Below, in pieces: positions 1 to 64,000 of a DNA stretch of 64,000 nt. This stretch comes from a bacterium. Its GTDB lineage: Bacteria > JAMCPX01. Under the pieces are notes generated by a model. The model did not search any database, was not told where the DNA came from, and worked only from the letters and a program-made list of their open reading frames with translations. Numbering within the stretch: the stretch's first letter is position 1; every line of letters begins with the position of its first letter. The stretch is taken from positions 1 to 64,000 of the forward strand of contig JAJYLN010000003.1 of NCBI GenBank assembly GCA_021787665.1. Direction: 5' to 3'. The position numbers were made by a program, and so were the translations under genes.

Positions 1-227
1 TCAGATGTACCTTGATATCGTATTTCGTGTGCGTCCCTGTACGATATTGTCGCATGCAACCACATTAGCACATTCTTCTCTTCGCCTAAAGGCGAGGGAT
101 TTCAACCATCCCCGAAGAGGACATTAATAATATGCAAATTATTCTTTGCATTTTACAAAGATCTTACAACGTAAGAATCTATTTCGGTTAGATTTTTACA
201 TGATTTAAAAGATTGTTGTATACTGGA
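1..227. other. Intergenic region with small hairpins
   Basis: No convincing gene is seen here. The stretch is AT-rich and lies downstream of the minus-strand MerR gene. Two small stem-loops are visible: a 5-bp stem around 82-95 (TCGCC/GGCGA) inside a GC-rich patch, and a perfect 6-bp stem at 162-176 (TCTTAC, loop AAC, GTAAGA). Neither is followed by a clear T-run on the minus strand, so assignment as the operon terminator is weak. The 82-95 hairpin resembles the kind of structure seen at IS200/IS605 right ends, but no tnpB or tnpA is present to support that. Confidence 0.4.
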
Positions 228-938
228 TTATGACGGCCCCATCCGCTTGAGCCTCTCGATGAGCCTCTCCTTGTGGAGCAGGGCGAGCAGTTGGGAGGTG
301 GGATAAATCGCGGATCGCGCAAGCTGGACTATCTGCTCCGGCGTAAGCTTACCGAGGACCCGCTTGTTGAACAGTCTGAACTCCTTCTCTATCAGGTCAT
401 CGCAGCTCTTCGTGTAGAGTCTCAAGTGTTGGATGGAGAAGCCGTGGCGTTCGCTCAACCCTGCCTCCCGCATCTTCGCTATGAGGGAAAGGACCTGCGC
501 GTCCTCCTCCGAGTAGCCGGCATCGTCCTTCGACGTGTGGAGAACGCCGGCCCGGACAAGCTGTGAGAAGGTCCTGGAGCCGATGGGATACTTCCTGAGG
601 AGTTCCTTCCTGCTGTAGACTTTCTCGCTGTCGAAGTCCTCGAGGATCCTGTGGTCTATGCTCCTCAGTTCGGTGCCCGCGGAGGCGCTCAGGACCTTTC
701 TGATGACGCTGAGGGGCAGGAACCGCTTCCCCTGAAGGTCCTTGACCCTCGTGATGAGCCCGATGCACGCCGGCGCGTAGTACGCCATCTGCTTGTTCTT
801 CTTCATCGGTCGCGGCAGCAGTCCCATCCTGACGTAATGGTGCACCGTGGCTTTCGTGATGCCCGTTTTCCTGATAAGCTCACCCACCGTCAGCCAGCCC
901 GGGGGTTTGCTTTTCGTAGGGGACTTCCTCTGAATCAT
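228..938 (-). CDS. MerR-family transcriptional regulator
   Basis: A 236-residue predicted DNA-binding protein. A MerR-type winged helix is visible near residues 14-55, with a 'TVGELIRKTG' recognition region and the 'VHHYVRMGLLP' turn typical of the family. A second region from about residue 108 ('SRKELLRKYPIG') looks like another HTH-like repeat. No effector-binding cysteine cluster is visible. The ATG at 938 overlaps the TGA of the upstream aldehyde dehydrogenase gene in an ATGA arrangement, so it is translationally coupled and is the last gene of the long catabolic operon. I infer that it is a local regulator of that operon. Its own target site is unknown, though the palindrome at 11250-11270 is a candidate. 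Confidence 0.8.
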   Translation of the reverse strand: MIQRKSPTKSKPPGWLTVGELIRKTGITKATVHHYVRMGLLPRPMKKNKQMAYYAPACIGLITRVKDLQGKRFLPLSVIRKVLSASAGTELRSIDHRILEDFDSEKVYSRKELLRKYPIGSRTFSQLVRAGVLHTSKDDAGYSEEDAQVLSLIAKMREAGLSERHGFSIQHLRLYTKSCDDLIEKEFRLFNKRVLGKLTPEQIVQLARSAIYPTSQLLALLHKERLIERLKRMGPS

Positions 939-2422
939 GAGAGGTCTACATACACGTTCTTCAGGGTCATGAAGGACTCCATGGCCTCCTTGCCGCCCTC
1001 CTTGCCGAAGCCGGACTGCTTCATCCCCCCGAACGGTATGGTGTGCGGCAGGAGTGAGTATGTGTTTATCCAGACCTGCCCCGCCTTTATCTGGCGTGCG
1101 AGCCGGTGGGCGCGGGAAATATCTCTCGTAAAGACGCCCGCGGCAAGCCCATAAGCCGTATCGTTCGCTCGCTGCACGGCCTCTTCCTCCGTCGAGAAGG
1201 GCGTGACGATGGCCACCGGCCCGAAGATCTCTTCCCTGGCCGTGCGGCACGACAGGGGCATGTCCGTGAACACGGTAGGCCCGAAGAAGTTGCCGTCCCT
1301 GAGATCGCCCTGGGCGGCGCCGGTGCCGTCTAGGACGCACCTGCCGTACTTCTTCCCCTCCTCGACGTACGAGGCGACCCTGCCGAGGTGCGCCTTCGAG
1401 ATGAGCGGGCCGATCAGCGTTGTCTGGTCTGCCGGATCTCCCAGCTTCATCGTCTGCACGAAGGCCGAGAACTTCTGGACGAAGTCCCCGTACACGGCCG
1501 TCTCCACGAAGATCCTCGAGCATGCTATGCACATCTGTCCGGACAGCCCGAAGACGCCGTATGCGGCCATCATGACGGCTTTGTCGATGTCCGCGTCGCT
1601 GAAGATCACGAGCGGAGACTTCCCGCCGAGCTCCAGGGAGACCTTCTTCAGGTTGGATGAGGCCTGTGCCATGATCTTCTTCCCGATCTCCGTGCCTCCG
1701 GTGAACGATATGCCGTCTATGCCGGGGTGCGATGCCATGGAGGCTCCCGTCTCAGGCGATCCGGTTACGACGCTGACGAGGCCTTTGGGTATGCCGGCCT
1801 CGCCGAGTATCTCGGCAAGACGCAGCGCCGGGAGCGGAGCTTTTTCCGAAGGCTTTATGATGACCGCGTTTCCGGCAGCGAGCGCCGGTGCGACTTTCGA
1901 GCCTATGAACAGGGTAGGGGTATTCCACGACGTGATCGCGGCGATGCACCCGAGCGGCTCCTTCATCGTATAGTCTATCGAAGGGAAGCTCCCGGTCAGG
2001 GGCACGACCTCGCCGTAGATCCGCTCGATCCAGTTCGCAAAGTATTCGAAGCTCTTCGACAGGGCAGCGGAAGAGAACCGCTTTGCCAGGGTGAAGGGGG
2101 CGCCGACATTCATGCTCTCGAGACCCGCGAAGTCTTCCTCGTACCGGTCGCACAATGCGGAGATCTTCAGGAGGACGCCTTTCCTCTTTGCAATGGACAT
2201 GCCCTGCCACACCGGGAGTGCCTCCCGTGCCGCCCTCACAGCATCGTCGATGTCCTGCTCAGTGGCCTGCGGCACACGCGCGATGGTCCTGTTGTTCGAC
2301 GGGTCGATGACCTCGAAGTACCTGCCCGTACCTGGTTCTCTGAACTCGCCGTTGATAAAGAGCCTGTAGCTCTTCTTCTCCCCGAGCCCGAGCTTTTTGT
2401 ATTGTTCGTTATGATCGATCAT
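935..2422 (-). CDS. Aldehyde dehydrogenase (NAD(P)+-dependent)
   Basis: A 495-residue protein, the usual length for the aldehyde dehydrogenase superfamily, which oxidises aldehydes to carboxylic acids in the cytosol. The general-base glutamate is seen in 'SLELGGK' (about E264) and the nucleophilic cysteine in 'SGQMCIA' (about C298). The active-site 'SWNTP' and cofactor-binding 'TGGTEIGKKI' segments are also present. An AGAGGAG ribosome site precedes the ATG. It lies 15 bp after the enoyl-CoA-hydratase-like gene and overlaps the MerR gene by 4 bp. In context it may convert an aldehyde to the acid that the adjacent acyl-CoA synthetase activates. Substrate specificity cannot be read from the sequence. 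Confidence 0.92.
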   Translation of the reverse strand: MIDHNEQYKKLGLGEKKSYRLFINGEFREPGTGRYFEVIDPSNNRTIARVPQATEQDIDDAVRAAREALPVWQGMSIAKRKGVLLKISALCDRYEEDFAGLESMNVGAPFTLAKRFSSAALSKSFEYFANWIERIYGEVVPLTGSFPSIDYTMKEPLGCIAAITSWNTPTLFIGSKVAPALAAGNAVIIKPSEKAPLPALRLAEILGEAGIPKGLVSVVTGSPETGASMASHPGIDGISFTGGTEIGKKIMAQASSNLKKVSLELGGKSPLVIFSDADIDKAVMMAAYGVFGLSGQMCIACSRIFVETAVYGDFVQKFSAFVQTMKLGDPADQTTLIGPLISKAHLGRVASYVEEGKKYGRCVLDGTGAAQGDLRDGNFFGPTVFTDMPLSCRTAREEIFGPVAIVTPFSTEEEAVQRANDTAYGLAAGVFTRDISRAHRLARQIKAGQVWINTYSLLPHTIPFGGMKQSGFGKEGGKEAMESFMTLKNVYVDLS

Positions 2423-2436
2423 ACGCTCCTCTCTGA

Positions 2437-3237
2437 CTACTCCCCTTTGAACTGGGGCTTGCGCTTCTCAAAGAACGCCTTGATGCCCTCGGTCGCGTCC
2501 CCCATCTGCGCACACAGCGCCTGCGCCGTGGCCTCGGACTCGATACTCATGTCCGGATGGAAGTCGAGCCCCTTGTATACCGCCTTCTTCGCGAGCTTGA
2601 CCACATAGGGTGCGGAGAGCGCTATGGTGTCCGCCATGGCCTGCGCCTCTGCCTGGAGCTCCGCCAGGGGCACGACCTTCTCTACCAGGCCGATTCGCTC
2701 CGCTTCCTGCGCCTCCACCATCCTCCCGGTGAAGAGGAGATCGCACGCCCTGCCCCTGCCGATCAGCCGCGGCAGCATGTAGGTAATGGCCATACCGGGA
2801 TGAATACCGATCGTGGCGAAGTTCGCGGCGAACTTCGCGCTGTCGGCGGCGATCCTGATGTCACAGCACAGAGCGAGTCCGAGCCCACCACCTATCGCGT
2901 AGCCGTTCACCGCAGCGATCGTCGGGATATCGAGCTGGAGGCTCTCCAGGAACGCATCGTACATCCCCCTGATCCCCTCGCGCGTGCCCGCCACGCCGGT
3001 AAGACCGGAGCCCTGGACAAGCTCGGTCAGTGCCGAGAGATCGGCGCCCGCACAGAACGCCTTCCCGCTTCCGGTAATGACGAGCGCCCTCAGTCCGGCA
3101 CTCTTTTTGATGTCCAGAACCGCTTCGTGGAACTCCCGGAGAAGCGCGGATGTCATCACGTTCCTCCGGTCAGGCAGGTTAAAGGTGATCTTCGCTACCT
3201 GCCCCGTCTTTTCGTAAAGAATGGTCTCATACGCCAT
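2437..3237 (-). CDS. Enoyl-CoA hydratase/isomerase family protein (crotonase fold)
   Basis: A 266-residue crotonase-superfamily protein. The oxyanion-hole segments are recognisable ('AFCAGADLS' and 'NGYAIGGGLGLA'). Compared with classical hydratases, the segment 'FATIGIHPGMAITY' lacks the first catalytic glutamate, and the second glutamate position falls on an aspartate in 'RACDLLFTG'. It may therefore act as an isomerase, hydrolase or other crotonase-type enzyme rather than a hydratase; this is my alignment by eye. Its 5' end overlaps the 3' end of the acyl-CoA synthetase gene by 11 bp, and the aldehyde dehydrogenase follows closely, so it is inside the operon. The family is certain and the exact reaction is not. 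Confidence 0.85.
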   Translation of the reverse strand: MAYETILYEKTGQVAKITFNLPDRRNVMTSALLREFHEAVLDIKKSAGLRALVITGSGKAFCAGADLSALTELVQGSGLTGVAGTREGIRGMYDAFLESLQLDIPTIAAVNGYAIGGGLGLALCCDIRIAADSAKFAANFATIGIHPGMAITYMLPRLIGRGRACDLLFTGRMVEAQEAERIGLVEKVVPLAELQAEAQAMADTIALSAPYVVKLAKKAVYKGLDFHPDMSIESEATAQALCAQMGDATEGIKAFFEKRKPQFKGE

Positions 3238-4774
3238 GGTTACCTCCGTCCGGCCTTTTGTTCGTTACACGGTCCCGCAATTCCCTCTTCAGTACCTTGC
3301 CGACCGCGTTCTTCGGCAGCTCGGACATAAAGTGGTATTGTCTCGGGACTTTATAATCCGCAAGCTTCCCCAACAGGAACGTCCTGAGCTCTTCCTCCGT
3401 GGGCTCCCGCCCCTCTTTCGCGACGATGAAGGCAACGCAGTCCTCAATGAGTACCGGGTGCGGTACGCCGACCACCGCAACTTCTTTTACAGACGGGTGC
3501 TGAAACAGGGCGTCCTCCACCTCGAGGGAGGATATCTTGTACCCTCCGCGGTTGATGACGTCCTTTTTCCTGTCCACGAGGTAGAGATAGCCGTCGCCGT
3601 CCACGTATCCGATGTCGCCGGTCCTTACCCAGCCCTCCGTATCCCAGACCTGCTGGGTTGCTGCATCGTCCTTGTAGTATCTCCTCCTGGTGCGCAGGTC
3701 CCTGGATCGGAGCAGGATCTCGCCCGGCTGTCCGGGGGGCAGTGCATTGCCGCGCTCGTCGAGAATCCGTATTTCTGTGTTCTCGTCCACCGGCTTGCCC
3801 ACGGAGTTCGGCCTCGACCGCGCCTCGCCGAAGGGCATCATATACCCGGCCGCGCCGGACTCCGTCAGGCCGTACAGATTGATGACGTTCGCCTGCGTGA
3901 ACAGGTCGGACAGCTCCAGCACGGCAGACGGCGGCATGGGCGCGGCGCCGAACTGAAGGAATAGGAGGTTCGAGAAGTCCCGCTTCTTCAGGTCGGGCAC
4001 CTCTTTCAGCACGATCAGCCACATGGACGAGACCGCGTATACGGAGAACACTTGCTCCTTCTCCAGGAGATCTGCGAACCGGTGCGCATCGAACCGCTTC
4101 ATGAGGATGCACTTCATGCCCAGCCGCAGCGGAAGGACGGTCATCGTCATGCCAGCAAAGGTGTAGAGGGGGACCGGATGCAGCGCTGTCCGCCCGGAAA
4201 ACAACTGGACCCATGGCGTCTCGTCGAAGGAGGTGATGGCATGGTGCGTTACCATGACCCCTTTCGGTATTCCGGTGGTGCCGGAGGTATAGATGAGCTC
4301 GGCCGGGTCGTCTTCATTGACCTGGACTTCCGGATCACTGCCGGAAAGTCCTCCGAGCATCTCCTTCACCCGTGAGAGCGTAAGAACCTTTGCCCGGCCC
4401 GCCGCCCCGGCGTCCCCGGCGATCCCCCAGCCCCTGAGGAGCCCGTCCTCTGCCAGCAGGAAGGACGTGTCGGAATGCGTGAGCTGCTTTTCTACCTCCT
4501 CCCGGGAATACCGGACATTGACCGGTACGAACACGCCGCCTGCCTTCTGTGTACCGAAGTACGATGCGATGTAGTATATGCCCTCTGCGTTCGGGATCGC
4601 ACAGGAAACCTTGTCCTGCTTTTTCAGTCCCTCTTTCAGCAGCAGGTTCGCGATCTTCGAGGACAGGACGTCGAGCTCTTTGAAGGTCCTCCGCTCACCG
4701 TCTTCTATCTGGACCGCCGTGTTGTCCGGGAACTCCCTTGCCCTGCTTCGCAGCAGGTCCGGAATGATGGTCAT
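3227..4774 (-). CDS. Acyl-CoA synthetase (AMP-forming)
   Basis: A 515-residue ANL-superfamily adenylate-forming ligase that would activate a carboxylic acid to its CoA thioester through an acyl-AMP. The P-loop-like motif 'YTSGTTGIPKG' is present near residue 163, followed by 'NLYGLTESGA', 'GWVRTGDIGYV' and 'DRKKDVINRGGYKIS'. The C-terminal catalytic lysine is in 'PKNAVGKVLKREL'. Length is normal. The gene starts 10 bp after the acyl-CoA dehydrogenase gene and overlaps the downstream crotonase gene. It probably supplies the CoA substrate for the two acyl-CoA dehydrogenases and the hydratase-like protein of the operon. The chain length or ring structure of the acid is unknown. Confidence 0.92.
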   Translation of the reverse strand: MTIIPDLLRSRAREFPDNTAVQIEDGERRTFKELDVLSSKIANLLLKEGLKKQDKVSCAIPNAEGIYYIASYFGTQKAGGVFVPVNVRYSREEVEKQLTHSDTSFLLAEDGLLRGWGIAGDAGAAGRAKVLTLSRVKEMLGGLSGSDPEVQVNEDDPAELIYTSGTTGIPKGVMVTHHAITSFDETPWVQLFSGRTALHPVPLYTFAGMTMTVLPLRLGMKCILMKRFDAHRFADLLEKEQVFSVYAVSSMWLIVLKEVPDLKKRDFSNLLFLQFGAAPMPPSAVLELSDLFTQANVINLYGLTESGAAGYMMPFGEARSRPNSVGKPVDENTEIRILDERGNALPPGQPGEILLRSRDLRTRRRYYKDDAATQQVWDTEGWVRTGDIGYVDGDGYLYLVDRKKDVINRGGYKISSLEVEDALFQHPSVKEVAVVGVPHPVLIEDCVAFIVAKEGREPTEEELRTFLLGKLADYKVPRQYHFMSELPKNAVGKVLKRELRDRVTNKRPDGGNHGV

Positions 4775-4783
4775 AGCAACCGC

Positions 4784-5998
4784 TCAAGCATCGTCGCGCG
4801 GGTAATCCGCTATCCTTCGCGCAATGACGACCCTCTGTATCTGCCCGGTGCCCTCGACCAGGTCGATGGCCTTTACGTCCCTGAACAGCTTCTCCACGAA
4901 ATAGTCGTTCCTGACTCCGGCGTCGGCCATGATATCTATGCACAGGGATATCGCGTCAAGGCTCGCCGCAGGACAATACGCCTTTGCCTGGGACGCCTCG
5001 AGCGTGTTCGGTTGATCCGTGTCCGCCAGCCACGCAGCCTTCCAGCACAGGAGCCTGCCGATGTCGATCTTCCTCTTTATCGTGACGATGTGTTCCTTTA
5101 TCTTCTGATAACGCGGTACCGGCCGGTCAAGGTCGTAGTTTTCTTTCACGAACTCCTGCATGCGGTCCCACGCAGCCCGGCCTATGCCCACGGCCATGCT
5201 CGCGATGATCGGACGCGTCGCGTCGAAGGACTTCATCGCACCTTTGAAGCCGGCCCTCCCCTTATAGTATTCCTCACCGCCGAGCAGGTTTCCGGCAGGC
5301 ACGGTGCAGTTGTCCATGAACACGGTACATGACGCGTAGGCAGACAGCCCCATCTTATGCTCCCTCTTCGACACGTCAAGCCCCGGCGTCCCTCTCTCGA
5401 CGACAAAAGCCCGGTGCCCTTCCCTGCCGAGGGCTTTATCGATGGTCGCCCACATGACGATCCACGACGCCTTGTCTGCGTTCGAGCAGAATGCCTTGTC
5501 CCCGTTCAACACCCACGAGTCTCCGTGCTTCTCGCACCGTGTCGCTATCCGTGCCACGTCGGAGCCGGCACCCGCTTCCGTCATGCCGAACGCGCCCCAC
5601 ACGGGCTTCTCCCGCGTCTGGAATATGGAGAGGAACCTTTTTTTCTGCTCGTCGGTACCCATGATACTGATCGGCGGACCGCCGAGTCCCGGTCCGGGCA
5701 TGGAAACCGCCACGCCCCGGTCCCAGTATGCCAGCTCCTCGCCGAGCAGTACGCCGAGTCGTGCGGCGGTCCTCTCTTTTTTCTCTGTACCGTCCTTTTT
5801 TGACGGGCCCCCACCCTCGATGGCAGTCCGCGCCTGTAGTCCCAGTTCCGCGCATTTATAATAGAAGGGATTGTCAGCAGGCAGAGGCTGTTTCTTCCGG
5901 TCCGCTTCTATGCCGAGCGGCCTCAGGTATTCCTTACCCAGCCACTTCAACATCTCCAGAAGGGTCCTGGCATCATCGGGTATCTCAAGATCTATCAT
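4784..5998 (-). CDS. Acyl-CoA dehydrogenase, catalytic-type subunit
   Basis: A 404-residue flavoprotein of the acyl-CoA dehydrogenase family, predicted to form a 2,3-double bond in an acyl-CoA. The middle-domain motif 'GMTEAGAGSDVA' contacts substrate and FAD. The C-terminal 'VEGTGQIQR' carries a glutamate (about E382) at the position of the catalytic base of short/medium-chain enzymes. The N-terminal helical region includes an insertion rich in Lys/Glu near residues 65-75. It starts on ATG with an upstream purine-rich site. It follows a second, degenerate acyl-CoA dehydrogenase gene after a 164-bp spacer and precedes the synthetase by 9 bp. A heteromeric enzyme with that partner is plausible, as known for mycobacterial FadE pairs. 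Confidence 0.9.
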   Translation of the reverse strand: MIDLEIPDDARTLLEMLKWLGKEYLRPLGIEADRKKQPLPADNPFYYKCAELGLQARTAIEGGGPSKKDGTEKKERTAARLGVLLGEELAYWDRGVAVSMPGPGLGGPPISIMGTDEQKKRFLSIFQTREKPVWGAFGMTEAGAGSDVARIATRCEKHGDSWVLNGDKAFCSNADKASWIVMWATIDKALGREGHRAFVVERGTPGLDVSKREHKMGLSAYASCTVFMDNCTVPAGNLLGGEEYYKGRAGFKGAMKSFDATRPIIASMAVGIGRAAWDRMQEFVKENYDLDRPVPRYQKIKEHIVTIKRKIDIGRLLCWKAAWLADTDQPNTLEASQAKAYCPAASLDAISLCIDIMADAGVRNDYFVEKLFRDVKAIDLVEGTGQIQRVVIARRIADYPRDDA

Positions 5999-6035
5999 AC
6001 AATCATACCTCCATTCTTTCTTTGTACATCATTTG

Positions 6036-6114
6036 AAAAATCTCCCTCCCCTCTTTTCCAAAGAGGGAAAATTGAAGTTTCCCCCTTTGAAAGGGGGGGA
6101 ATAAGGGGGATTTT
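6036..6114. repeat. Large imperfect inverted repeat, REP/MITE-like
   Basis: The only sizeable spacer inside the catabolic operon holds a C-rich half ending in CCCTC-type runs and a G-rich half that are approximately reverse complements. The outer ends match as AAAATC(T/C)CCC and its complement GGGGGATTTT. Two shorter internal stem-loops are also visible (CCCTCTTTtccAAAGAGGG and CCCCCTTTgAAAGGGGG). It resembles widespread extragenic palindromes. It may be a processing or partial termination site between the two dehydrogenase genes. Confidence 0.65.
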
Positions 6115-6162
6115 AGATAACTGTTCATTACCCTGTTCTCCTCTTTTGTTGAGGCAACCACC

Positions 6163-7215
6163 TTAAGCGAATCCCCAGTCCCTGATGGTACGCTCGAGGT
6201 CGAGCTGAGCAGCGTCCTTGCCTCCCAGCAGGGTGGGAAGGGTCCTCGCCTCCCGCATCCATTTCTCCACCGGATAGTCGCTCACATAGCCGTGTCCGCC
6301 GAGGAGCTGCACGCCGTAGACCGTGACAAACGAAGAGCATTCCTGTGCCTGGAGCAGTGCCTGCGAACCGGCGGAAAATCCATCGCCTTTCGACAGCTCA
6401 TAGGCGCCTTTCCAGATGGAGGCCCTGGTGGCCTCGATCGCTATGGACATATCGGCAAGAATGAATGCTATCGCCTGATGGTGCGCGACCTTTTTCCCGA
6501 AGGTTATCCTCTCTTTCGTGTAACCGAGCGCGTACTGGTACGACGCGGCCGCCACGCCGAGCATGCACGATGCCATATAAAGCCTCATGCTTGCGATCAT
6601 CTTCCGGTAGCTCTCCTCTGAAAGCTCTTCCACGATCACGGGCTTTCCGTTTATTTTGACTTCACAGGCGCCTGCCGCATGCAGGGCACACGGCAGGACA
6701 GGGGTGGAGGCAATGCCGTCCTCGATACAAAAGACCCGCCTGCCCTGCAGGACGATGAGCAGTGACGGCTTATGACTCGGCAGGTAGTGTATGACGCCGG
6801 AGAGAACACCTTTTTCGAGCTTGATCTGTTCGTCCGTATCCACGAACACGGCAGGCTCGAACCCGTCGGCCGCCTGCTTGAACCGGGCGAGCAGAGGGGC
6901 CGCGCCGGCATGTTTCAGCGCGAGCAGGGGATAGAGTGAGAACCCGGCCCTGTCCATGCTCAGGAGCGTGGACACGCACCCGCGGGAAAGCTGCTCAAGC
7001 ACCACGGTCTTGACGAAGAACGGGAGCCCCTGCCCCCCGAGTTCCACAGGCCAGTCCAGGTTCAGGAAGCCCAGCTCCTTGTAGTTCCCGTACAGGGATG
7101 CAGGGACGCCCTCTTTCTCGAACTTCCGGGCATCGTCGTACAGGGACTTGCTGAACTTCTCCGCCTCGTTCCTGATCATGGTCTCGTCTTCGCTCAGGGC
7201 AAAACTGATAGCCAT
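6163..7215 (-). CDS. Acyl-CoA dehydrogenase-like protein, degenerate partner subunit
   Basis: A 350-residue protein with the overall acyl-CoA dehydrogenase architecture: N-terminal helices 'ISFALSEDETMIRNEAE', 'NLDWPVELGGQGLP', and a C-terminal helical bundle 'YTKERITFGKKVAHHQAIAF' with 'QLLGGHGYVSDYPVEKW'. The central beta domain is short and lacks the usual MTEPxAGSD-type motif. The C-terminal catalytic EGT is replaced by 'TLLGGKDAAQ'. The arginine of the FAD-binding 'ERITFG' segment is kept. The start at 7215 has an AAAGGAGGT site and leaves one base after the preceding gene's stop codon. Loss of catalytic residues next to a canonical paralogue resembles the non-catalytic half of alpha2beta2 FadE complexes. 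That role is an inference. Confidence 0.82.
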   Translation of the reverse strand: MAISFALSEDETMIRNEAEKFSKSLYDDARKFEKEGVPASLYGNYKELGFLNLDWPVELGGQGLPFFVKTVVLEQLSRGCVSTLLSMDRAGFSLYPLLALKHAGAAPLLARFKQAADGFEPAVFVDTDEQIKLEKGVLSGVIHYLPSHKPSLLIVLQGRRVFCIEDGIASTPVLPCALHAAGACEVKINGKPVIVEELSEESYRKMIASMRLYMASCMLGVAAASYQYALGYTKERITFGKKVAHHQAIAFILADMSIAIEATRASIWKGAYELSKGDGFSAGSQALLQAQECSSFVTVYGVQLLGGHGYVSDYPVEKWMREARTLPTLLGGKDAAQLDLERTIRDWGFA

Positions 7216-7216
7216 A

Positions 7217-7546
7217 TCATGCAACCTCCTTTTCCTTTCTCTTTCGAAAGATCCCGGCAACCATATAAAACGAATACTTTATGAAGAACACAGACAGGAG
7301 CATGCCCGCCTTCAGCATGATGCGCCATTTCGCAGGCTTCAACAGGTAGCCGATGATGACGGGGTGGAACGCCGTCTCCAGAAATTCGGTCCAGTCGTCC
7401 GTGTCCATCGTTATCGTATAACGCCAGGACAGCGGGGGCTTCACCATGCCGGAGAGCAGGACGACGTCGTCCGCTACTTTGACTTCCTCGCTGCCTATAT
7501 CGATGGCCATGCTTCTCTTGCCCAGCCCTGTCGACCAAAATTCCAT
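7217..7546 (-). CDS. Small conserved-operon protein B, unknown function
   Basis: A 109-residue protein that I do not recognise. The N-terminal half is predicted beta-rich ('EEVKVADDVVLLSGMV', 'SWRYTITMDTDDW'). The C-terminal half has a hydrophobic stretch around residues 80-97 ('KAGMLLSVFFIKYSFYMV') followed by a basic tail, suggesting membrane association. It begins immediately after the stop of the upstream small gene and ends one base before the degenerate acyl-CoA dehydrogenase. By eye it is a paralogue of that upstream protein: both share the order acidic strand, 'LxG', 'WxY', 'DxxxF', then a hydrophobic helix. The pair may form a heterodimer serving the neighbouring flavoenzymes. Confidence 0.75.
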   Translation of the reverse strand: MEFWSTGLGKRSMAIDIGSEEVKVADDVVLLSGMVKPPLSWRYTITMDTDDWTEFLETAFHPVIIGYLLKPAKWRIMLKAGMLLSVFFIKYSFYMVAGIFRKRKEKEVA

Positions 7547-7882
7547 TTATGCTTCCTTGTTCGATTCTTCCGGGAGCGCGTTCTTCTGAACGCGCGCTAT
7601 CCCCAGGAAATGCGCGAGCGTCCTGAGGACCCTTTTCAGCACGACGAGGAATATGCCCGGTCCGCACCGCTGTGCGAGGTAAGCCACGATCGTATCGTCC
7701 TTTGCAAGGGCGACGAAGTTGATGATGTCCGCGTCCTCCAGCCTCATCCTGTACGTCCAGTGTACCTTCTTTTCCTTAATGGCACCGTGAAGCCAGATCT
7801 CGCCCTTCTCTTCCCTGATGTCGGCCTCCCTGAGCCTGAACGGCAGGGTGACCGACCCCAACCCTTTCGATGCTAATTTCAT
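7547..7882 (-). CDS. Small conserved-operon protein A, unknown function
   Basis: A 111-residue protein of unknown function. The chosen ATG at 7882 overlaps the TGA of the upstream FAD-oxidoreductase gene in an ATGA arrangement. The sequence begins 'MKLASKGLGSVTLPF', continues with strands 'GEIWLHGAIKEKKVHWTYRM' and 'DADIINFVALAKDDTIVAYL', then a hydrophobic helix 'GIFLVVLKRVLRTLAHFLG' and a polar tail. Its pattern parallels the next small gene, so the two look like diverged tandem duplicates. No catalytic motif or metal ligand cluster is visible. Tight coupling on both sides argues that it is real and functionally tied to the flavoenzymes. Confidence 0.75.
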   Translation of the reverse strand: MKLASKGLGSVTLPFRLREADIREEKGEIWLHGAIKEKKVHWTYRMRLEDADIINFVALAKDDTIVAYLAQRCGPGIFLVVLKRVLRTLAHFLGIARVQKNALPEESNKEA

Positions 7883-9507
7883 ACCTTGCCGAAGTATCCC
7901 TTTTCCCGGGCCTTCTTGACCATGACCGGCTCGTCCCACCAGAGCGAAGCGCCGAGGTCCTCAGCTACTACCCGTGCGGCGTTGTAGCCGGGGCCCATGA
8001 TCACCATGCCGCCGGGGTGCACGCTCGCCCCGGCAAGATACAGACCCTTGATCGGGGTCCGGTACCCGGAACACTCCGGTGACGGACGGTTATACCCCAT
8101 CTGAAGGGTCGTGTAGGTCCCGTGTTTGATAGATCCCTTCTTCATGGTCGGCAGATGCCCCTCTATGTCAAGCGGGCTCCAGTCAACCCGTGCACGGATG
8201 TTCCCGGCCTTTATATTCGGCGCGTACCGGGACCAGAGCTCGAAACACCGGTCGCCATACGCCGCGCCGTCCTTGTCCCAGGTGTCGTTGTAGGGAGCAA
8301 AGCATTCCCATCGCAGCAGGTGATACCCGCCCGAGGTGGTGAAGTGGGGCACGTGGTTTGGTACGAGCATGGGATCGAACAGGGAGGTTATGGTCCCGTG
8401 GCCTGCTATTCTCGTGGTCTTCCCGGTCTTGACCTCCTCAATGTGCGCCAGCACGTCGTCAGCGCTCTCGTAGCCCATGACCACTATCAGCGCGTCGTTG
8501 ACCTCTTTGTCATAACCCTCGTACAGCGGCTGGTCTCCGATCAGGGCGGTATTGGAGACAAAAAGGCTCCACTTCTCCCACTCCCAGTTCTGCGCGGTTT
8601 CCTTGAGCGTCTCGTCGATCGCTATGCCCTGGGGGAGCTGGACGAAGTTCTGTTCCGGCGTCAGCGTACTGACCACGACGTCCGCGAACAGCTCCGTACC
8701 GTCGAGGAGCTTGACCCCGCTCACCCGGTCGCCCTTCCCCAGCAGCCCGGTCACGGCGTTGTTGACGACGATCGAGCCTCCCGCGTCCTCGATGACCCTG
8801 CGCATGGCCGAGGAGAACTGGTGCGATCCACCCTGCACCAGGGCGTTCTGCGTAAACCGCTCGATGTACAGGGGGGCGAGGATCGCCATCCCGCCTTCCC
8901 CGGGGTCCAGTCCGAACATGCTGATGAGATAGAGGAACCCTGCCTTGACCCGCGGGTCGCTGAACTGGTAGCTGTCGAGGAACTCGTACGGCGACAGGTC
9001 GCCGAGCTCTCCGATACGCTTGCCGATCGCATCGGACGTGTTCAGCGCCTCCACCTGGTCTATCGGCGACAGGGGCGGCACGTAGGTCGCCGGGATGAGG
9101 AAGGCATCGTTCATGGCCTTGCAGTCCTCGAACAGTTTCCCGGCAATGGCCGCGTCCTTCGGGGAAAGCTTCTTGATGCTCTCAACGGACTTTTTGACGT
9201 CCGTGAACAGGGTAAATGACTTTTTGCCGCTGAATAAGAACGATGCCTGCCGCTCGGGCCGTATGAACCGCACGCCCCGTTCGCTCAGACCGAGGTCCGT
9301 ATAGGGCGGCATCTGCTCAGCGAGCATCATGTACGTGGCGTGGTAGTTCATCTTGAATCCGGCAAGCTCCTCCGTCACGAGCCCGCCGCCGGTCTCCGTG
9401 TTCTTCTCCACGACGACGACCTCGGTCCCGGCCTTTGCAAGATACGCTGCTGCCGTAAGCCCGTTCGGCCCTGCGCCTATTACGATAACTTTTTTCTTGT
9501 CTGTCAT
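7879..9507 (-). CDS. FAD-dependent oxidoreductase, phytoene-desaturase-like (1)
   Basis: A 542-residue protein of the phytoene dehydrogenase/CrtI-like FAD superfamily. The N-terminal dinucleotide-binding motif is 'VIGAGPNGLTAAAYLAKAG', followed by 'VVVEKNTETGGG'. The C-terminal FAD-contacting segment is 'GLYLAGASVHPGGMVIMGPG', the usual family signature. Family members desaturate, oxidise or isomerise polyene and other hydrophobic substrates. A second homologue lies 56 bp upstream. No carotenoid synthesis genes are nearby, and the surrounding genes are CoA-dependent catabolic ones. I therefore infer a role in oxidising a hydrophobic substrate before CoA activation, rather than in carotenoid biosynthesis. 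Confidence 0.85.
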   Translation of the reverse strand: MTDKKKVIVIGAGPNGLTAAAYLAKAGTEVVVVEKNTETGGGLVTEELAGFKMNYHATYMMLAEQMPPYTDLGLSERGVRFIRPERQASFLFSGKKSFTLFTDVKKSVESIKKLSPKDAAIAGKLFEDCKAMNDAFLIPATYVPPLSPIDQVEALNTSDAIGKRIGELGDLSPYEFLDSYQFSDPRVKAGFLYLISMFGLDPGEGGMAILAPLYIERFTQNALVQGGSHQFSSAMRRVIEDAGGSIVVNNAVTGLLGKGDRVSGVKLLDGTELFADVVVSTLTPEQNFVQLPQGIAIDETLKETAQNWEWEKWSLFVSNTALIGDQPLYEGYDKEVNDALIVVMGYESADDVLAHIEEVKTGKTTRIAGHGTITSLFDPMLVPNHVPHFTTSGGYHLLRWECFAPYNDTWDKDGAAYGDRCFELWSRYAPNIKAGNIRARVDWSPLDIEGHLPTMKKGSIKHGTYTTLQMGYNRPSPECSGYRTPIKGLYLAGASVHPGGMVIMGPGYNAARVVAEDLGASLWWDEPVMVKKAREKGYFGKV

Positions 9508-9563
9508 AGTTCAATAACGGCCGTAGCAACACGGCGGCCGCCCCTCCTTTTATTAAAATATCA

Positions 9564-11204
9564 TCAGAATATTTGGGCTATGCGCTCGTAGAGAAGCTCG
9601 AGCGGCTTATGGTTCCACCACGGCTGGTTTCGTATGCCGAGGTCCTCGGCAACGCATCCGGCAGTGACGTACCCGCTGCCCAGGTGCGTCAGCGCAGGCG
9701 GCCAGACGCTCTGCGAGAAATAAAGCTTGGGTACCGCGGAGCGGTTCGGCATCCTCCCGGCGTACCACTGAATGCCGCTCGCGTCACCGCCGAGCTCGTG
9801 CCCGTAGATGGCGGACGGGTTCCGTCTCCAGCTATCGATGGGCGTGAAGTAAGCGGACTTCAGCACCTTGCTCTTGAAGCCCGGCGCCAGCATATCGAGA
9901 GCTTCGAGGTGGTCGTTGTGCAGCCGGTCGGTAAGCTCCTTGTTGTCCCACGCCTTTATGCCGCCGTAGCGCCGCATGTCCACCGGATACTCGACCTCGA
10001 AGACCAGCACGGAATAGCCCTCTTTGGACAGGCGCGAGCTGTCCACCGACGCACCGTTGTACATTTCTCCGACATTTGCCGCAGCACCGAACACCACGCC
10101 GCTCTTCACATTGGAGAAATACGTCTTTGCGTGCTCCCACGAGTCCCACGCCCGCAACGGATAGGGGCATTGCTGGATGTCAGGATTCCAGCTCCTCGAC
10201 CCCCATTGCGGCACACCCTCGATAAGGTAGTACGACGTAAACGCGCAGTGCCCGGTCATGTCCCATTTCTTCATCTTCCGGTACAGCGCATGGTCCTTCT
10301 TTTCGATGTTGCCTTCACCCAGCATGCTCAGTGCTATGGGCGGACTGGTATGCATGATCAGCGCCTGTTTTGCCTTGATCTCCTTGAACGGGTACGGGGC
10401 CGTATCTTCCAGGAGCGCGCCGGCCGGCATCCCGTTCTCCCAGATGACCTCCTTGACCGGTGCGTTCAGGAGCAGGGTACCCTTGTAGTGTCTGAAGCAC
10501 CTGACCAGGGAGTGCACAAGGTTGTGCATGCCGCCCCGGATAAGGCCGATCGCGAGCGCGGCGCTCAGGACCGTGTTGATGGCGCCTTCTCCTTTCTCGA
10601 TGGGATCCCCGAAGAGGCCGATGTCGGATATACCGAGGAAGCCCATCTTCACATACTCGTTCTCGTACGCGAGATCGAGCATCTCCAGGCCGTTCATCGT
10701 CCTGAGGTCGGCCTCGCTGTAGCCGTAATATTTCCCGAGCGAGAACAAGAAGTCTTCACCCTCGTCCGACGGCGGCGAGAACACGGCCTTCTGCAGGATC
10801 TCCGGCAGGTCCGGGGCTATTTTGGACATGAACTCCCGGTACGCTATGGCGTCTTTCTCGCTGAACTGCGTGAGCGTCTTGTACTGCAATGTCGGATTGA
10901 AGTAGTACAGCAGGTTTTTGTCCTTCCAGATCGTCCCTGCCGCGACCTTCGACATGATGAGATCGAGCCCGAACTTCCCGAGCTCGAGGTCTCCCCACAC
11001 CGGACTCATGGGAAGGAAGCACACGCCCGCGTGGGTGTCTACCGGCACACCGGCCTTGAAGATGTCCTCGGTCAGCACGAACGGACCGCACTCGTTACGC
11101 TTCTCCAGAACTGCCACGTTGAGCCCCGCCTTCTGAAGGTAGCAGCCCGCGGTCAGTCCGTTAACACCCGCCCCGACTATAACGACGTCAAACTCTTTTT
11201 TCAT
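9564..11204 (-). CDS. FAD-dependent oxidoreductase, phytoene-desaturase-like (2)
   Basis: A 546-residue homologue of the neighbouring flavoenzyme and the first gene of the operon. The N-terminal motif 'VIVGAGVNGLTAGCYLQKAG' binds the FAD ADP moiety. The substrate-facing N-terminal region differs from its neighbour ('CGPFVLTEDIFKAGVPVDTHAG'). The C-terminal segment 'VWPPALTHLGSGYVTAGCVAEDLG' corresponds to the FAD-binding signature but is less canonical. The two proteins may act as a pair or on successive steps. The 21-bp palindrome beginning about 46 bp upstream of its start is the likely control point for transcription of the whole operon. Confidence 0.85.
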   Translation of the reverse strand: MKKEFDVVIVGAGVNGLTAGCYLQKAGLNVAVLEKRNECGPFVLTEDIFKAGVPVDTHAGVCFLPMSPVWGDLELGKFGLDLIMSKVAAGTIWKDKNLLYYFNPTLQYKTLTQFSEKDAIAYREFMSKIAPDLPEILQKAVFSPPSDEGEDFLFSLGKYYGYSEADLRTMNGLEMLDLAYENEYVKMGFLGISDIGLFGDPIEKGEGAINTVLSAALAIGLIRGGMHNLVHSLVRCFRHYKGTLLLNAPVKEVIWENGMPAGALLEDTAPYPFKEIKAKQALIMHTSPPIALSMLGEGNIEKKDHALYRKMKKWDMTGHCAFTSYYLIEGVPQWGSRSWNPDIQQCPYPLRAWDSWEHAKTYFSNVKSGVVFGAAANVGEMYNGASVDSSRLSKEGYSVLVFEVEYPVDMRRYGGIKAWDNKELTDRLHNDHLEALDMLAPGFKSKVLKSAYFTPIDSWRRNPSAIYGHELGGDASGIQWYAGRMPNRSAVPKLYFSQSVWPPALTHLGSGYVTAGCVAEDLGIRNQPWWNHKPLELLYERIAQIF

Positions 11205-11249
11205 CTTCCCTCACCCCTTTTGTTGCCCCGCGGCAATCAATTGTATAAT

Positions 11250-11270
11250 GTGTAATGTGACACATTACAC
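11250..11270. promoter_or_regulatory. 21-bp palindrome, candidate operator
   Basis: A perfect inverted repeat with 10-bp arms (GTGTAATGTG and CACATTACAC) around a single central A. It lies 46-66 bp upstream of the first operon gene. On the minus strand the sequence TTATACA follows directly, resembling a -10 element, so a bound dimer would cover the promoter. The form fits a TetR-like or similar dimeric regulator, or possibly the operon's own MerR-type protein. Which protein binds is not known. Confidence 0.7.
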
Positions 11271-11420
11271 CTTATGTATAGACCGGCCATTTCCTTGTCA
11301 AGGATTTTTTGATCGGCCTGCCTCCGCAACCACGACTTTTGAAAGCCGTTGCCTCTGTTTGACCCGGGAGACACAACCTTTTCAGGGGAGATCGCTACCC
11401 TGGCGGAACGCTCAGATTTT

Positions 11421-11656
11421 TTGCGGACGCCGGACTGCCAATTCGGGGATCTGAAGGATTATCCTTTCCTGCCCCCTATGCCGGGGCAGGAGGGATGCGG
11501 ATACACGACATCGACGAGGGCCCGGCCGGCGCGATCCCTTCGGGCAGTCGCCCCGGCACACGGGGACAGCCGCATACTGCCCTCACGGGTGCAGCCCGCT
11601 ACCTGCAGGAAGACGGGCCGCAGGAGCTTACCGCTGCTATCGTAAAGTTCTTACGG
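11421..11656 (+). pseudogene. Haloalkane dehalogenase remnant (internally deleted, frameshifted)
   Basis: Two fragments of an alpha/beta-hydrolase of the haloalkane dehalogenase type are visible. The 5' part reads 'LRTPDCQFGDLKDYPF', matching the family N-terminus (RTPD...F..L..YPF). After 'PGQEG' the frame shifts at about 11494 and continues as 'MRIHDIDEGPAG', equivalent to the next family strand. The central catalytic region is absent, and the sequence jumps to 'TGAARYLQEDGPQEL', which corresponds to the C-terminal GxGHFLQED segment with the catalytic histidine replaced by arginine. No functional protein can be made. It lies between the catabolic operon promoter and doxX. The identification is by memory of the family motif. 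Confidence 0.6.
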
Positions 11657-11689
11657 GCTTGTGTAGTCCGGCGTGGCCACGCGCGGCGG

Positions 11690-12109
11690 TTAGCCTTTTT
11701 TCTGGTCCCCGTCTAAACTGTACTTGCCGGGTCCGAAGACAGCTATATAGATCGCACCGCCCACGAGACCGATGTTCTTCATCAGGTTTATCATCTGCAT
11801 CTGTTTCTGCATAATATCGGTGGTATGAAGCATCCCGAGGAAGTGTATCTGGTACGTTACCGGAACAAGAAAGATTATGATCAGGATCGCACCGATCGCG
11901 GTATGCCAGCCCAGAATTATCGAAAGACTTCCCAAAAGAAGTAACAGCCCTGTGACAATTATGGCTACCCGTGCGTACGGAACGCCACTGACAGCGGCGT
12001 AGTGTGTCATCATGGTTATATGGGAAAGATGGTTGTAGGCCCCCCACGCGAAGATCACCGAAAACAACAGCCTGCCGATCAACAACAGCGTATTTTTGAA
12101 TGTTCCCAT
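11690..12109 (-). CDS. DoxX family membrane protein
   Basis: A 139-residue, four-helix inner-membrane protein. The first helix contains 'LLLIGRLLFSVIFAWGAYNHL', typical of DoxX/DoxD-like proteins. Further hydrophobic segments lie at about residues 48-65, 69-90 and 110-127. The ATG has an AAGGAGG site. DoxX proteins are associated with quinone-linked redox or thiol stress functions, but this gene's role is not known. It stands alone, with a 151-bp spacer from rmuC upstream and the dehalogenase relic downstream. A GC-rich partial palindrome around the gene end could help termination. Confidence 0.8.
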   Translation of the reverse strand: MGTFKNTLLLIGRLLFSVIFAWGAYNHLSHITMMTHYAAVSGVPYARVAIIVTGLLLLLGSLSIILGWHTAIGAILIIIFLVPVTYQIHFLGMLHTTDIMQKQMQMINLMKNIGLVGGAIYIAVFGPGKYSLDGDQKKG

Positions 12110-12260
12110 GGTACCCTCCTTATTTGCTATAAGATAGGAAGCACATGCGTTAAAGTCAAAGCGCCCGTGACGCGGTCAAAAAGACGCACATGCCGGTCCT
12201 CGAAAAAGACCAAGGTTTTGAAGCGGCCTGCGGTATCGGGTCAGCGACGTGGGGACAGGC

Positions 12261-13493
12261 TCAGATGTTGGTATCGTCGTTCCGGCTATGCGGGGGAGGG
12301 ATCAGGTCCAGGGAGACATCCTTCGCGGAGCGGAGGTCCTCGATCTGCTTGAGCGGGCGATCGAGCTGGTTGCTCCTCGTCGTCGTCATGACAACGAATT
12401 CGGCCTTTGCCTCGTCTATCTTTTTACCGACCTTTTCCATCGACTCGACGTACAAGCCCCACTGTTTTTTGAACACCGCAAGGATGTTGAGTATCTTCGT
12501 GGTGCTCTGCTCGAGATTGAAGTTTTCTATCGCCTGCCGGACAACGGCGAGTATGGCGTACAGCGTCAGGGGCGAGCAAAGCACCACCCTGTTCTTCAGC
12601 GCTTCGTCGAGTATTCTCTTGTCGTGCTCCACGGTCCGGTCATACTCGTTGATGAAGCCGTACACCTGCTCGTTGGGGATAAACACGAGGACATAGTCCA
12701 CGGTGTGCGCTGCCGGATCGATATAATCGCGCGTCGTTACCTCTTTAATCCTCGCCCGCACGTCCCTGAGGAACTGTGCCTTGAATTTCTCCTTCTCCCC
12801 TTCGCTCGGTGCATCCAGGTAAGAAAGGTAGTTGTTGAGAGGGAATTTCACGTCCATGTTGATCTTGAGCCCCTGCGGGAGAAAGAAGGTATAGTCCGGT
12901 CTCCTCTCGGACGACTCGAGAGCTTTCTGCTTCTGGTAGTTGACGCCTTCGATGAACCCTGCAAGGTTCAGCACGTCTTCCGCCATCCTCTCTCCCCACT
13001 GTCCCCTGACCTTCGTGTTCGCGAGAGCGGCCTTCAACTGGCTGGTTGTTTCGTGCAGGCCGCTGGTGATCTCGGATGTACTCTTCAACTGCGACGTGAG
13101 CTCTCCGAATTTCTGTCCGGTGGCCTTCTCGAGGCTCACGATGGTCTCCTGTATCTTGCGCATTTCTTTCGATACGGAATCGATCGTCTGGTCGATGAGG
13201 CCCTTCTTGTTCTCCAGCTCTTTCTCGCCCGCCTTCAGGTTCCCCTTGAGCGTCTGCTCCGCAAGCTTGAGCAGCTCGCTCGTGCTGTTCGACAGCGCAT
13301 TCGAGGCGAGTGCCTCGAACGAGTCCTTGAGCCGCTGGATCACGGACTCGAGGTCCTTGATCTTCTCCGACTCCGCCCGTGCGACCAGCTCCTGCGCAAG
13401 GGTCTCCGTTTCCCTCTTCTTGATCCGGCCGACCAGGAGGGCGATGGAGACGCCGAACACCGATCCGATCACGAACGCTACGACGAAGTTCAT
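12261..13493 (-). CDS. rmuC: RmuC family DNA recombination protein
   Basis: A 410-residue RmuC homologue, implicated by genetics in limiting DNA inversions and recombination. The N-terminus is a single membrane-anchor helix (about residues 3-22, 'VVAFVIGSVFGVSIALLVG'). A long Glu/Lys-rich coiled coil spans about 35-190. The RmuC nuclease-like domain follows, with 'GQWGERMAEDVLNLAGF', 'PDYTFFLPQG', 'NMDVKFPLNNY' and 'VDYVLVFIPNEQVYGF'. Its ATG overlaps the thiolase stop codon by 4 bp, so the two are cotranscribed although functionally unrelated. Confidence 0.9.
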   Translation of the reverse strand: MNFVVAFVIGSVFGVSIALLVGRIKKRETETLAQELVARAESEKIKDLESVIQRLKDSFEALASNALSNSTSELLKLAEQTLKGNLKAGEKELENKKGLIDQTIDSVSKEMRKIQETIVSLEKATGQKFGELTSQLKSTSEITSGLHETTSQLKAALANTKVRGQWGERMAEDVLNLAGFIEGVNYQKQKALESSERRPDYTFFLPQGLKINMDVKFPLNNYLSYLDAPSEGEKEKFKAQFLRDVRARIKEVTTRDYIDPAAHTVDYVLVFIPNEQVYGFINEYDRTVEHDKRILDEALKNRVVLCSPLTLYAILAVVRQAIENFNLEQSTTKILNILAVFKKQWGLYVESMEKVGKKIDEAKAEFVVMTTTRSNQLDRPLKQIEDLRSAKDVSLDLIPPPHSRNDDTNI

Positions 13494-14665
13494 AGCTTCT
13501 CTACGATCACCGCGACTGCCTCGCCGCCACCGATGCAGAGCGTGACGAGGCCGGTGGACTTGTCCCTATCGCCCATCGCATGGAGCAGCGTGACGAGCAG
13601 CCTCGTGCCGGAGGCACCGAGGGGATGTCCCAGGGCGACGGCCCCGCCCCGGACGTTGACCTTCGCATGGTCCAGGCCGAGCTGGTCAATCGTGACCATC
13701 GTAACGACTGCAAAGGCCTCGTTTATCTCGTAGAGGTCGATGTCCTTCGTCGTCATGCCGGCCTTCTTCAGGACCTTGTTGATTGCCTCGATCGGCGCCG
13801 TGGTAAACCACGCAGGCTCCTTCGCTGCCTGGGCCGAGGCCACGATCCTCGCGACCGGCTTCAGTCCGAGTTCCTTCGCCCGGTCCTCTCCGGCGACCGC
13901 GATCGCGCCTGCTCCGTCGTTTATCGTGGACGCGTTCGCCGCTGTTATGGTCCCGTCCTTTGCGAAGGCGGGCTTTAACAAGGGTATCTTCGCAAAATCG
14001 ACGTGTGCCGGCTCCTCGTCCTGCTCGACGACGGTCGTCCCCTTCCTGCCCTGGATCTCGACCGTGGCTATTTCGCGCTTGAATAGCCCGTCACGCACAG
14101 CGGCCTGCGCCCGCCGGTAGCTTTCAACGGCGAACTGGTCCTGGGCCTCCCTGGTGTAGTGATATTCCTTAGCACAGAGCTCTGCTGCATTGCCCATGTG
14201 GAAATCGTTATACGGGTCCCAGAGTCCGTCCCAAATCATGGAGTCCATCAGGCTACCGTTCCCCATCCTGTAGCCGGTCCGGGCCTTCTCCAGGAAGTAC
14301 GGCGCCCGGCTCATGTTCTCCATGCCGCCCGCTATGATGAGCCCGGCGTCCCCGGCCCGGATGATCTGGTCCGCAAGCATGACGGACTTGAGCCCTGAGC
14401 CGCAGACCTTGTTGATCGTCAGTGCACCCACCTGATCGGGTATGCCGGCGGAGCGTGCTGCCTGGCGTGCGGGCGCCTGCCCTTCGCCGCCGGTCAGCAC
14501 ATTGCCCATGATCACCTCGTCGATGCCGGCGGCATCGACGCCCGTCCTCCTGACGAGCTCCCGTATGGCCACCGAGCCGAGCCTTGGAGCACTCACGTCC
14601 GAGAGCGCTCCGAGAAAGCTCCCTACCGGTGTCCTTACCCCGCCCAGAATCACCGTTTTCTTCAT
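13490..14665 (-). CDS. Acetyl-CoA acetyltransferase (thiolase II type)
   Basis: A 391-residue thiolase, the standard length for acetoacetyl-CoA/3-ketoacyl-CoA thiolases. The nucleophilic cysteine is C88 in 'NKVCGSG'. The catalytic His is in 'GHPLGASG' and the second cysteine in 'CIGGGEA' near the C-terminus. The 'NASTINDGAGA' and 'EINEAFA' family motifs are also present. It would condense two acetyl-CoA or cleave 3-ketoacyl-CoA, and could close the beta-oxidation-like pathway encoded downstream. It lies 21 bp after gcvPA and overlaps rmuC, all on the minus strand. Confidence 0.93.
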   Translation of the reverse strand: MKKTVILGGVRTPVGSFLGALSDVSAPRLGSVAIRELVRRTGVDAAGIDEVIMGNVLTGGEGQAPARQAARSAGIPDQVGALTINKVCGSGLKSVMLADQIIRAGDAGLIIAGGMENMSRAPYFLEKARTGYRMGNGSLMDSMIWDGLWDPYNDFHMGNAAELCAKEYHYTREAQDQFAVESYRRAQAAVRDGLFKREIATVEIQGRKGTTVVEQDEEPAHVDFAKIPLLKPAFAKDGTITAANASTINDGAGAIAVAGEDRAKELGLKPVARIVASAQAAKEPAWFTTAPIEAINKVLKKAGMTTKDIDLYEINEAFAVVTMVTIDQLGLDHAKVNVRGGAVALGHPLGASGTRLLVTLLHAMGDRDKSTGLVTLCIGGGEAVAVIVEKL

Positions 14666-14686
14666 GACACAGTCTCCTTTCCGAAT

Positions 14687-16081
14687 CTACGCCTTGAGTC
14701 TCTTTACGAACCCGTCTATGATCTTTCTGCTGTGCAGCTCGGTCGTATTGATGAGCAGACAGTCCTTCAGGTAGCCGCCGTACTCTTCGAGTTTGACGCC
14801 GGGCAGATACCCGGACTTCAGCAGCCTCTCGAATACGGCGTCGAGCCCCCTGATCCTGACAACGAACTCGTTGAAGAACGGACCGCTGAACGGGAACTGT
14901 ACGCCCTCTACCCGCCCGAGCTCGCTGTGGAGATATGCGCAGAGCTCGTGGTTTTTCCCGGCCGTGGCCATCAGCCCGCTCCTGCCCATAAGGCTCAGGT
15001 AGACCGCGACTGTAATGGCGAGCAGGCCTTCGTTGCTGCATATGTTCGATGTCGCCTTTTCCCTGCGTATGTGCTGCTCCCTGGTGGAAAGGGTAAGGGT
15101 GTACGCCCTCCTGCCGTCCCGGTCCACGGTCTCGCCCACGAGCCTGCCCGGGATCTGTCTCATGAACTCTTTCCTCGCGGCGATCACGCCGATATAGGGC
15201 CCGCCGAAGGAGAGCGGGACGCCGAACGATTGGCATTCCATGGCAGTTATGGCTGCGCCGAGCCTGCCCGGCGGCGTAAGCATGCCTGTAGACATAGCCT
15301 CTGTTACGACCGCCACCGGCAGCGCCTTCTTTCCTGCTACCTTCCCGAAAATGATGTCCAGAGGTTCTATCACGCCGAAGAAGTTCGGGTAGCCCACGAC
15401 GACGCACGCCGTGTCATCGTCGACAGACGCCTCGACCGCCGCCGCGGATGTCGCCCCGGTCTTCTGGTCGTAGGGAATAGCGGCGATCGCCGCGTCCATG
15501 CCCTGCGTGTACGTGGCGATCACTTCCCGGTAGTGCGGGTGCAGGGCCAGGGAGACGAGCACGCGCCTCTTGCCAGTTATGCGCATGGCCATCAGCACGG
15601 ACTCCGCACACGCAGACGCACCGTCGTACATCGAGGCGTTCGCGATGTCCATGCCCGTCAGCATCGCTATATAGCTCTGGAACTCGAACACCGACTGGAG
15701 GGTGCCCTGGGCTATCTCCGGCTGATAGGGCGTATAGCTCGTCACGAACTCAGAGCGGCCCAGGACATAGCCCAGCGCTGACGGGACAAAGTGCCGGTAG
15801 GCGCCGGCCCCGGCGAAGCTCGTCAGGCGCGCTGCCCTGCCGTTTTTTCCCGCGAGCCGCTCTATCTCCCCGATGACCTCCTGCTCCGTGAGGGGAGCAG
15901 AGAACGGGTGCGGCCGGCCGAAGGCCTTCTCCGCCTGCTCCCTGATGCTCCCGGGCACCTGCGAGAACAGCTCCTCGATGCTCTTTGCGCCGATGGTATC
16001 GAGCATCTGGCGCTCGTCGGACCCCGAAAGGGATATAAAGGGCAGCCTGGGATCGTCCCCTGCCACCATATTTTTCTTCAT
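14687..16081 (-). CDS. gcvPA: Glycine dehydrogenase (decarboxylating) subunit 1
   Basis: A 464-residue protein matching the N-terminal half of the glycine cleavage P-protein in organisms with a split enzyme. Family features are 'SFAGAGAYRHFVPSAL', 'TPYQPEIAQGTLQSVFEFQS', 'NASMYDGASA', 'GPYIGVIA' and 'IPGRLVGETVDRDG'. Subunit 1 lacks the PLP lysine, which resides in subunit 2 (gcvPB), so a partner outside this window is needed. With GcvT and GcvH encoded near 60.7-62.2 kb, it would release or fix CO2 and a methylene-tetrahydrofolate unit. A truncated IS is inserted about 150 bp upstream of its start and could affect its promoter. Confidence 0.93.
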   Translation of the reverse strand: MKKNMVAGDDPRLPFISLSGSDERQMLDTIGAKSIEELFSQVPGSIREQAEKAFGRPHPFSAPLTEQEVIGEIERLAGKNGRAARLTSFAGAGAYRHFVPSALGYVLGRSEFVTSYTPYQPEIAQGTLQSVFEFQSYIAMLTGMDIANASMYDGASACAESVLMAMRITGKRRVLVSLALHPHYREVIATYTQGMDAAIAAIPYDQKTGATSAAAVEASVDDDTACVVVGYPNFFGVIEPLDIIFGKVAGKKALPVAVVTEAMSTGMLTPPGRLGAAITAMECQSFGVPLSFGGPYIGVIAARKEFMRQIPGRLVGETVDRDGRRAYTLTLSTREQHIRREKATSNICSNEGLLAITVAVYLSLMGRSGLMATAGKNHELCAYLHSELGRVEGVQFPFSGPFFNEFVVRIRGLDAVFERLLKSGYLPGVKLEEYGGYLKDCLLINTTELHSRKIIDGFVKRLKA

Positions 16082-16223
16082 ACCGTTTTCTATCTCCCTA
16101 TTTCAAGATGATGTCCAGTTATTTCGTATGCAAAAAACATCCCCTCCCCGTCCCCTTCCGGAATCTCAGGGCGTGGTAACGCGGACCTGATAACAAAGGA
16201 GGTCTTTCTGGAACGGTGATACC

Positions 16224-17194
16224 GTAACTGAGCTGAGTGCTCCCCAGTTTTGTGGTTTACGGAGGGAGGCAGTTTAAGGCAGCAAGAGCTACGGTTATTG
16301 AAAGAGAAGCAATTTGTATAAAGTAATTTCCTATTCTGGCCAGATTCATTACTCAGTTGCTCTCTGTATTTGCCTTCAATTGCTCATCAATCCCTTCTGT
16401 CTCAGCCGCAGCACCGAATGCACATAAGAATACATAAGTAATTGCTAATACAGACCATAAGCGATCCTGCCGTTGCGCTGTTGAGAGTTCTACAGCATCC
16501 AACCCAAGTCCCCAGCGCCGGTTCTTAAGATCACGAAACATCTCCTCAATCCACATCCTCCGCTGATAGAGGCGTATAATTTCAGGTGGAATATCGCACC
16601 TATTGGTCACCAGATACCATGGCTCCTGTGCCTTCGATGCATAGGTGGTTATACGCCTCGTAGGCAGAGGATGGGGGTCCGTTATATTCATGATGCCCCA
16701 GTCTTTTACACCATCCCCTGCCTTTATCCCCGGTTCATTGAGTTTGCCGATGTACGAAGAGCCTTCTACCTCAATATTACGAGCTAATCTCTGTACATAC
16801 CCCCATCCCCTGTTTTGGATTTCTCCAAGCCATCTGGTGTTACCAAAACCTCTGTCTGCTGCAATAACTATCTCCCGTCCTGAGGGTACAAGCTGCGACA
16901 ACTCTGCAAGTGCCTGATTCTCTATGAATACCTGGCTGCCCTCCCCGGCATCCTTTAAACTAGTTTTCCACCATATCGGTAATGCTCGCCCATCCCTCGG
17001 CAGACTCAATAGGAGCGTCTTGTATTGTACTGTCTCTGTCCAGTCCGCAAGAATAACGATGTGTCCTTGGGAGGGCTTGAGATGCCTCAGTAATGCATGT
17101 TGGATTGAAAATAACTCGTGGGAGGTTTTATCCCTTGTGCACAGCTTTTTTGCTATCTTATTCCTTGAAACTGGGGATCACTCAGGTAACTGAG
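16224..17194. mobile_element. IS4-like insertion element, internally deleted, with 9-bp target duplication
   Basis: The element spans 16233-17185 (953 bp). Its ends form an 18-bp terminal inverted repeat with one mismatch, CTGAGTG(C/A)TCCCCAGTTT at 16233-16250 and as the reverse complement at 17168-17185. The 9-bp sequence GTAACTGAG flanks both ends directly (16224-16232 and 17186-17194), a perfect target-site duplication as expected for the IS10/IS50 branch of the IS4 family. The interior carries only the C-terminal part of a DDE transposase on the minus strand. The element is therefore a non-autonomous derivative, and the intact duplication suggests a fairly recent insertion. Confidence 0.85.
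16353..17177 (-). pseudogene. IS4-family transposase, N-terminally truncated
   Basis: The open frame runs from 17177 to the stop at 16353 (274 residues) with no ATG near its beginning; the first usable start is a TTG at 17009. The DDE catalytic residues are all visible: D in 'VILADWTE', D in 'IAADRGFGN', and E in the Y-(2)-R-(3)-E-(6)-K signature 'YQRRMWIEEMFRDLK'. The roughly 100-residue N-terminal DNA-binding region of full-length relatives is missing, as only about 40 residues precede the first aspartate. It lies inside the 953-bp element with intact terminal repeats. Translation from the TTG would lose the first catalytic aspartate. Confidence 0.8.
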
Positions 17195-17279
17195 GTACTA
17201 TCTTGCAATTTGTCCTGATCGTGTTAATCCTTCTACAGCATTCCGCATGATCGTGAAGAGAAAAACAAAAAAATAACGT

Positions 17280-18341
17280 ATGATTAAAACAGAACCCGGA
17301 GATTATAAAAACAGGTCCTATCTCTCAGCTATCGAGGCAGCGCGGTACCTCGGCATAGCCGTGGAGACGCTTCACGATCTTGCCGATAGGCAGATCATAC
17401 CGGTACAGACAGCTGCGAGCGGACAAATGCGCTTTGATCTCAAACAACTCAAGATATACGAGGAAGGCCTCACCATCAAGCCAACGAAGAGCGACCCGCC
17501 CCCCGATGCTATCACGGTCATCGAGCTGAACGGCACCCGGCAAACGATACTTTTCAGGAATGCTATGGACATGACTGACCTGCCGGACGACAGCGTCCAC
17601 CTCATGGTCACCTCGCCTCCATACTTCGACAGCAAGATGTACGCACGGGAGCCCATCGAGGACGACCTGGGAGATATTCATGACGAGGACAGATGGTTCG
17701 AGCACATCGGCAGGGTATGGAGAGAGGTTTACCGGGCCCTACAGCCGGGCAGGAAGGCGTTTATCAATATCATGAACCTGCCGGTGAGAACAGCGAAAGG
17801 GGGATTCCGGACCCTGAACCTCGTCGGCAGGACCATCGAGGCGTGTGAGAGAATAGGGTTCATATTCAAGCGTGATATCGTATGGCAAAAGACAAACGGC
17901 GTGAGGGCCCACTTCGGCACCTACCCCTATCCTGGTGGTATCCTTATCAACAACATGCACGAGTTTATTCTGGAGTTCAATAAACCAGAAAGGAAGGGCT
18001 TCTCGAAATACGGACACCTGACGCACGAGCAAAAAGAAGCATCCAAGCTTGAAAAGAAATTCTGGCTGTCCATAAAAAACAGCGATGTCTGGGTAATGAA
18101 GCCGCAGGGAAGCGGGGACCGGCGGAGCCATATAGCGCCGTTCCCCTATGAACTTCCTTACAGGCTCATCAAGGCATTCAGCTATAGAGGCGAAACCATT
18201 CTCGATCCCTTTGCAGGCTCCGGAACGGCGCTCGAGGCTGCAGCGGACCTCAAGAGGAACGGGATAGGCTATGAAATAAACCCGGCTATTGCCCGTGAAA
18301 CAATCAAAAATCTGAGAAGCTATCAGACGAAGCCCGGGTGA
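17280..18341 (+). CDS. Site-specific DNA methyltransferase with N-terminal excisionase-like HTH
   Basis: A 353-residue SAM-dependent N4-cytosine/N6-adenine methyltransferase. An N-terminal helix-turn-helix of the excisionase/MerR type is visible ('SAIEAARYLGIAVETLHDL', residues 15-35). The catalytic motif IV 'TSPPYFDSKMY' comes near residue 112 and the SAM-binding motif I 'LDPFAGSGTALEAA' near residue 310. This order corresponds to the beta class. No restriction endonuclease is adjacent, so it is an orphan enzyme. It starts about 85 bp after the IS duplication and may have arrived with the same accessory segment. The recognition sequence is unknown. Confidence 0.88.
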   Translation: MIKTEPGDYKNRSYLSAIEAARYLGIAVETLHDLADRQIIPVQTAASGQMRFDLKQLKIYEEGLTIKPTKSDPPPDAITVIELNGTRQTILFRNAMDMTDLPDDSVHLMVTSPPYFDSKMYAREPIEDDLGDIHDEDRWFEHIGRVWREVYRALQPGRKAFINIMNLPVRTAKGGFRTLNLVGRTIEACERIGFIFKRDIVWQKTNGVRAHFGTYPYPGGILINNMHEFILEFNKPERKGFSKYGHLTHEQKEASKLEKKFWLSIKNSDVWVMKPQGSGDRRSHIAPFPYELPYRLIKAFSYRGETILDPFAGSGTALEAAADLKRNGIGYEINPAIARETIKNLRSYQTKPG

Positions 18342-18424
18342 AGCGCAGAGAAGCTGAAGATACGGACCGCAAGCTGGAATCTGCTGCATGCGAAGAGCGT
18401 AAAGGATACCGGAGGACGGCTAAA

Positions 18425-18450
18425 GGCGCGCTCCCGCCGGGCAGCGCGCC
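18425..18450. terminator. GC-rich hairpin between convergent genes
   Basis: An 8-bp perfect stem (GGCGCGCT/AGCGCGCC) with a 10-nt loop lies between the convergent methyltransferase and glycoside hydrolase genes. No T-run follows on either strand, so intrinsic termination is only a possibility. Confidence 0.3.
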
Positions 18451-18514
18451 CATGAGGCGGCTGATCTGTCAGGAAGACAGACCGCACCGGCTGAAGCAAC
18501 CGGCAGGGCGCGCC

Positions 18515-20836
18515 TCACTTCAGGACGATGTCGTCGAGAAAGAACACTATCCTCTGGTCCCACGGTATGTCGGATGTTCGGGCGTCCACGTAGAACATCG
18601 GCGTAACAGTGGTTCCGGAGACCGGGACTGCCACGGTAGACCATGCGTACGCCGGCAGGTTAGACGGCAGGGGAGCGTCGTACACGGTCGTGCTACCGCT
18701 CAGCAGCCGCAGATGCACATAGTCTGTCGCGCTCCTGTACGCGCCGGACGGCGTGTACACCAGGTCCGGGTACACGTGAAACGAGAGCGTACTGGCACCG
18801 TTCAGGGTCAGGGAGGTGTTCATGCCCAGCACCACCGTCGCGTTCGCGGGCAGACCTGACTGCAGGGCAAGACTGTTCAGCGTGAAGGCGATCATGAGTG
18901 ACTGCGAGCCTGAGTCCCTGATAGCTGAGACCGGTATGGCTACACCGCTTCCCACGGTCGTGTCAGGGTTCGGAAAGGTGTCCGGCATGTTATTCGTAAA
19001 GCACCCCGGGTCCTCGATGTCCATACAGGACCGTGTGTTGCCCAGAGACGCGGTTATCGTGAAGCCCGAGAGCGTACTGACGTCGCTGCGGAGGTCCCCC
19101 TGTCCGATGGCCTGCACGCCGAACCACCAGGTGCCCTGCGGCAGGGTGAAGGGAAGCGTGTATCCGGTCGCGCTGAGGCCGCTGAACCGCAGGGTTAACC
19201 TGTCCGGCATGGTCCTGAACGGTGAAACGAAGACGTTGTAGCCGACAGCCCCATCGACAGGGGCCCAGCCCAGCTCAACCGTGTCGTCTGCGCGTGTTGA
19301 CTCCGTGATTACGCCGGGAGGCGCCAGTGTCGGAGCATCGAGCTGATCGAGCCCCTCCATCAGAGACCGCACGGTGTTTGCCATACCGTCGAGCACCGTG
19401 GTATAGGCCTCGTCTTTAATATTCACCAGGCCGTAGTTACTGTTCTCTCCGTCGAATCTGCCGGTTGCCGGCTCGTCGGCCCATTCGAACCAGTGGAAAC
19501 CAACCATGAATGTGATGCCGTCGACCTTGATGCCGAGCAGCCTCCGGAGGTCGTCGTCGTAGAACTGCGCCCTCTCGTTCTGCGTCTGCACGTTCCAGCC
19601 GGCACCCCGCGTATCCGGCAGACCGGCATCGTCAGCCCTCGTCCCAAATTCCGATTGGATGAAGGGCTTTCCATAGGTATTGTCCGTCATACTGAGGGCG
19701 AAGAACCGCGCCCACCTCTTTTCCGGGTCGCCGAGTATCAGGTTGGACGTCGGGTTGTCGAGCGCATAGTAGTCGTTCACGCTGATGACGTCGCAGTACT
19801 TCGACGCCGCCACGATCACCTGGTCTGGCGCATCCGATGCGAACCGCGCACACAGGTTAAGGTGGTTCGGGTCGACCGACTTCAGTGCATCGTCCGTTAC
19901 CGAGAAGTACGTGCTCGCTATGTCGGAGAGGAAGGCCTGCTTGTCGGCCTGCCGCTGCGGGTACGATGTGCTGTTCGGCAGCTTCGTCGTATCGAGGACC
20001 CCGGTCCAGCTCGCGAAGGACGTTCCGTAGAGCTGGTTCAGCCTGTCGAGGCTGTAGCCCCGCTCCTTTTGCAAAAAGACGTCGACCCAATATTGCTTGC
20101 CCGCGGACGTGGACGGCAGACCGATATAGTCGTCAGCGAGCGTGTAGTCCGGGTTGTAGATGATCTGCGCACCGCCGAACCATGAGAGCTCGTTGTCGAT
20201 GAAGTACCCTATGAGCCAGGGGTCTGCTATCGTGCCCTGCCCGATGACGTCCTGTGCGTAGGCATAGGCGTTCTCGGCGAACCGAGGGTCGAACACATCC
20301 GGGAAGTCCGAGGAGAAGCCGTGGCTTACGGCAGGGCAATCATTGGCGCCGAACCCGCCCTCTACCGCACCGACAAAGCCCAGGGTAAAGGTGTACGGGA
20401 TGGAGTCATGGAACACGGTGAGTCCGTCCTCAGACCAGTTGCCCAGCGTGTTGAACCCGATCTTCCCGTATCTGCCGATGACCTCCTGCACCCACTGCTG
20501 CAGTGCGTACCGGGAAAAATTCGAAGGGAAGAGGGACAGCAGGTTATGGGTGTACTCGGAGAAGCCGAACAGGGGCACGTCATCCGCTGAGAAACTGACG
20601 TGGTTCACACCCAGTGACAGGAACGCATGGTTATCCGGATCCACGAGCACCCACCTGTTATGGATAAGCTCTGTCCTGAAGAAGCCGGACGTATTGTCCC
20701 CGGACACGCCGGTCAGTCCGCCGTATCTATCGAACTGGATAGGCAGGGCAGGGCTGGCCGACTGGCTGCGTAAGCAGCCGGCGACCGAGACGGCCGCCAC
20801 GCATGCGAGAAGCAATGCCCTTCTTTTCAACTCCAT
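18515..20836 (-). CDS. Lipoprotein glycoside hydrolase, GH50/agarase-like, with C-terminal accessory domains
   Basis: From the ATG at 20836 the protein has 773 residues. It begins with a lipoprotein signal (basic 'ELKRRALLLA', lipobox 'SVAGC' with Cys21), so it is probably anchored in an outer or inner membrane leaflet. Residues about 50-510 form a clan-A TIM-barrel hydrolase domain. The putative acid/base is E216 in 'GYFIDNELSW' and the putative nucleophile is E396 in 'IQSEFGTR', the pattern of GH50 beta-agarase-like enzymes. A fibronectin-III-like module near 520-590 and a beta-rich C-terminal domain that may bind carbohydrate follow. The natural polysaccharide is unknown. It is flanked by mobile-element remnants, suggesting lateral acquisition. 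Confidence 0.72.
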   Translation of the reverse strand: MELKRRALLLACVAAVSVAGCLRSQSASPALPIQFDRYGGLTGVSGDNTSGFFRTELIHNRWVLVDPDNHAFLSLGVNHVSFSADDVPLFGFSEYTHNLLSLFPSNFSRYALQQWVQEVIGRYGKIGFNTLGNWSEDGLTVFHDSIPYTFTLGFVGAVEGGFGANDCPAVSHGFSSDFPDVFDPRFAENAYAYAQDVIGQGTIADPWLIGYFIDNELSWFGGAQIIYNPDYTLADDYIGLPSTSAGKQYWVDVFLQKERGYSLDRLNQLYGTSFASWTGVLDTTKLPNSTSYPQRQADKQAFLSDIASTYFSVTDDALKSVDPNHLNLCARFASDAPDQVIVAASKYCDVISVNDYYALDNPTSNLILGDPEKRWARFFALSMTDNTYGKPFIQSEFGTRADDAGLPDTRGAGWNVQTQNERAQFYDDDLRRLLGIKVDGITFMVGFHWFEWADEPATGRFDGENSNYGLVNIKDEAYTTVLDGMANTVRSLMEGLDQLDAPTLAPPGVITESTRADDTVELGWAPVDGAVGYNVFVSPFRTMPDRLTLRFSGLSATGYTLPFTLPQGTWWFGVQAIGQGDLRSDVSTLSGFTITASLGNTRSCMDIEDPGCFTNNMPDTFPNPDTTVGSGVAIPVSAIRDSGSQSLMIAFTLNSLALQSGLPANATVVLGMNTSLTLNGASTLSFHVYPDLVYTPSGAYRSATDYVHLRLLSGSTTVYDAPLPSNLPAYAWSTVAVPVSGTTVTPMFYVDARTSDIPWDQRIVFFLDDIVLK

Positions 20837-20891
20837 GCCGGTCCCTTTTCCCCGTAATGAACCTACGTACAACACCGGCGGGCATTTTACA

Positions 20892-20923
20892 ACTCCGAGA
20901 ATCGAATACTCCGAGAATCGAAT
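20892..20923. repeat. 16-bp perfect tandem duplication
   Basis: The unit ACTCCGAGAATCGAAT occurs twice in direct succession (20892-20907 and 20908-20923), about 60 bp upstream of the glycoside hydrolase start. It could be a duplicated regulator site or replication slippage. Confidence 0.75.
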
Positions 20924-21016
20924 ACAAAATCTAACCGAAAAGCACAGTTCCCCAGGGGCATATATAATCTGCCTTTAAAGAACTTGAGAGTACCGAGTTT
21001 TCACAATGAAATAGAG

Positions 21017-21490
21017 TCAAGCGATCAGTTTGGCTCCTTCTGACCTACTTCTGTCAATGTGTTTAAGGAGGAATTTAGCGAGGATTGAGGTTTTAGCGCA
21101 ACCCGCGAGAAAATCGGGGAAGCAATTACGCAGAGCAATGGAGGTAACTCGTTCAGCAGGACAGAGTCCTGGCCTCACGGTACGCATCCATGAGCCGAAA
21201 GCACGCCAAACCTGCTGAGGAAAACTCAGTGAAAGATATTGCACAAGCCCCTGTGTAATGATCCCGATCTGGATGTGATTGTGGTATACGGCGGTTTTGT
21301 GTTCGATGACGATTCCTGATGGAGCTTTTTCACCGCGGGCATCTTCCTGCCTTCCTTGGGTACCTTCAGGCCATCGCCGACCAGCAGGAGCCTTCCGTTT
21401 ACGGTGAGCAGCAAGGGACAGTGTAAGACTATGGATTTCCACAGATGAGTAAGCGCCGAGAGGTTAAGGGCATTGCTATGATAAAATCCA
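21017..21490 (-). pseudogene. Transposase remnant (frameshift plus internal deletion)
   Basis: Two reading frames of one transposase are recognisable. The upstream part encodes 'HSNALNLSALTHLW' and then 'NGRLLLVGDGLKVPKEGRKM' and 'AVKKLHQESSSNTKP', the conserved N-terminal catalytic region with the first aspartate (GDG). The frame then changes near 21300 and continues as 'NHIQIGIITQGLVQYLSLSF', 'VWRAFGSWMRTVRPG' and 'RNCFPDFLAG', the usual C-terminal end. The central several hundred residues are missing. It cannot encode an active enzyme. Confidence 0.7.
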
Positions 21491-21704
21491 GGATGCGGTC
21501 ATGGCAGGACCCCTTAAGACCCAGGGCTCTGACAACTGCTGGACACCCCCAGCAAGTCGTTGCGGTCCGACATTCCTGCAAGACAGACGACCAGCCAGAG
21601 GAAAGTCCGGGTCCTTGTACACGCGGGGCGTACCTGTCTCACCAGATACCACCATTTAAGCCACAGTCCCATAGGGGAGTTCCTCCTTCATCATGGTGCT
21701 TTAC

Positions 21705-21728
21705 TATATAGCATATATATGCTATATA
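21705..21728. repeat. 24-bp perfect AT-rich palindrome
   Basis: TATATAGCATAT and its reverse complement meet without a spacer. It lies inside the decayed transposon, about 75 bp upstream of the DUF6788-type gene, and may overlap that gene's promoter. Confidence 0.75.
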
Positions 21729-21801
21729 TCAAGGAAAATCTGGTCGAAATGTTGAGCTCCGTGAGGAAAACAGCTATACCGTACGCAGGGAGGAACAGGG
21801 T

Positions 21802-22119
21802 ATGAAACAGCCTACGCTGGCTGCTCTTGAGAAAGAGATAGAGGGCATCAAACAGCAAGTGGTAACTATGGGGGAGATGAGGCCCGGCTCGTTAACCCTC
21901 CAGTACCAGTCTCCTAAAAACAAGAAAGGCCTCTTCTATCAACTCAGCTACACCCACAATATGAGAAGCCGTACCGACTATGTACGCAGGGAGTTTGTGG
22001 ACGACCTTAAAAAACAAATCGCTACCTATAGAAGGTTCAAGAAGCTGATAAAACGGTGGGTAGATGCCTCGATTCAACACTCAAAACTCAAGCTTGCCCT
22101 CGCTACAAAAAAGAGGTAA
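21802..22119 (+). CDS. DUF6788-like small protein associated with transposases
   Basis: A 105-residue basic protein resembling the DUF6788 family found beside certain transposases. Recognisable features are 'MRPGSLTLQYQSPKNKKG', 'YYQLSYTH'-like 'FYQLSYTHNMRSRTDYV', and the helical C-terminus 'YRRFKKLIKRWVDASIQHSK'. An initial coiled-coil-like segment covers residues 8-24. It sits inside the terminal repeats of the decayed transposon and appears intact although the transposase is broken. Its function is unknown; a DNA-binding or accessory transposition role is a guess. Confidence 0.7.
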   Translation: MKQPTLAALEKEIEGIKQQVVTMGEMRPGSLTLQYQSPKNKKGLFYQLSYTHNMRSRTDYVRREFVDDLKKQIATYRRFKKLIKRWVDASIQHSKLKLALATKKR

Positions 22120-22181
22120 TTTCATGCCAAGAACTCGGTACTCTCAAGTACAGTACAGGCTAAGAAAAAAAGGAGGTTTTT

Positions 22182-23099
22182 ATGATACGATTGAGAAAGG
22201 AACACAAAGGCTTGAGGCTGCTTTGGGGGATCGCGGTAGACATGGTGCTGATCACCATAGCAAGCTGTGGTAGTTCTGGAGGAGGAGGAGGATCGCTGTT
22301 CACCGGCGATCAAGCCAATGCACTTGCACAGATGTTCGCCACTTCCGCGAACAGTGCCCTGACCCTGAGTACGAGCTCCTTTAGGCCCACACGGCTTCAG
22401 ACAGGCAATCTCGGCACACTCGCTTCGTGCGGGCCTTCGACCCTTATCCCTTCTACCAATTGCCCCGGCGGTGGCGACATCTATTACACCCTGAACATGG
22501 ATTGTACCATACCCTCGGGCTGCTGTTACCAGCAGACCCCCTGCTCGCAGGACTCGATGTCGATAAGCGGCAGCGGCTCGATCACCTATAACTCGTGCGC
22601 CGAGACCATCACATCGACCGGAGATCACATCATGGTGAATGGGACACTGCATATGGTTATGACTTCCCAGGCTACGATTAGCTGTCCCGGTGCGATCGAT
22701 GTCGATGTAACAGTCACGTTTACCGGTACCCCCAGCATAAGCGTCAACGGTCACGAGGTATGTAACGGGGACATCTTTATTACCGCGAAAGGGCATTCGG
22801 GTGCGAGCAATTATGCATCGGTTTCAGGAACGGTCTGCGGGCAGCGTATCGCCGAGACCTACGACTACGGGTGTGCCGTAGCGTGTCCCGGGAATGCCTG
22901 CTGCTATGCCGGTACCTATTGCTCCACCTGCTACAGTGGCGGTTGTGTGCCGACGGGCCATATGGATTGTTGCAATGGATACAATTGTCCCACCGGGACG
23001 CAGTGTAGTTGCACGACACAAGGTTGCAACCTATCATGCACCTCGTTTCTCGTAAATTTCAGTGCGGTCGTGCCATCCTTTGATGCGTTGATGCATTGA
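22182..23099 (+). CDS. Cysteine-rich lipoprotein, unknown function
   Basis: A 305-residue predicted lipoprotein with no family I recognise. A positively charged start leads into a hydrophobic segment and a lipobox 'TIASC' with Cys29, followed by a flexible 'GSSGGGGGS' linker typical of surface lipoproteins. The central part is Ser/Thr-rich with many predicted strands. The C-terminal region, about 225-290, is densely Cys-rich ('CPGNACCYAGTYCSTCYSGGC', 'CCNGYNCPTGTQCSC'), reminiscent of granulin- or knottin-like disulfide modules. A strong AAGGAGG site lies 8 bp upstream. It directly precedes a GH2 lipoprotein with 24 bp between them, so the two may be coexpressed at the cell surface. Confidence 0.72.
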   Translation: MIRLRKEHKGLRLLWGIAVDMVLITIASCGSSGGGGGSLFTGDQANALAQMFATSANSALTLSTSSFRPTRLQTGNLGTLASCGPSTLIPSTNCPGGGDIYYTLNMDCTIPSGCCYQQTPCSQDSMSISGSGSITYNSCAETITSTGDHIMVNGTLHMVMTSQATISCPGAIDVDVTVTFTGTPSISVNGHEVCNGDIFITAKGHSGASNYASVSGTVCGQRIAETYDYGCAVACPGNACCYAGTYCSTCYSGGCVPTGHMDCCNGYNCPTGTQCSCTTQGCNLSCTSFLVNFSAVVPSFDALMH

Positions 23100-23123
23100 C
23101 CCGGCACCCGTGGGGGACTATAG

Positions 23124-25781
23124 ATGAGGGCAATGAAGAGCAGGCTGCTCATAGTGATACCCGCACTGCTGTCCGCGATCGCGCTATCGGCGTGCGCGAA
23201 GACCTCTGTCGTCGCGACTGTCCAGCCGGCCACAAACACCTCGTTCCCGGTCATGCCGAACTCCCTGTTTGCGGGCCTCGCAGCCGCACAGCAAGTGGTG
23301 CCCGGCAGCATACGTACGGGTGCCGCCGGTGCCTACAGCTCCGAGGACGCATCCGACAGCGTCATGCTCGATGGCGCGTATGCGTTTACGACGGACGCTG
23401 CCGGCACGGGGGAGACCGGGCAGGTCCCGTTCTTTGCGCCTGGGTTCGACGATTCGTCATGGGCGACCGTACATGTCCCGGATAACTATCAGGTCGATGT
23501 GCCGGGACTCGAGAAATATTACGGCGCGGTCTGGTACAGGACCCACTTCACCCTTACGAGCGCACAGTCACAGGCTCACGATGTCATCATATTCAAGGGC
23601 GTGGACTACTTCGCAAAGGTCTGGCTCAACGGAACGCTCCTCGGAGAGCACGAGGGCTACTTCGACCCCATCATGTTCGACGTCACGGGTATCGCAAAGG
23701 CGGGCGACAACGTCCTCGCCGTAAAGGTCATAAATCCGTCCGACCCGTCGTTCGCCGTCGCGGAGTCGGGCACCGGAGACTCGCAGCTCGCGGAGAAGGT
23801 CTGGATCAAGGGCATACTCGACTACCACGATACGAGGCCGGGAGACTCGCTGCTCCCGAACGACGTGCAATCCATGGGCACCGGCGGCATTTACCGGCCT
23901 GTTTTCCTGAAGTCCTCACGGGACGTGCGGTGGGACTGGGTGTTCATAACTCCCCAGCCCAACGCCGACTACTCGAGCGCGGACGTCACCGTGGACTACT
24001 TCCTCTCGGACCTGGACAGCGCCTCCCTGCCCGTCACCGTTGCCACGTACGTCGACCTCCCCGGGACCGCGTACACGAAGACGTACACAGCGGACGTCAC
24101 GCTTAAACCGGGCGAGGACCATGTTACCATGAGGTTCACGATAGACAGGCCGGCACTGTGGTGGCTCTATGATCACCCGGCGTCGGGCTCCCCGGCACTC
24201 TACCGGGCCAGCTTCGCGGTCTATTACAAAGGCACGGTCCAGGACGTGAGGGACGATACCTTCGGCATACGGGTGTTCCGGCAGGTAACCGCGCCGGACG
24301 GGAGCCGGTACTTCGAGCTGAACGGGAAGAGGGTCTTTCTGCGGGGCACGACCTACATCCCCACGGAGTGGATGTCTCATATCACGGACGGCACGTACCA
24401 GACCGACCTTGCGCTCATGAAGGGGGCGGGCATGGACGCATTCGACATACACGACCACATCGAGCCCCAGGCCCTGCTCTACACCGCGGACCAGCAGGGG
24501 ATGGGCGTGTTCTATAATTTCAGCCTGATATGGGAGTACAGCATCTGCGACTTCGAGAGGCCGGACGGCGACCCCGCGCTCACGAACAACCTCGAGGTTA
24601 TCGAGCGGATGCTCCCGTCTGCCCTGTACCTCGAGTACAACCATCCCTCTCTGCTCTTCTGGACGCTGCACGACGAGCCGTTCTACAGCTTCTTTCCGGT
24701 CACCAGCACGGAGGACGACTGTCCGACCACGCCGCTGCCCTTCGGGAGCGCGCCGTCCGGCATCTTCCTGGACAAGAGCTTCAACAGGGCGGTCGACGAC
24801 GCGATCTACCCCATCGCGACCGCCATCGTGAAGGACATACCCGTACACAAGAGCGGCAATATCAGCGACGATTCCACGACGTACTACGGCTGGTATACAG
24901 GCAACGACTTCGCTATCGATAGCAAGCCCATCCCCTTCCCCATAGAGTTCGGTGCAGAGGCCGTCCCGTACGCCATTGCGCCGGTCATGCAGCAGGAACT
25001 CGGGACGAACTGGTGGCCGGCCGACCTCACGACCTCGACCATATACGCATGGCAGTACCATGACCTCCAGATACCCATCGAGAGCCTCTATATAGGGAAG
25101 CCGTCCTCCTACCCGGACTTCGACGCATGGGCCGCAGCGAGCCAGCGCTACCAGGCCGTCGTGAGCAAGTACATCATGGAAGACACGAGGATCCACAAGT
25201 ACGCTCCCACATACTCGGAGTTCCAGTTCATGCTGAATGACTGGTGGCCCTCCATGGCATGGGGCATCGTGGACTGGAACAGGACGCCGCTCACCGCATA
25301 CGACTGGGTGTCCATGGTCGACCAGCCCGTCATGGTAGCCGTGCAGCACGGCTACAACGTCTACCCGTGCGGCTCCACGATCACGCTCCCGGTGTTCGTC
25401 GTGAACGACCTCTTCCACCCTCTGTCGCTCGCGCTCTCCTACCATCTGGACAGGCAGACCGACAGCACGTACATCACGGGCGATGCCACCGGGCTCGATG
25501 ACGGGCTCATCAATTCGCTGACCAAAGGACAGCTCGAGAACAGCATGCCCGTATTGACCACGGTCACCATCGGCAGCCAGACGACCGTGAGTACCGTCCT
25601 GATCAGTACGATGGACGTCACGGTCCCGGCGGACAGTTCCACAAACGTGACCACCACGACCGTCCAGCTCCCCGCGTGCACGGCGGACCTGCACTATACG
25701 CTCTACATGACACTGGACGACAACGGCGACAGGCGGGTCGCGTACAACTGGTACCATTTCATTGCGCGTCCCTTGCCGTGA
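23124..25781 (+). CDS. Lipoprotein glycoside hydrolase family 2-like
   Basis: An 885-residue protein with a lipoprotein signal (lipobox 'ALSAC', Cys24). Residues 95-230 form the GH2 sugar-binding jelly roll ('VWYRTHFTL', 'GVDYFAKVWLNGTLLGEHEG'). An immunoglobulin-like domain follows at 270-385. The TIM barrel starts with 'FELNGKRVFLRGTTYIP'. Candidate catalytic acids are E518 in 'TLHDEPF' and E608/E612 in 'IEFGAEAVP'. The best comparison is with beta-galactosidase/mannosidase-type enzymes, but substrate specificity is not evident. An alternative start three codons downstream (23133) is possible. It belongs to the accessory patch with the GH50-like lipoprotein. Confidence 0.78.
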   Translation: MRAMKSRLLIVIPALLSAIALSACAKTSVVATVQPATNTSFPVMPNSLFAGLAAAQQVVPGSIRTGAAGAYSSEDASDSVMLDGAYAFTTDAAGTGETGQVPFFAPGFDDSSWATVHVPDNYQVDVPGLEKYYGAVWYRTHFTLTSAQSQAHDVIIFKGVDYFAKVWLNGTLLGEHEGYFDPIMFDVTGIAKAGDNVLAVKVINPSDPSFAVAESGTGDSQLAEKVWIKGILDYHDTRPGDSLLPNDVQSMGTGGIYRPVFLKSSRDVRWDWVFITPQPNADYSSADVTVDYFLSDLDSASLPVTVATYVDLPGTAYTKTYTADVTLKPGEDHVTMRFTIDRPALWWLYDHPASGSPALYRASFAVYYKGTVQDVRDDTFGIRVFRQVTAPDGSRYFELNGKRVFLRGTTYIPTEWMSHITDGTYQTDLALMKGAGMDAFDIHDHIEPQALLYTADQQGMGVFYNFSLIWEYSICDFERPDGDPALTNNLEVIERMLPSALYLEYNHPSLLFWTLHDEPFYSFFPVTSTEDDCPTTPLPFGSAPSGIFLDKSFNRAVDDAIYPIATAIVKDIPVHKSGNISDDSTTYYGWYTGNDFAIDSKPIPFPIEFGAEAVPYAIAPVMQQELGTNWWPADLTTSTIYAWQYHDLQIPIESLYIGKPSSYPDFDAWAAASQRYQAVVSKYIMEDTRIHKYAPTYSEFQFMLNDWWPSMAWGIVDWNRTPLTAYDWVSMVDQPVMVAVQHGYNVYPCGSTITLPVFVVNDLFHPLSLALSYHLDRQTDSTYITGDATGLDDGLINSLTKGQLENSMPVLTTVTIGSQTTVSTVLISTMDVTVPADSSTNVTTTTVQLPACTADLHYTLYMTLDDNGDRRVAYNWYHFIARPLP

Positions 25782-25793
25782 TGGTGCCTGACC

Positions 25794-26339
25794 GTGGAAA
25801 CAGTGTATCTGTCGTTGGGCTCAAACACGGGCAACAGGGAGGCGAACCTGCTGAAGGCACTCGACCGGATCGACAGATATCCCGGCACGGAGGTCGTCAG
25901 GGTATCGTCGCTGTACGAGACCGAGCCGGTCGGCATGGGAGACAGAAAACGCACGCGGAACTTCCTGAACCTCTGCTGTGCTGTGCGGACGGGACTGGGT
26001 CCGTTCGGGCTGCTCGGGCTCATACAGGAAACAGAGCGGGCACTCGGCAGGACCGTGGCCCGGCGTCATCCGGGTCCTCCGTATGCCTCACGCACCATCG
26101 ACATCGACATCATCGTGTACGGCCGGCGTATCGTCTATACAAGGGAATTGGTCCTTCCCCATCCGTTGTTCCACCAGCGGATGTTCGTCCTTGGGCCGCT
26201 CTCGGAGATAGCGCCGGGCCTGGTGCCACCACTATTTCGTTTGACTACGCATGCATTAAAGGATATGCTGAGAGATAAGCATTTCGTGAGACGTCTAAAA
26301 AAGACCGACTATCCGTGGGCAGGCAAAGGAGACGATTGA
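25794..26339 (+). CDS. folK: 2-amino-4-hydroxy-6-hydroxymethyldihydropteridine pyrophosphokinase
   Basis: A 181-residue HPPK that transfers pyrophosphate from ATP to 6-hydroxymethyl-7,8-dihydropterin in folate synthesis. The N-terminal 'VYLSLGSNTGNREANL' and 'SSLYETEPVG' are diagnostic. The metal/ATP-binding motif 'ASRTIDIDIIVYG' and 'LVLPHPLFHQRMFVLGPLSEIAP' follow. The start is a GTG at 25794. The gene lies 12 bp after the GH2 gene and 4 bp before the next. In this genome folate supply would feed the C1 operon at 58-62 kb. Confidence 0.92.
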   Translation: METVYLSLGSNTGNREANLLKALDRIDRYPGTEVVRVSSLYETEPVGMGDRKRTRNFLNLCCAVRTGLGPFGLLGLIQETERALGRTVARRHPGPPYASRTIDIDIIVYGRRIVYTRELVLPHPLFHQRMFVLGPLSEIAPGLVPPLFRLTTHALKDMLRDKHFVRRLKKTDYPWAGKGDD

Positions 26340-26343
26340 TACC

Positions 26344-26790
26344 ATGAAGGAATTGAAGGTGTTTGACCAGAAGCTGTATGTCATAGCGCAGGCCATTGCA
26401 GACACCATCGTGCCATCCGGAGGCGCATTCCAGCCCGGCGCCAGGGATGTGGATGCAGCCCTGCTGTTCGACAATTATTTAGACCAGTTCGGCAAGCTCC
26501 CGCTCAAGCTCGTGAAAAGCGCCCTCTACATGCTCCAGTACGTGCCCCTGCTGACGAGGCTCAGGAGCTTTACGGCGATGGGCCCGCAGCAGCGGTTGCG
26601 CTATCTGGAGGGATGGGAGAACAGCAGGTTCGCTACCAAGAGGAACCTGTTCCTGATGCTGAAGATGCTTATCCTTATGCCATTTTATTCAGACGATGCC
26701 ATCACACAAGCCATGAAGTACCGTCCCGCATGTCTACGACCAGACGACTGCCCGTACTGTGAGAGCATGGGGCAAGAACAAACGAAATGA
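26344..26790 (+). CDS. Small protein preceding GMC oxidoreductase, possible small subunit
   Basis: A 148-residue helical protein. It starts 'FDQKLYVIAQAIADTIVP' and contains 'DVDAALLFDNYLDQFGKLP', the type of sequence found in small subunits of membrane gluconate/sorbitol-type dehydrogenases and in proteins encoded next to GMC oxidoreductases. The C-terminal 'CLRPDDCPYCES' has three cysteines. No Tat signal is apparent. It lies 31 bp upstream of the GMC oxidoreductase gene on the same strand. I infer an accessory subunit or chaperone for that enzyme. Confidence 0.7.
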   Translation: MKELKVFDQKLYVIAQAIADTIVPSGGAFQPGARDVDAALLFDNYLDQFGKLPLKLVKSALYMLQYVPLLTRLRSFTAMGPQQRLRYLEGWENSRFATKRNLFLMLKMLILMPFYSDDAITQAMKYRPACLRPDDCPYCESMGQEQTK

Positions 26791-26821
26791 ATGACATCGC
26801 GACAGAAAAGGAAGGACCGCC

Positions 26822-28345
26822 ATGCTGCTCACCTATAACGATATAAACAAGGACGTGGTCGAGACGCCGGATGTGTGCATCATCGGTTCCGGCGCAGGCG
26901 GAGCGGTGATGGCGGACGTTCTCAGCGGCGCGGGCCTCGATGTTGTCGTCATGGAGGAGGGCAGCTACTATACGAAAGAGCGGTATAGCAAGTATAAGCC
27001 CATAGAATCCCTGAAGATACTCTACCGGGATTACGGGTCGACGGTCATCATGGGAAAGGCCACCATCATCCTTCCGCTCGGCAGGGCCATCGGCGGCACC
27101 ACCGTGGTCAACTCGGGCACGTGTTTCAGGACGCCAGAGGAGGTCCTCGAGGACTGGGCAGACACCTACGGTGTCGTGAAGGCATCGCCGAAAGAGATGG
27201 AGCCTTACTTCGAGCGGGTCGAGAATACTATCAGCGTCGTTACCATAACCCCGGAAGGGCTGGGAAAGAACGGGCTGATCTTCAAGAGGGGCGCCGACGC
27301 GCTCGGGTTGAGCAACGGTATGTTGAGGCACAATATGATCAACTGCAACGGGTGTGGCAGGTGTGCGTTCGGATGTCCGCACGATGCGAAGCAGGCGGTG
27401 CACCTCAACTTCATCCCGTCCGCCATGAAGAAAGGCGCACGGTTCTACGCAAACGCAAAGGCCGAGCGGCTCGTCATCGATGCCGGCAGGGTGAAGCAGG
27501 TCCGGGGCAGTATCGTCAACGAGCGGACCGGCAACAGGCTCTACGGGATGACGGTATCGCCAAAGCTGCTCGTTCTCTCTGCGGGCACGATATACACGCC
27601 CTACATCCTCCAGAAGAACAACATACGGCTTTCACCGGAGCTGGGGAAGAACCTCACCATCCACCCGGCCGCGCGGATAACCTCGTTCTTCGACGAGCTC
27701 ATAGAGGGCTACAAGGGAATACCGCAGGGCAATTTTGTCGACGCCTATGCGAGCGAGGGCATCATGCTCGAGGGCATCTTCGTACCTCCGGAGATTGCCC
27801 TGCCAGTCATACAGGCCGTGGGGATAGAGGGGAAGAAGCGGGCACACGAGTATGACAACCTGGCTGCCTTCGGCGTCATGGTGTCGGACAAGAACTCTTC
27901 GGGTACGGTGAGGCCGGGCCTGGACAACAGCCCGTTCATCACGTACAAGTTACACCCGTACGATCTGAAAAAACTCATCAAGGGGATTGCTGTGGCATCC
28001 GAGATTTTCTTTGCCGCCGGCGCGAAGTCGGTAGACCCCGGGGTCTACGGGATAAAGGAGTTCACATCCCCCTCTGACATAGCGCAGATGTTCACGCGCC
28101 GCCTGAAGGCGAATGACTTCGAGATGATGGCCTTCCATCCCCTCGGCACGGCACGGATGGGGGAGCTGGCAGGCCATTCGGTCGTCGACTCTTTCGGCAT
28201 GGCGCGCGGACTGGAAAACCTGTTCATCTCGGACGGGAGCATCTTCCCGACGTCCCTGGGTGTCAACCCGCAAATCACCATCATGTCGTTCTCGATGAGG
28301 AATGCCGAGTACATTGTCGACAACAAAAAGAGGTTCCTGACATAA
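26822..28345 (+). CDS. GMC-family FAD oxidoreductase with Cys-rich insert
   Basis: A 507-residue glucose-methanol-choline family oxidoreductase, predicted to oxidise an alcohol to an aldehyde or ketone. The FAD-binding motif is 'IIGSGAGGAVMADVLSGAG', followed by 'GRAIGGTTVVNSGTCF'. Near residues 176-190 a Cys-rich stretch 'CNGCGRCAFGCPHDAK' resembles a half-ferredoxin motif, as seen in long-chain alcohol oxidase-like bacterial relatives. The C-terminal catalytic region contains 'AFHPLGTARMG' (His) and 'GVNPQITIMSFSMR' (Asn). The preceding small gene may encode its partner. Whether the cysteines bind an Fe-S cluster is not known. Confidence 0.86.
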   Translation: MLLTYNDINKDVVETPDVCIIGSGAGGAVMADVLSGAGLDVVVMEEGSYYTKERYSKYKPIESLKILYRDYGSTVIMGKATIILPLGRAIGGTTVVNSGTCFRTPEEVLEDWADTYGVVKASPKEMEPYFERVENTISVVTITPEGLGKNGLIFKRGADALGLSNGMLRHNMINCNGCGRCAFGCPHDAKQAVHLNFIPSAMKKGARFYANAKAERLVIDAGRVKQVRGSIVNERTGNRLYGMTVSPKLLVLSAGTIYTPYILQKNNIRLSPELGKNLTIHPAARITSFFDELIEGYKGIPQGNFVDAYASEGIMLEGIFVPPEIALPVIQAVGIEGKKRAHEYDNLAAFGVMVSDKNSSGTVRPGLDNSPFITYKLHPYDLKKLIKGIAVASEIFFAAGAKSVDPGVYGIKEFTSPSDIAQMFTRRLKANDFEMMAFHPLGTARMGELAGHSVVDSFGMARGLENLFISDGSIFPTSLGVNPQITIMSFSMRNAEYIVDNKKRFLT

Positions 28346-28396
28346 GCCGCCTGCCCGACACACGGCCGTTTCTGCCACGCGGACTGTAGGGCCACG

Positions 28397-30058
28397 ATGA
28401 TAGACAAGCTCATTGATCTCATAGCGGACGCCGTGAAGGATTATGCCGGAGAGGCGGTCCTCCCCACGTTCAGTGTTACCGTGCCTGCAGGAGAAGACCA
28501 CGGCGATTTTTCGACCGGGGTGGCCTTCGGTCTCGCCGGTCCCCTGAAGATGGCGCCGCACGACATCGCCTCGGAGGTAGCTGTCAGGATGCGGGCGCAT
28601 ACCGATCTGATTGACAGGATAGAGGTCGTAAAACCAGGCTATATAAACTTCATTATGGGCCGCGCGTTCTGGCACGGGAGCCTCAGGCACATCGCGGAAA
28701 GGCAGACAGACTACGGAAAGAGCGACGTCGGCAGGGGTAAAAAGGTCTTGATCGAGTTCGTGAGCGCGAACCCGACCGGCCCGATCCACGTCGGGCACGG
28801 CAGGGGCGCGGTCATCGGCGACGTGCTCGCACGCGTCATGGCAGCATCCGGCTACGAAGTGACCAGGGAGTACTACATCAACGATGCCGGCAATCAGGTG
28901 CTCTCGCTCGGATATTCGGTATTGAACGAATATTATAAAACCAATAACATCAAGCCGCTTTCAAACACCGGCGAATATCGGGGAGACTATGTTGTAAGTA
29001 TAAGCGGTACCCTCGCTTCCATGATTCCTCCTGCCGAAATAAATGAACAGAACATAAAAAGGATAACGGAATTCTCTGTAAAGAGTGTACTCGGTGATGA
29101 AACCAGAGCACTTCCGAATTCGAGCATAAAAGAGGCCCTGCGCAGTTTTAACATTACATTCGACAACTGGTTCAGCGAAAAAAAGCTGTACGACGATGGC
29201 AGCGTTGCAGGAATTATTGAGGAACTGAACAAAAGGCATGCCGTTAAACAGGAAGAGGGCGCAACATGGTTTTTATCGACGCTATACGGAGATGAAAAGG
29301 ACAGGGTATTAAAAAAACAAGCAGGTGAGCTCACCTACTTCGCATCGGACATTGCCTATCATGTGAACAAATACAAGCGCGGCTATAACGGCCTGATCAA
29401 CATATGGGGCGCGGACCACCACGGGTACCTCCCAAGAATTCGGGCTGCACTCACAGCCCTCGGCTACGACGCCGACAGGCTGATCGTACTGTTTGTGCAG
29501 ATGGTACGGCTGATGCGGGGCGACCGGCCCGTTGCCATGTCGAAAAGGGCAGGCGAGTATGTTACCCTGAAGGAGCTCGTCGATGAGGTCGGCACGGACG
29601 CCGTACGGTTCTTCTTCCTCCAGCGGAGCCACGAGAGCCAGCTCGTGTTCGACATAGATCTGGCGAAGAAGCAGTCGCAGGAGAACCCGGTCTACTATGT
29701 CCAGTACGCGCACGCAAGGATCTCGAGCATATTCGGCTACGCCCTTACCAAAGGGTGGAACGTCGATGCGATCGAGCAGCGCGACAGCTATGTCTTCACG
29801 AGTCAGGAGAAGAGGCTCCTGGCACAGTGCCTGATCTATCCCGAAGTGATCAGGGACATCGTTGCGAAGGGCGAGCCTCACAAGCTCACGTACTACCTTG
29901 TGGAGCTCGTGGGCATACTCCACCGGTATTATACGGACACGCGGGTCGTGGGCGACGATCAGGACACCGGGCAGCGACTTTTGTTGATGAACGTGGTAAA
30001 GATTGTTTTAAAGAACGCACTGGATCTGCTCGGTATCAGTGCACCGGAAAAGATGTAG
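28397..30058 (+). CDS. argS: Arginyl-tRNA synthetase
   Basis: A 553-residue class I aminoacyl-tRNA synthetase of normal length. The N-terminal tRNA-binding Add-1 domain ('HGDFSTGVAFGLAGPL') covers about residues 1-105. The HIGH-type motif is 'NPTGPIHVGHGRG' and is followed by 'YYINDAGNQV', specific to ArgRS. 'WGADHHGYLPRI' and 'MSKRAGEYVTL' (degenerate KMSKS) complete the catalytic core. The DALR anticodon-binding domain is C-terminal ('YVQYAHARISSIF', 'LLLMNVVKIVLKNALDLLGI'). It starts an essential-gene cluster with a SPOR protein and aspS. Confidence 0.97.
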   Translation: MIDKLIDLIADAVKDYAGEAVLPTFSVTVPAGEDHGDFSTGVAFGLAGPLKMAPHDIASEVAVRMRAHTDLIDRIEVVKPGYINFIMGRAFWHGSLRHIAERQTDYGKSDVGRGKKVLIEFVSANPTGPIHVGHGRGAVIGDVLARVMAASGYEVTREYYINDAGNQVLSLGYSVLNEYYKTNNIKPLSNTGEYRGDYVVSISGTLASMIPPAEINEQNIKRITEFSVKSVLGDETRALPNSSIKEALRSFNITFDNWFSEKKLYDDGSVAGIIEELNKRHAVKQEEGATWFLSTLYGDEKDRVLKKQAGELTYFASDIAYHVNKYKRGYNGLINIWGADHHGYLPRIRAALTALGYDADRLIVLFVQMVRLMRGDRPVAMSKRAGEYVTLKELVDEVGTDAVRFFFLQRSHESQLVFDIDLAKKQSQENPVYYVQYAHARISSIFGYALTKGWNVDAIEQRDSYVFTSQEKRLLAQCLIYPEVIRDIVAKGEPHKLTYYLVELVGILHRYYTDTRVVGDDQDTGQRLLLMNVVKIVLKNALDLLGISAPEKM

Positions 30059-30109
30059 GGATAGCGGTCGGGGATTGAATGCCCTTTCAGGTGAATAGGA
30101 GGTACTACT

Positions 30110-30790
30110 ATGAGAGACATGGAAAGGATAAAGCCCAGATATAGCGTGACGCTGGACAATAAGCAGGTCGTCATGATAGTGGTCTCATCTGTCGTTATAC
30201 TGACACTCGTGTTTGCGATAGGCTTCGTACTCGGCAGAGGTCTGGGCTCGAGAGGAGGCCGGCAGGCGGGTGGCCCCCCCCAGCAGGGTACGCAGCAGAA
30301 CGCAGTCGTCTTTACGGAGCAGACCACGGCGCAAGCCGCCGGAGAGGGATATGGACAGCAGGGGCAGGTGAACTCACCGACGGCTACAACGCAGTCCGCG
30401 ACAGCGGTCATGCCTCCCACGACCACGGCGCACAAGCATAGCGAGCTGACTTTTTATAAGTCCCTTACCAGGGAGAGCAGCGCGAGGAAAAGGGTACAGA
30501 AGAAGCGGACGGAGAAGACCGCTCCGAGAAAGATCGCCCGCAGGCCGGGAGGGAGGTTCAGCATCCAGTGCGGGGCGTTCCGGGAGAAGTCGCAGGCAGA
30601 AAGACTGGGCACCGAACTGAGAAAGAAATACAGGCTGAATCCATGGACAGAATCGGTAACGGTGAAAGGGGTACGGTGGTATAGGGTACGGATCGGGCAT
30701 TTTGCAACGAGCGAACGGGCAAAGGCTTACGAAGCGCACCAGCTCGCGCCAAAAGGTCTTAGAAACTGCGGAGTAGCGATAGAACAATAG
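30110..30790 (+). CDS. SPOR domain-containing membrane protein
   Basis: A 226-residue bitopic inner-membrane protein. A short cytoplasmic N-terminus leads into a transmembrane helix at about residues 20-42 ('VVMIVVSSVVILTLVFAIGF'). A low-complexity Gly/Gln/Thr-rich periplasmic linker spans 45-140. A C-terminal SPOR domain covers about 145-222 ('FSIQCGAFREKSQAERLG', 'WYRVRIGHFATSERAKAY'). SPOR domains bind denuded peptidoglycan at division sites, so a cell-envelope or division role is likely. An AGGAGG site precedes the ATG. It lies between argS and aspS. Confidence 0.88.
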   Translation: MRDMERIKPRYSVTLDNKQVVMIVVSSVVILTLVFAIGFVLGRGLGSRGGRQAGGPPQQGTQQNAVVFTEQTTAQAAGEGYGQQGQVNSPTATTQSATAVMPPTTTAHKHSELTFYKSLTRESSARKRVQKKRTEKTAPRKIARRPGGRFSIQCGAFREKSQAERLGTELRKKYRLNPWTESVTVKGVRWYRVRIGHFATSERAKAYEAHQLAPKGLRNCGVAIEQ

Positions 30791-30806
30791 GCTGTAAGGA
30801 GATCCG

Positions 30807-32576
30807 ATGGAATTTTTGGGTGGTTTAAAAAGGACCTGTTACTGCGGGTCGATCTCTTCTGAGCACCGTGGAAAAGAGGTCGTCCTGATGGGCTGGGTCC
30901 ACAGACGGAGGGACCACGGCGGGCTCATATTCGTGGACCTCAGGGACCGGGAGGGCATCGTTCAGGTCGTATTCAGTCCAGAAACGGACAAGGCGGCCTA
31001 TGAGAAGGCGAAGCTCATCAAGCCCGAGTATGTGATTCTGATACAGGGCAGCATACGGAAGAGACCCGGGGGTACCGAAAACAAGGAGATAAAGACCGGT
31101 CTCTTCGAGGTAGAGGTAAAAGAGCTCCGTATCCTCAACGAAGCGAAAACCCCGCCGTTCCCGGTGTCCCAGGAGAAGGTCGATGTAGACGAGACAACGA
31201 GGCTCCAGTACAGGTACATAGATCTCAGGAGAGAGAAGATGCGGTCCAACCTGATGGTACGCCACAGGATCACTAACCGTGTGAGGGAGTTTCTGAACGC
31301 CGAGGGCTTCATAGATATCGAGACCCCCATCCTGACGAAGAGTACGCCGGAGGGCGCGCGTGACTTCCTCGTACCGAGCAGACTGAACGCCGGCAAGTTC
31401 TACGCACTGCCGCAGTCGCCGCAGTTGTTCAAGCAACTCCTCATGGTGTCCGGGTTCGACCGCTACTTCCAGATAGCGCGGTGTTTCAGGGACGAGGACC
31501 TCAGGGCGGACCGTCAGCCCGAGTTTACGCAGGTCGATATCGAGATGTCCTTCATCGAGATGGAAGACCTGATGGAGATTATGGAGAGACTCTTCGTAAC
31601 TATATTCCAGGCCTTCAAGGGGTTCGAGCCGAAAAGGCCGTTCTACCGGCTGTCGTTCGAAGAATCCATGCAGCGGTTCGGCAACGATAAGCCGGACATG
31701 CGTTTCGGTATGGAGCTCGCAGAGTTGAACGATGTCTTTCATAGCACAGGGTTCAACGTCTTCAAACAGGCTTTGGACAAAGGACTCGTCAAGGGAGTCA
31801 AAGCGGCACAGGTATTCTCGAGGAAAGAGATCGAGGAGCTCGAACAGTTTGTGAAGCAGTATCAGGCGAAAGGTCTCGCATGGCTCAAGCTGGAAGATAA
31901 CGCCCTTTCGTCCCCGATAGAGAAGTTCCTTTCGGAAAAAGAAAAGAAAGATCTGATCGACCGCTTCGCTATTAAGACCGGCGAGACTGTATTCATCGTT
32001 GCGGACGTCTCTCCCAAGGTCGTCAACGATGCGCTGTCCAACCTCAGGCTCTACCTGGGCAGGAAGCTCGGCCTCATAAAGGACGATGATTATAAGCTGC
32101 TGTGGGTGACAGATTTTCCTGCCTACGAGTACAACGACGAAGAGAAGCGCTATGAGTCCGTGCACCATCCGTTCACTTCGCCGCGGGACCAGGACATCGC
32201 CCTCATCGATGAGCAGCCCCTCAGGGTCAAGTCGAAGGCCTATGACCTCGTGCTCAACGGCACGGAAGTCGGCGGGGGCAGCATCCGTATCCACAATAGC
32301 GAGCTCCAGGCAAAGGTGTTCAAGCTGCTCGGTATCAGCGAGCAGTCCGCTCGTGCCAAGTTCGGCTTCCTGCTCGATGCGCTCCAGTACGGCGCACCGC
32401 CCCACGGCGGTATTGCCTTCGGCCTCGACAGGCTCGTCATGATTCTCACCGGCTCCGAGTCGATACGGGACGTGATACCATTCCCCAAGACCCAAAAAGG
32501 CACGTGCCCGCTCACCGACGCCCCGTCGGAAGTCGACGATAGACAGTTGAAAGAGTTATTCATTAAAAAGGTATAG
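30807..32576 (+). CDS. aspS: Aspartyl-tRNA synthetase
   Basis: A 589-residue class II synthetase of the bacterial long form. The N-terminal OB fold contains '[21 protein letters not shown]'. Catalytic motif 2 is '[23 protein letters not shown]' in part, with '[12 protein letters not shown]' before it. The bacterial GAD insertion domain covers about residues 285-410. Motif 3 appears as '[12 protein letters not shown]'. The protein may be discriminating or non-discriminating for tRNA-Asn, which cannot be judged from this window. It lies 16 bp after the SPOR gene and 16 bp before the O-antigen-ligase-like gene. Confidence 0.97.
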
Positions 32577-32592
32577 CTATAGAGGAGGACAA

Positions 32593-35106
32593 ATGCCAGA
32601 AAACGTTGCTTCAAAGCCTGCCGTATTCAGGCCGAACTCGGACACGCTCTACGACAAGATCGGCGTCGTAGCCATCGTGCTCTGCTTTCTCGTGATCCCG
32701 GTCCTGAAATTCGGGAACGAGTTTATATGGATAAAGACCACGGTGCTCCTATCCGTGACGATGCTGCTGACGTTCCTGTGGCTGATACGGGGCGTCGACA
32801 GAAGGGAGATAGTATTCCCGAAAACCTCGATCTGGCTGCCGATGCTCCTGATGATAGGCGTCGTGCTCGTGCACCTCGTGCACGTCACGGACATCTGGCG
32901 TGCCGTCGACATGATGCTGCGGCTCGGGGCAAACATTTTCTTCTGGTTTTTCACGCTCCTCTACGTGAGAAAGAGGAGCCACGTACGCTGGATCATCATT
33001 GCCATGGCGATGGCGGTGTTCATCGTCTCGATGTACGGCATCATGCAGTTCTACGAGATCCTGCCGTGTCCCTATGACATCTACGGCGAGAAGGACCCCT
33101 CCTCGACGATCGGACTCACGAACTTTTCAGCCGAATGGATCATTAGCTTCGTGGGCCTTCTGATATTCTCGTTCTTTCTGTCGGATTTCAACATCGAGAC
33201 GAAGACCGTTCTGTTCTTCCTCTTCGTGCCCACGTACTTCTACTTCGTCCTTACCAAGGGCAGGGCAGCATGGATGGGCTTCATCATCTCGAGCTTCGTG
33301 ATATTCGGTTTCATGATCTACCAGTGGCTGAAGCTGGCCGGCGCTAAAAAGGGCATCACGACATCGCCGCCCAAGCAGCCCGAAGCGAGCAGCGGCGGGG
33401 GAACCTCAAGGGCACGGCGGATCGCAGTCGCCATAACGCTCGGCGTCCTCGTGGTAAGCGGAGGCACCATCCTTTCTATTTCACACTTCGGGAAACAGAA
33501 ACAGTTTGCCTCGATTTATTCGACCGTGAAGGACGTCGAAGAACCGCACGCCGGCATACTGAAGGACTTCTATGACCTTTTGACCTCGAAGCTCCAGACG
33601 AAGGACACGTCCATCAATTTCCGGTTCATGGCATGGCAGAGCACCTTCGACGCATGGAAGCACAACCCCATCCTCGGAGTCGGCATCGGACAGGTCGAGG
33701 TCGATATCCACAAGTATCAGGTCCCGAAGCTCCAGCAGATCATCTCGAAGACCTACCAGGTCTTTTCCGAGTCCCACAATGACTGGCTCCAGATCCTCGC
33801 GGAACTCGGCATTATCGGGTTCATCGCCTTCCTCTGGATCATCCTGAACAGCGCGTTTAAGCTCATCAGGGTCGCAAAGGAGAGCATCGGAAATGAGGAC
33901 CGGTTCCTCCTCGCACTCGCACTCGGCGGTGGAATAATAGCTGTGCTCATAGCAGCGATCTTCAGCTTCCCGCTTCAGGAGCCCGCATCGAGCATGTATT
34001 TCTGGGGTCTGATAGCGCTGACCGACGTCGTGTACCGTGGCTTCGACGACGAGAACCGACAGCTCTCAGCACGGAAGCAGAGGCGCCTCACCACCCCGGA
34101 GCCGCCATCGTATCTGCTCTTCGTGAGCCCCTCGACGGGGGGCGGGATCCGGTCAATTGGGAAGAAGCTTGTCCTCACGATCGCCATCTTGATAAGTATC
34201 GTCGCTGTGTTCGCGCTGCCGATCTATGCGGGGCGCACGGCAGTGGCAGAGAACCATATCAAGGACGGCGTCGCGTACAGAAACAGGAGGGATTTCCCGG
34301 CCGCAACGCGTGAGTTCGACGACGCAATACGCCTCAATCCCTTTGAATACATCTACTACTTCCATAGGGCGATCGTGCTGTTCAACACCGGCGATCTCCA
34401 GCAGGCGATTGCGGATCTGGACCAGTCCCTGCGGCTGAGCCCGTACTTCGGGCTGGCATACAGGCTCAGGGGGGGCGCATACTTTGCAGAGAACAACTGC
34501 GAGAAGGCCATCCCGGATTTCGAGAAGGCCCTCCATTTCCTCCCGCCGCTCGTCGGGGAGATAGGCAACCAGCTCGTCTCCTGCGATGTGAGACTGAACA
34601 GGATAGACGCCGTGATCAAGGTGGCGGATTTGCAGTTAAAATTCAATCCGAACAGCCAGGACGCGTACTACAACCTGGGGAACGCGATGTTCCTGAAGGG
34701 CGCTTATCAGGAGGCGATCGATGACTACCGGAAGAGCGTACAGATCGACCCTTCGTTCCAGCCCGGCCTGCTCAACATGGCGATGAGCTACTATTATCTG
34801 AAGGACTTCACGGCAGGCGACACCTACTACGAGCGGGCAAAGCATATCAACACGGATAACCCGATCGTATGGTACGATCACGCTATAGGGTTAGCTATCC
34901 GAGGCGACAAGAGGCAGGCGCTGGAGAACCTGAGAAAGGCCTTCGCCCTGAAGCCGGCCCTGAAGATGTCAGCACTGCAGGAGCCGTCCTTCGCTCCGCT
35001 CAGGGATATGGCGGAGTTCAAGCAATTGGTTGGCAGGCAGAACATAGAAAAGCTCGAGCAGATGGAGAAGCTGAAAGAGATGATCCAGGGGACAAAGCAA
35101 CAGTAG
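32593..35106 (+). CDS. O-antigen ligase/polymerase-like membrane protein with C-terminal TPR repeats
   Basis: An 837-residue polytopic membrane protein. Roughly ten transmembrane segments lie between residues 15 and 480, and another near 525-545. The Wzy_C/O-antigen ligase signature region includes 'FVLTKGRAAWMGFIIS' (the RxxW-like patch) and the periplasmic loop 'HNPILGVGIGQVEVD' with 'ESHNDWLQILAELGIIGF'. Residues about 550-820 form tetratricopeptide repeats ('AYYNLGNAMFLKGAYQEAI'). This fusion is typical of envelope polysaccharide ligases or polymerases in several Gram-negative phyla. It is followed after 7 bp by a LolA-like gene. Confidence 0.85.
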   Translation: MPENVASKPAVFRPNSDTLYDKIGVVAIVLCFLVIPVLKFGNEFIWIKTTVLLSVTMLLTFLWLIRGVDRREIVFPKTSIWLPMLLMIGVVLVHLVHVTDIWRAVDMMLRLGANIFFWFFTLLYVRKRSHVRWIIIAMAMAVFIVSMYGIMQFYEILPCPYDIYGEKDPSSTIGLTNFSAEWIISFVGLLIFSFFLSDFNIETKTVLFFLFVPTYFYFVLTKGRAAWMGFIISSFVIFGFMIYQWLKLAGAKKGITTSPPKQPEASSGGGTSRARRIAVAITLGVLVVSGGTILSISHFGKQKQFASIYSTVKDVEEPHAGILKDFYDLLTSKLQTKDTSINFRFMAWQSTFDAWKHNPILGVGIGQVEVDIHKYQVPKLQQIISKTYQVFSESHNDWLQILAELGIIGFIAFLWIILNSAFKLIRVAKESIGNEDRFLLALALGGGIIAVLIAAIFSFPLQEPASSMYFWGLIALTDVVYRGFDDENRQLSARKQRRLTTPEPPSYLLFVSPSTGGGIRSIGKKLVLTIAILISIVAVFALPIYAGRTAVAENHIKDGVAYRNRRDFPAATREFDDAIRLNPFEYIYYFHRAIVLFNTGDLQQAIADLDQSLRLSPYFGLAYRLRGGAYFAENNCEKAIPDFEKALHFLPPLVGEIGNQLVSCDVRLNRIDAVIKVADLQLKFNPNSQDAYYNLGNAMFLKGAYQEAIDDYRKSVQIDPSFQPGLLNMAMSYYYLKDFTAGDTYYERAKHINTDNPIVWYDHAIGLAIRGDKRQALENLRKAFALKPALKMSALQEPSFAPLRDMAEFKQLVGRQNIEKLEQMEKLKEMIQGTKQQ

Positions 35107-35113
35107 TCCGCGC

Positions 35114-35932
35114 ATGTTCGGCAGGGGAACAAGGAGACCGTGGGGCAAGCGGGCCGCCGGCTGCCTCGGAGTGGCGTTTATCGCCGCTGTGTACGTGTCC
35201 CTTGCGGCGCCCCCCTCGCACGCAAACACAGCAGACCGGCTCCTGAGCAATGTCCGCAAGGCCGCACGTTTCAGGACCGTTTCCCTGCACGTCGACATGG
35301 TCCTTGTGGATCGTGTCGGCCAGAAGCGTGAGCGCTCGTTCGATTGGTATGCGACGCACGCGCCGGGCAGGAGCAAGGGGCTGATCATCATAGACGCACC
35401 CGACAGCATGAAAGGTACGAAGTACCTCGTTGTTACGCAGGGGCACAGGAGGACCCAGTATGTGTACCTGCCGTCCATGCACAGGGTGCGTAGACTCGGC
35501 GTAACCGAGCTGGGAGAGAGCTTTCTCGGCAGCGATCTCAACTACGGTGACCTGAACGATCATGGCTATAGGTCGTGGCACAACTCGATCCTTCGGGAAG
35601 ACCTTTGTCCGGAAGAGCACGTGCGGTGCGCTGTGGTCCAATCGCTGCCGGCCAAGCAAAGCGGCGGCGCCCCGCCCTACTCGAGGGTGGTCCAGTGGAT
35701 AAGATCAACCGACAACATACCCGTGTATGCGACGTTTTACCGGGGCAAGGTGATCATCAAGACACTGCGTGTCCAGGCGACCAGGAGCGTAGACGGGCAC
35801 ACCATAGCTACCCGGACAATCATACGCAACCCGGTAACGGGCCATTCCACTCGTATCATCGTAAGTCGTATCGTGCTCGATAGGCCCCTGGCCGATTCTT
35901 TGTTCACCGTACGGTCTCTGGAGCAGCCATGA
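35114..35932 (+). CDS. LolA-like outer membrane lipoprotein-sorting protein
   Basis: A 272-residue exported protein with an N-terminal signal-like segment ('AAGCLGVAFIAAVYVSLAAPPSHA'). The mature part resembles the 'outer membrane lipoprotein-sorting' family (LolA-like fold): 'LLSNVRKAARFRTVSLHVDM', 'YVYLPSMHRVRRLG' and 'ESFLGSDLNYGDL' are characteristic. Such proteins are usually encoded next to MacB/FtsX-type permeases, as here: its TGA overlaps the permease ATG (ATGA). I infer a periplasmic carrier working with the permease on a lipid or lipoprotein. No ATPase gene is adjacent. Confidence 0.8.
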   Translation: MFGRGTRRPWGKRAAGCLGVAFIAAVYVSLAAPPSHANTADRLLSNVRKAARFRTVSLHVDMVLVDRVGQKRERSFDWYATHAPGRSKGLIIIDAPDSMKGTKYLVVTQGHRRTQYVYLPSMHRVRRLGVTELGESFLGSDLNYGDLNDHGYRSWHNSILREDLCPEEHVRCAVVQSLPAKQSGGAPPYSRVVQWIRSTDNIPVYATFYRGKVIIKTLRVQATRSVDGHTIATRTIIRNPVTGHSTRIIVSRIVLDRPLADSLFTVRSLEQP

Positions 35933-37041
35933 GTTTCTTTATGATTATCCTGAAGAACATCGTGCGACGGAAGATCAGGACCCTCCTCACCGCGACCGGG
36001 ATTGGCGTGGGTATCGGCGCCATTGTCGCGCTCGTCGCCATATCGGACGGCTTTGTTACGAGCTGGCAAAGGCTCATAGCGCGCTCCGGAACGAACCTCA
36101 ATGTGATAAAGGGTACTGTGGCGAACGTGTTCTTCAGCAGCGTCGACGAGGGCATCATGGACAGGATAAGGTCGATAAAGGGCGTACGGGAAGTAGCAGG
36201 CACCCTGTCGGACATCGTCACGGTGAACGACCAGCCCTCAGTAACAGTGATAGGCTTCGACCCCGGCCAGTATCCCTTGCGGCACCTGAAGGTCGTCGAG
36301 GGCAGGTCACTCACGGGGGGGGCATACAGCGACGCGCTGGTAGGAAGAATCGCAAGAGAGAACCTCGGGGTACGGGTGGGAAGTACCATCGACATCGAGA
36401 CGATGGTCTTCAGAGTGGTGGGCGTGTTCGAGAGCGGGAACGTGTTCGAGGACGGAGCATGCGTCGTGCCGCTCAGAACGCTGCAGGAGCTGCTCAACAA
36501 GGAGCATACCGTCTCCCTGATCAGTATAAAGCTTGACGCTCCCTCGCGTGAAAGGTCGATGCTGAAGGCTATCCAGTCTCGTCTGAGCGGGTACACCGTC
36601 ATAGAGGCGAGGAAACTCGGAGAGCTGAACGAAGGAACGAAGCTCATACGTATCATGGCATGGATCACCTCCGTCATCGCCCTCGCCGTGGGCATGATAG
36701 GCACCATGAACACCATGACGATGAGCGTGTTCGAGAGAACGAAGGAGCTCGGCATACTGCGGGCCATCGGATGGAGCAAGACCATGGTCGCGAGGATGAT
36801 ACTCGGAGAGACCGTCATCATAGGCCTCCTGGGCTGGGCGCTTGGCTCTGTGATCGGTATTGCCTCGCTGAAGCTCTTGACCAGCCTGCCTACCGTCAGG
36901 GGCTTTGTCTATGCTGACCCGGGCGTCGGCATCTTTGTACGGGCCCTGTTTATCGCGCTGTGCCTGAGCGTGATCGGAGCCCTGTACCCCATGTACCGGG
37001 CGATGATGATCCAGCCCGTCGAGGCCATACGGTATGAATAG
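35929..37041 (+). CDS. FtsX/MacB-type ABC transporter permease
   Basis: A 370-residue permease with the MacB/LolE topology: one N-terminal transmembrane helix ('LLTATGIGVGIGAIVALVAIS'), a large periplasmic domain (about residues 45-240), then three C-terminal helices. The conserved FtsX segment reads 'GIMNTMTMSV'-like 'GTMNTMTMSVFERTKELGILRAIGW'. It is translationally coupled to the LolA-like gene. The cognate nucleotide-binding subunit is not visible in the window, so the ATPase must be supplied from elsewhere or the gene set is split. Transport of a lipoprotein or envelope lipid is likely but unproven. Confidence 0.88.
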   Translation: MSFFMIILKNIVRRKIRTLLTATGIGVGIGAIVALVAISDGFVTSWQRLIARSGTNLNVIKGTVANVFFSSVDEGIMDRIRSIKGVREVAGTLSDIVTVNDQPSVTVIGFDPGQYPLRHLKVVEGRSLTGGAYSDALVGRIARENLGVRVGSTIDIETMVFRVVGVFESGNVFEDGACVVPLRTLQELLNKEHTVSLISIKLDAPSRERSMLKAIQSRLSGYTVIEARKLGELNEGTKLIRIMAWITSVIALAVGMIGTMNTMTMSVFERTKELGILRAIGWSKTMVARMILGETVIIGLLGWALGSVIGIASLKLLTSLPTVRGFVYADPGVGIFVRALFIALCLSVIGALYPMYRAMMIQPVEAIRYE

Positions 37042-37095
37042 CCTGTGTTCCATCGCCCGGTATGGGACAGAACGGCCCGGCACCCGTGTACGGGT

Positions 37096-37381
37096 CTATT
37101 TGCGCAGCAGGTCCTTCGTTATCCTGTCGCCAAACATCCTGACGTCATCTTCGATCGTGCCGCTGCCGATATGGTGCCCGGTGCCGGTCTCTTTCGGTCC
37201 CTGGTACTCTTTGTCCCAGAGCGGGTCTGCTATCTCGTTGTACTCGCGAGCATACGCATCGAGCTGCGGTCCGAGGGTGGTCACTGTCTCCCATCCACCG
37301 AATTGTAGCGGTAATGCCTCTACTCGTGGCGAGGAAAATATCGATTACAAAGTTAACATGGTACTGGGCGCCTGGCGTCAC
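37096..37381 (-). pseudogene. Decayed ORF of unknown identity
   Basis: Two overlapping minus-strand frames look like one interrupted gene. From a GTG at 37381 the first frame gives 'TPGAQYHVNFVIDIF'. After a shift near 37335 the second continues 'SSPRVEALPLQFGGWETV', 'LGPQLDAYAREYNEIADPLW', and ends 'RMFGDRITKDLLRK'. The peptide has protein-like composition, but I do not recognise it. A further short protein-like stretch lies just upstream (37400-37510, ending 'GYRNIGKEFYEIK') before a TAG stop. Together they suggest a degraded gene or genes. It could also be a chance open frame. Confidence 0.35.
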
Positions 37382-37521
37382 TCCTATTATTGCGGATGGC
37401 TATTTTATCTCGTAAAACTCTTTTCCGATATTTCGGTATCCATACCAGATGACATTGGATGCTCTGTTTGGTATGCGCACCTGACCACTATCTCGCCATG
37501 ACCAAATCATGTCATACTTGC

Positions 37522-37893
37522 CTACGCTTCGCCAGCTAAAGCTGGCTTCGCTACAGGCGGACATTCATCCCCGAGCTTGAAAGCTCGGGGTTTTCTGTCC
37601 GTTTTTATAAACGCATTGATCTTTTCCGGCGCAGACAGCATGGCATTACCGAAGAGGTTCTCTACGAACCTCTTCTTGACGGTAGGTGCAAAGCGCTTGT
37701 ACTGATGCTTGAAGTTCAGGAGCAGCAGGTTGATAAACTCCCGTGCGTCCGGGTACCTGATGCCGTCCACCTGCGGCGCTACCAGAGAGAGGCATGTCCG
37801 GTCCGGCATACGCGTTGCAAGGTCTGATACACCGTGCAGCAGCGTTCTCGTCAGTTTGGTGCTTTTCTTGTTGCCCTCCTCGAGGCTCATCAC
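37522..37893 (-). CDS. Hypothetical protein, possible fragment
   Basis: A 123-residue open frame starting at adjacent GTG/ATG codons (37893/37890). The sequence 'LARTMPDRT'-like 'DLATRMPDRTCLSLVAP', 'YPDAREFINLLLLNFKHQY' and 'VKKRFVENLFGNAML' is helical and looks like a real protein, but I cannot place it. The last roughly 25 residues are read through the hairpin at 37569-37590, so the 3' end may have been altered by insertion of a repeat. Protein-like sequence also continues upstream of the start in frame. It is probably the remnant of a longer gene. Confidence 0.4.
   Translation of the reverse strand: MMSLEEGNKKSTKLTRTLLHGVSDLATRMPDRTCLSLVAPQVDGIRYPDAREFINLLLLNFKHQYKRFAPTVKKRFVENLFGNAMLSAPEKINAFIKTDRKPRAFKLGDECPPVAKPALAGEA
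37569..37594 (+). terminator. Strong hairpin with T-run, terminator or IS200/605-type end
   Basis: A perfect 10-bp stem (CCCCGAGCTT/AAGCTCGGGG, 2-nt centre) is followed by TTTT on the plus strand. A second perfect stem, GCCAGC-TAAA-GCTGGC, lies about 20 bp before it. The combination is like extragenic palindromes or IS200/IS605-family right ends. It overlaps the 3' end of the hypothetical minus-strand frame. Confidence 0.6.
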
Positions 37894-37975
37894 GCCGGTA
37901 TCCGAATCATCTCTGGCTGTAGGTCTCTTGAGGTGCGGTTGACAGGTCCACGGTGGGGTGGATACCGAAACAAAT

Positions 37976-37997
37976 ATATAGCTTTGCTATATTTTTT
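37976..37997 (+). terminator. Rho-independent terminator-like hairpin
   Basis: A 7-bp stem ATATAGC/GCTATAT with a TTT loop is followed by a run of six T on the plus strand. It lies about 157 bp upstream of the CydA-like gene, with no plus-strand gene directly before it, so it may insulate that gene from upstream transcription. Confidence 0.55.
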
Positions 37998-38153
37998 CAA
38001 GAGACGGTGGCGGCACGATGTGCGTGTCCCGTTGTCCGGAGAGCAGTTGTTCAAAATTCCTTGACACCGTACACGGCTCCTATAGAGTGTGATAGTGGTG
38101 CCCTGCTGAAAGGGCTGGATCTGATAGAGGGAGAATCAAAAGGAGATCGTCAT

Positions 38154-39476
38154 ATGTATCCGGTATGGCAAGTACCCGTTATGGGATCGGCCCTCGTCAT
38201 AGCTTTCATTGCGTCCTTCCATATCCTTCCCTCGCACCTTGCCACGTCTGCGTTCTGGTTCAACGTGTACGTGGAAAATAAGGCCTATAAGGAGAATAGG
38301 CCGGAGCTGCTCGAGTTTATAAAAAAGTATGTCCTTGTACTTCTGATCTTCTCGTTCATATTCGGTTCGTTGTCCGGCGTGGGCATATGGTACGCCTTAA
38401 CGGTCGCGGCCCCCAAAGGCATTTCTGCCCTGATACACAACTATGTATGGGGATGGGCTGCCGAGTGGGTCTTCTTCATCATCGAAGTACTCGCTATTTA
38501 CGTCTATTACTACACGTTCGGCAGGGTGGACAACAAAACGCACCTCACCATCGGCTTGATCTATGCGATCGGCTCATGGATAAGCATGGCGATTATAACA
38601 GGCATCATGTCGTTCATGCTGTCACCCGGGAAATGGCTCACAACAGGGGCGTTTTTCGACGGGTTCTTCAACCCGACCTACCTGCCGCAACTTCTGATGC
38701 GGACCTCGTTCATGTTTGCCGTTGCCGGACTGTACGCCATCGTGGTAGCCGGTACCCTGAAGCGCAAAGAGGTCGCCTCGTTCATAATCAGGAGAGCGTC
38801 CGTATGGGGTATGCTTGGAGCAGTGCTTACGGCCCTGTTCTTCCGGGTATACCTGTGGTCGCTTCCGGCCCCGGCGCGGGAGCTCTATGGGATGAGCATA
38901 CTTATCCCGAAGATCGTTCCCGTCATCGTGGTGGCTGCGTTTGCAGCGCTGCTCGCCTGGTTTATGGTTGTATGGCTCAGACCTCGATGGGCAAAGGCGG
39001 TACCCGGGGTGCTCGCCATACTCATCCTGCTGGTGGGCGTATTCTCCGCGGAGAGCATACGTGAACGCATCAGAAAGCCCTATGTCATAGGCGGCTATAT
39101 GTACTCGAACCAGATCGTGCCGGCCGGCTTGCCGGCCAAGGGCATACAGGGTGACCTCGCGACCATCGATAGCGTAGGAATACTGCATTATTCCCCTTTT
39201 GTCCCGGCAGGGCTGCGGACCATCGATACTGCGGACCTGCTGAAGGCCGGCGGGGAGATCGCGCAGATAGAGTGCTCCGCGTGCCATACGCTCGAGCCCA
39301 ACGGCTGGCTCAGGCCCCTTCCTACGATGGTACGGATGGCAGGGCTCAGCAGCGTGGACAACGCCCAGGCATTCATCGGCTTTCTCGATGCGTTCCCGTT
39401 CATGCCACGATTTGCAGGTACGGCCGCCGAGAAAAAGGCGCTCGCTGCATACCTGGTAAGCTTATACCGGAAGTAG
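38154..39476 (+). CDS. CydA-like (cytochrome bd superfamily) subunit with C-terminal heme c domain
   Basis: A 440-residue membrane protein from the ATG at 38154, preceded by AAGGAG. About nine hydrophobic helices cover residues 1-320. The first helix contains 'SFHILPSHLATSAFW', with histidines near the N-terminal heme-ligand position of CydA. No canonical quinol-binding Q-loop motif is seen. The C-terminal periplasmic domain has one CXXCH heme c site, 'ECSACH' (C374-H378), and a possible axial Met in 'FPFMPRF'. It lies 158 bp before a second CydA-like gene. Pairs of CydA-like subunits with a c-type domain are known as a branch of the bd-oxidase superfamily. An oxygen- or other-acceptor-reducing respiratory complex is the likely role. 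Confidence 0.72.
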   Translation: MYPVWQVPVMGSALVIAFIASFHILPSHLATSAFWFNVYVENKAYKENRPELLEFIKKYVLVLLIFSFIFGSLSGVGIWYALTVAAPKGISALIHNYVWGWAAEWVFFIIEVLAIYVYYYTFGRVDNKTHLTIGLIYAIGSWISMAIITGIMSFMLSPGKWLTTGAFFDGFFNPTYLPQLLMRTSFMFAVAGLYAIVVAGTLKRKEVASFIIRRASVWGMLGAVLTALFFRVYLWSLPAPARELYGMSILIPKIVPVIVVAAFAALLAWFMVVWLRPRWAKAVPGVLAILILLVGVFSAESIRERIRKPYVIGGYMYSNQIVPAGLPAKGIQGDLATIDSVGILHYSPFVPAGLRTIDTADLLKAGGEIAQIECSACHTLEPNGWLRPLPTMVRMAGLSSVDNAQAFIGFLDAFPFMPRFAGTAAEKKALAAYLVSLYRK

Positions 39477-39634
39477 AGCAGACTTTTACATGATTCATGC
39501 CATGAAGGCTGTAACGAAAGATACGGTGGGAGGAATCAAATTCGACCTCTTTGACAAACAGGGCTGGGCACCCGGGTTGTTCGTGGGTCGGGAGTTTTTT
39601 TACCCGCGGCTGAGGGCCGCTTGAGGAGGTGCTC

Positions 39635-40828
39635 ATGGATATTTCCCAAATGTTGAAATCGCTTCAGGATCCCATGGGGGTGCCTTTCTATCCATTCGTA
39701 TTCCAGGTATTGCTCGTGCTGACCTTTGCGCTGCATATCATATTCGTTAACCTCGTTATCGGCGGCGTGTTCATGAGCGTCTACGGATACTTCAAAAAAG
39801 GGAACTACTACCGGGCGCTCTCGAAGGCGTTTGCAAAGGCCTCCACGATAAACTTTTCTCTTCTGATAGTGCTCGGTGTTGCTCCGCTCCTCTTCATGCA
39901 GGTCATCTATGATCCCTTCTGGTATACCGCCAACGTCCTGTCGGCCGCGTGGATGGTGGGGATCGTGTTCGTGCTCATGGCGGCATTCTCGTTCGCCTAC
40001 GTGTTTTACATGAAGCTCTACAAGGACAGGAAGCACATCGGCGTCTGGGGCGTCGCTGCGTTCCTCCTCATACTGCTCGTGGGCGTTACCATGCATGCGG
40101 TATCCTATCAGGCACTCTTCCCGGAGCAGTGGGTAAACTGGTACGTCGGCGGGAGCAAGGCCGATCTCTCCGGTACCATACTGCACGCGTTCCAATTGCC
40201 GAGGTTCCTGCACTTCATCGTTGCCTCGTTCGCGATCACGGGTATATTCATGATGCTGTACGCATGGTACTTCAAGGAAAGGGACGACATGGACAAATCG
40301 TACCTTGCATGGGTCGGGAAGACCGGTGCAAAGATGGCGGTCACGTTCACAGTCCTGCAGATGGTCGTCGGGGTGTGGTGGCTGCTCAGCCTGCCGTCTG
40401 GCTTTCAGTTTTACAGAAACCCCGTATTCCTGACCGCCGGTGTACTCGTTGTCCTGCTCCTCCTGGTCCTTATAGAGGCCCAGTCCAATCCACAGAAGTA
40501 CGCCCTGCCCGCAGCCGGGCTGGCATTGATAGGCGTTCTCGGAATGACCTCGGCGCGCGAGGCCCTGCGCATGCTCTACGTGGGTCGCTACAACTACTCT
40601 GTCTACACCTACAAATTGAACCTCAGCTACGGGAGCACCGCTCTCTTTGCGGTCACCTTTTTGATGGGTATAGTCATCGTGAGCTACCTGCTGTCTGTCG
40701 TCTTCAAGATGGGCAGGTCGTCGAAGCCCCTCGACCTCTCGTCGCTCAGGCTCAGGACCTGGAGCGTCTACCTTATGATCGCATGGATCCTGATCATGAT
40801 CGGCATAGGCGTGGCTATAGCTTCGTAG
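39635..40828 (+). CDS. CydA-like membrane subunit, second of pair
   Basis: A 397-residue polytopic membrane protein with about nine to ten helices. The start at 39635 has a GAGGAGGT site; a GTG six bases upstream is an alternative. The N-terminal helix 'FQVLLVLTFALHIIFVNLVIGG' carries a histidine near the CydA heme-ligand position, and 'GVTMHAVSYQALFPEQW' offers another. There is no heme c motif and no CydB-like gene beside it, so the pair probably forms a CydA/CydA'-type heterodimer. Convergent overlap of 14 bp with the next minus-strand gene occurs at its 3' end. Electron donor and acceptor are not evident. Confidence 0.7.
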   Translation: MDISQMLKSLQDPMGVPFYPFVFQVLLVLTFALHIIFVNLVIGGVFMSVYGYFKKGNYYRALSKAFAKASTINFSLLIVLGVAPLLFMQVIYDPFWYTANVLSAAWMVGIVFVLMAAFSFAYVFYMKLYKDRKHIGVWGVAAFLLILLVGVTMHAVSYQALFPEQWVNWYVGGSKADLSGTILHAFQLPRFLHFIVASFAITGIFMMLYAWYFKERDDMDKSYLAWVGKTGAKMAVTFTVLQMVVGVWWLLSLPSGFQFYRNPVFLTAGVLVVLLLLVLIEAQSNPQKYALPAAGLALIGVLGMTSAREALRMLYVGRYNYSVYTYKLNLSYGSTALFAVTFLMGIVIVSYLLSVVFKMGRSSKPLDLSSLRLRTWSVYLMIAWILIMIGIGVAIAS

Positions 40829-41168
40829 CCGCGGGCGTCCAGAAATTGACCTGCTGAACGTGCGCCTGCTGCATCAGCAGCTTCGTCAGATCTTGTCTTT
40901 CGGCGCTATCGGCAAGCGGCTCTATCTCCGACACGTACGCCCCGGACGCATCTCTGCCGAGATGCCAGCTCACCATGTATCCTATGACGAATGCGAAGCC
41001 GCACCCGCCCGGGCCGCAGCACGAGGTATCTACGGAGCTGTATCCTGTATAGTAGTAGACCTGCCTGCCCTTATAGGGCAGTTGTCCCTCTTTCTGGAAC
41101 GCGTAGTGGCCGGAAATGGCTTCCAGCTCCCGGCCCAATACCTGATGGGTGTAGGTGTAGGCAGTCAT
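40815..41168 (-). CDS. Small Cys-rich protein, unknown function
   Basis: A 117-residue protein I do not recognise by function. A compact motif 'VDTSCCGPGGCGFAFVIGY' (near residues 46-64) has three cysteines in a Gly-rich turn, suggestive of a metal or Fe-S site or a redox-active centre. The N-terminal part is beta-rich and the C-terminal part ends in a helix. It is convergent with the second CydA-like gene, overlapping by 14 bp. No signal peptide or membrane segment is seen. A link to the respiratory pair is only positional. Confidence 0.65.
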   Translation of the reverse strand: MTAYTYTHQVLGRELEAISGHYAFQKEGQLPYKGRQVYYYTGYSSVDTSCCGPGGCGFAFVIGYMVSWHLGRDASGAYVSEIEPLADSAERQDLTKLLMQQAHVQQVNFWTPAATKL

Positions 41169-41269
41169 ACTACAATGATAAGCATTGGGTCCCTGGGTTC
41201 AAAATCCTGAGGTATAACATAGATACGGCGGACCGCCTGAGGCGTCCGCCGCAGGCATGCATGCCCGAA

Positions 41270-42481
41270 CTATACGCCCTCTTTGCCTACGATCGCTATG
41301 CTGACCACGTTCATGAACGGGAAGCCCCCGAGATTGTGGGTAAGGCCGAGCTTCGGGTCCTTCAACTGGCGCTGGTCTGCCCTCCCATGGAGCTGCAAGT
41401 ACATCTCGTAGAGCATCCTGAGGCCGGATGCGCCGATGGGATGCCCGAAGCACTTCAGTCCGCCATCGACCTGTGCCGGTATACCGCCGCCCTTCAGGTC
41501 GAAGAAGCCCTCGAGTACGTCTTTGGGCGCCCCGCCTCTCTGGGATATGTGGAGGTCTTCGTACGTGATAAGCTCGGTGATCGAGAAGCAGTCGTGGAGC
41601 TCCATCATGCTGATCTCCTTCCTCGGGTCCTTGATGCCGGCCTCCCTGTAGGCCGCCGTACTCGCCTTGCTGGTGCTGACGAAGTACGTACCATCCCATT
41701 CGTTGTACTGTATCTCTTCCCCGTTGCTGAGGGCTATCTGGAGTGACTTCACGGTGACGAGGTCTTTTTTGCCGAGCTTCTTCGCAATCTCAGGCGTCGT
41801 GACGATTGCGGCCGCTGAGCCGTCGCTGACCCCGCAGCAGTCGTACAGACCGAGCGGGTGTGCCACCATGGGAGACGACAGCGCCTGGTCCTCTGTTATG
41901 GGTGATCTCAGGTGCGCCTTGGGGTTAAGCGCGCCGTTCGCATGGCTCTTTACTGACACATGGGCGAGTACCTTTTTGAGGTCGTCTATCGAGTACTTAT
42001 ATTTCGCCGCGTATGCCGTGGCGAGCTGCGCAAAGGCACCCGGGGCCGTCATGTTGGGCATCCATAGCCAGTTAAGCGAGCCGCTGTTTGACCCGGAGTT
42101 CGGCAGACCGCCGTAACCGATGTCCTTCAGTTTCTCCACCCCGAGCGCGAGCGCTATATCGTAGGCGCCTGATGCGACCGCATAAACCGCGCCCCTGAAC
42201 GCCTCTGTCCCGCTCGCGCAGAAGTTCTCCACGTGCGTCGCCGGGATGTTCGGCAGCCTGAGCGTCAGAGACAGGGGCAGCGCGCTCTTGCCGAGGTGTA
42301 TCTCCTCGAAGCAGTCGGCAAGCCATGCTGCCTGGATCTGGTTCTTCTCTATACCGGCGTCGGCCACGGCCTCCTCGAATGCCTCAACCATGAGGTTCTC
42401 CGCCCCGGCGTCCCAGCGTTCGCCGAACTTCGTGCACCCCATACCAATTATCGCAACTTTATCTTTAATGCCTGTTGACAT
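41270..42481 (-). CDS. SCP2-type thiolase family protein
   Basis: A 403-residue thiolase of the sterol-carrier-protein-X/acetyl-CoA acetyltransferase branch used with DUF35 partners. The catalytic cysteine is in 'VENFCASGTEA' (about C89), the second active-site region in 'MELHDCFSITEL', and the histidine in 'CFGHPIGASGLRM'. It lies 18 bp downstream of a gene encoding an HMG-CoA-synthase-like/DUF35 fusion. In archaea an acetoacetyl-CoA thiolase, a DUF35 bridge and HMG-CoA synthase form one channelling complex. In bacteria thiolase/DUF35 pairs act in aromatic and sterol catabolism. Either type of C-C bond chemistry could apply here. Confidence 0.85.
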   Translation of the reverse strand: MSTGIKDKVAIIGMGCTKFGERWDAGAENLMVEAFEEAVADAGIEKNQIQAAWLADCFEEIHLGKSALPLSLTLRLPNIPATHVENFCASGTEAFRGAVYAVASGAYDIALALGVEKLKDIGYGGLPNSGSNSGSLNWLWMPNMTAPGAFAQLATAYAAKYKYSIDDLKKVLAHVSVKSHANGALNPKAHLRSPITEDQALSSPMVAHPLGLYDCCGVSDGSAAAIVTTPEIAKKLGKKDLVTVKSLQIALSNGEEIQYNEWDGTYFVSTSKASTAAYREAGIKDPRKEISMMELHDCFSITELITYEDLHISQRGGAPKDVLEGFFDLKGGGIPAQVDGGLKCFGHPIGASGLRMLYEMYLQLHGRADQRQLKDPKLGLTHNLGGFPFMNVVSIAIVGKEGV

Positions 42482-42499
42482 GTTTTTTCCTCCTTTGAA

Positions 42500-43945
42500 C
42501 TATTTGGGTATGGCCTTCCAGTAATAGCCCACAAACCCGCGCTCCTTGTCGTAGTATTTCCTTCTGAAAGACAACTTCATGGTCTGCCCTATCTGAATAC
42601 CCTCGAGGTCGCAGTCCGTAAAGTCGAGGAGCGTCCTCCCGCCGCCGTCGAACTGCACCATGCCGTAGACGGAGGGCGGCTCCACGGACACCGCGAGATA
42701 GTCCCCGGTAAACGACATGACCTTCGCATCCTTGTCAGAAAACTCGAAGTCTTCCTGGGCATGGAATGCGTTGCACCGAGGATTGACACACACATCCGTC
42801 TTCGGGTACTGCACCGTGCCGCATTTCTTGCACTTACCTCCGACCAGCCCGAGTATCATCTTCCTGTTGCGCCACAGCGTCGTGAGCGAAGTCTGTGTCT
42901 CGGCCTCGGCCCGTATGCCGGTCTCGGCCTCGATCAGGCCGTTGAACGTGAGGAACTTTGCGTAGCCCGTCTCTTCCTTCCTGTTCTCCAGAGATCCCTT
43001 GACACCCTTCCGCGGCGCCAGTTTGGTGATGTTGTCCGTCACCTGGAACAGCAGCGCGTCGCTGCCCTGCCCAAAGCTCGCCACCACGATCCTGTCGCCG
43101 GGCTTTGCCTGCTCGAGGACCGACACGAGGAGGACGAGCGGGTGGGCCGCGCCCGTCTCACCTGTTACATCGTGCATGTTGTCGATGACCTGCTCCTTCG
43201 AGGCACCTATCTTTTTGGCTATACCCTTGTGCTCGCGTGTTATAAAGCACGGGTACACCACCTTGCTGATATCTTTCATGCCGAGGCCGTATTTTTTCAG
43301 GAGTCCGCCAATGGACTGCGGGATTATCTTTGCGTAACCCTCGTCCCTGATCCAGCGCTCCTCCCACGTGTAGTCGAACTCCTTGCCCTCGCCGCGGTAA
43401 TGGTCCACGAAGTCCACGGACAGGGAATAGGAGCCCTTGTATTCGGCGATGACATGTTCGCTGCCCAGCAGCAGGGAAGCCGCTCCATCGCCGAACCACA
43501 TCTCGTAAAAACTTGCGGACCGCGTCTTGCGGTGATCCGCGGCCGCAACGAGGACATGATGCCTGTCACCGCCCTTGAGAGACTCGAGCGCCGCTATCAC
43601 CGCGGTCGTCGCAGACTTCAATGACGACGTGAAGTCTGCCGTCGCGATATCGTCCCTCAGGTTGAGCGCAGCGGAAACGATGCCGGCGTTCTGGCGGTCA
43701 GAGAATGAAGGGGTCGTCGTTGCGAGGGAGAGTCCGTCGATTTTCGATTTGTCGAAGCCGGCAATGCAGTCCCGGGCCGATGCCACCGCCATCGTCAGGG
43801 AATCCTCGTCCCAGTTGCACATGGACCGCTCTCCGCCGGCAACCATCATCAGCGCGGGTATATACCAGCCCATCTCCTGCATGATCGCCATCCTGTTGAG
43901 TCTGCGCCGGGGGATATATCCTCCATACGACACTATGCCTACCAT
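42500..43945 (-). CDS. HMG-CoA synthase-like protein fused to a DUF35 (Zn ribbon/OB-fold) domain
   Basis: A 481-residue fusion. Residues 1-340 have the thiolase-fold of the HMG-CoA synthase/KAS III family ('GIVSYGGYIPRRRLNR', 'FGDGAASLLLGSE', 'ASFGQGSDALLF'). At the nucleophile position the family cysteine appears replaced by leucine (L109 in 'DFTSSLKSATTA'). Residues about 370-478 are a DUF35 domain: a zinc ribbon 'CKKCGTVQYPKTDVC...C' with four cysteines, then an OB-fold ('VMSFTGDYLAVS'). An AAGGAGG site precedes the ATG. With the downstream thiolase gene it resembles the archaeal thiolase/DUF35/HMGS complex compressed into two genes. Without the cysteine it may be non-catalytic or perform a different reaction. 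Confidence 0.8.
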   Translation of the reverse strand: MVGIVSYGGYIPRRRLNRMAIMQEMGWYIPALMMVAGGERSMCNWDEDSLTMAVASARDCIAGFDKSKIDGLSLATTTPSFSDRQNAGIVSAALNLRDDIATADFTSSLKSATTAVIAALESLKGGDRHHVLVAAADHRKTRSASFYEMWFGDGAASLLLGSEHVIAEYKGSYSLSVDFVDHYRGEGKEFDYTWEERWIRDEGYAKIIPQSIGGLLKKYGLGMKDISKVVYPCFITREHKGIAKKIGASKEQVIDNMHDVTGETGAAHPLVLLVSVLEQAKPGDRIVVASFGQGSDALLFQVTDNITKLAPRKGVKGSLENRKEETGYAKFLTFNGLIEAETGIRAEAETQTSLTTLWRNRKMILGLVGGKCKKCGTVQYPKTDVCVNPRCNAFHAQEDFEFSDKDAKVMSFTGDYLAVSVEPPSVYGMVQFDGGGRTLLDFTDCDLEGIQIGQTMKLSFRRKYYDKERGFVGYYWKAIPK

Positions 43946-44059
43946 CGTCTACCTCCTTTTTATTGCATTGTTTTTCGAGATTGACCGCTGCAAGCTTACC
44001 ATGCCGTTTGACTCTACTGTCAACTACTTTGAGACCCGGCGTACCAGCGGTGGTATTAG

Positions 44060-44096
44060 TTGACAGGGCTATTACAGCGTGTATATTGTATACAAT
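44060..44096 (+). promoter_or_regulatory. Sigma-70-type promoter with overlapping palindrome
   Basis: TTGACA at 44060-44065 and TATATT at 44082-44087 with 16-bp spacing lie 31 bp upstream of the citrate synthase ATG. A perfect 12-bp palindrome ATTGTATACAAT (44085-44096) overlaps the -10 and likely start site and could be an operator. Confidence 0.65.
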
Positions 44097-44117
44097 ACGA
44101 AGAAAAGGAGAGAAACC

Positions 44118-45425
44118 ATGAGTAAAATCAAAGAGAAGCTATCGAAGCTCATACCATCATGGCGGGAAGATCTTGCGAAACTATCGAAGGAGCACGGTAA
44201 AGTCAAATTCGATGAGGTGGAGATAGATCAGGTCACCGGAGGCATGAGGGATATCAAGTCCATGATTTGTGATACCTCGTACCTCGATGCTGAGGAGGGC
44301 ATACGTTTCCGCAACTACACGATACCGGAAGTACGGGAGAAGCTACCCAAGCCGGATGCGAATAGCGAGGCATACCCCACAGGCTTATGGTCTTTGCTCC
44401 TTACCGGCGAGATCCCTGCGAAAGAAGAGGTCCTGGATATAGAAAACGAATTCAAGGCGCGGGCAGCGGTTCCTCAGTACGTATTCGACGTTATCAGGTC
44501 CATGCCTGCTGACACGCATCCCATGACTCAATTTGCTGCAGCCATACTCGTTATGCAGAGGGAATCACAGTTTGCAAAGAAATACCACAAAGGCATGAAA
44601 AAGACAGAATACTGGGAGCCCATGCTTGAGGATTCCATGAACTTGCTCGCGAAGCTGCCCACGATAGCAGCCTACATCTACCGACATATCTACAAGGGAG
44701 ACAGTTTCATACCCGCAGACCCGGGCCTCGACTGGGGAGCAAACTTTGCGCACATGATGGGTGTAGACAATCCGGAGTACAAGAACCTTATGCGGCTCTA
44801 TCTTATACTGCACAGCGACCACGAGAGCGGTAATGTGAGCGCTCACACTGGTCATCTGATTGCTACGGCCCTTTCGGACATCTATTATTCCGTTTCCGGC
44901 GCGATGGACGGACTTGCAGGACCGCTGCACGGGCTTGCAAACCAGGAGTGCCTGAAATGGATCATGGACCTTATGGACGTTTATAAAGGCGTACCGACAA
45001 AGGAACAGATAGAGAAGTTCGCAAACGATACGCTCAGCAGCGGCAAGGTCATCCCGGGATACGGCCACGCCGTGCTAAGAAAGACGGACCCCAGATACAC
45101 GGCACAACGCGAGTTCGCCCTGAAGTACCTGCCCGACGATCCGATATTCAAGACCGTGAGCAAGGTGTTCGAGGTGGTACCGAATGTGCTGCTAAAACAG
45201 GGTAAGGCAAAGAACCCATGGCCCAACGTCGATGCCCACTCCGGTGCCCTGCAGTGCCATTACGGCGTAATTGAGTACGATTTCTACACGGTGCTGTTCG
45301 GCGTGTCCAGAGCAATGGGCATCACGGCACAGATCGTGTGGGACAGGGCAGTCGGGGCACCCCTGGAGCGACCAAAATCCGTTACCCTGCAGATGCTCAA
45401 GGACGCGGTGACGGTAAAGAAGTAG
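44118..45425 (+). CDS. Citrate synthase, eukaryotic (mitochondrial)-like type
   Basis: A 435-residue citrate synthase that condenses oxaloacetate and acetyl-CoA. The ATG at 44118 has an AAGGAGAG site. Catalytic residues are recognisable: His in 'ILHSDHESGNVSAH', His in 'GPLHGLANQE', His in 'PGYGHAVLRKTDPRY', and Asp in 'NVDAHSGALQCHYG'. The N-terminal segment 'GGMRDIKSMICDTSYLDAEEGIRFRNY' resembles mitochondrial enzymes, as known for Geobacter-type bacteria, rather than the E. coli hexameric type. It is transcribed alone from the promoter above and ends before a strong palindrome. Confidence 0.94.
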   Translation: MSKIKEKLSKLIPSWREDLAKLSKEHGKVKFDEVEIDQVTGGMRDIKSMICDTSYLDAEEGIRFRNYTIPEVREKLPKPDANSEAYPTGLWSLLLTGEIPAKEEVLDIENEFKARAAVPQYVFDVIRSMPADTHPMTQFAAAILVMQRESQFAKKYHKGMKKTEYWEPMLEDSMNLLAKLPTIAAYIYRHIYKGDSFIPADPGLDWGANFAHMMGVDNPEYKNLMRLYLILHSDHESGNVSAHTGHLIATALSDIYYSVSGAMDGLAGPLHGLANQECLKWIMDLMDVYKGVPTKEQIEKFANDTLSSGKVIPGYGHAVLRKTDPRYTAQREFALKYLPDDPIFKTVSKVFEVVPNVLLKQGKAKNPWPNVDAHSGALQCHYGVIEYDFYTVLFGVSRAMGITAQIVWDRAVGAPLERPKSVTLQMLKDAVTVKK

Positions 45426-45439
45426 CGATTGACGTTTGC

Positions 45440-45463
45440 AGGGGCGGTTCGTGAACCGCCCCT
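45440..45463. terminator. 24-bp perfect palindromic hairpin, bidirectional terminator candidate
   Basis: AGGGGCGGTTC and its complement GAACCGCCCCT flank a 2-bp centre between the convergent citrate synthase and membrane-protein genes. T-runs are weak on both sides. This sequence type also occurs as a dispersed extragenic palindrome in many genomes. Confidence 0.6.
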
Positions 45464-45467
45464 ATGT

Positions 45468-46049
45468 TCATTCTCTCATCCATTTTACAACAGGAACGAA
45501 CAAGAACGGGAGGACGATTATGCCCATACCGTACAGAGCATGGGCGACGTTCCCGGAGAAGAAGGCGATGCCATCGTACCTGCCCGGTGCCCAGAGCTTG
45601 CCGCCGTGGGACGAGGGATCATACAGGAACCTCTGCCAGCCCGTGCCATCCCACCCGTAGGTTAGGACGACCGTCATGATGACATAGCCCATGACCACCT
45701 GAAGCCATGCCAGAGGTGTCTTACCTTTTTTTATGAAGCTGTATGCGGCCCAATAGCCGAGCACTCCCAGCAGAACGTTCGAAATGGCAAACAGGGCGAC
45801 AAACCACGCCGGGATGGCAGCATGAGAAGTGGCGATCTGCATGGTTTCCCACTGGGGGAAGTCCCATAATAAATAGCTCCCGGTGGGTGCAAACAAACAG
45901 GCCAGAAACAGTAGGGCATAGATGAAATAGTTGCTCTGGAACCACCTGGTGCCTTGAGTAGCATCGTAGTCCCTCTTCAATTGCTTCGAAGCGGCGGCAG
46001 CAAAAGTCGCGCCCATCGTGTATGACCAGAATATGTCTGTCTGAACCAT
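45468..46049 (-). CDS. Predicted membrane protein, unknown function
   Basis: A 193-residue integral membrane protein from the ATG at 46049. Four or five hydrophobic segments are visible: around residues 35-55 ('YFIYALLFLACLFAPTGSYLL'), 78-100, 112-130 and 170-188. It has several Trp/Tyr-rich loops ('TYGWDGTGWQRFLYDP'). I do not recognise a family. It is convergent with citrate synthase and divergent from tadA. An upstream in-frame GTG would add 16 residues but has no good ribosome site. Confidence 0.7.
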   Translation of the reverse strand: MVQTDIFWSYTMGATFAAAASKQLKRDYDATQGTRWFQSNYFIYALLFLACLFAPTGSYLLWDFPQWETMQIATSHAAIPAWFVALFAISNVLLGVLGYWAAYSFIKKGKTPLAWLQVVMGYVIMTVVLTYGWDGTGWQRFLYDPSSHGGKLWAPGRYDGIAFFSGNVAHALYGMGIIVLPFLFVPVVKWMRE

Positions 46050-46150
46050 AGGTACCCCCCTGTCCGGCACTATAGAGCAAAACGAGACAGCATGCAAGCG
46101 AGCGCGTCGATCTGTTGAAAATAATCACTGCCGGGTGTATCCCTTGGATC

Positions 46151-46633
46151 ATGGATGACCATGCGTACTATATGGGCATTGCGCTTGAGCAGGCCGCGAT
46201 CGCTGGAGAACAGGGCGAGGTGCCCGTGGGAGCAATCGTCGTAATGGACGATACCGTTATCGCTGCCGCCCATAACAGCGTGATAGCTATGAACGACCCT
46301 TCGGCCCATGCCGAGATACTTGCCCTTCGGAACGCCGGCGTGCGGCTCGGCAATTACAGACTGACAGGCGCGCGGCTGTATGTCACTATCGAACCGTGCA
46401 TCATGTGTGCAGGTGCGATACTACAAGCGAGGATAGGCCGGCTCATCTTCGGCGCTTACGACGACAGGGCCGGCGCGATAACCTTGTTCGATGTCTTCAG
46501 GGACAAAAGGCTGAACCACGCTGTCGAAGTGGTACCCGGTGTCTGTGGACAAGCGGCGTCCGAGCTGTTGAGGGATTTTTTCAGGGATAAGAGAGCATCG
46601 GTTGACATCACACGCCGCAGACGTATGATGTAG
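46151..46633 (+). CDS. tadA: tRNA-specific adenosine deaminase
   Basis: A 160-residue zinc-dependent deaminase converting A34 to inosine in the tRNA-Arg(ACG) anticodon. The zinc motif 'SAHAEILAL' (HxE) and 'EPCIMCAGAI' (PCxxC) are intact. 'VPVGAIVV' and 'NDPSAHAE' are family hallmarks. The ATG at 46151 (MDDHAYYMGIA) matches the usual N-terminus; an in-frame TTG 36 bp upstream is less likely. The gene is followed after 8 bp by the DUF4912 gene. Confidence 0.93.
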   Translation: MDDHAYYMGIALEQAAIAGEQGEVPVGAIVVMDDTVIAAAHNSVIAMNDPSAHAEILALRNAGVRLGNYRLTGARLYVTIEPCIMCAGAILQARIGRLIFGAYDDRAGAITLFDVFRDKRLNHAVEVVPGVCGQAASELLRDFFRDKRASVDITRRRRMM

Positions 46634-46641
46634 ACAGGATC

Positions 46642-47310
46642 ATGAAAAGTAAAGAAATCAAGTCACTCCCGCTACGGGAGCTGCGGAAGCTCGCACGGTC
46701 GCTGAACGTCAGCGTTACCCGAAAGATGACCAAGGACCGGATGGTGATGGCTATCGTCGCCTCGGCCCGATCAAGGGCAATCTCCGCAACCCTGAAGAAG
46801 AAGACGCGGAAGAAGTCCGCGGAAGTCCCTGTCACCGTCCGGAGAAAGGCTGCGTACGCCGACGCACAGGAAGAGGGACTGCCCCTGTACCGGGGTATAA
46901 CCAAGCTTGTACTGATGCCCAGAGATCCGTGGTGGGTGTTCGCTTACTGGGAGATCGACCCGGCAGCACGCGGCAACAAAACCCTGATACTTCGTGTGTA
47001 CAGGGGAAAAGACCTTCTGTACGCAAGTATTGAGGTCGACGGCGCAAACAACTGGTATATAAACCTCCCGGAACCGGGCGAGTCAATCAGGGGCGAGATC
47101 GGGTACCTTGATCCAAAGGGCATATTCATGGTCATGGCAGTTTCCAACACCGTGAAGACGCCTCACGCGTGGCCCTCGGCCTCAGGTCCCGGTGATCGGC
47201 CGTCCGGGAAGATACCCGTCACCGATCGGTCTCCGTTCGACGAGTCCTATGGAATCTACGAGAGGTTCGGGACCTTTTCAAGGAGAGAGATAACCTCAAG
47301 GAAGCAATGA
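46642..47310 (+). CDS. DUF4912 domain protein with N-terminal Rho-N/SAP-like segment
   Basis: A 222-residue protein. Residues 1-40 ('KEIKSLPLRELRKLARSLNV') resemble a Rho N-terminal/SAP-like helical motif. A basic linker 'KKKTRKKSAEVP' follows. Residues about 80-210 form the DUF4912 domain, recognised by 'PRDPWWVFAYWEI' and 'WYINLPEPGESIRGEIGYLD'. The end overlaps the next gene by 4 bp (ATGA). Genes of this family often precede GH57-type enzymes, which suggests a role in glycan or glycogen metabolism, but the biochemical function is unknown. Confidence 0.82.
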   Translation: MKSKEIKSLPLRELRKLARSLNVSVTRKMTKDRMVMAIVASARSRAISATLKKKTRKKSAEVPVTVRRKAAYADAQEEGLPLYRGITKLVLMPRDPWWVFAYWEIDPAARGNKTLILRVYRGKDLLYASIEVDGANNWYINLPEPGESIRGEIGYLDPKGIFMVMAVSNTVKTPHAWPSASGPGDRPSGKIPVTDRSPFDESYGIYERFGTFSRREITSRKQ

Positions 47311-48896
47311 ACGGCTACCTTGCCATTGTACTGCACTCGCACCTCCCCTATGTGAGGCACCCGGAGTACGAGGATTTCCTCGAGGAAGACTGGCTGTACG
47401 AAGCCATGACAGAGACCTACCTCCCGCTGCTCGACGTGTTCAGCAGGCTGACCAGGGACGGCGTAGACTTCCGCATAACGATCAGCCTCACCCCCACGCT
47501 GCTCGAGATGCTTGCTGACGGCCTCCTCATGAGAAGGTACCGGGCACATCTGGAAAAGCTGATCGAACTGAGCGAAAGGGAGATCGACCGTACGCGCCAC
47601 GACCCTTCCATAAACCCGCTTGCAAAAATGTATCACGAAAGATTCGTGCATTATCTGGATCTGTTCGAGAACGGCTGCAGGGGGAATCTCATAAACGGGT
47701 TCCGGGATTTTATGGAGCAGGGCAGTGTCGAGATAGTGGCGAGCGCTGCAACGCACGCATACCTCCCGCTGTTGATTGACAGGACATGGCAGGACATACA
47801 GCTCCATGTGGGTATCGACTGCCATGCCCATCATCTCCGGAAGGATGCTGGAGGTGTATGGCTGCCGGAGAACGCCTACACCGAAGGAATCGACGAGATC
47901 CTGGCTACGTACGGCATCAGGTACACGTTCCTCGATGCACACGGTGTTCTGAACGCCTCGGTCAGGCCGGCATACGGCGTGTATGCGCCCATTTCGTCAC
48001 GGGCAGGGGTGGGATTCTTCGGCAGGGACCTGCAGTCGGCGAAGCAGGTGTGGAGCGCAAAGGAAGGCTATCCCGGGGACCCTGACTACAGAGAATTCTA
48101 CCGGGACATCGGCTACGACCTGGACCTCGGGTATATACGGCCCTACCTTCATAGCGATGGCTCGCGGTCAAACCTCGGCATAAAATACTACCGGATCACC
48201 GGGCAGACGGACCAGAAGCAGCCCTATGTTCTGCAGTGGGCACAGAGGAAGGTCGAGACGCACGCCGGCAACTTCGTGTTCAACCGTGCAAAACATATAG
48301 AATACCTGTGCGGCATCATGGACCGGAAGCCCATCCTTGTGTCCGCTTACGATGCAGAGCTGTTCGGGCACTGGTGGTTCGAGGGCCCGGAATTCATCGA
48401 GCAGGTTTTCCGGAAGCTCAGTACGACAAGCGGTATCGTTACAGCAACGACGCCAACCATGTACCTGAAGGAGTACCCGGAAAACCAGGCCGCCGTACCC
48501 TCACCGTCGAGCTGGGGCGATAAAGGCTACCACGAGGTTTGGCTGAACGGTACAAACGACTGGATATATCGCCACATCCATATAGCACAGGACAGGATGC
48601 ATGAGCTCATGCGCACCACGACGGCTTCACCGGAACGACACCGGGGCATCAACCAGGCCCTGCGGGAGCTGCTCCTCGCACAGTCGAGCGATTGGCCGTT
48701 TATCATGAACTCGGGCACCATGGTGGCGTATGCCAGGAAACGTTTCGTGTCACATATCGCGCGGTTTACCCGCCTTTACCAGCAGATAAAAGACGGTCAT
48801 CTGGAACTCGAATATCTCAACGGGCTCGAATCGAAGGACAACATTTTTCCATGGATTGACTACCGTACTTATGCGGGCGTACTGCGCGATCGCTGA
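47307..48896 (+). CDS. GH57 family protein (1,4-alpha-glucan branching enzyme-like, DUF1957)
   Basis: A 529-residue GH57 enzyme. The N-terminal 'LAIVLHSHLPYVRHP' motif is diagnostic for the branching-enzyme/amylase subgroup. Conserved 'GVWLPENAYTEGIDEI' contains the region of the catalytic glutamate in GH57 relatives, and 'SAYDAELFGHWWFEGPEF' includes the catalytic Asp region. A DUF1957-type C-terminal domain follows ('SSDWPFIMNSGTMVAYARKR'). It is translationally coupled to the DUF4912 gene. Function is most likely alpha-1,6 branching of glycogen-like glucan in the cytoplasm. Confidence 0.88.
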   Translation: MNGYLAIVLHSHLPYVRHPEYEDFLEEDWLYEAMTETYLPLLDVFSRLTRDGVDFRITISLTPTLLEMLADGLLMRRYRAHLEKLIELSEREIDRTRHDPSINPLAKMYHERFVHYLDLFENGCRGNLINGFRDFMEQGSVEIVASAATHAYLPLLIDRTWQDIQLHVGIDCHAHHLRKDAGGVWLPENAYTEGIDEILATYGIRYTFLDAHGVLNASVRPAYGVYAPISSRAGVGFFGRDLQSAKQVWSAKEGYPGDPDYREFYRDIGYDLDLGYIRPYLHSDGSRSNLGIKYYRITGQTDQKQPYVLQWAQRKVETHAGNFVFNRAKHIEYLCGIMDRKPILVSAYDAELFGHWWFEGPEFIEQVFRKLSTTSGIVTATTPTMYLKEYPENQAAVPSPSSWGDKGYHEVWLNGTNDWIYRHIHIAQDRMHELMRTTTASPERHRGINQALRELLLAQSSDWPFIMNSGTMVAYARKRFVSHIARFTRLYQQIKDGHLELEYLNGLESKDNIFPWIDYRTYAGVLRDR

Positions 48897-48903
48897 ACCG
48901 TCC

Positions 48904-49302
48904 TTAACCGGGCCTGTTCGTCCCTGAAAATGCCTTCTGGAATAATCTGATCGCCCGGATGATCAGGCGCCGACTGTCTTTATCGGTCAGGACATACCTG
49001 CCTGTGCGGTCGTGGCCGATAGATCGGTAAAAGTCCTCCTCGGATCCCCTGTACGATGCTGTTCTATCGGGAAGTCGCTCGCCCACGTCGGTGCGGAGGA
49101 TCCTGTCGAGCGGTATCCCGAGTCCATTCGCTATGCCGAGCAGCGTATCGATGGAAGGGTTCGTCCTGCCTCTCTCTATGAGACCAAGATATTTGTAAGT
49201 GATCCCCGCGATCTCCGCGAGCCGCTCCTGGGTCAGTCCTCTCGATTTTCTGATCTCCCGGACCCGTACGCCGATAGAGTGCTTTATGTCCTGATTTTTC
49301 AT
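48904..49302 (-). CDS. XRE-family transcriptional regulator
   Basis: A 132-residue helix-turn-helix protein. The N-terminal Cro/C1-type domain (residues 10-66) is clear: 'VREIRKSRGLTQERLAEIAG', 'YLGLIERGRTNPSIDTLLGIANGL'. The C-terminal part is basic and has no recognised domain. It is convergent with the GH57 gene with 7 bp between their ends. The 247-bp region upstream (49303-49549) contains only a partial inverted repeat (CTATAGTTC...GAACTATA), perhaps its own operator. Targets are unknown. Confidence 0.85.
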   Translation of the reverse strand: MKNQDIKHSIGVRVREIRKSRGLTQERLAEIAGITYKYLGLIERGRTNPSIDTLLGIANGLGIPLDRILRTDVGERLPDRTASYRGSEEDFYRSIGHDRTGRYVLTDKDSRRLIIRAIRLFQKAFSGTNRPG

Positions 49303-49549
49303 TTCAGGGGCCTCCTCTTTCGTCCAAGACGTATTACAGAAGAGCGGGTCATGGTAAACCTACTATAGTTCTCATTATCGTGCATGACAGGAGGGAACTA
49401 TACCGGGTATATGATCACCGTAGCGTCTTCGGTAAAAAGATACTGCAAGGAGGTATCAGGCAGGGAGAACGACATGAACCGGAGGCCGGACAGGCTAGCC
49501 CGCCTCTTTCTCGTGGCACGTACGGACGAGCAGCCACCGACCGAAGGAG

Positions 49550-50446
49550 TTAGCTCCGGGGGTGGTACCGGTCGTACATGCGCCTGAGCATCTCAGCGTT
49601 GATGTGGGTGTAGATCTGGGTCGTCGATATATCGGAGTGGCCGAGCATGAGCTGTACCGACCTGAGGTCTGCGCCGTTCGCCAGCAGGTGCGTCGCAAAG
49701 GAGTGTCTCATCGTGTGCGGCGTTACGTGCTTGGTGATATTGAGCGACGTCAGATAACCCTTGAGGAGCTTCCAAAAGCCCTGCCTCGTGAACCTGCCCC
49801 CCCGCTGGGTCAGAAACAGATAGTCCGTATCGCGTGTCAGGTAGGCCTGCCGGGCCGAGCTCAGGTATGCGACGACCGCACCCTTTGCGACGTCGCCCAT
49901 AGGCACTATCCTTTCCTTGCCACCTTTTCCCCGTACGCGCACATATCCGACTGTCATCTCGATCGAGTTCAACCTCAGCTCGACGAGCTCCGATACCCTC
50001 AGGCCAGTCGCGTACAGCAGCTCGAGCATGGCGCTGTCTCTGGCCCGACGGTCTGCGTCCGCTATCGATGACGGACCGGCAAGCAGCCGCTCGACTTCCT
50101 GCTCGCTCATCACCTGGGGGAGCCGGCGGTCCCTCCTGGGCATCTCGAGAATGAGGACCGGGTCTTTCCTGAGGACACCCTCCTTCAGCATGAACCTGAA
50201 GAAGTTCCGTATTGTGACCTGATACCGCACGAGCGACGAGAGGGACGTGCCGGTCCCCTTCAGTCCTGCGAGGAAACCGCGGACGTGCTCCGCGGTCACT
50301 GCCTTGACGTCAACGACGCCCAGCCCGTCGATGTAGGTGGAAAACATCTTCAGGTCAGCGCTGTATGCAAGAACGGTGTTTTTCGAGAGACCTTTCTCCG
50401 AGGCTATGTAGTCTATAAAGCTGTCAACCGCGCTATCGATATGCAA
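49550..50446 (-). CDS. xerD: Site-specific tyrosine recombinase, XerD-like
   Basis: A 298-residue tyrosine recombinase of Xer length. The N-terminal core-binding SAM-like domain ('FIDYIASEKGLSKNTVLAYSADL') covers about 1-85. The catalytic domain has Arg in 'YATGLRVSELVEL', His-x-x-Arg in 'TPHTMRHSFATHLL', His in 'LGHSDISTTQIY', and the nucleophilic Tyr in 'TQIYTHI'. Such proteins resolve chromosome dimers at dif. It lies 35 bp after glnD on the same strand, which is an ordinary housekeeping context rather than a mobile one. XerD rather than XerC is favoured by similarity of motifs, not proven. Confidence 0.88.
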   Translation of the reverse strand: MHIDSAVDSFIDYIASEKGLSKNTVLAYSADLKMFSTYIDGLGVVDVKAVTAEHVRGFLAGLKGTGTSLSSLVRYQVTIRNFFRFMLKEGVLRKDPVLILEMPRRDRRLPQVMSEQEVERLLAGPSSIADADRRARDSAMLELLYATGLRVSELVELRLNSIEMTVGYVRVRGKGGKERIVPMGDVAKGAVVAYLSSARQAYLTRDTDYLFLTQRGGRFTRQGFWKLLKGYLTSLNITKHVTPHTMRHSFATHLLANGADLRSVQLMLGHSDISTTQIYTHINAEMLRRMYDRYHPRS

Positions 50447-50481
50447 GGATGCTGAGCCTCCTGTCCTCCTGCCGGGCTCCC

Positions 50482-53163
50482 CTACGGGAGGCCGGACGGG
50501 GCCTCCTTTCCTATGGCAGTCCGGAGCGCCTCAGTGAGCGCCTGTGAGTCCCGGGCACTCGCAATCTTTCCGCCGCCTATTCTCTCTACATAGAATATGT
50601 CCGCTACCTGATCCACCCTCGTGGTGATCTTGGCGATGGCGATATTGAGGTTGAACCTGGAGATAGTGCTGGTCATGTCGTACAACAGCCTCGGACGGTC
50701 CTGCGTGTAGATCTCGAGCAGCGTATATATGTCGGAGACGTCCTCGTTCACGGTGATCTCCGTCGGCTGACTATTGATGACCTTATCTTTCAGGATGGAA
50801 GGCTTGAATCGTGACGAGAGCAATAATTCCACCGAGATCTTCCCCAGCAGGCATTCCTTGAGCTCGTTAGCGAACTTCTGGAACTTGTAGTCCGCGTAGG
50901 GGTGTATCGTGTCCCTGTCTTCGATCCTGAAGACGTCAACGATCAAGCCGTCCTTTCGCACGGTGATGCTGGCGTCCAGGATGTTGGCGCCGTTGGCGGA
51001 GAGCACGCCTGCAATCGTTGAAAATATGCCGGGCTTGTCCGCAGTACAGATGCTGATCTTCGTATAGCCGAGCCGGAGGTTCGCTGCACTGCTCACGGAG
51101 ACCGTGCCGTCCATCTTGAACTTGTTCATCAAATCGAAGTGCTCGACTATCTCCTGCGGGGAATAGGTGGTGAAGTACCTGGCCCTGAAGCCGTCGAGGA
51201 ACTCCTCCGTGATGCTCGGGTCCACACGGCCCTTCAGGAGATGCTTTATCTCCTCACGCGCGTTGTGGTATTTCTCCGTGGTGAGCCGGGCCATGTCGAG
51301 CCCCTGCTCGAGCGCCTCCTCGGACCTCGTGTAGAGTTCATTGATGAGCCCGCCTTTCCATGCTGTCCACACGTTGGAAGAGACCGCCCTGAGGTCTGCG
51401 ACCGTGAGCAGGTAGAGCATCTTCAGGTTTTCCCGTCTCTTGATCAGCTTCGAGAACTCGTAGATGAGCTTCTCGTCGTTGATGTCCCTGCGCTGCGCCG
51501 TATCGGAAAGCACGAGGTGGTTCCGCACGAGGAATGCCACGAGCTCTGCCTCCTGCTGCGGCACGCCGAGCCTCACCGCTATACCGTAGGCGAGGTCTCC
51601 GCCCTTCCGCGCATGGTCCTTGCCATGGCCCTTCCCTATGTCATGCAGGAACGCTGCAAGCATGAGTGTCCTCTTGCTCTTGACCTGTCGAAAGAGGGAC
51701 TGGAGGAACCTATCATGACCGCTGTCCCGTATCTTCTCGATCTCCTCGACGGTCTTTATCGAGTGTACGCCGACGGTGTAGATATGGTACATGTCGTATT
51801 GTACCCGGAAGGCTATCCCCCTGAACTCGTCGATCAGCAAGCCCAGGACGCCGCAGTCGTTCATCTGGGAGAGGATCGCACTGAGCCTGTCTCCTTCGAA
51901 CAGGTCCAGGAAGGCCGGGAACACCGCGCTGCGGAGGACCTCGATACTCAATCCGGCGATCTCCCGCCGGAGGGCGTTTTTCAGCGAGACCGATGGATTG
52001 AGGCCGTGGTCCGCGAGCACCCTGAACGTGCGGATGACCTCTTCCGGGTTGGTTGCATAGACGCTCGTGCCCTGACTCCCCGGCAGGAGCTGCCGGTGGC
52101 TAGTCGCATAGTACCCGGCTATCTCCGTATGTTTCTCGCCGTTACCCGGCGTGATGTGCGCGTCTCTGAGATATCTTATGTAGTCGTCCGTCAGTTCAGC
52201 GACCCGATGTGCTATCTCGTAAAAATTGCTGAGAAACTTCTCCACGCCGAGAACGTCCTCCTCGTTTTCGTAGCCGGAAAAGGACGAGAGGTGCTTCTGG
52301 ACCTCGAACGTGAGCCGGTCATTCTTGCTACCGCTGAAGAAGTGCATTTCGTTCCTCAGGCGCATGAGGATGTTGTAGTCCGCAATGAACCTGTCGCAGG
52401 TCTCGGCGTCCAGGAACGGCGAGCGCCTCAGCTCCGTTATATCGGTGATGTCGGAGAACAGCCTGGTGAGCCACAGCATATTGTGGACGTCCCTCAGCCC
52501 CCCGGGACATTCCTTGATGTTGGGTTCGAGCATGTACACGGGCCTGCTGTATTTTTCTCTCCTCGCCAGGATCTCCGCCTCACGCTCATGGAAGAGTCCT
52601 GGTGCGGCGTCCCTGACCATGGCATAGAACCTTCCGGAGAGTTCCTGATAGAGACTGCGGTTGCCGGCGATGTAGCGCTGGTCCATCAGGGAGGTCAAAA
52701 CGACATGATCGTCCTGAGCGTCGTCGAGACAGTCCTCGACAGTCCTGGAGCTATGGCCTATCTCCAGCTTCGTGTCCCATAGCGGATAGAGAATGCTGTT
52801 CTGAAAGCTCTCGGACAGGGTGTCGCGGTAGAGAAAGAGCAGATCGATGTCCGAGTATGCGTTCAGCTCTGCCCTACCGTACCCACCGAGGGCGATGACT
52901 GCGGAGGCATCGCCCGGGCCACGGTCCGCCACACTGCTGAGCGTCTTGATGAGCCGGTCGATGTAATCGCTGAATACGACGGCGAAATCGTACCCCCTGA
53001 GGCCTGCCTGGTGATAGCTGCTAAGCCTGGTCCGCAGAACACTGATGTATTCCTTCGTTACGACGTCCCTGTTCGCGCTGCTGATGCCACCGAGCAGCGG
53101 GGACAGCAGGCTATTCAACTCCTGCTCAATTTCGCTCCTGTGTGCTTCTTCCGGCTGGTGCAT
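50482..53163 (-). CDS. glnD: [Protein-PII] uridylyltransferase/uridylyl-removing enzyme
   Basis: An 893-residue bifunctional nitrogen sensor that uridylylates and deuridylylates PII. The nucleotidyltransferase motif 'LGGYGRAELNAYSDIDLLFLY' is near residues 92-112. An HD domain lies around 445-570 ('YTVGVHSIKTVEEIE', 'AAFLHDIGKGHGKDH'). Two C-terminal ACT domains follow ('ICTADKPGIFSTIAGVLSANGANI' and 'YTQDRPRLLYDMTSTISRF'), which bind glutamine. All four expected domains are present and full length. The PII gene itself is not in this window. Confidence 0.95.
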   Translation of the reverse strand: MHQPEEAHRSEIEQELNSLLSPLLGGISSANRDVVTKEYISVLRTRLSSYHQAGLRGYDFAVVFSDYIDRLIKTLSSVADRGPGDASAVIALGGYGRAELNAYSDIDLLFLYRDTLSESFQNSILYPLWDTKLEIGHSSRTVEDCLDDAQDDHVVLTSLMDQRYIAGNRSLYQELSGRFYAMVRDAAPGLFHEREAEILARREKYSRPVYMLEPNIKECPGGLRDVHNMLWLTRLFSDITDITELRRSPFLDAETCDRFIADYNILMRLRNEMHFFSGSKNDRLTFEVQKHLSSFSGYENEEDVLGVEKFLSNFYEIAHRVAELTDDYIRYLRDAHITPGNGEKHTEIAGYYATSHRQLLPGSQGTSVYATNPEEVIRTFRVLADHGLNPSVSLKNALRREIAGLSIEVLRSAVFPAFLDLFEGDRLSAILSQMNDCGVLGLLIDEFRGIAFRVQYDMYHIYTVGVHSIKTVEEIEKIRDSGHDRFLQSLFRQVKSKRTLMLAAFLHDIGKGHGKDHARKGGDLAYGIAVRLGVPQQEAELVAFLVRNHLVLSDTAQRRDINDEKLIYEFSKLIKRRENLKMLYLLTVADLRAVSSNVWTAWKGGLINELYTRSEEALEQGLDMARLTTEKYHNAREEIKHLLKGRVDPSITEEFLDGFRARYFTTYSPQEIVEHFDLMNKFKMDGTVSVSSAANLRLGYTKISICTADKPGIFSTIAGVLSANGANILDASITVRKDGLIVDVFRIEDRDTIHPYADYKFQKFANELKECLLGKISVELLLSSRFKPSILKDKVINSQPTEITVNEDVSDIYTLLEIYTQDRPRLLYDMTSTISRFNLNIAIAKITTRVDQVADIFYVERIGGGKIASARDSQALTEALRTAIGKEAPSGLP

Positions 53164-53192
53164 AGCGACGCCCCCTTTCCACGCCTGCCGGC

Positions 53193-54578
53193 TTAGTATG
53201 CGCCCCGACGGGAGAGGATCGCCGGTATCGTCCTGAGTAAGATGATGACATCGAGCAGCAAAGACCTGTTTTTTATGTAATAAAAGTCGTACTCCAGGTT
53301 ATCGTGCAGCGGAATGTCCTTCCTTCCGAGTATCTGCCACAGGCCCGTGATGCCGGGCTTTACGGTCAGCCTCTTCTTCTGCCATTCCCGGTACTGCTCC
53401 ACGATGAACGGCATCTCCGGCCGGGGACCCACGATGCTCATGTCTCCCTTGAGGACATTGAGGAGGTTCGGCAGCTCGTCCATGCTCGTCTGTCTCAGGA
53501 ACCTGCCGACCCTGGTGATGCGGCGGTCCCCCGATCCGTCCGGCGAATAGGCGTAGGGGTCTGTCGAGCTGTACATGGTCCTGAACTTGTAGATCCTGAA
53601 GGGCATACCGTTCAGGCCTATTCTTTCGTGTATAAAGAACACCTCTCCTTTCGAGTCGAGCTTGATCACGGCAGGGATGACGATCCAGAGAGGAAGGGAA
53701 AGCAGGGTGAGCAGCCCGGCGATCACGATGTCCATGAGTCTCTTTGCCACGACGTAGGTAACGTTCTCTTTCTCCTCCTTGAGGTCGAACACCGGAAAGT
53801 CTTCTATGAACTCAATGTCCGCGTTGTGCGCCAGTACTCCAAAAACGTCCGATGCGATCCTGAAACCCACCGGCAGGCCCTCGCACTTCATCACGAGATC
53901 CATGATGCGGTTATGTGCGAGCGAGGGGATCGCTATGAAGACCTCGTCCACAGCGGAGCGCTGGACCACGTCGCGTATGTTGTCCGTCCTGTCGAGTACC
54001 GGTATCTTCGATATGGTCAGGGCCGACTTTTCCGGACTGTCGTCGAGGAACCCCACGACGGTATATCCCTTCTCCGGGTGATCCGCTATCCTCTGCAATG
54101 CCCGTATACCCGTCGTGCCTGCTCCGATAATGAGGCAACGCACATGTCCGTAGCCGAGTCTCGTCAGGCTGTGCTGGACGCTCAGGACTATGAGCCGTGA
54201 CAGCCCCACGAGCAGGAAGGTCAGGCCGATAAAAACGAGGACGACCGAGCGCGCGAAGTCGTACTCTTTGAACAGGAACGACACGGACATGACGACGAGC
54301 GCTGCGAGCAACACGCCGCGCAGGAGGGCCTGGACCTCGTCGAGCGTCCTCTTGAGCTTCCCGGGCCGGTACGAGCCGAAGACGCTGCTCGCGATGACCC
54401 ACAGGACCACCACCATCGGGTAGGACTCCGCGTATATGTAAAAGGGATTGATCGCGTACCCGAACAGCGGTGTGAGCGCCCATCGCAGCCAGTAGGCGGA
54501 GAACCATGCGATGGATATGGACACCGCATCGGTCAGTACTACGACGATGTACCACTTTTTCAGCAGCCAGTCTTTCAT
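53193..54578 (-). CDS. Undecaprenyl-phosphate glycosyl-1-phosphate transferase
   Basis: About 461 residues from the ATG at 54578; a GTG at 54605 would add nine residues and overlap the upstream gene. Four N-terminal membrane helices precede a CoA-binding-like Rossmann domain ('CLIIGAGTTGIRALQRIA', about residues 140-260). The C-terminal bacterial sugar transferase domain begins after the membrane segment 'IVIAGLLTLLSLPLWIVI'. It carries 'KGEVFFIHERIGLNG', 'YKFRTM', 'RQTSMDELPNLLNVLKGDMSIVGPRP', and 'VKPGITGLWQI'. It would load the first sugar phosphate of an exopolysaccharide or O-antigen on undecaprenyl phosphate. No other polysaccharide genes are adjacent. Confidence 0.9.
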   Translation of the reverse strand: MKDWLLKKWYIVVVLTDAVSISIAWFSAYWLRWALTPLFGYAINPFYIYAESYPMVVVLWVIASSVFGSYRPGKLKRTLDEVQALLRGVLLAALVVMSVSFLFKEYDFARSVVLVFIGLTFLLVGLSRLIVLSVQHSLTRLGYGHVRCLIIGAGTTGIRALQRIADHPEKGYTVVGFLDDSPEKSALTISKIPVLDRTDNIRDVVQRSAVDEVFIAIPSLAHNRIMDLVMKCEGLPVGFRIASDVFGVLAHNADIEFIEDFPVFDLKEEKENVTYVVAKRLMDIVIAGLLTLLSLPLWIVIPAVIKLDSKGEVFFIHERIGLNGMPFRIYKFRTMYSSTDPYAYSPDGSGDRRITRVGRFLRQTSMDELPNLLNVLKGDMSIVGPRPEMPFIVEQYREWQKKRLTVKPGITGLWQILGRKDIPLHDNLEYDFYYIKNRSLLLDVIILLRTIPAILSRRGAY

Positions 54579-54595
54579 CTGCCCGGTTCGGGGAA

Positions 54596-55384
54596 TCAGA
54601 ACCACAGTCCGAGCGCAAGCAGCGTGTTGAGGTTCGTTATCTCCATACTTCTGTTACTTTTGGTGACCGTAGTGTCTTCGTACTTCGCACCGATCACGAG
54701 TCCGATCTGGCGCATGAACCGTATGCCGACCTGGAGGCCCAGTCCGAGGTCGGAGATGCCGTCGAACGAGTACGCCACCGTGCTCGTGCCGCCCCCGATA
54801 CCGGTACTCGCCGATGCGATGGTAAGGTTGGAGTACGGCGTCCAGAAGCCGTAAGAACCCAGCAGAGAGAGCTCGAGATGGTTGCCGATGAAGCTGTGCA
54901 CCCTGAGGGACACGCCGAGCGTGGAGATGATGATGCCCTCGACGTCGCCCTTGACGGATGTTAGATTGGTCGAAGCACCCCCCATGCCTGCAGCGGTAAG
55001 TCCTATGTAGGGGCCGACCATCACAGCCAGGTCCTTCATCGTGAAGCCCACGCCCTGAAAGTCCATATTGAGGTTCGTCATAAAGGTCTTGTTCGTGGTC
55101 GTCCCGTCGCTGAACTTGACGGAGCCGAGTCCACCGCCCAGAAGCGTCACATGGTACGCGAGGTACAGCCCTTCCGCGTCTTCCTCCAGATACCCTATGA
55201 AATTCCCGGCATTGATGCCCTGCACGCCCGTAAGATCGGAAGTCCTGTCCCAGGTGTCCGTGCCCATGCCGATAAGCAGCCGCGCGTGCGTGTCGAGCGG
55301 GTCTGCCACCTGCCGCGCCTCGGAACGCACCGGAGCCGCTGCCACTGCCGCAGAAATTATAATAAGCGCAACGAGTTTTTTCAT
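54596..55384 (-). CDS. Predicted outer-membrane beta-barrel protein
   Basis: A 262-residue exported protein with a signal peptide ('KKLVALIIISAAVAAAPVRSEA'). The mature part consists of alternating hydrophobic/polar strands, including 'GLYLAYHVTLLGGGLG', 'LAVMVGPYIGLTAAG' and 'LGLGLQVGIRFMRQIGLVIGAKYED'. It ends in a C-terminal aromatic ('LALGLWF'), the BAM recognition pattern. No family is recognised. A good promoter (TTGTGA-17-TATAGA) and a GGGAGG ribosome site precede it. The next gene downstream, the glycosyl-phosphotransferase, follows within about 17 bp, so a link to envelope assembly is possible. Confidence 0.72.
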   Translation of the reverse strand: MKKLVALIIISAAVAAAPVRSEARQVADPLDTHARLLIGMGTDTWDRTSDLTGVQGINAGNFIGYLEEDAEGLYLAYHVTLLGGGLGSVKFSDGTTTNKTFMTNLNMDFQGVGFTMKDLAVMVGPYIGLTAAGMGGASTNLTSVKGDVEGIIISTLGVSLRVHSFIGNHLELSLLGSYGFWTPYSNLTIASASTGIGGGTSTVAYSFDGISDLGLGLQVGIRFMRQIGLVIGAKYEDTTVTKSNRSMEITNLNTLLALGLWF

Positions 55385-55404
55385 AGCAACCTCCCTCTCC
55401 CGAA

Positions 55405-55433
55405 TCTATAACGCATCGCAATCTTTTTCACAA
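55405..55433 (-). promoter_or_regulatory. Sigma-70-like promoter
   Basis: On the minus strand TTGTGA (55433-55428) and TATAGA (55410-55405) are separated by 17 bp. The start codon of the outer-membrane protein gene is about 20 bp downstream. Confidence 0.5.
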
Positions 55434-55581
55434 GCACGGGGACCGCAACCCCCTGATTCCTATTCAAAACTGGAAAGCATACCATTTTTATTGTTATGGG
55501 TATGATACAACGAACCTCTGCGCATGATCAAAACCCAAAAAATGGTTGACTCTTTTCTTATTCCCTGTAGATAGGTGATCT

Positions 55582-57027
55582 ATGAAAGTTGGCTTCGGCA
55601 ATAAGATTCTTATCATAGGGTACGGTGCTGTCTCCCAATGCACGATCCCGATCTTCCTCGATCACATAGACGCACCGAGGGAGAACATCACGGTGATCGA
55701 CTTCGAGAACAAATCTGCAAGGCTGAAGCCGCTCACCGACACCGGGATAAAGTTTGTTCGTACAAAGATAACGCCCCGGAGCCTTACGTCGGTGCTGGAC
55801 GCCTACGCAGGCCGCAACGGGCTGATCGTTGACCTCGCATGGAACATCGGTGCTATGGACGTCCTGAACTGGTGTCACCGCAACAACACGCTCTATGTGA
55901 ACACCTCCGTCGAGGTATGGGACCCCTACCGGCGCGAGGAGATCTTCGAGAAGACCCTCTACTGGAGACAGATGCAGATAAAGGAGCTCAAGGAAAAGTT
56001 CGGCGATTCGACGACTGCGGTCCTGGACCACGGTGCGAACCCCGGGCTTATCTCCCACTTCACGAAGCAGGGACTGATCGACATCGCGGATGAGATCGTC
56101 AAAGACAAAAAGCTCTCCGGGGCACTGCTCGAGGAGATGCAGGGCTATACAAAGAGTAAGGACTTTGCAAACCTGGCAAGGGTGCTCGGGGTCAAGGTGA
56201 TCCACTGCAGCGAGCGGGACACGCAGATTACGAACAAACCGAAAGAGGTGGACGAGTTCGTCAACACGTGGAGCATCGAGGGCTTCAGAGAGGAAGGCAT
56301 AGCCCCTTCGGAGCTGGGCTGGGGAACCCATGAGAAGAAGCACCCCTCGCTTACCTACGAGGCGCCGTACGGCCCCAAAAACCAGATATTCCTGGCGCAG
56401 ATGGGCATGAACACGAGGGTCAAGTCGTACGTGCCGGAGGTCGGGCCGATCGAGGGCATGATCATACGGCATGGGGAGGCATTCGGGATCTCCGACCGGC
56501 TGACCGTCTATGACAAGAATGGCAGCCCGCTGTACAGGCCTACGGTACATTACGCCTATATGCCCTGCCACGAGGCGATAGTCTCCCTCGCTGAGCTCAG
56601 GGCACGTAACTATGAGCTGCAGCCGAAGCTGCGGATCATGACCGACGAGATCATCTCCGGCAAGGATCTCCTCGGCGCGCTGCTCATGGGACATCCCTAC
56701 AACTCGTGGTGGACAGGATCGATCCTGAGCATCGAAGAGACACGGCGGCTTGCTCCGGGACAGAACGCCACCACGCTCCAGGTGGCGGCAGGGGTTGTCT
56801 CCGCGGTGCGCTACATGATACAGAACCCGAGGAAAGGCATCCTTCTGCCGGACGACCTGCCACACGATTACATCCTGAACATAGCTCGGCCGTACCTCGG
56901 AGAGCTCCACTCCAGGCCCTATGACTGGACCCCGCTGAAGAGCAGGCCTGTTTTCTTCAAAGAGAACCCGGGGCACAGCGTGGACGTCGATCCGTGGCAG
57001 TTTGAATGCTTCATGCCTTTACCATGA
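55582..57027 (+). CDS. hss: Homospermidine synthase
   Basis: A 481-residue member of the bacterial homospermidine synthase/saccharopine dehydrogenase-like family. It would make sym-homospermidine from two putrescines in an NAD+-dependent reaction. The Rossmann start 'ILIIGYGAVSQCTIPIFLDHI' and 'ITVIDFENKSARL' match the family, as do 'LYVNTSVEVWDP' and 'AVLDHGANPGLISHFTKQ'. An AGGTGA ribosome site lies close to the ATG. The following gene, an ornithine decarboxylase, starts 3 bp later and would supply putrescine. Both are probably cotranscribed. Confidence 0.85.
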   Translation: MKVGFGNKILIIGYGAVSQCTIPIFLDHIDAPRENITVIDFENKSARLKPLTDTGIKFVRTKITPRSLTSVLDAYAGRNGLIVDLAWNIGAMDVLNWCHRNNTLYVNTSVEVWDPYRREEIFEKTLYWRQMQIKELKEKFGDSTTAVLDHGANPGLISHFTKQGLIDIADEIVKDKKLSGALLEEMQGYTKSKDFANLARVLGVKVIHCSERDTQITNKPKEVDEFVNTWSIEGFREEGIAPSELGWGTHEKKHPSLTYEAPYGPKNQIFLAQMGMNTRVKSYVPEVGPIEGMIIRHGEAFGISDRLTVYDKNGSPLYRPTVHYAYMPCHEAIVSLAELRARNYELQPKLRIMTDEIISGKDLLGALLMGHPYNSWWTGSILSIEETRRLAPGQNATTLQVAAGVVSAVRYMIQNPRKGILLPDDLPHDYILNIARPYLGELHSRPYDWTPLKSRPVFFKENPGHSVDVDPWQFECFMPLP

Positions 57028-57030
57028 ACG

Positions 57031-58221
57031 ATGGACAAAGAGACCCTTAAAAGACTGGCCGAAGAAAACGGCACCCCTCTCCTGATCATGGACCACGGGC
57101 AGATACGGAGGAACTATCAGGAGTTCAGGGAGAGGCTCCCGAGGATACAGATCTACTATGCGATAAAAGCGAACTCCGAGCCCGAGATAATAAAGACGCT
57201 GCTGAAGCTCGGCTCGAGCTTCGACGTGGCCTCCCTGAGCGAGTTCAACCTTATCTTCGATCTGGTCAGGCATCTCGAGCCCCGGGAGCTGCAGAACTTT
57301 ATCTGGAACAACATCATCTATGCGAACCCGGTTAAAAAGCCGGACTCCCTGCATGTCCTGAACCTGTACAAGCCGCTGCTGACCTACGACAGCATCGAAG
57401 AGATGGCGAAGATACGGGTACACTCGCCGGACGCCGGACTGTTACTGCGTATAAAGATATCGGACGAGGGCTCTGTAGTGAAGCTCTCGAACAAGTTCGG
57501 GATCGATCCGGAGCAGGCCGTGGACCTGATAGGGAAGACGATAAAGGCTGGCCTGACCGTGGAGGGCATAAGTTTCCACGCCGGGAGCCAGTGCAACAAG
57601 CCGAGGAACTTCGTGAAGGCGCTGAGGACCGTTGCAGAGATCTTCAAGGAAGCCGCGTCGAAAGGGTTCCCGATAGGTGAGACGGTAACGAAGGGCTATC
57701 CGATAAAGATCGTGGACATCGGAGGGGGCTTCCCGGTGCCATACAATGGGGACGAACAGTCTTTCGAAGGCCTGGCCGCCATTATCAACAAGGAGATCGA
57801 CCGGCTCTTCTCGAAGGACGAGGTGCTTCTGCTCGCGGAGCCGGGAAGGTTCATGGTAGCTAACGCAGGGACCGAGGTCGCGAGCGTCATACTCGCGAAA
57901 CACTCCACGGACATCCCGTCGTATCATATCGATGACGGGGTCTACCATACCTTCTCTGCGTTGCTCTACGATCACATCCCGATAAAGGTGCGGTCGGTCA
58001 AGGACGGCGAGCTCAGGGAATGCAGGCTGTTCGGCCCGACGTGCGACGGACTGGACACGCTCTCGGAGAACACCTACATCCATAACACCGCGAAGGTCTT
58101 TCTGCCGCAGCTAAACGAGGGCGACCTGGTCTATGCGGAGAACATGGGCGCCTACACCACCGCCTCCTCGACCAATTTCAACGGGATGCCCCCGGCGAAG
58201 GTCGTCCACATCAACGTCTAG
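57031..58221 (+). CDS. Ornithine/lysine-type decarboxylase (alanine-racemase fold, group IV)
   Basis: A 396-residue PLP-dependent decarboxylase. The PLP lysine is K46 in 'IYYAIKANSEPEI'. The phosphate-binding glycine loop is 'VDIGGGFPVPY', and 'AEPGRFMVA' contributes the conserved glutamate/arginine. The substrate-specificity segment is 'GPTCDGLDTL', the CDGxD form typical of ornithine decarboxylases rather than diaminopimelate decarboxylases. Its product putrescine is the substrate of the adjacent homospermidine synthase. Carboxynorspermidine decarboxylase is a less likely alternative, since that needs a carboxynorspermidine dehydrogenase partner. Confidence 0.87.
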   Translation: MDKETLKRLAEENGTPLLIMDHGQIRRNYQEFRERLPRIQIYYAIKANSEPEIIKTLLKLGSSFDVASLSEFNLIFDLVRHLEPRELQNFIWNNIIYANPVKKPDSLHVLNLYKPLLTYDSIEEMAKIRVHSPDAGLLLRIKISDEGSVVKLSNKFGIDPEQAVDLIGKTIKAGLTVEGISFHAGSQCNKPRNFVKALRTVAEIFKEAASKGFPIGETVTKGYPIKIVDIGGGFPVPYNGDEQSFEGLAAIINKEIDRLFSKDEVLLLAEPGRFMVANAGTEVASVILAKHSTDIPSYHIDDGVYHTFSALLYDHIPIKVRSVKDGELRECRLFGPTCDGLDTLSENTYIHNTAKVFLPQLNEGDLVYAENMGAYTTASSTNFNGMPPAKVVHINV

Positions 58222-58234
58222 CCCGGTTTTTTGA

Positions 58235-58263
58235 TTGACAATAGGTCATTTCTCGTCGATATA
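58235..58263 (+). promoter_or_regulatory. Sigma-70-type promoter for the folate C1 operon
   Basis: TTGACA (58235-58240) and GATATA (58258-58263) with an optimal 17-bp spacing. The folD ATG is about 70 bp downstream, leaving a short GC-rich leader (58270-58310) followed by an AT-rich stretch. Confidence 0.65.
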
Positions 58264-58331
58264 TAGAGTGGATGACGGCCCGGCCAAGGGCCTTGCTTGC
58301 GGCTGGGACATAAAAATTTTATAGCTATACC

Positions 58332-59186
58332 ATGGCACAGATAATAGACGGCAAAAGTGTTGCGCTCCAGATAAAGCTCGAGGTCAAGGAACAGGTAGCG
58401 AGGCTCAAGGCAAAGTACAATCTGATCCCCGGGCTCGCCGTGGTACTTGTCGGCGATGATATAGGGTCGGTGACGTACGTGAGGAACAAGCAGAAGGCCT
58501 GCGACGACGTGGGGATCCGATCGAGGACCTTCAGCTTCTCGTCAGACGTCGGACAGAAAGAGCTGGAGATCCTCATCAACGAGCTGGACCGCGATCCCCA
58601 GTACAACGGCATTCTTATCCAGATGCCGCTGCCCCGGTCGCTCGACGCGAGGGCGCTCCTGAACATGATAATCCCGGACAAGGACGTCGACGGTCTCCTT
58701 CCCTCGAACATCGGCAAGCTCGCCATCGGCGAAGAGGCGCTCTACCCGTGTACCCCGCTCGGTATCATGATGCTCCTCCAGAGATACGCGGTACCGGTCT
58801 CCGGGGCGCACGTGGTCATCGTCGGCCGGAGCAACCTCGTGGGGAAGCCCCTCACCCTGATGATGATCTCGGCAAACGCTACGGTGACGCTGTGCCACAC
58901 GAAGACGCGGGATCTCCCCGGCATCGTGGGCCAGGCCGATATCCTGGTCGCGGCCGCGGGCAGGCTCGGTCTCATCCGGGGCGAATGGATCAAGCAGGGG
59001 GCCGTGGTCATAGACGTCGGCATGAACAGATCGCCGGAGGGCAAGCTTGCCGGGGACGTCGAGTTCGCGCAGGCCGAGAAGAGGGCATCCCTTATTACGC
59101 CGGTCCCGGGAGGGGTGGGGCCTATGACCATCGCCATGCTCATGCGCAATACGCTCCTCGCAGCCGAAAGGCAGATGAGACCATGA
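58332..59186 (+). CDS. folD: Methylenetetrahydrofolate dehydrogenase/methenyltetrahydrofolate cyclohydrolase
   Basis: A 284-residue bifunctional FolD of standard length. It interconverts methylene-, methenyl- and 10-formyl-tetrahydrofolate. 'GLAVVLVGDDIGSVTYVRNKQKAC' contains the catalytic Tyr and Lys. 'GILIQMPLPRSLDARALLNMI' and 'DKDVDGLLPSN' are family motifs. The NAD(P)-binding 'VVIVGRSNLVGKPL' and 'DVGMNR' follow. Its stop overlaps the metV start (ATGA). It heads an operon containing the methylene-THF reductase and glycine cleavage proteins, so it works in C1 transfer rather than only in purine synthesis. Confidence 0.97.
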   Translation: MAQIIDGKSVALQIKLEVKEQVARLKAKYNLIPGLAVVLVGDDIGSVTYVRNKQKACDDVGIRSRTFSFSSDVGQKELEILINELDRDPQYNGILIQMPLPRSLDARALLNMIIPDKDVDGLLPSNIGKLAIGEEALYPCTPLGIMMLLQRYAVPVSGAHVVIVGRSNLVGKPLTLMMISANATVTLCHTKTRDLPGIVGQADILVAAAGRLGLIRGEWIKQGAVVIDVGMNRSPEGKLAGDVEFAQAEKRASLITPVPGGVGPMTIAMLMRNTLLAAERQMRP

Positions 59187-59857
59187 TCGTCACGGAGCAA
59201 AAGCCGGACCGGGAGGTCCTCGAGGCAGTACAAAAATACCGCAGGGTCTTTATCATCGGCTGCGGCTCGTGTGCCACGGCCAGCAGGACCGGCGGAGAGG
59301 AAGAGTGCAGGTCATGGACCGAAAAGCTCAGAGAAAACGGCAAGGAGCCGTCCGGCTACAGCATACCCCAGGAAACGTGCCACGTCCTGCTCATGAAGAG
59401 CACGATCAGGCAGTCCGCTGAGGCATCGTCCTCCGATGCGTTCCTTGTACTCGCGTGCGGCGCAGGGGTGCAGGCCGTTTCCGCAGCGTCCGACAGACCG
59501 GTGGTTGCTGGCCTGAACAGCATGTTCCTCGGTACGACCGAGCGGGTAGGCGAGTTTCTGAAGTACTGCTCCCTGTGCGGGAACTGCGTGCTTTCGCGTA
59601 CGGCCGGGATATGCCCGGTCACGCGCTGTCCCAAGGGGCTGCTCAACGGCCCCTGCGGCGGCATGGTCGACGGCAGGTGTGAGGTCGACAGGACCGCAGC
59701 ATGCGTGTGGGTAGCTATTTATGACAGGCTGAAGGCCCGCGGCGATCAAGGAAAGCTTGCGCAGATGAACGCGCCGAAGCCCTACGTCTCGGCAAGGCAG
59801 AGGAAGGTCGAGCCGGTGAATATCTCCAGAAAATCAGCAGGCAGGAACGCGCGATGA
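59183..59857 (+). CDS. metV: Methylenetetrahydrofolate reductase-associated Zn/Fe-S protein (MetV)
   Basis: A 224-residue MTHFR_C-domain protein that partners with MetF in acetogens and related anaerobes. It binds metal or Fe-S clusters through cysteines. The N-terminal 'IIGCGSCATASRTGGEEEC' and the C-terminal 'YCSLCGNCVLSRTAGICPVTRCP' and 'NGPCGGMVDGRCEVD' motifs are diagnostic. It overlaps folD by 4 bp and metF by 4 bp. The MetV-MetF complex catalyses reduction of methylene-THF to methyl-THF with ferredoxin or NADH-derived electrons, depending on the partner. Confidence 0.92.
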   Translation: MIVTEQKPDREVLEAVQKYRRVFIIGCGSCATASRTGGEEECRSWTEKLRENGKEPSGYSIPQETCHVLLMKSTIRQSAEASSSDAFLVLACGAGVQAVSAASDRPVVAGLNSMFLGTTERVGEFLKYCSLCGNCVLSRTAGICPVTRCPKGLLNGPCGGMVDGRCEVDRTAACVWVAIYDRLKARGDQGKLAQMNAPKPYVSARQRKVEPVNISRKSAGRNAR

Positions 59858-60723
59858 CACGTTTGAGCGAAGCCCTCGCCGGCAAGGAGTTCGTGATCAC
59901 GGCGGAGCTATCCCCGCGCAAGGGCACGCTGGTCACGAACTTCATAAAAACGGTCCATGCCCTTCAGGGGAAGGTACACGCGATCAATATAACGGACAAC
60001 CAGAGGGCGATCATGCGCATGAGCTCGCTCGCTGCTTCGTACCTTGTCCTGAGAGAAGGCATGGAGCCCATATACCAGATCACCTGCCGGGACCGGAACA
60101 GGCTCGCGATCCAGTCGGACCTCATCGGCGCCTCGGCGCTGGGGATAAAGAACGTGCTCGCCCTCACGGGCGACCACCCTTCCGTCGGGGACTCTCCTGA
60201 GGCGAAGCCCGTGTTCGACCTCGACGCTACCACTCTCCTCCACACGATAACGAGGCTCAACGCAGGGTCCGATCTCGACGGCCACCCCCTGAAGGGCGCG
60301 ACCGATCTGTTCCCCGGCGCAGCACTCACGCCGCAGACAGAGCCTCTCGAGCCCGTGCTCCTGACGATGGAGCGCAAGATAAGCGCCGGAGCGCGTTTTT
60401 TCCAGACGCAGCCGGTCTTCGATATGGACGCTTTCAGGTCTTTCGCAACCCTGACCGGACGCTTCGGTACCCCGGTGATAGTGGGGATACTGCTGCTCCA
60501 CTCGGCACAGCAGGCGCAGGACCTCAATGCGGGCGTTCCGGGCATAAAGATACCTGATGTCATGATCAGAAGGCTCGGGGAAGCAGCGGACCCACGCAGG
60601 GAGGGCATAGACATAGCAGCGGAGCTCATCCGCAGTGCCAGGAACATCGCGCAGGGCGTACATATCATGACGGTGGGTCAGGAAAAGGATCTCCCGGTAC
60701 TGCTCGAGAGGATTTCGGGATGA
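59854..60723 (+). CDS. metF: Methylenetetrahydrofolate reductase
   Basis: A 289-residue flavin-dependent reductase with the MetF TIM-barrel fold. 'FVITAELSPRKGTLVTNF' includes the conserved glutamate. 'INITDNQRAIMRMSSLA', 'YQITCRDRNRLAIQSDL', and 'NVLALTGDHPSVGDSP' are typical. 'GARFFQTQPVFDMD' and 'VIVGILLL' complete the barrel. It overlaps metV at its start and gcvT at its end (ATGA each time). It would link methylene-THF from FolD or glycine cleavage to methyl-THF for methionine or acetyl-CoA synthesis. Confidence 0.95.
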   Translation: MTRLSEALAGKEFVITAELSPRKGTLVTNFIKTVHALQGKVHAINITDNQRAIMRMSSLAASYLVLREGMEPIYQITCRDRNRLAIQSDLIGASALGIKNVLALTGDHPSVGDSPEAKPVFDLDATTLLHTITRLNAGSDLDGHPLKGATDLFPGAALTPQTEPLEPVLLTMERKISAGARFFQTQPVFDMDAFRSFATLTGRFGTPVIVGILLLHSAQQAQDLNAGVPGIKIPDVMIRRLGEAADPRREGIDIAAELIRSARNIAQGVHIMTVGQEKDLPVLLERISG

Positions 60724-61805
60724 AGCAGACCCCTCTGCACGATGCTCACCGGAAGCTGGGGGCGAAGTTCATGGAATTCGCTGGCTACGATATGCCGCTC
60801 CAGTACACGGGTATCATTGACGAGCACCTTACGGTCAGGAACAAGGCCGGCATATTCGACGTGAGCCACATGGGCGAAATCGTTATCCGCGGCAGGGACG
60901 CGCTGTCGCTGTGCGAATGGCTTACGCCCAACCAGGTGGCAAGACTTTCGCCGGGGCAGGCGCAGTACAGCTTCCTGCTCAACGAACACGCCGGTGTCTT
61001 AGACGACTTGATCGTCTACCGGCTCTCCGAAGACTCCTTTATGCTGTGTGTCAATGCCTCGAACAAGGACAAGGATTACGAATGGATACGGAAGAACACA
61101 AAGGGTGTGGTGACCGTCGAGGACAGGTCAGATGATACCGGCATGGTCTCGGTCCAGGGCCCCCTGTCCGGAAAGATCATGGCGTTCGTGTTCGGGCCCC
61201 CTGCGTCCAGTCCGATAGAGGGGCTGCAGAGGTTCTGCTTTGCGTCCGTCCCCTTCCGGGGCAGGCAGGTGTACGTATCGCGGACCGGTTACACCGGGGA
61301 GGAGGGCTACGAGTGTTTCATCGACGCCGCGGACGTTGCCGGCCTCTGGGACGCGATCATGGAGGCCGGCCGGCCCTACGGCATAAAGCCCATAGGACTC
61401 GGCGCACGGGACACCCTCCGTGCAGAGATGGGCTATCCCCTGTACGGCCTGGAGTTCAACGACAAGACCGCTCCGCTCTGCGCAGGCATGGGGTGGGTGA
61501 TAAAGATGGACAAGGGTCCCTTCATCGGGCGCGATCCGCTGAAGGCCATCGCCGCGCAGGGGGTACCGCAGAAGCTCGTGGGCATCGTTATGAGCGGGAA
61601 GGCGATACCGAGACACCAGAACCCGGTGATGCTGAAAGACAGGGTCATCGGCGAGGTAACGACCGGCACGTATGCGCCGTCGCTCTCGCGGGGCATCGCG
61701 ATGGCGTACCTGGCGCACGGGACCGACACCGCGGAGATCGGCATCGACATACGGGGCACACGCCACGCCGGAACGGTCGTGGGGTTACCGTTCATAAAAA
61801 AATAG
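60720..61805 (+). CDS. gcvT: Aminomethyltransferase, glycine cleavage T-protein
   Basis: A 361-residue GcvT of normal length, transferring the methylene group from the aminomethyl-lipoyl H-protein to tetrahydrofolate with ammonia release. It starts 'TPLHDAHRKLGAKFMEFAGYDMP', and the catalytic aspartate region 'VLDDLIVYR' is visible. 'RTGYTGEEGYECF' and 'GLGARDTLRAEMGYPLYG' follow, and the C-terminal domain contains 'VGIVMSGKAIPR'. Translational coupling to metF and the close gcvH gene suggest that the T-protein works together with the methyl-branch enzymes. Confidence 0.95.
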   Translation: MKQTPLHDAHRKLGAKFMEFAGYDMPLQYTGIIDEHLTVRNKAGIFDVSHMGEIVIRGRDALSLCEWLTPNQVARLSPGQAQYSFLLNEHAGVLDDLIVYRLSEDSFMLCVNASNKDKDYEWIRKNTKGVVTVEDRSDDTGMVSVQGPLSGKIMAFVFGPPASSPIEGLQRFCFASVPFRGRQVYVSRTGYTGEEGYECFIDAADVAGLWDAIMEAGRPYGIKPIGLGARDTLRAEMGYPLYGLEFNDKTAPLCAGMGWVIKMDKGPFIGRDPLKAIAAQGVPQKLVGIVMSGKAIPRHQNPVMLKDRVIGEVTTGTYAPSLSRGIAMAYLAHGTDTAEIGIDIRGTRHAGTVVGLPFIKK

Positions 61806-61817
61806 ACGGAGGCAGAT

Positions 61818-62207
61818 ATGCAGGTACCAAGGGATCTGAAGTACACGAAGGACCATGAGTGGGCACGCGTGGAAGGCACCACCGTGACCGTGGGCATAAC
61901 AGACTACGCGCAGGACAAGCTCGGTGACGTGGTGTTCGTGGAGCTCGCCGAGGCAGGCACGCAGCTCAAGCAGCACGAACGGCTCGGCACCGTCGAGTCC
62001 GTGAAGTCCGTATCGGACGTATTCTCGCCGCTCAGCGGCAAGATCGCAGAGGTGAACAAGGACCTCCTCGACCACCCGGAGCTCATCAACAAGGAGCCCT
62101 ATGGCAGGGCGTGGATGGTGAAGCTCTCGTCCGGCAATAGTGCCGGGGAGCTGCCCGGCCTGCTGGATCCGGACGCGTACGAAAAATACTGCAAAGAGGC
62201 AGGATAG
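61818..62207 (+). CDS. gcvH: Glycine cleavage system H protein
   Basis: A 129-residue lipoyl carrier protein. The lipoylation lysine is in 'GTVESVKSVSDVFSPLSG', and the preceding 'AQDKLGDVVFVELAEAG' matches the H-protein family. The C-terminal 'GRAWMVKLSSG' is typical. It carries the aminomethyl group between the P-protein (subunit GcvPA at 14687-16081) and GcvT. It is the last gene of the folate C1 operon and is followed by 258 bp without a gene. Confidence 0.95.
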   Translation: MQVPRDLKYTKDHEWARVEGTTVTVGITDYAQDKLGDVVFVELAEAGTQLKQHERLGTVESVKSVSDVFSPLSGKIAEVNKDLLDHPELINKEPYGRAWMVKLSSGNSAGELPGLLDPDAYEKYCKEAG

Positions 62208-62465
62208 CGGAGGTGCGCATACCCGTACGGGGTGCTCGTCTGCTTGCCGTCATTCTGGCCATTTTCGACCGCCGGACGATGCGTCCTCAGGCGAACTAAC
62301 GGAGGTTCAGAGCTTTTTGCCTCTAACAGCACGCCATGGCTGCTCGTGGTCTCTGTCTGGAGTTTGACGTATTGGCCCAGCATCCTTGTATGCTGTTAAC
62401 CTGTTGCGGGCAGTTCAGGAACATGCCTCTACGCCATAGGTTGCGTTTTAGCAAATCGTCGGAAC
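62208..62465. other. Gene-free region after gcvH
   Basis: No protein or RNA gene is seen. A short ACCCGTACGGGGT stem near the start might assist termination, but no T-run follows. Confidence 0.4.
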
Positions 62466-62825
62466 TCAAATCTTTTCCCCAATCACGATGTACTCTGTGG
62501 GGTAGGCATGGAAGTCTTCCTCCCCGTTCTTCGCAAATCTTCCGGTCTCGGCATCCCGCTTCTGCGGCAATATTTTCAAGGGGATCTCCCGCTTGATGAT
62601 CCTGTCTATCGTCAGTCCGGCATACTGCATGCTCTCTGTAAAGACCTCTGCATTCAATATCTCAACTTTCTTCAAGATCGTGTTCCCGATGACGTAGCAG
62701 CACCTGCCGCCGTGCCGCACTATCCTGTAGGTCTCGTCGAAGCATTCCTGCATATCGATAAAGAACGCCCGAATCTCCTGCCGCCATAGACCTGTCCGGG
62801 GGCCCATTTCGGTTAGATTTCTCAT
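62466..62825 (-). pseudogene. DNA methyltransferase C-terminal fragment
   Basis: A 119-residue frame resembling the C-terminal half of a DNA modification methylase. The signature stretches are 'FFIDMQECFDETYRIVRHGGRCCYVIGN', 'VEILNAEVFTESMQYAG', 'REIPLKILPQKRD' and 'YPTEYIVIGEK'. The N-terminal part with the catalytic (D/S/N)PP(Y/F) motif is missing; upstream sequence runs into the tRNA-Ser region. It is therefore most likely a truncated relic, perhaps left by integration or deletion next to the tRNA gene. An ATG at 62825 could still allow expression of the fragment. Confidence 0.65.
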
Positions 62826-62920
62826 GCTTGAGAGGTGACTGCCTTCGTCGATCGACGTTGAGCAGCGTCCTCAGCCTGGAGCTGATCCACCTTGGGATGA
62901 GAACCCTGACAAAAAGTAAA

Positions 62921-63008
62921 CGGAGAGGGTGGGATTCGAACCCACGTACCGCTTTGGGCGGTAACACGCTCTCCAGGCGTGCTCCTTAAACCACTCGGAC
63001 ACCTCTCC
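62921..63008 (-). tRNA. tRNA-Ser (anticodon GGA)
   Basis: The minus strand folds as a class II tRNA: acceptor GGAGAGG pairs with CCTCTCC plus discriminator G. The anticodon stem-loop is CACGC-CTGGAGA-GCGTG with anticodon GGA. A long variable arm typical of serine tRNAs (ACCGCCCAAAGCGGT region) and a T-arm with GGTTCGAATCC follow. The CCA end is not encoded. Confidence 0.95.
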
Positions 63009-63016
63009 ACACTGCT

Positions 63017-63514
63017 TTATGTCTGCGATTTTTTTGTTTTCCCTGACCTCAACAAATCGATCGCCAGCAGGACTGCGCCTACCGTGATAGCGCTGTCCGC
63101 GATGTTGAACGCCGGCCAGTGCGCGCTTCTCACATAGACGTCGATGAAGTCCACGACATACCCGAGCCTGATCCTGTCGATAATGTTGCCTGCCGCGCCC
63201 CCCATGATAAGGCACAGGGAAACCATGGTCAGGTGCGTGACGTCCTTCGATAACACGAACACGGCGAGCAGCACGGCGAAAACACCGAGGTTCAGCACGG
63301 CCAGCAGGGCTGTTCTGAGGGTACAGGCGCCGGCGTTCAACATGCCGAACGCCATTCCCCTGTTGTAGACGACTACCAGGTCCGCGAAGCCCGGCATGAT
63401 AACGATCTTGTGGGTAAGGAAATGGACGATCAGATATTTTGTAACTTGATCGAAGGCGACCACCGACACGCCTATGACCAGCAAATAGAGCAGTCTCTGC
63501 CTGAGTCGGATCAT
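63017..63514 (-). CDS. lspA: Lipoprotein signal peptidase (signal peptidase II)
   Basis: A 165-residue inner-membrane aspartic protease that processes prolipoproteins. Four transmembrane helices are visible. Catalytic aspartates are in 'GNIIDRIRLGYVVDFIDVY' and 'AFNIADSAITVG', and 'VVYNRGMAFGML' is the family NxGxAF box. The ATG at 63514 shares its A with the TGA of ileS, which is a common ileS-lspA arrangement. It is needed for maturation of the several lipoproteins encoded in this window. Confidence 0.95.
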   Translation of the reverse strand: MIRLRQRLLYLLVIGVSVVAFDQVTKYLIVHFLTHKIVIMPGFADLVVVYNRGMAFGMLNAGACTLRTALLAVLNLGVFAVLLAVFVLSKDVTHLTMVSLCLIMGGAAGNIIDRIRLGYVVDFIDVYVRSAHWPAFNIADSAITVGAVLLAIDLLRSGKTKKSQT

Positions 63515-64000
63515 CAGCCCACCACCCCCACGCACCTGACGCACAACGTCGGGTGTTTTTCGTTCCTGCCCACCGCCTCTGAGTAGTTCCAGCACCGCTC
63601 GCACTTTCTGCCTCTTGCCTTTTCTATCCGTACAGCCGGCTCCCCACCTTCCGTTATCTCTACCTGGGAAACGATGAACAGCTCGGTCAGGACGTCTTGA
63701 TACCTGGTAAGCAGCGCATGATCATCCTTGCCAGCCTGGATAACGACCATTGCCCCGAGAGACGAGCCGAGGACCTTGCTGGCACGCTGGACTTCCAGAG
63801 CCTTGTTGACCTCTTCCCGTATCAGCCTCAGCCTCTCGTAGTCCTGATACACTGCGGCGTCAGCCTCCGGAAGCGGGCGTCTGTCAGCGCCGTTCGACAG
63901 GAACACGCTCTCTTCCTTCCTGCCCGGCAGGTGCGACCACGCTTCCTCCGCGGTAAACGAGAGTATCGGGGCGATCGCCTCAATAAGGCTGACGAGGACA
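63514..64000 (-). CDS. ileS: Isoleucyl-tRNA synthetase, C-terminal part (5' end outside window)
   Basis: About 161 C-terminal residues are visible; the gene runs off the right edge of the window. 'APILSFTAEEAWSHLPG' is the end of the anticodon-binding domain of IleRS. The C-terminal zinc finger is seen as 'KCERCWNYSEAVG' and 'LCVRCVGVV', with four cysteines. The partner gene lspA follows with a one-base overlap. The Zn-ribbon type is typical of bacterial IleRS. Confidence 0.95.
   Translation of the reverse strand, partial: VLVSLIEAIAPILSFTAEEAWSHLPGRKEESVFLSNGADRRPLPEADAAVYQDYERLRLIREEVNKALEVQRASKVLGSSLGAMVVIQAGKDDHALLTRYQDVLTELFIVSQVEITEGGEPAVRIEKARGRKCERCWNYSEAVGRNEKHPTLCVRCVGVVG

Follow-up and report, generated by a model that had tools for sequence, protein, structure and literature searches.

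Two paired small proteins beside a CtmAB-like flavoprotein pair: an undescribed family with a possible role in hydrophobic substrate presentation

Described flavoprotein pairs and the present locus

CtmAB and the delta24-steroid desaturase (delta24-SD) oxidise allylic C-H bonds without O2, and the available parts of the two reports describe each as an adjacent, weakly similar flavoprotein pair with a covalent-flavin His motif (PMC4109377, PMC11061730). Our literature search found two biochemically described enzymes in this flavoprotein class, limonene dehydrogenase and delta24-SD. In Castellaniella defragrans 65Phen, the ctmABCDEFG operon has neighbouring genes for two paralogous flavoproteins that resemble phytoene dehydrogenase and share 27% identity, and the second flavoprotein gene is directly followed by two hypothetical genes, ctmC and ctmD (PMC4109377). 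Their products, CtmC (CDM25288) and CtmD (CDM25287), were ORFans with no meaningful database match in 2014 (PMC4109377). The delta24-SD of Sterolibacterium denitrificans, also a heteromeric flavoprotein pair, catalyses a desaturation, not a hydroxylation; the available text of its description presents an alpha/beta enzyme and mentions no small proteins (PMC11061730).

The window analysed here is a stretch of 64,000 nucleotides from a bacterial contig (JAJYLN010000003.1). On its minus strand, two flavoprotein genes, P5 (9564..11204, 546 aa) and P3 (7879..9507, 542 aa), are followed by two small genes, A (7547..7882, 111 aa) and B (7217..7546, 109 aa). Both small open reading frames are present as the original prediction had described them, and so is the gap-free coupling that it had proposed: P3 and A overlap by 4 bp, A and B are 0 bp apart, and 1 bp separates B from the ATG (7215) of the next gene. 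A and B are translationally coupled to the upstream flavoprotein and to the downstream acyl-CoA dehydrogenase. The operon continues on the same strand with a short acyl-CoA dehydrogenase lacking a middle-domain match (6163..7215, 350 aa), a full-length acyl-CoA dehydrogenase (4784..5998, 404 aa), an AMP-binding acyl-CoA synthetase (CoA ligase; 3227..4774, 515 aa), an enoyl-CoA hydratase/isomerase (2437..3237, 266 aa), an aldehyde dehydrogenase (935..2422, 495 aa) and, as the last gene, a MerR-type regulator (228..938, start codon taken from the translation). In Candidatus Binatus (L035), the gene immediately upstream of this module encodes a homolog of the regulator (38% over 190 aa).

The short acyl-CoA dehydrogenase had been called degenerate. 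Its position next to the full-length enzyme and its IpdE2-like match rather resemble heteromeric steroid-type acyl-CoA dehydrogenases, of which it is probably the second subunit, with the full-length protein as its probable partner. Elsewhere in the window, a 786-aa open reading frame (18518-20875) has no Pfam match at E <= 1e-5.

The ctm operon and the window operon share the two genes directly following the second flavoprotein gene as well as the downstream aldehyde dehydrogenase, CoA ligase and hydratase, whereas ctmEF, encoding a 2Fe-2S ferredoxin and a ferredoxin reductase, have no adjacent counterparts in the window operon (PMC4109377, available part). As a system, the arrangement is a version of one already known: the ctm-type operon has two uncharacterised genes at the position of A and B. 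CtmC and CtmD, whose genes correspond to A and B in position, are expected to be their homologs.

P5 and P3 are adjacent paralogs, 24% identical to each other, and the same pairing recurs in related loci. Both carry a covalent-flavin His motif (AGFKMNYHA in P3, AGVPVDTHA in P5), the His being common to the wider homolog set. In the available text, the delta24-SD motif is given as G-F-L/R-X-N/S-T/L-H-A, to which GFKMNYHA of P3 corresponds and of which GVPVDTHA of P5 is a version with substitutions (PMC11061730). From gene order, this motif and the literature, P5/P3 appear to fit the class of CtmAB and delta24-SD; by position and motif, P5 would be the CtmA- or alpha-like subunit and its partner P3 the CtmB- or beta-like one. 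The probable targets of the enzymes accompanying A and B are thus terpene- and steroid-like oils, which they would attack without oxygen. The neighbouring enzyme had been called phytoene-desaturase-like. This is right as to the superfamily, which the window enzymes have in common with beta-carotene ketolase CrtO and phytoene desaturase CrtI, but the protein appears to be half of a CtmAB/delta24-desaturase-type pair and not of the carotenoid type. P3 scores 148.3 bits against a curated NCBIfam cut-off of 1000 for CrtO and 86.6 bits against 238.1 for the CrtI family, hence both identities were rejected, as was a role in carotenoid biosynthesis, the window flavoproteins falling far under the curated cut-offs. 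Recognition of the A/B pair may stop the annotation of such flavoproteins as carotenoid desaturases.

A and B as paralogs of one family

A and B align by BLASTP with 23% identity over 69 aa (E 8e-6). Their Smith-Waterman score of 66 was reached by 0 of 2,000 shuffles (mean 25.2, s.d. 4.3, maximum 48), and alignment of the two family profiles with hhalign gave a probability of 98.3 (E 2e-14). The mutual similarity first noticed in the sequence is therefore significant, and A and B are, by these comparisons, homologous paralogs of one family, representing subfamilies A and B.

Across 46 sequences, S5, G7, L8, G9, G33 and W41 are conserved in 100%, K6 and D51 in 98%, Y43 in 96% and W4 in 93%, while F55 is found in 85% of the family sequences. 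The core motif consists of S-x-GLG, G33, W41, Y43 and D51, its strongest element being the N-terminal WSKGLG. The LxG, WxY and DxxxF pattern of the original prediction coincides with the family-wide G33, W41, Y43, D51 and F55, but WSKGLG was overlooked, probably because the W is replaced by A in window protein A (MKLASKGLG) and the K by T in window protein B (MEFWSTGLG). Pairs carrying WSKGLG could serve as a metagenome marker for oxygen-independent terpene and steroid degradation. The family alignment contains no conserved Cys or His.

Neither A nor B matches a Pfam or NCBIfam family. When the 46 members were scanned singly against both libraries, only isolated matches were returned (E > 0.03), none of them credible, and the family profile matched no PDB sequence. 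Among the same 46 members, there was no Pfam match to SdhE-type flavinylation factors at E <= 0.1 and no sequence match to the COMM domain. A literature search found no published description. In the libraries searched the family is thus undescribed and unnamed, which agrees with the earlier remark that no known family could be recognised.

The model of B (pLDDT 89) consists of five short predicted strands and then helices, of which two are short and the last extends from residue 71 to 108. Two natural A-B fusions (299 aa in L039, 281 aa in L045) suggest a 1:1 complex. Each half of the L045 fusion model (pLDDT 84, pTM 0.76) broadly repeats the succession of elements seen in B, and the model is consistent with an A-B heterodimer, a proposal of the original prediction that gains support from the fusions and from this confident model. 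Foldseek found no PDB match at E <= 0.001 for either model. The best VIA-align Z scores, 4.1 for B and 3.4 for the fusion, lie within background; COMMD chains (Z 3.1-3.7, about 60 aligned residues) are not above it, and neither these nor the lipocalin/PUR-like matches were relied on.

A 19-residue hydrophobic stretch of at least KD 1.6 is present in 19 of the 47 tabulated proteins, both window proteins included. The remaining 28 lie below this value, their helices being more polar than a classical transmembrane segment would allow. Since most relatives fall under the transmembrane threshold that both window proteins exceed, the helix is just as likely to be monotopic or docked on a protein as to span the membrane. 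Membrane contact, which had also been predicted, is supported by the long hydrophobic C-terminal helix and is plausible.

Distribution and genomic settings

P3 was used as the query in an ortholog search of 386 genomes. The closest P3 orthologs are accompanied by both small proteins, which are about 30-40% identical to those of the window. In six genomes the small proteins matched strongly, and precisely these six also gave the best P3 matches (E <= ~1e-115). Another nine, in which the P3 homologs are weaker, yielded no small protein; in one of the nine (G094), the contig ends just past the flavoprotein gene. Flavoprotein homologs thus exist in genomes without a small protein, suggesting that the helper is not universally required.

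A second survey, with a profile of B against a species-genome collection, identified 23 loci labelled Nitrospirae, Binatus, Myxococcota, Deltaproteobacteria, Calescibacterium, HR19, Acidimicrobiia and Dehalococcoidales. The family spans at least six phyla. Two copies are present in all but two loci, one cut at a contig end (L049) and one with masked bases upstream (L050). The order P5-P3-A-B is found in Binatota, Myxococcota, Calescibacterium, HR19 and metagenome-assembled genomes labelled Nitrospirae and Deltaproteobacteria. P5-P3 can also be followed by one of the A-B fusions (L039, L045). In a flanked layout, seen in Deltaproteobacteria, Myxococcota and Acidimicrobiia, one small gene stands on each side of the P5-like and P3-like genes. 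One pair, on a 7.5-kb contig (L054), is accompanied by neither a flavoprotein nor a molybdoenzyme and adjoins an acyl-CoA dehydrogenase and a BadH-like dehydrogenase. A, B, P3 and P5 show correlated distances over ten loci (r 0.81-0.92, Mantel p 0.0005). The pair and its flavoprotein module are thus kept in other phyla, and the suggestion that the window holds an undescribed paired component is borne out by an unnamed family, a significant pairwise match and a conserved setting.

None of the eight further genomes from the window's own family contains the module, a pattern consistent with horizontal transfer. A search of viral contigs found nothing, and a plasmid search returned only two distant P3 homologs (about 30%). 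Downstream of the flanked layout, a 150-aa and a 339-aa protein with no Pfam match (L047:11471-11920 and L047:13507-14523) recur in several loci, where they cluster with APH-like, SnoaL-like, SDR and luciferase-like genes. The alpha-like flavoprotein of the flanked layout carries Cys in place of His (PGVKVNLCA; L041-L044, L046-L048, L051-L053, L055), while its beta partner retains the His; the flavin linkage of this alpha-like protein is possibly different, or there may be none.

Searching the genomes of the family loci revealed a third subfamily, III, a single-copy form (M+LKS+GLGRKELVMDFREY). It stands next to a flavoprotein pair in five of the loci retrieved, that of L105 being 55-58% identical to P5 and P3. 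Two flavoprotein pairs enclose a single-copy small gene in L108 and L031, so both enzymes may share its product. In three other loci (L107:5783-10302, L111:5803-10602 and L112:956-5580), subfamily III is part of a DMSO-reductase type II molybdoenzyme gene row with no flavoprotein beside it. In L111, the molybdoenzyme comprises alpha, beta (above cut-off) and gamma-like subunits, and its best equivalog-level match is ethylbenzene dehydrogenase (EBDH). Ethylbenzene and steroid C25-C26 dehydrogenases resemble the family's other hosts in hydroxylating hydrocarbons without O2, and operons of this type encode subfamily III; they are nevertheless unrelated molybdenum enzymes, and the window operon has no such gene. 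The presence of subfamily III in EBDH-like operons without a flavoprotein suggests that the common factor is the hydrophobic substrate, not the cofactor.

Possible roles of the A-B pair

The reading that we prefer, with somewhat less than even confidence, is that A and B form a membrane-touching heterodimeric accessory subunit, which presents a hydrophobic substrate to the oxidase or docks the oxidase. The heterodimer would serve the two-subunit flavoprotein P5-P3, which, without O2, would oxidise an isoprenoid insoluble in water (a terpene or a steroid side chain) at an allylic carbon. A and B would pack against each other through their N-terminal beta-sheets, and their long hydrophobic C-terminal helices would be embedded in the inner membrane or rest on its surface; in this way the dimer would give the soluble flavoprotein a docking site there and hand the substrate over to it. 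The other enzymes of the operon (aldehyde dehydrogenase, CoA ligase, acyl-CoA dehydrogenases, hydratase) would then process the product. Such a role is favoured because the settings share, as inferred from their enzyme families, the O2-independent oxidation of a water-insoluble hydrocarbon and subsequent CoA-ester degradation, and no single cofactor. Since the pair travels with such oxidases across many phyla, it is likely to be a missing working part of these enzymes. Several observations were counted against substrate presentation: the flavoproteins without a small protein, the polar helices of most relatives, the SKGLG motif and G/W/Y/D residues, which are not obviously lipid-binding, the failure to detect CtmC and CtmD in proteomes (PMC4109377, available part) and the enrichment of delta24-SD from soluble extract as two subunits of ~60 kDa (PMC11061730, available part).

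The last of these points also suits an alternative in which A and B are maturation or assembly chaperones, for example for covalent flavin attachment in an SdhE-like role, one per flavoprotein and released from the mature enzyme, given that the available text describes purified delta24-SD as alpha/beta only (PMC11061730). Two small genes for two flavoprotein genes, the flanked layout with one small gene beside each flavoprotein gene, and the covalent-flavin His in both window flavoproteins point the same way. However, related flavoproteins from genomes in which no small protein was matched (L010-L017, L021, L023-L026) also have the His, and the alpha-like subunit of the flanked layout has Cys instead, both of which argue against a general flavinylation factor; subfamily III lies in molybdenum enzyme operons with no flavoprotein beside it, and no assembly factor was matched in Pfam. 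A general flavinylation factor is weakened by this, while a narrower maturation role would be compatible with the His-motif survey. Taken as a whole, chaperones rank second and seem rather unlikely.

Less likely still, A and B could be electron-transfer docking subunits anchoring the reduced flavoprotein at the membrane and passing electrons to the quinone pool or to an ETF or ferredoxin partner. The hydrophobic C-terminal helices would suit this function, the physiological acceptor of delta24-SD is not known according to the available text (PMC11061730), and flavin and molybdenum oxidases must both discharge electrons; yet the family lacks cofactor ligands, having no conserved Cys or His, and EBDH-type operons already contain FeS and heme-type subunits. 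That the pair is merely co-transcribed and functionally independent, as a regulatory or envelope protein, is very improbable in view of the adjacency conserved across phyla, the coordinated divergence of A, B, P3 and P5 and the exact coincidence with the best P3 homologs among the 386 genomes.

As a conserved partner of such flavoproteins, the pair is a concrete target for deletion or co-expression. A broader proposal, which we regard as doubtful, is that the family provides a substrate-presentation heterodimer common to two chemically unrelated classes of O2-independent hydrocarbon hydroxylases, flavin (CtmAB-like) and molybdenum (EBDH- and S25DH-like). It would then be a general feeder of membrane-dissolved isoprenoids to soluble C-H oxidases, with a fold new to solved structures. 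In L027, a DMSO-reductase type II alpha gene (313-3396) lies about 2.5 kb from the flavoprotein module, so the two kinds of hydrocarbon hydroxylase, flavin and molybdenum, can be encoded close to each other.
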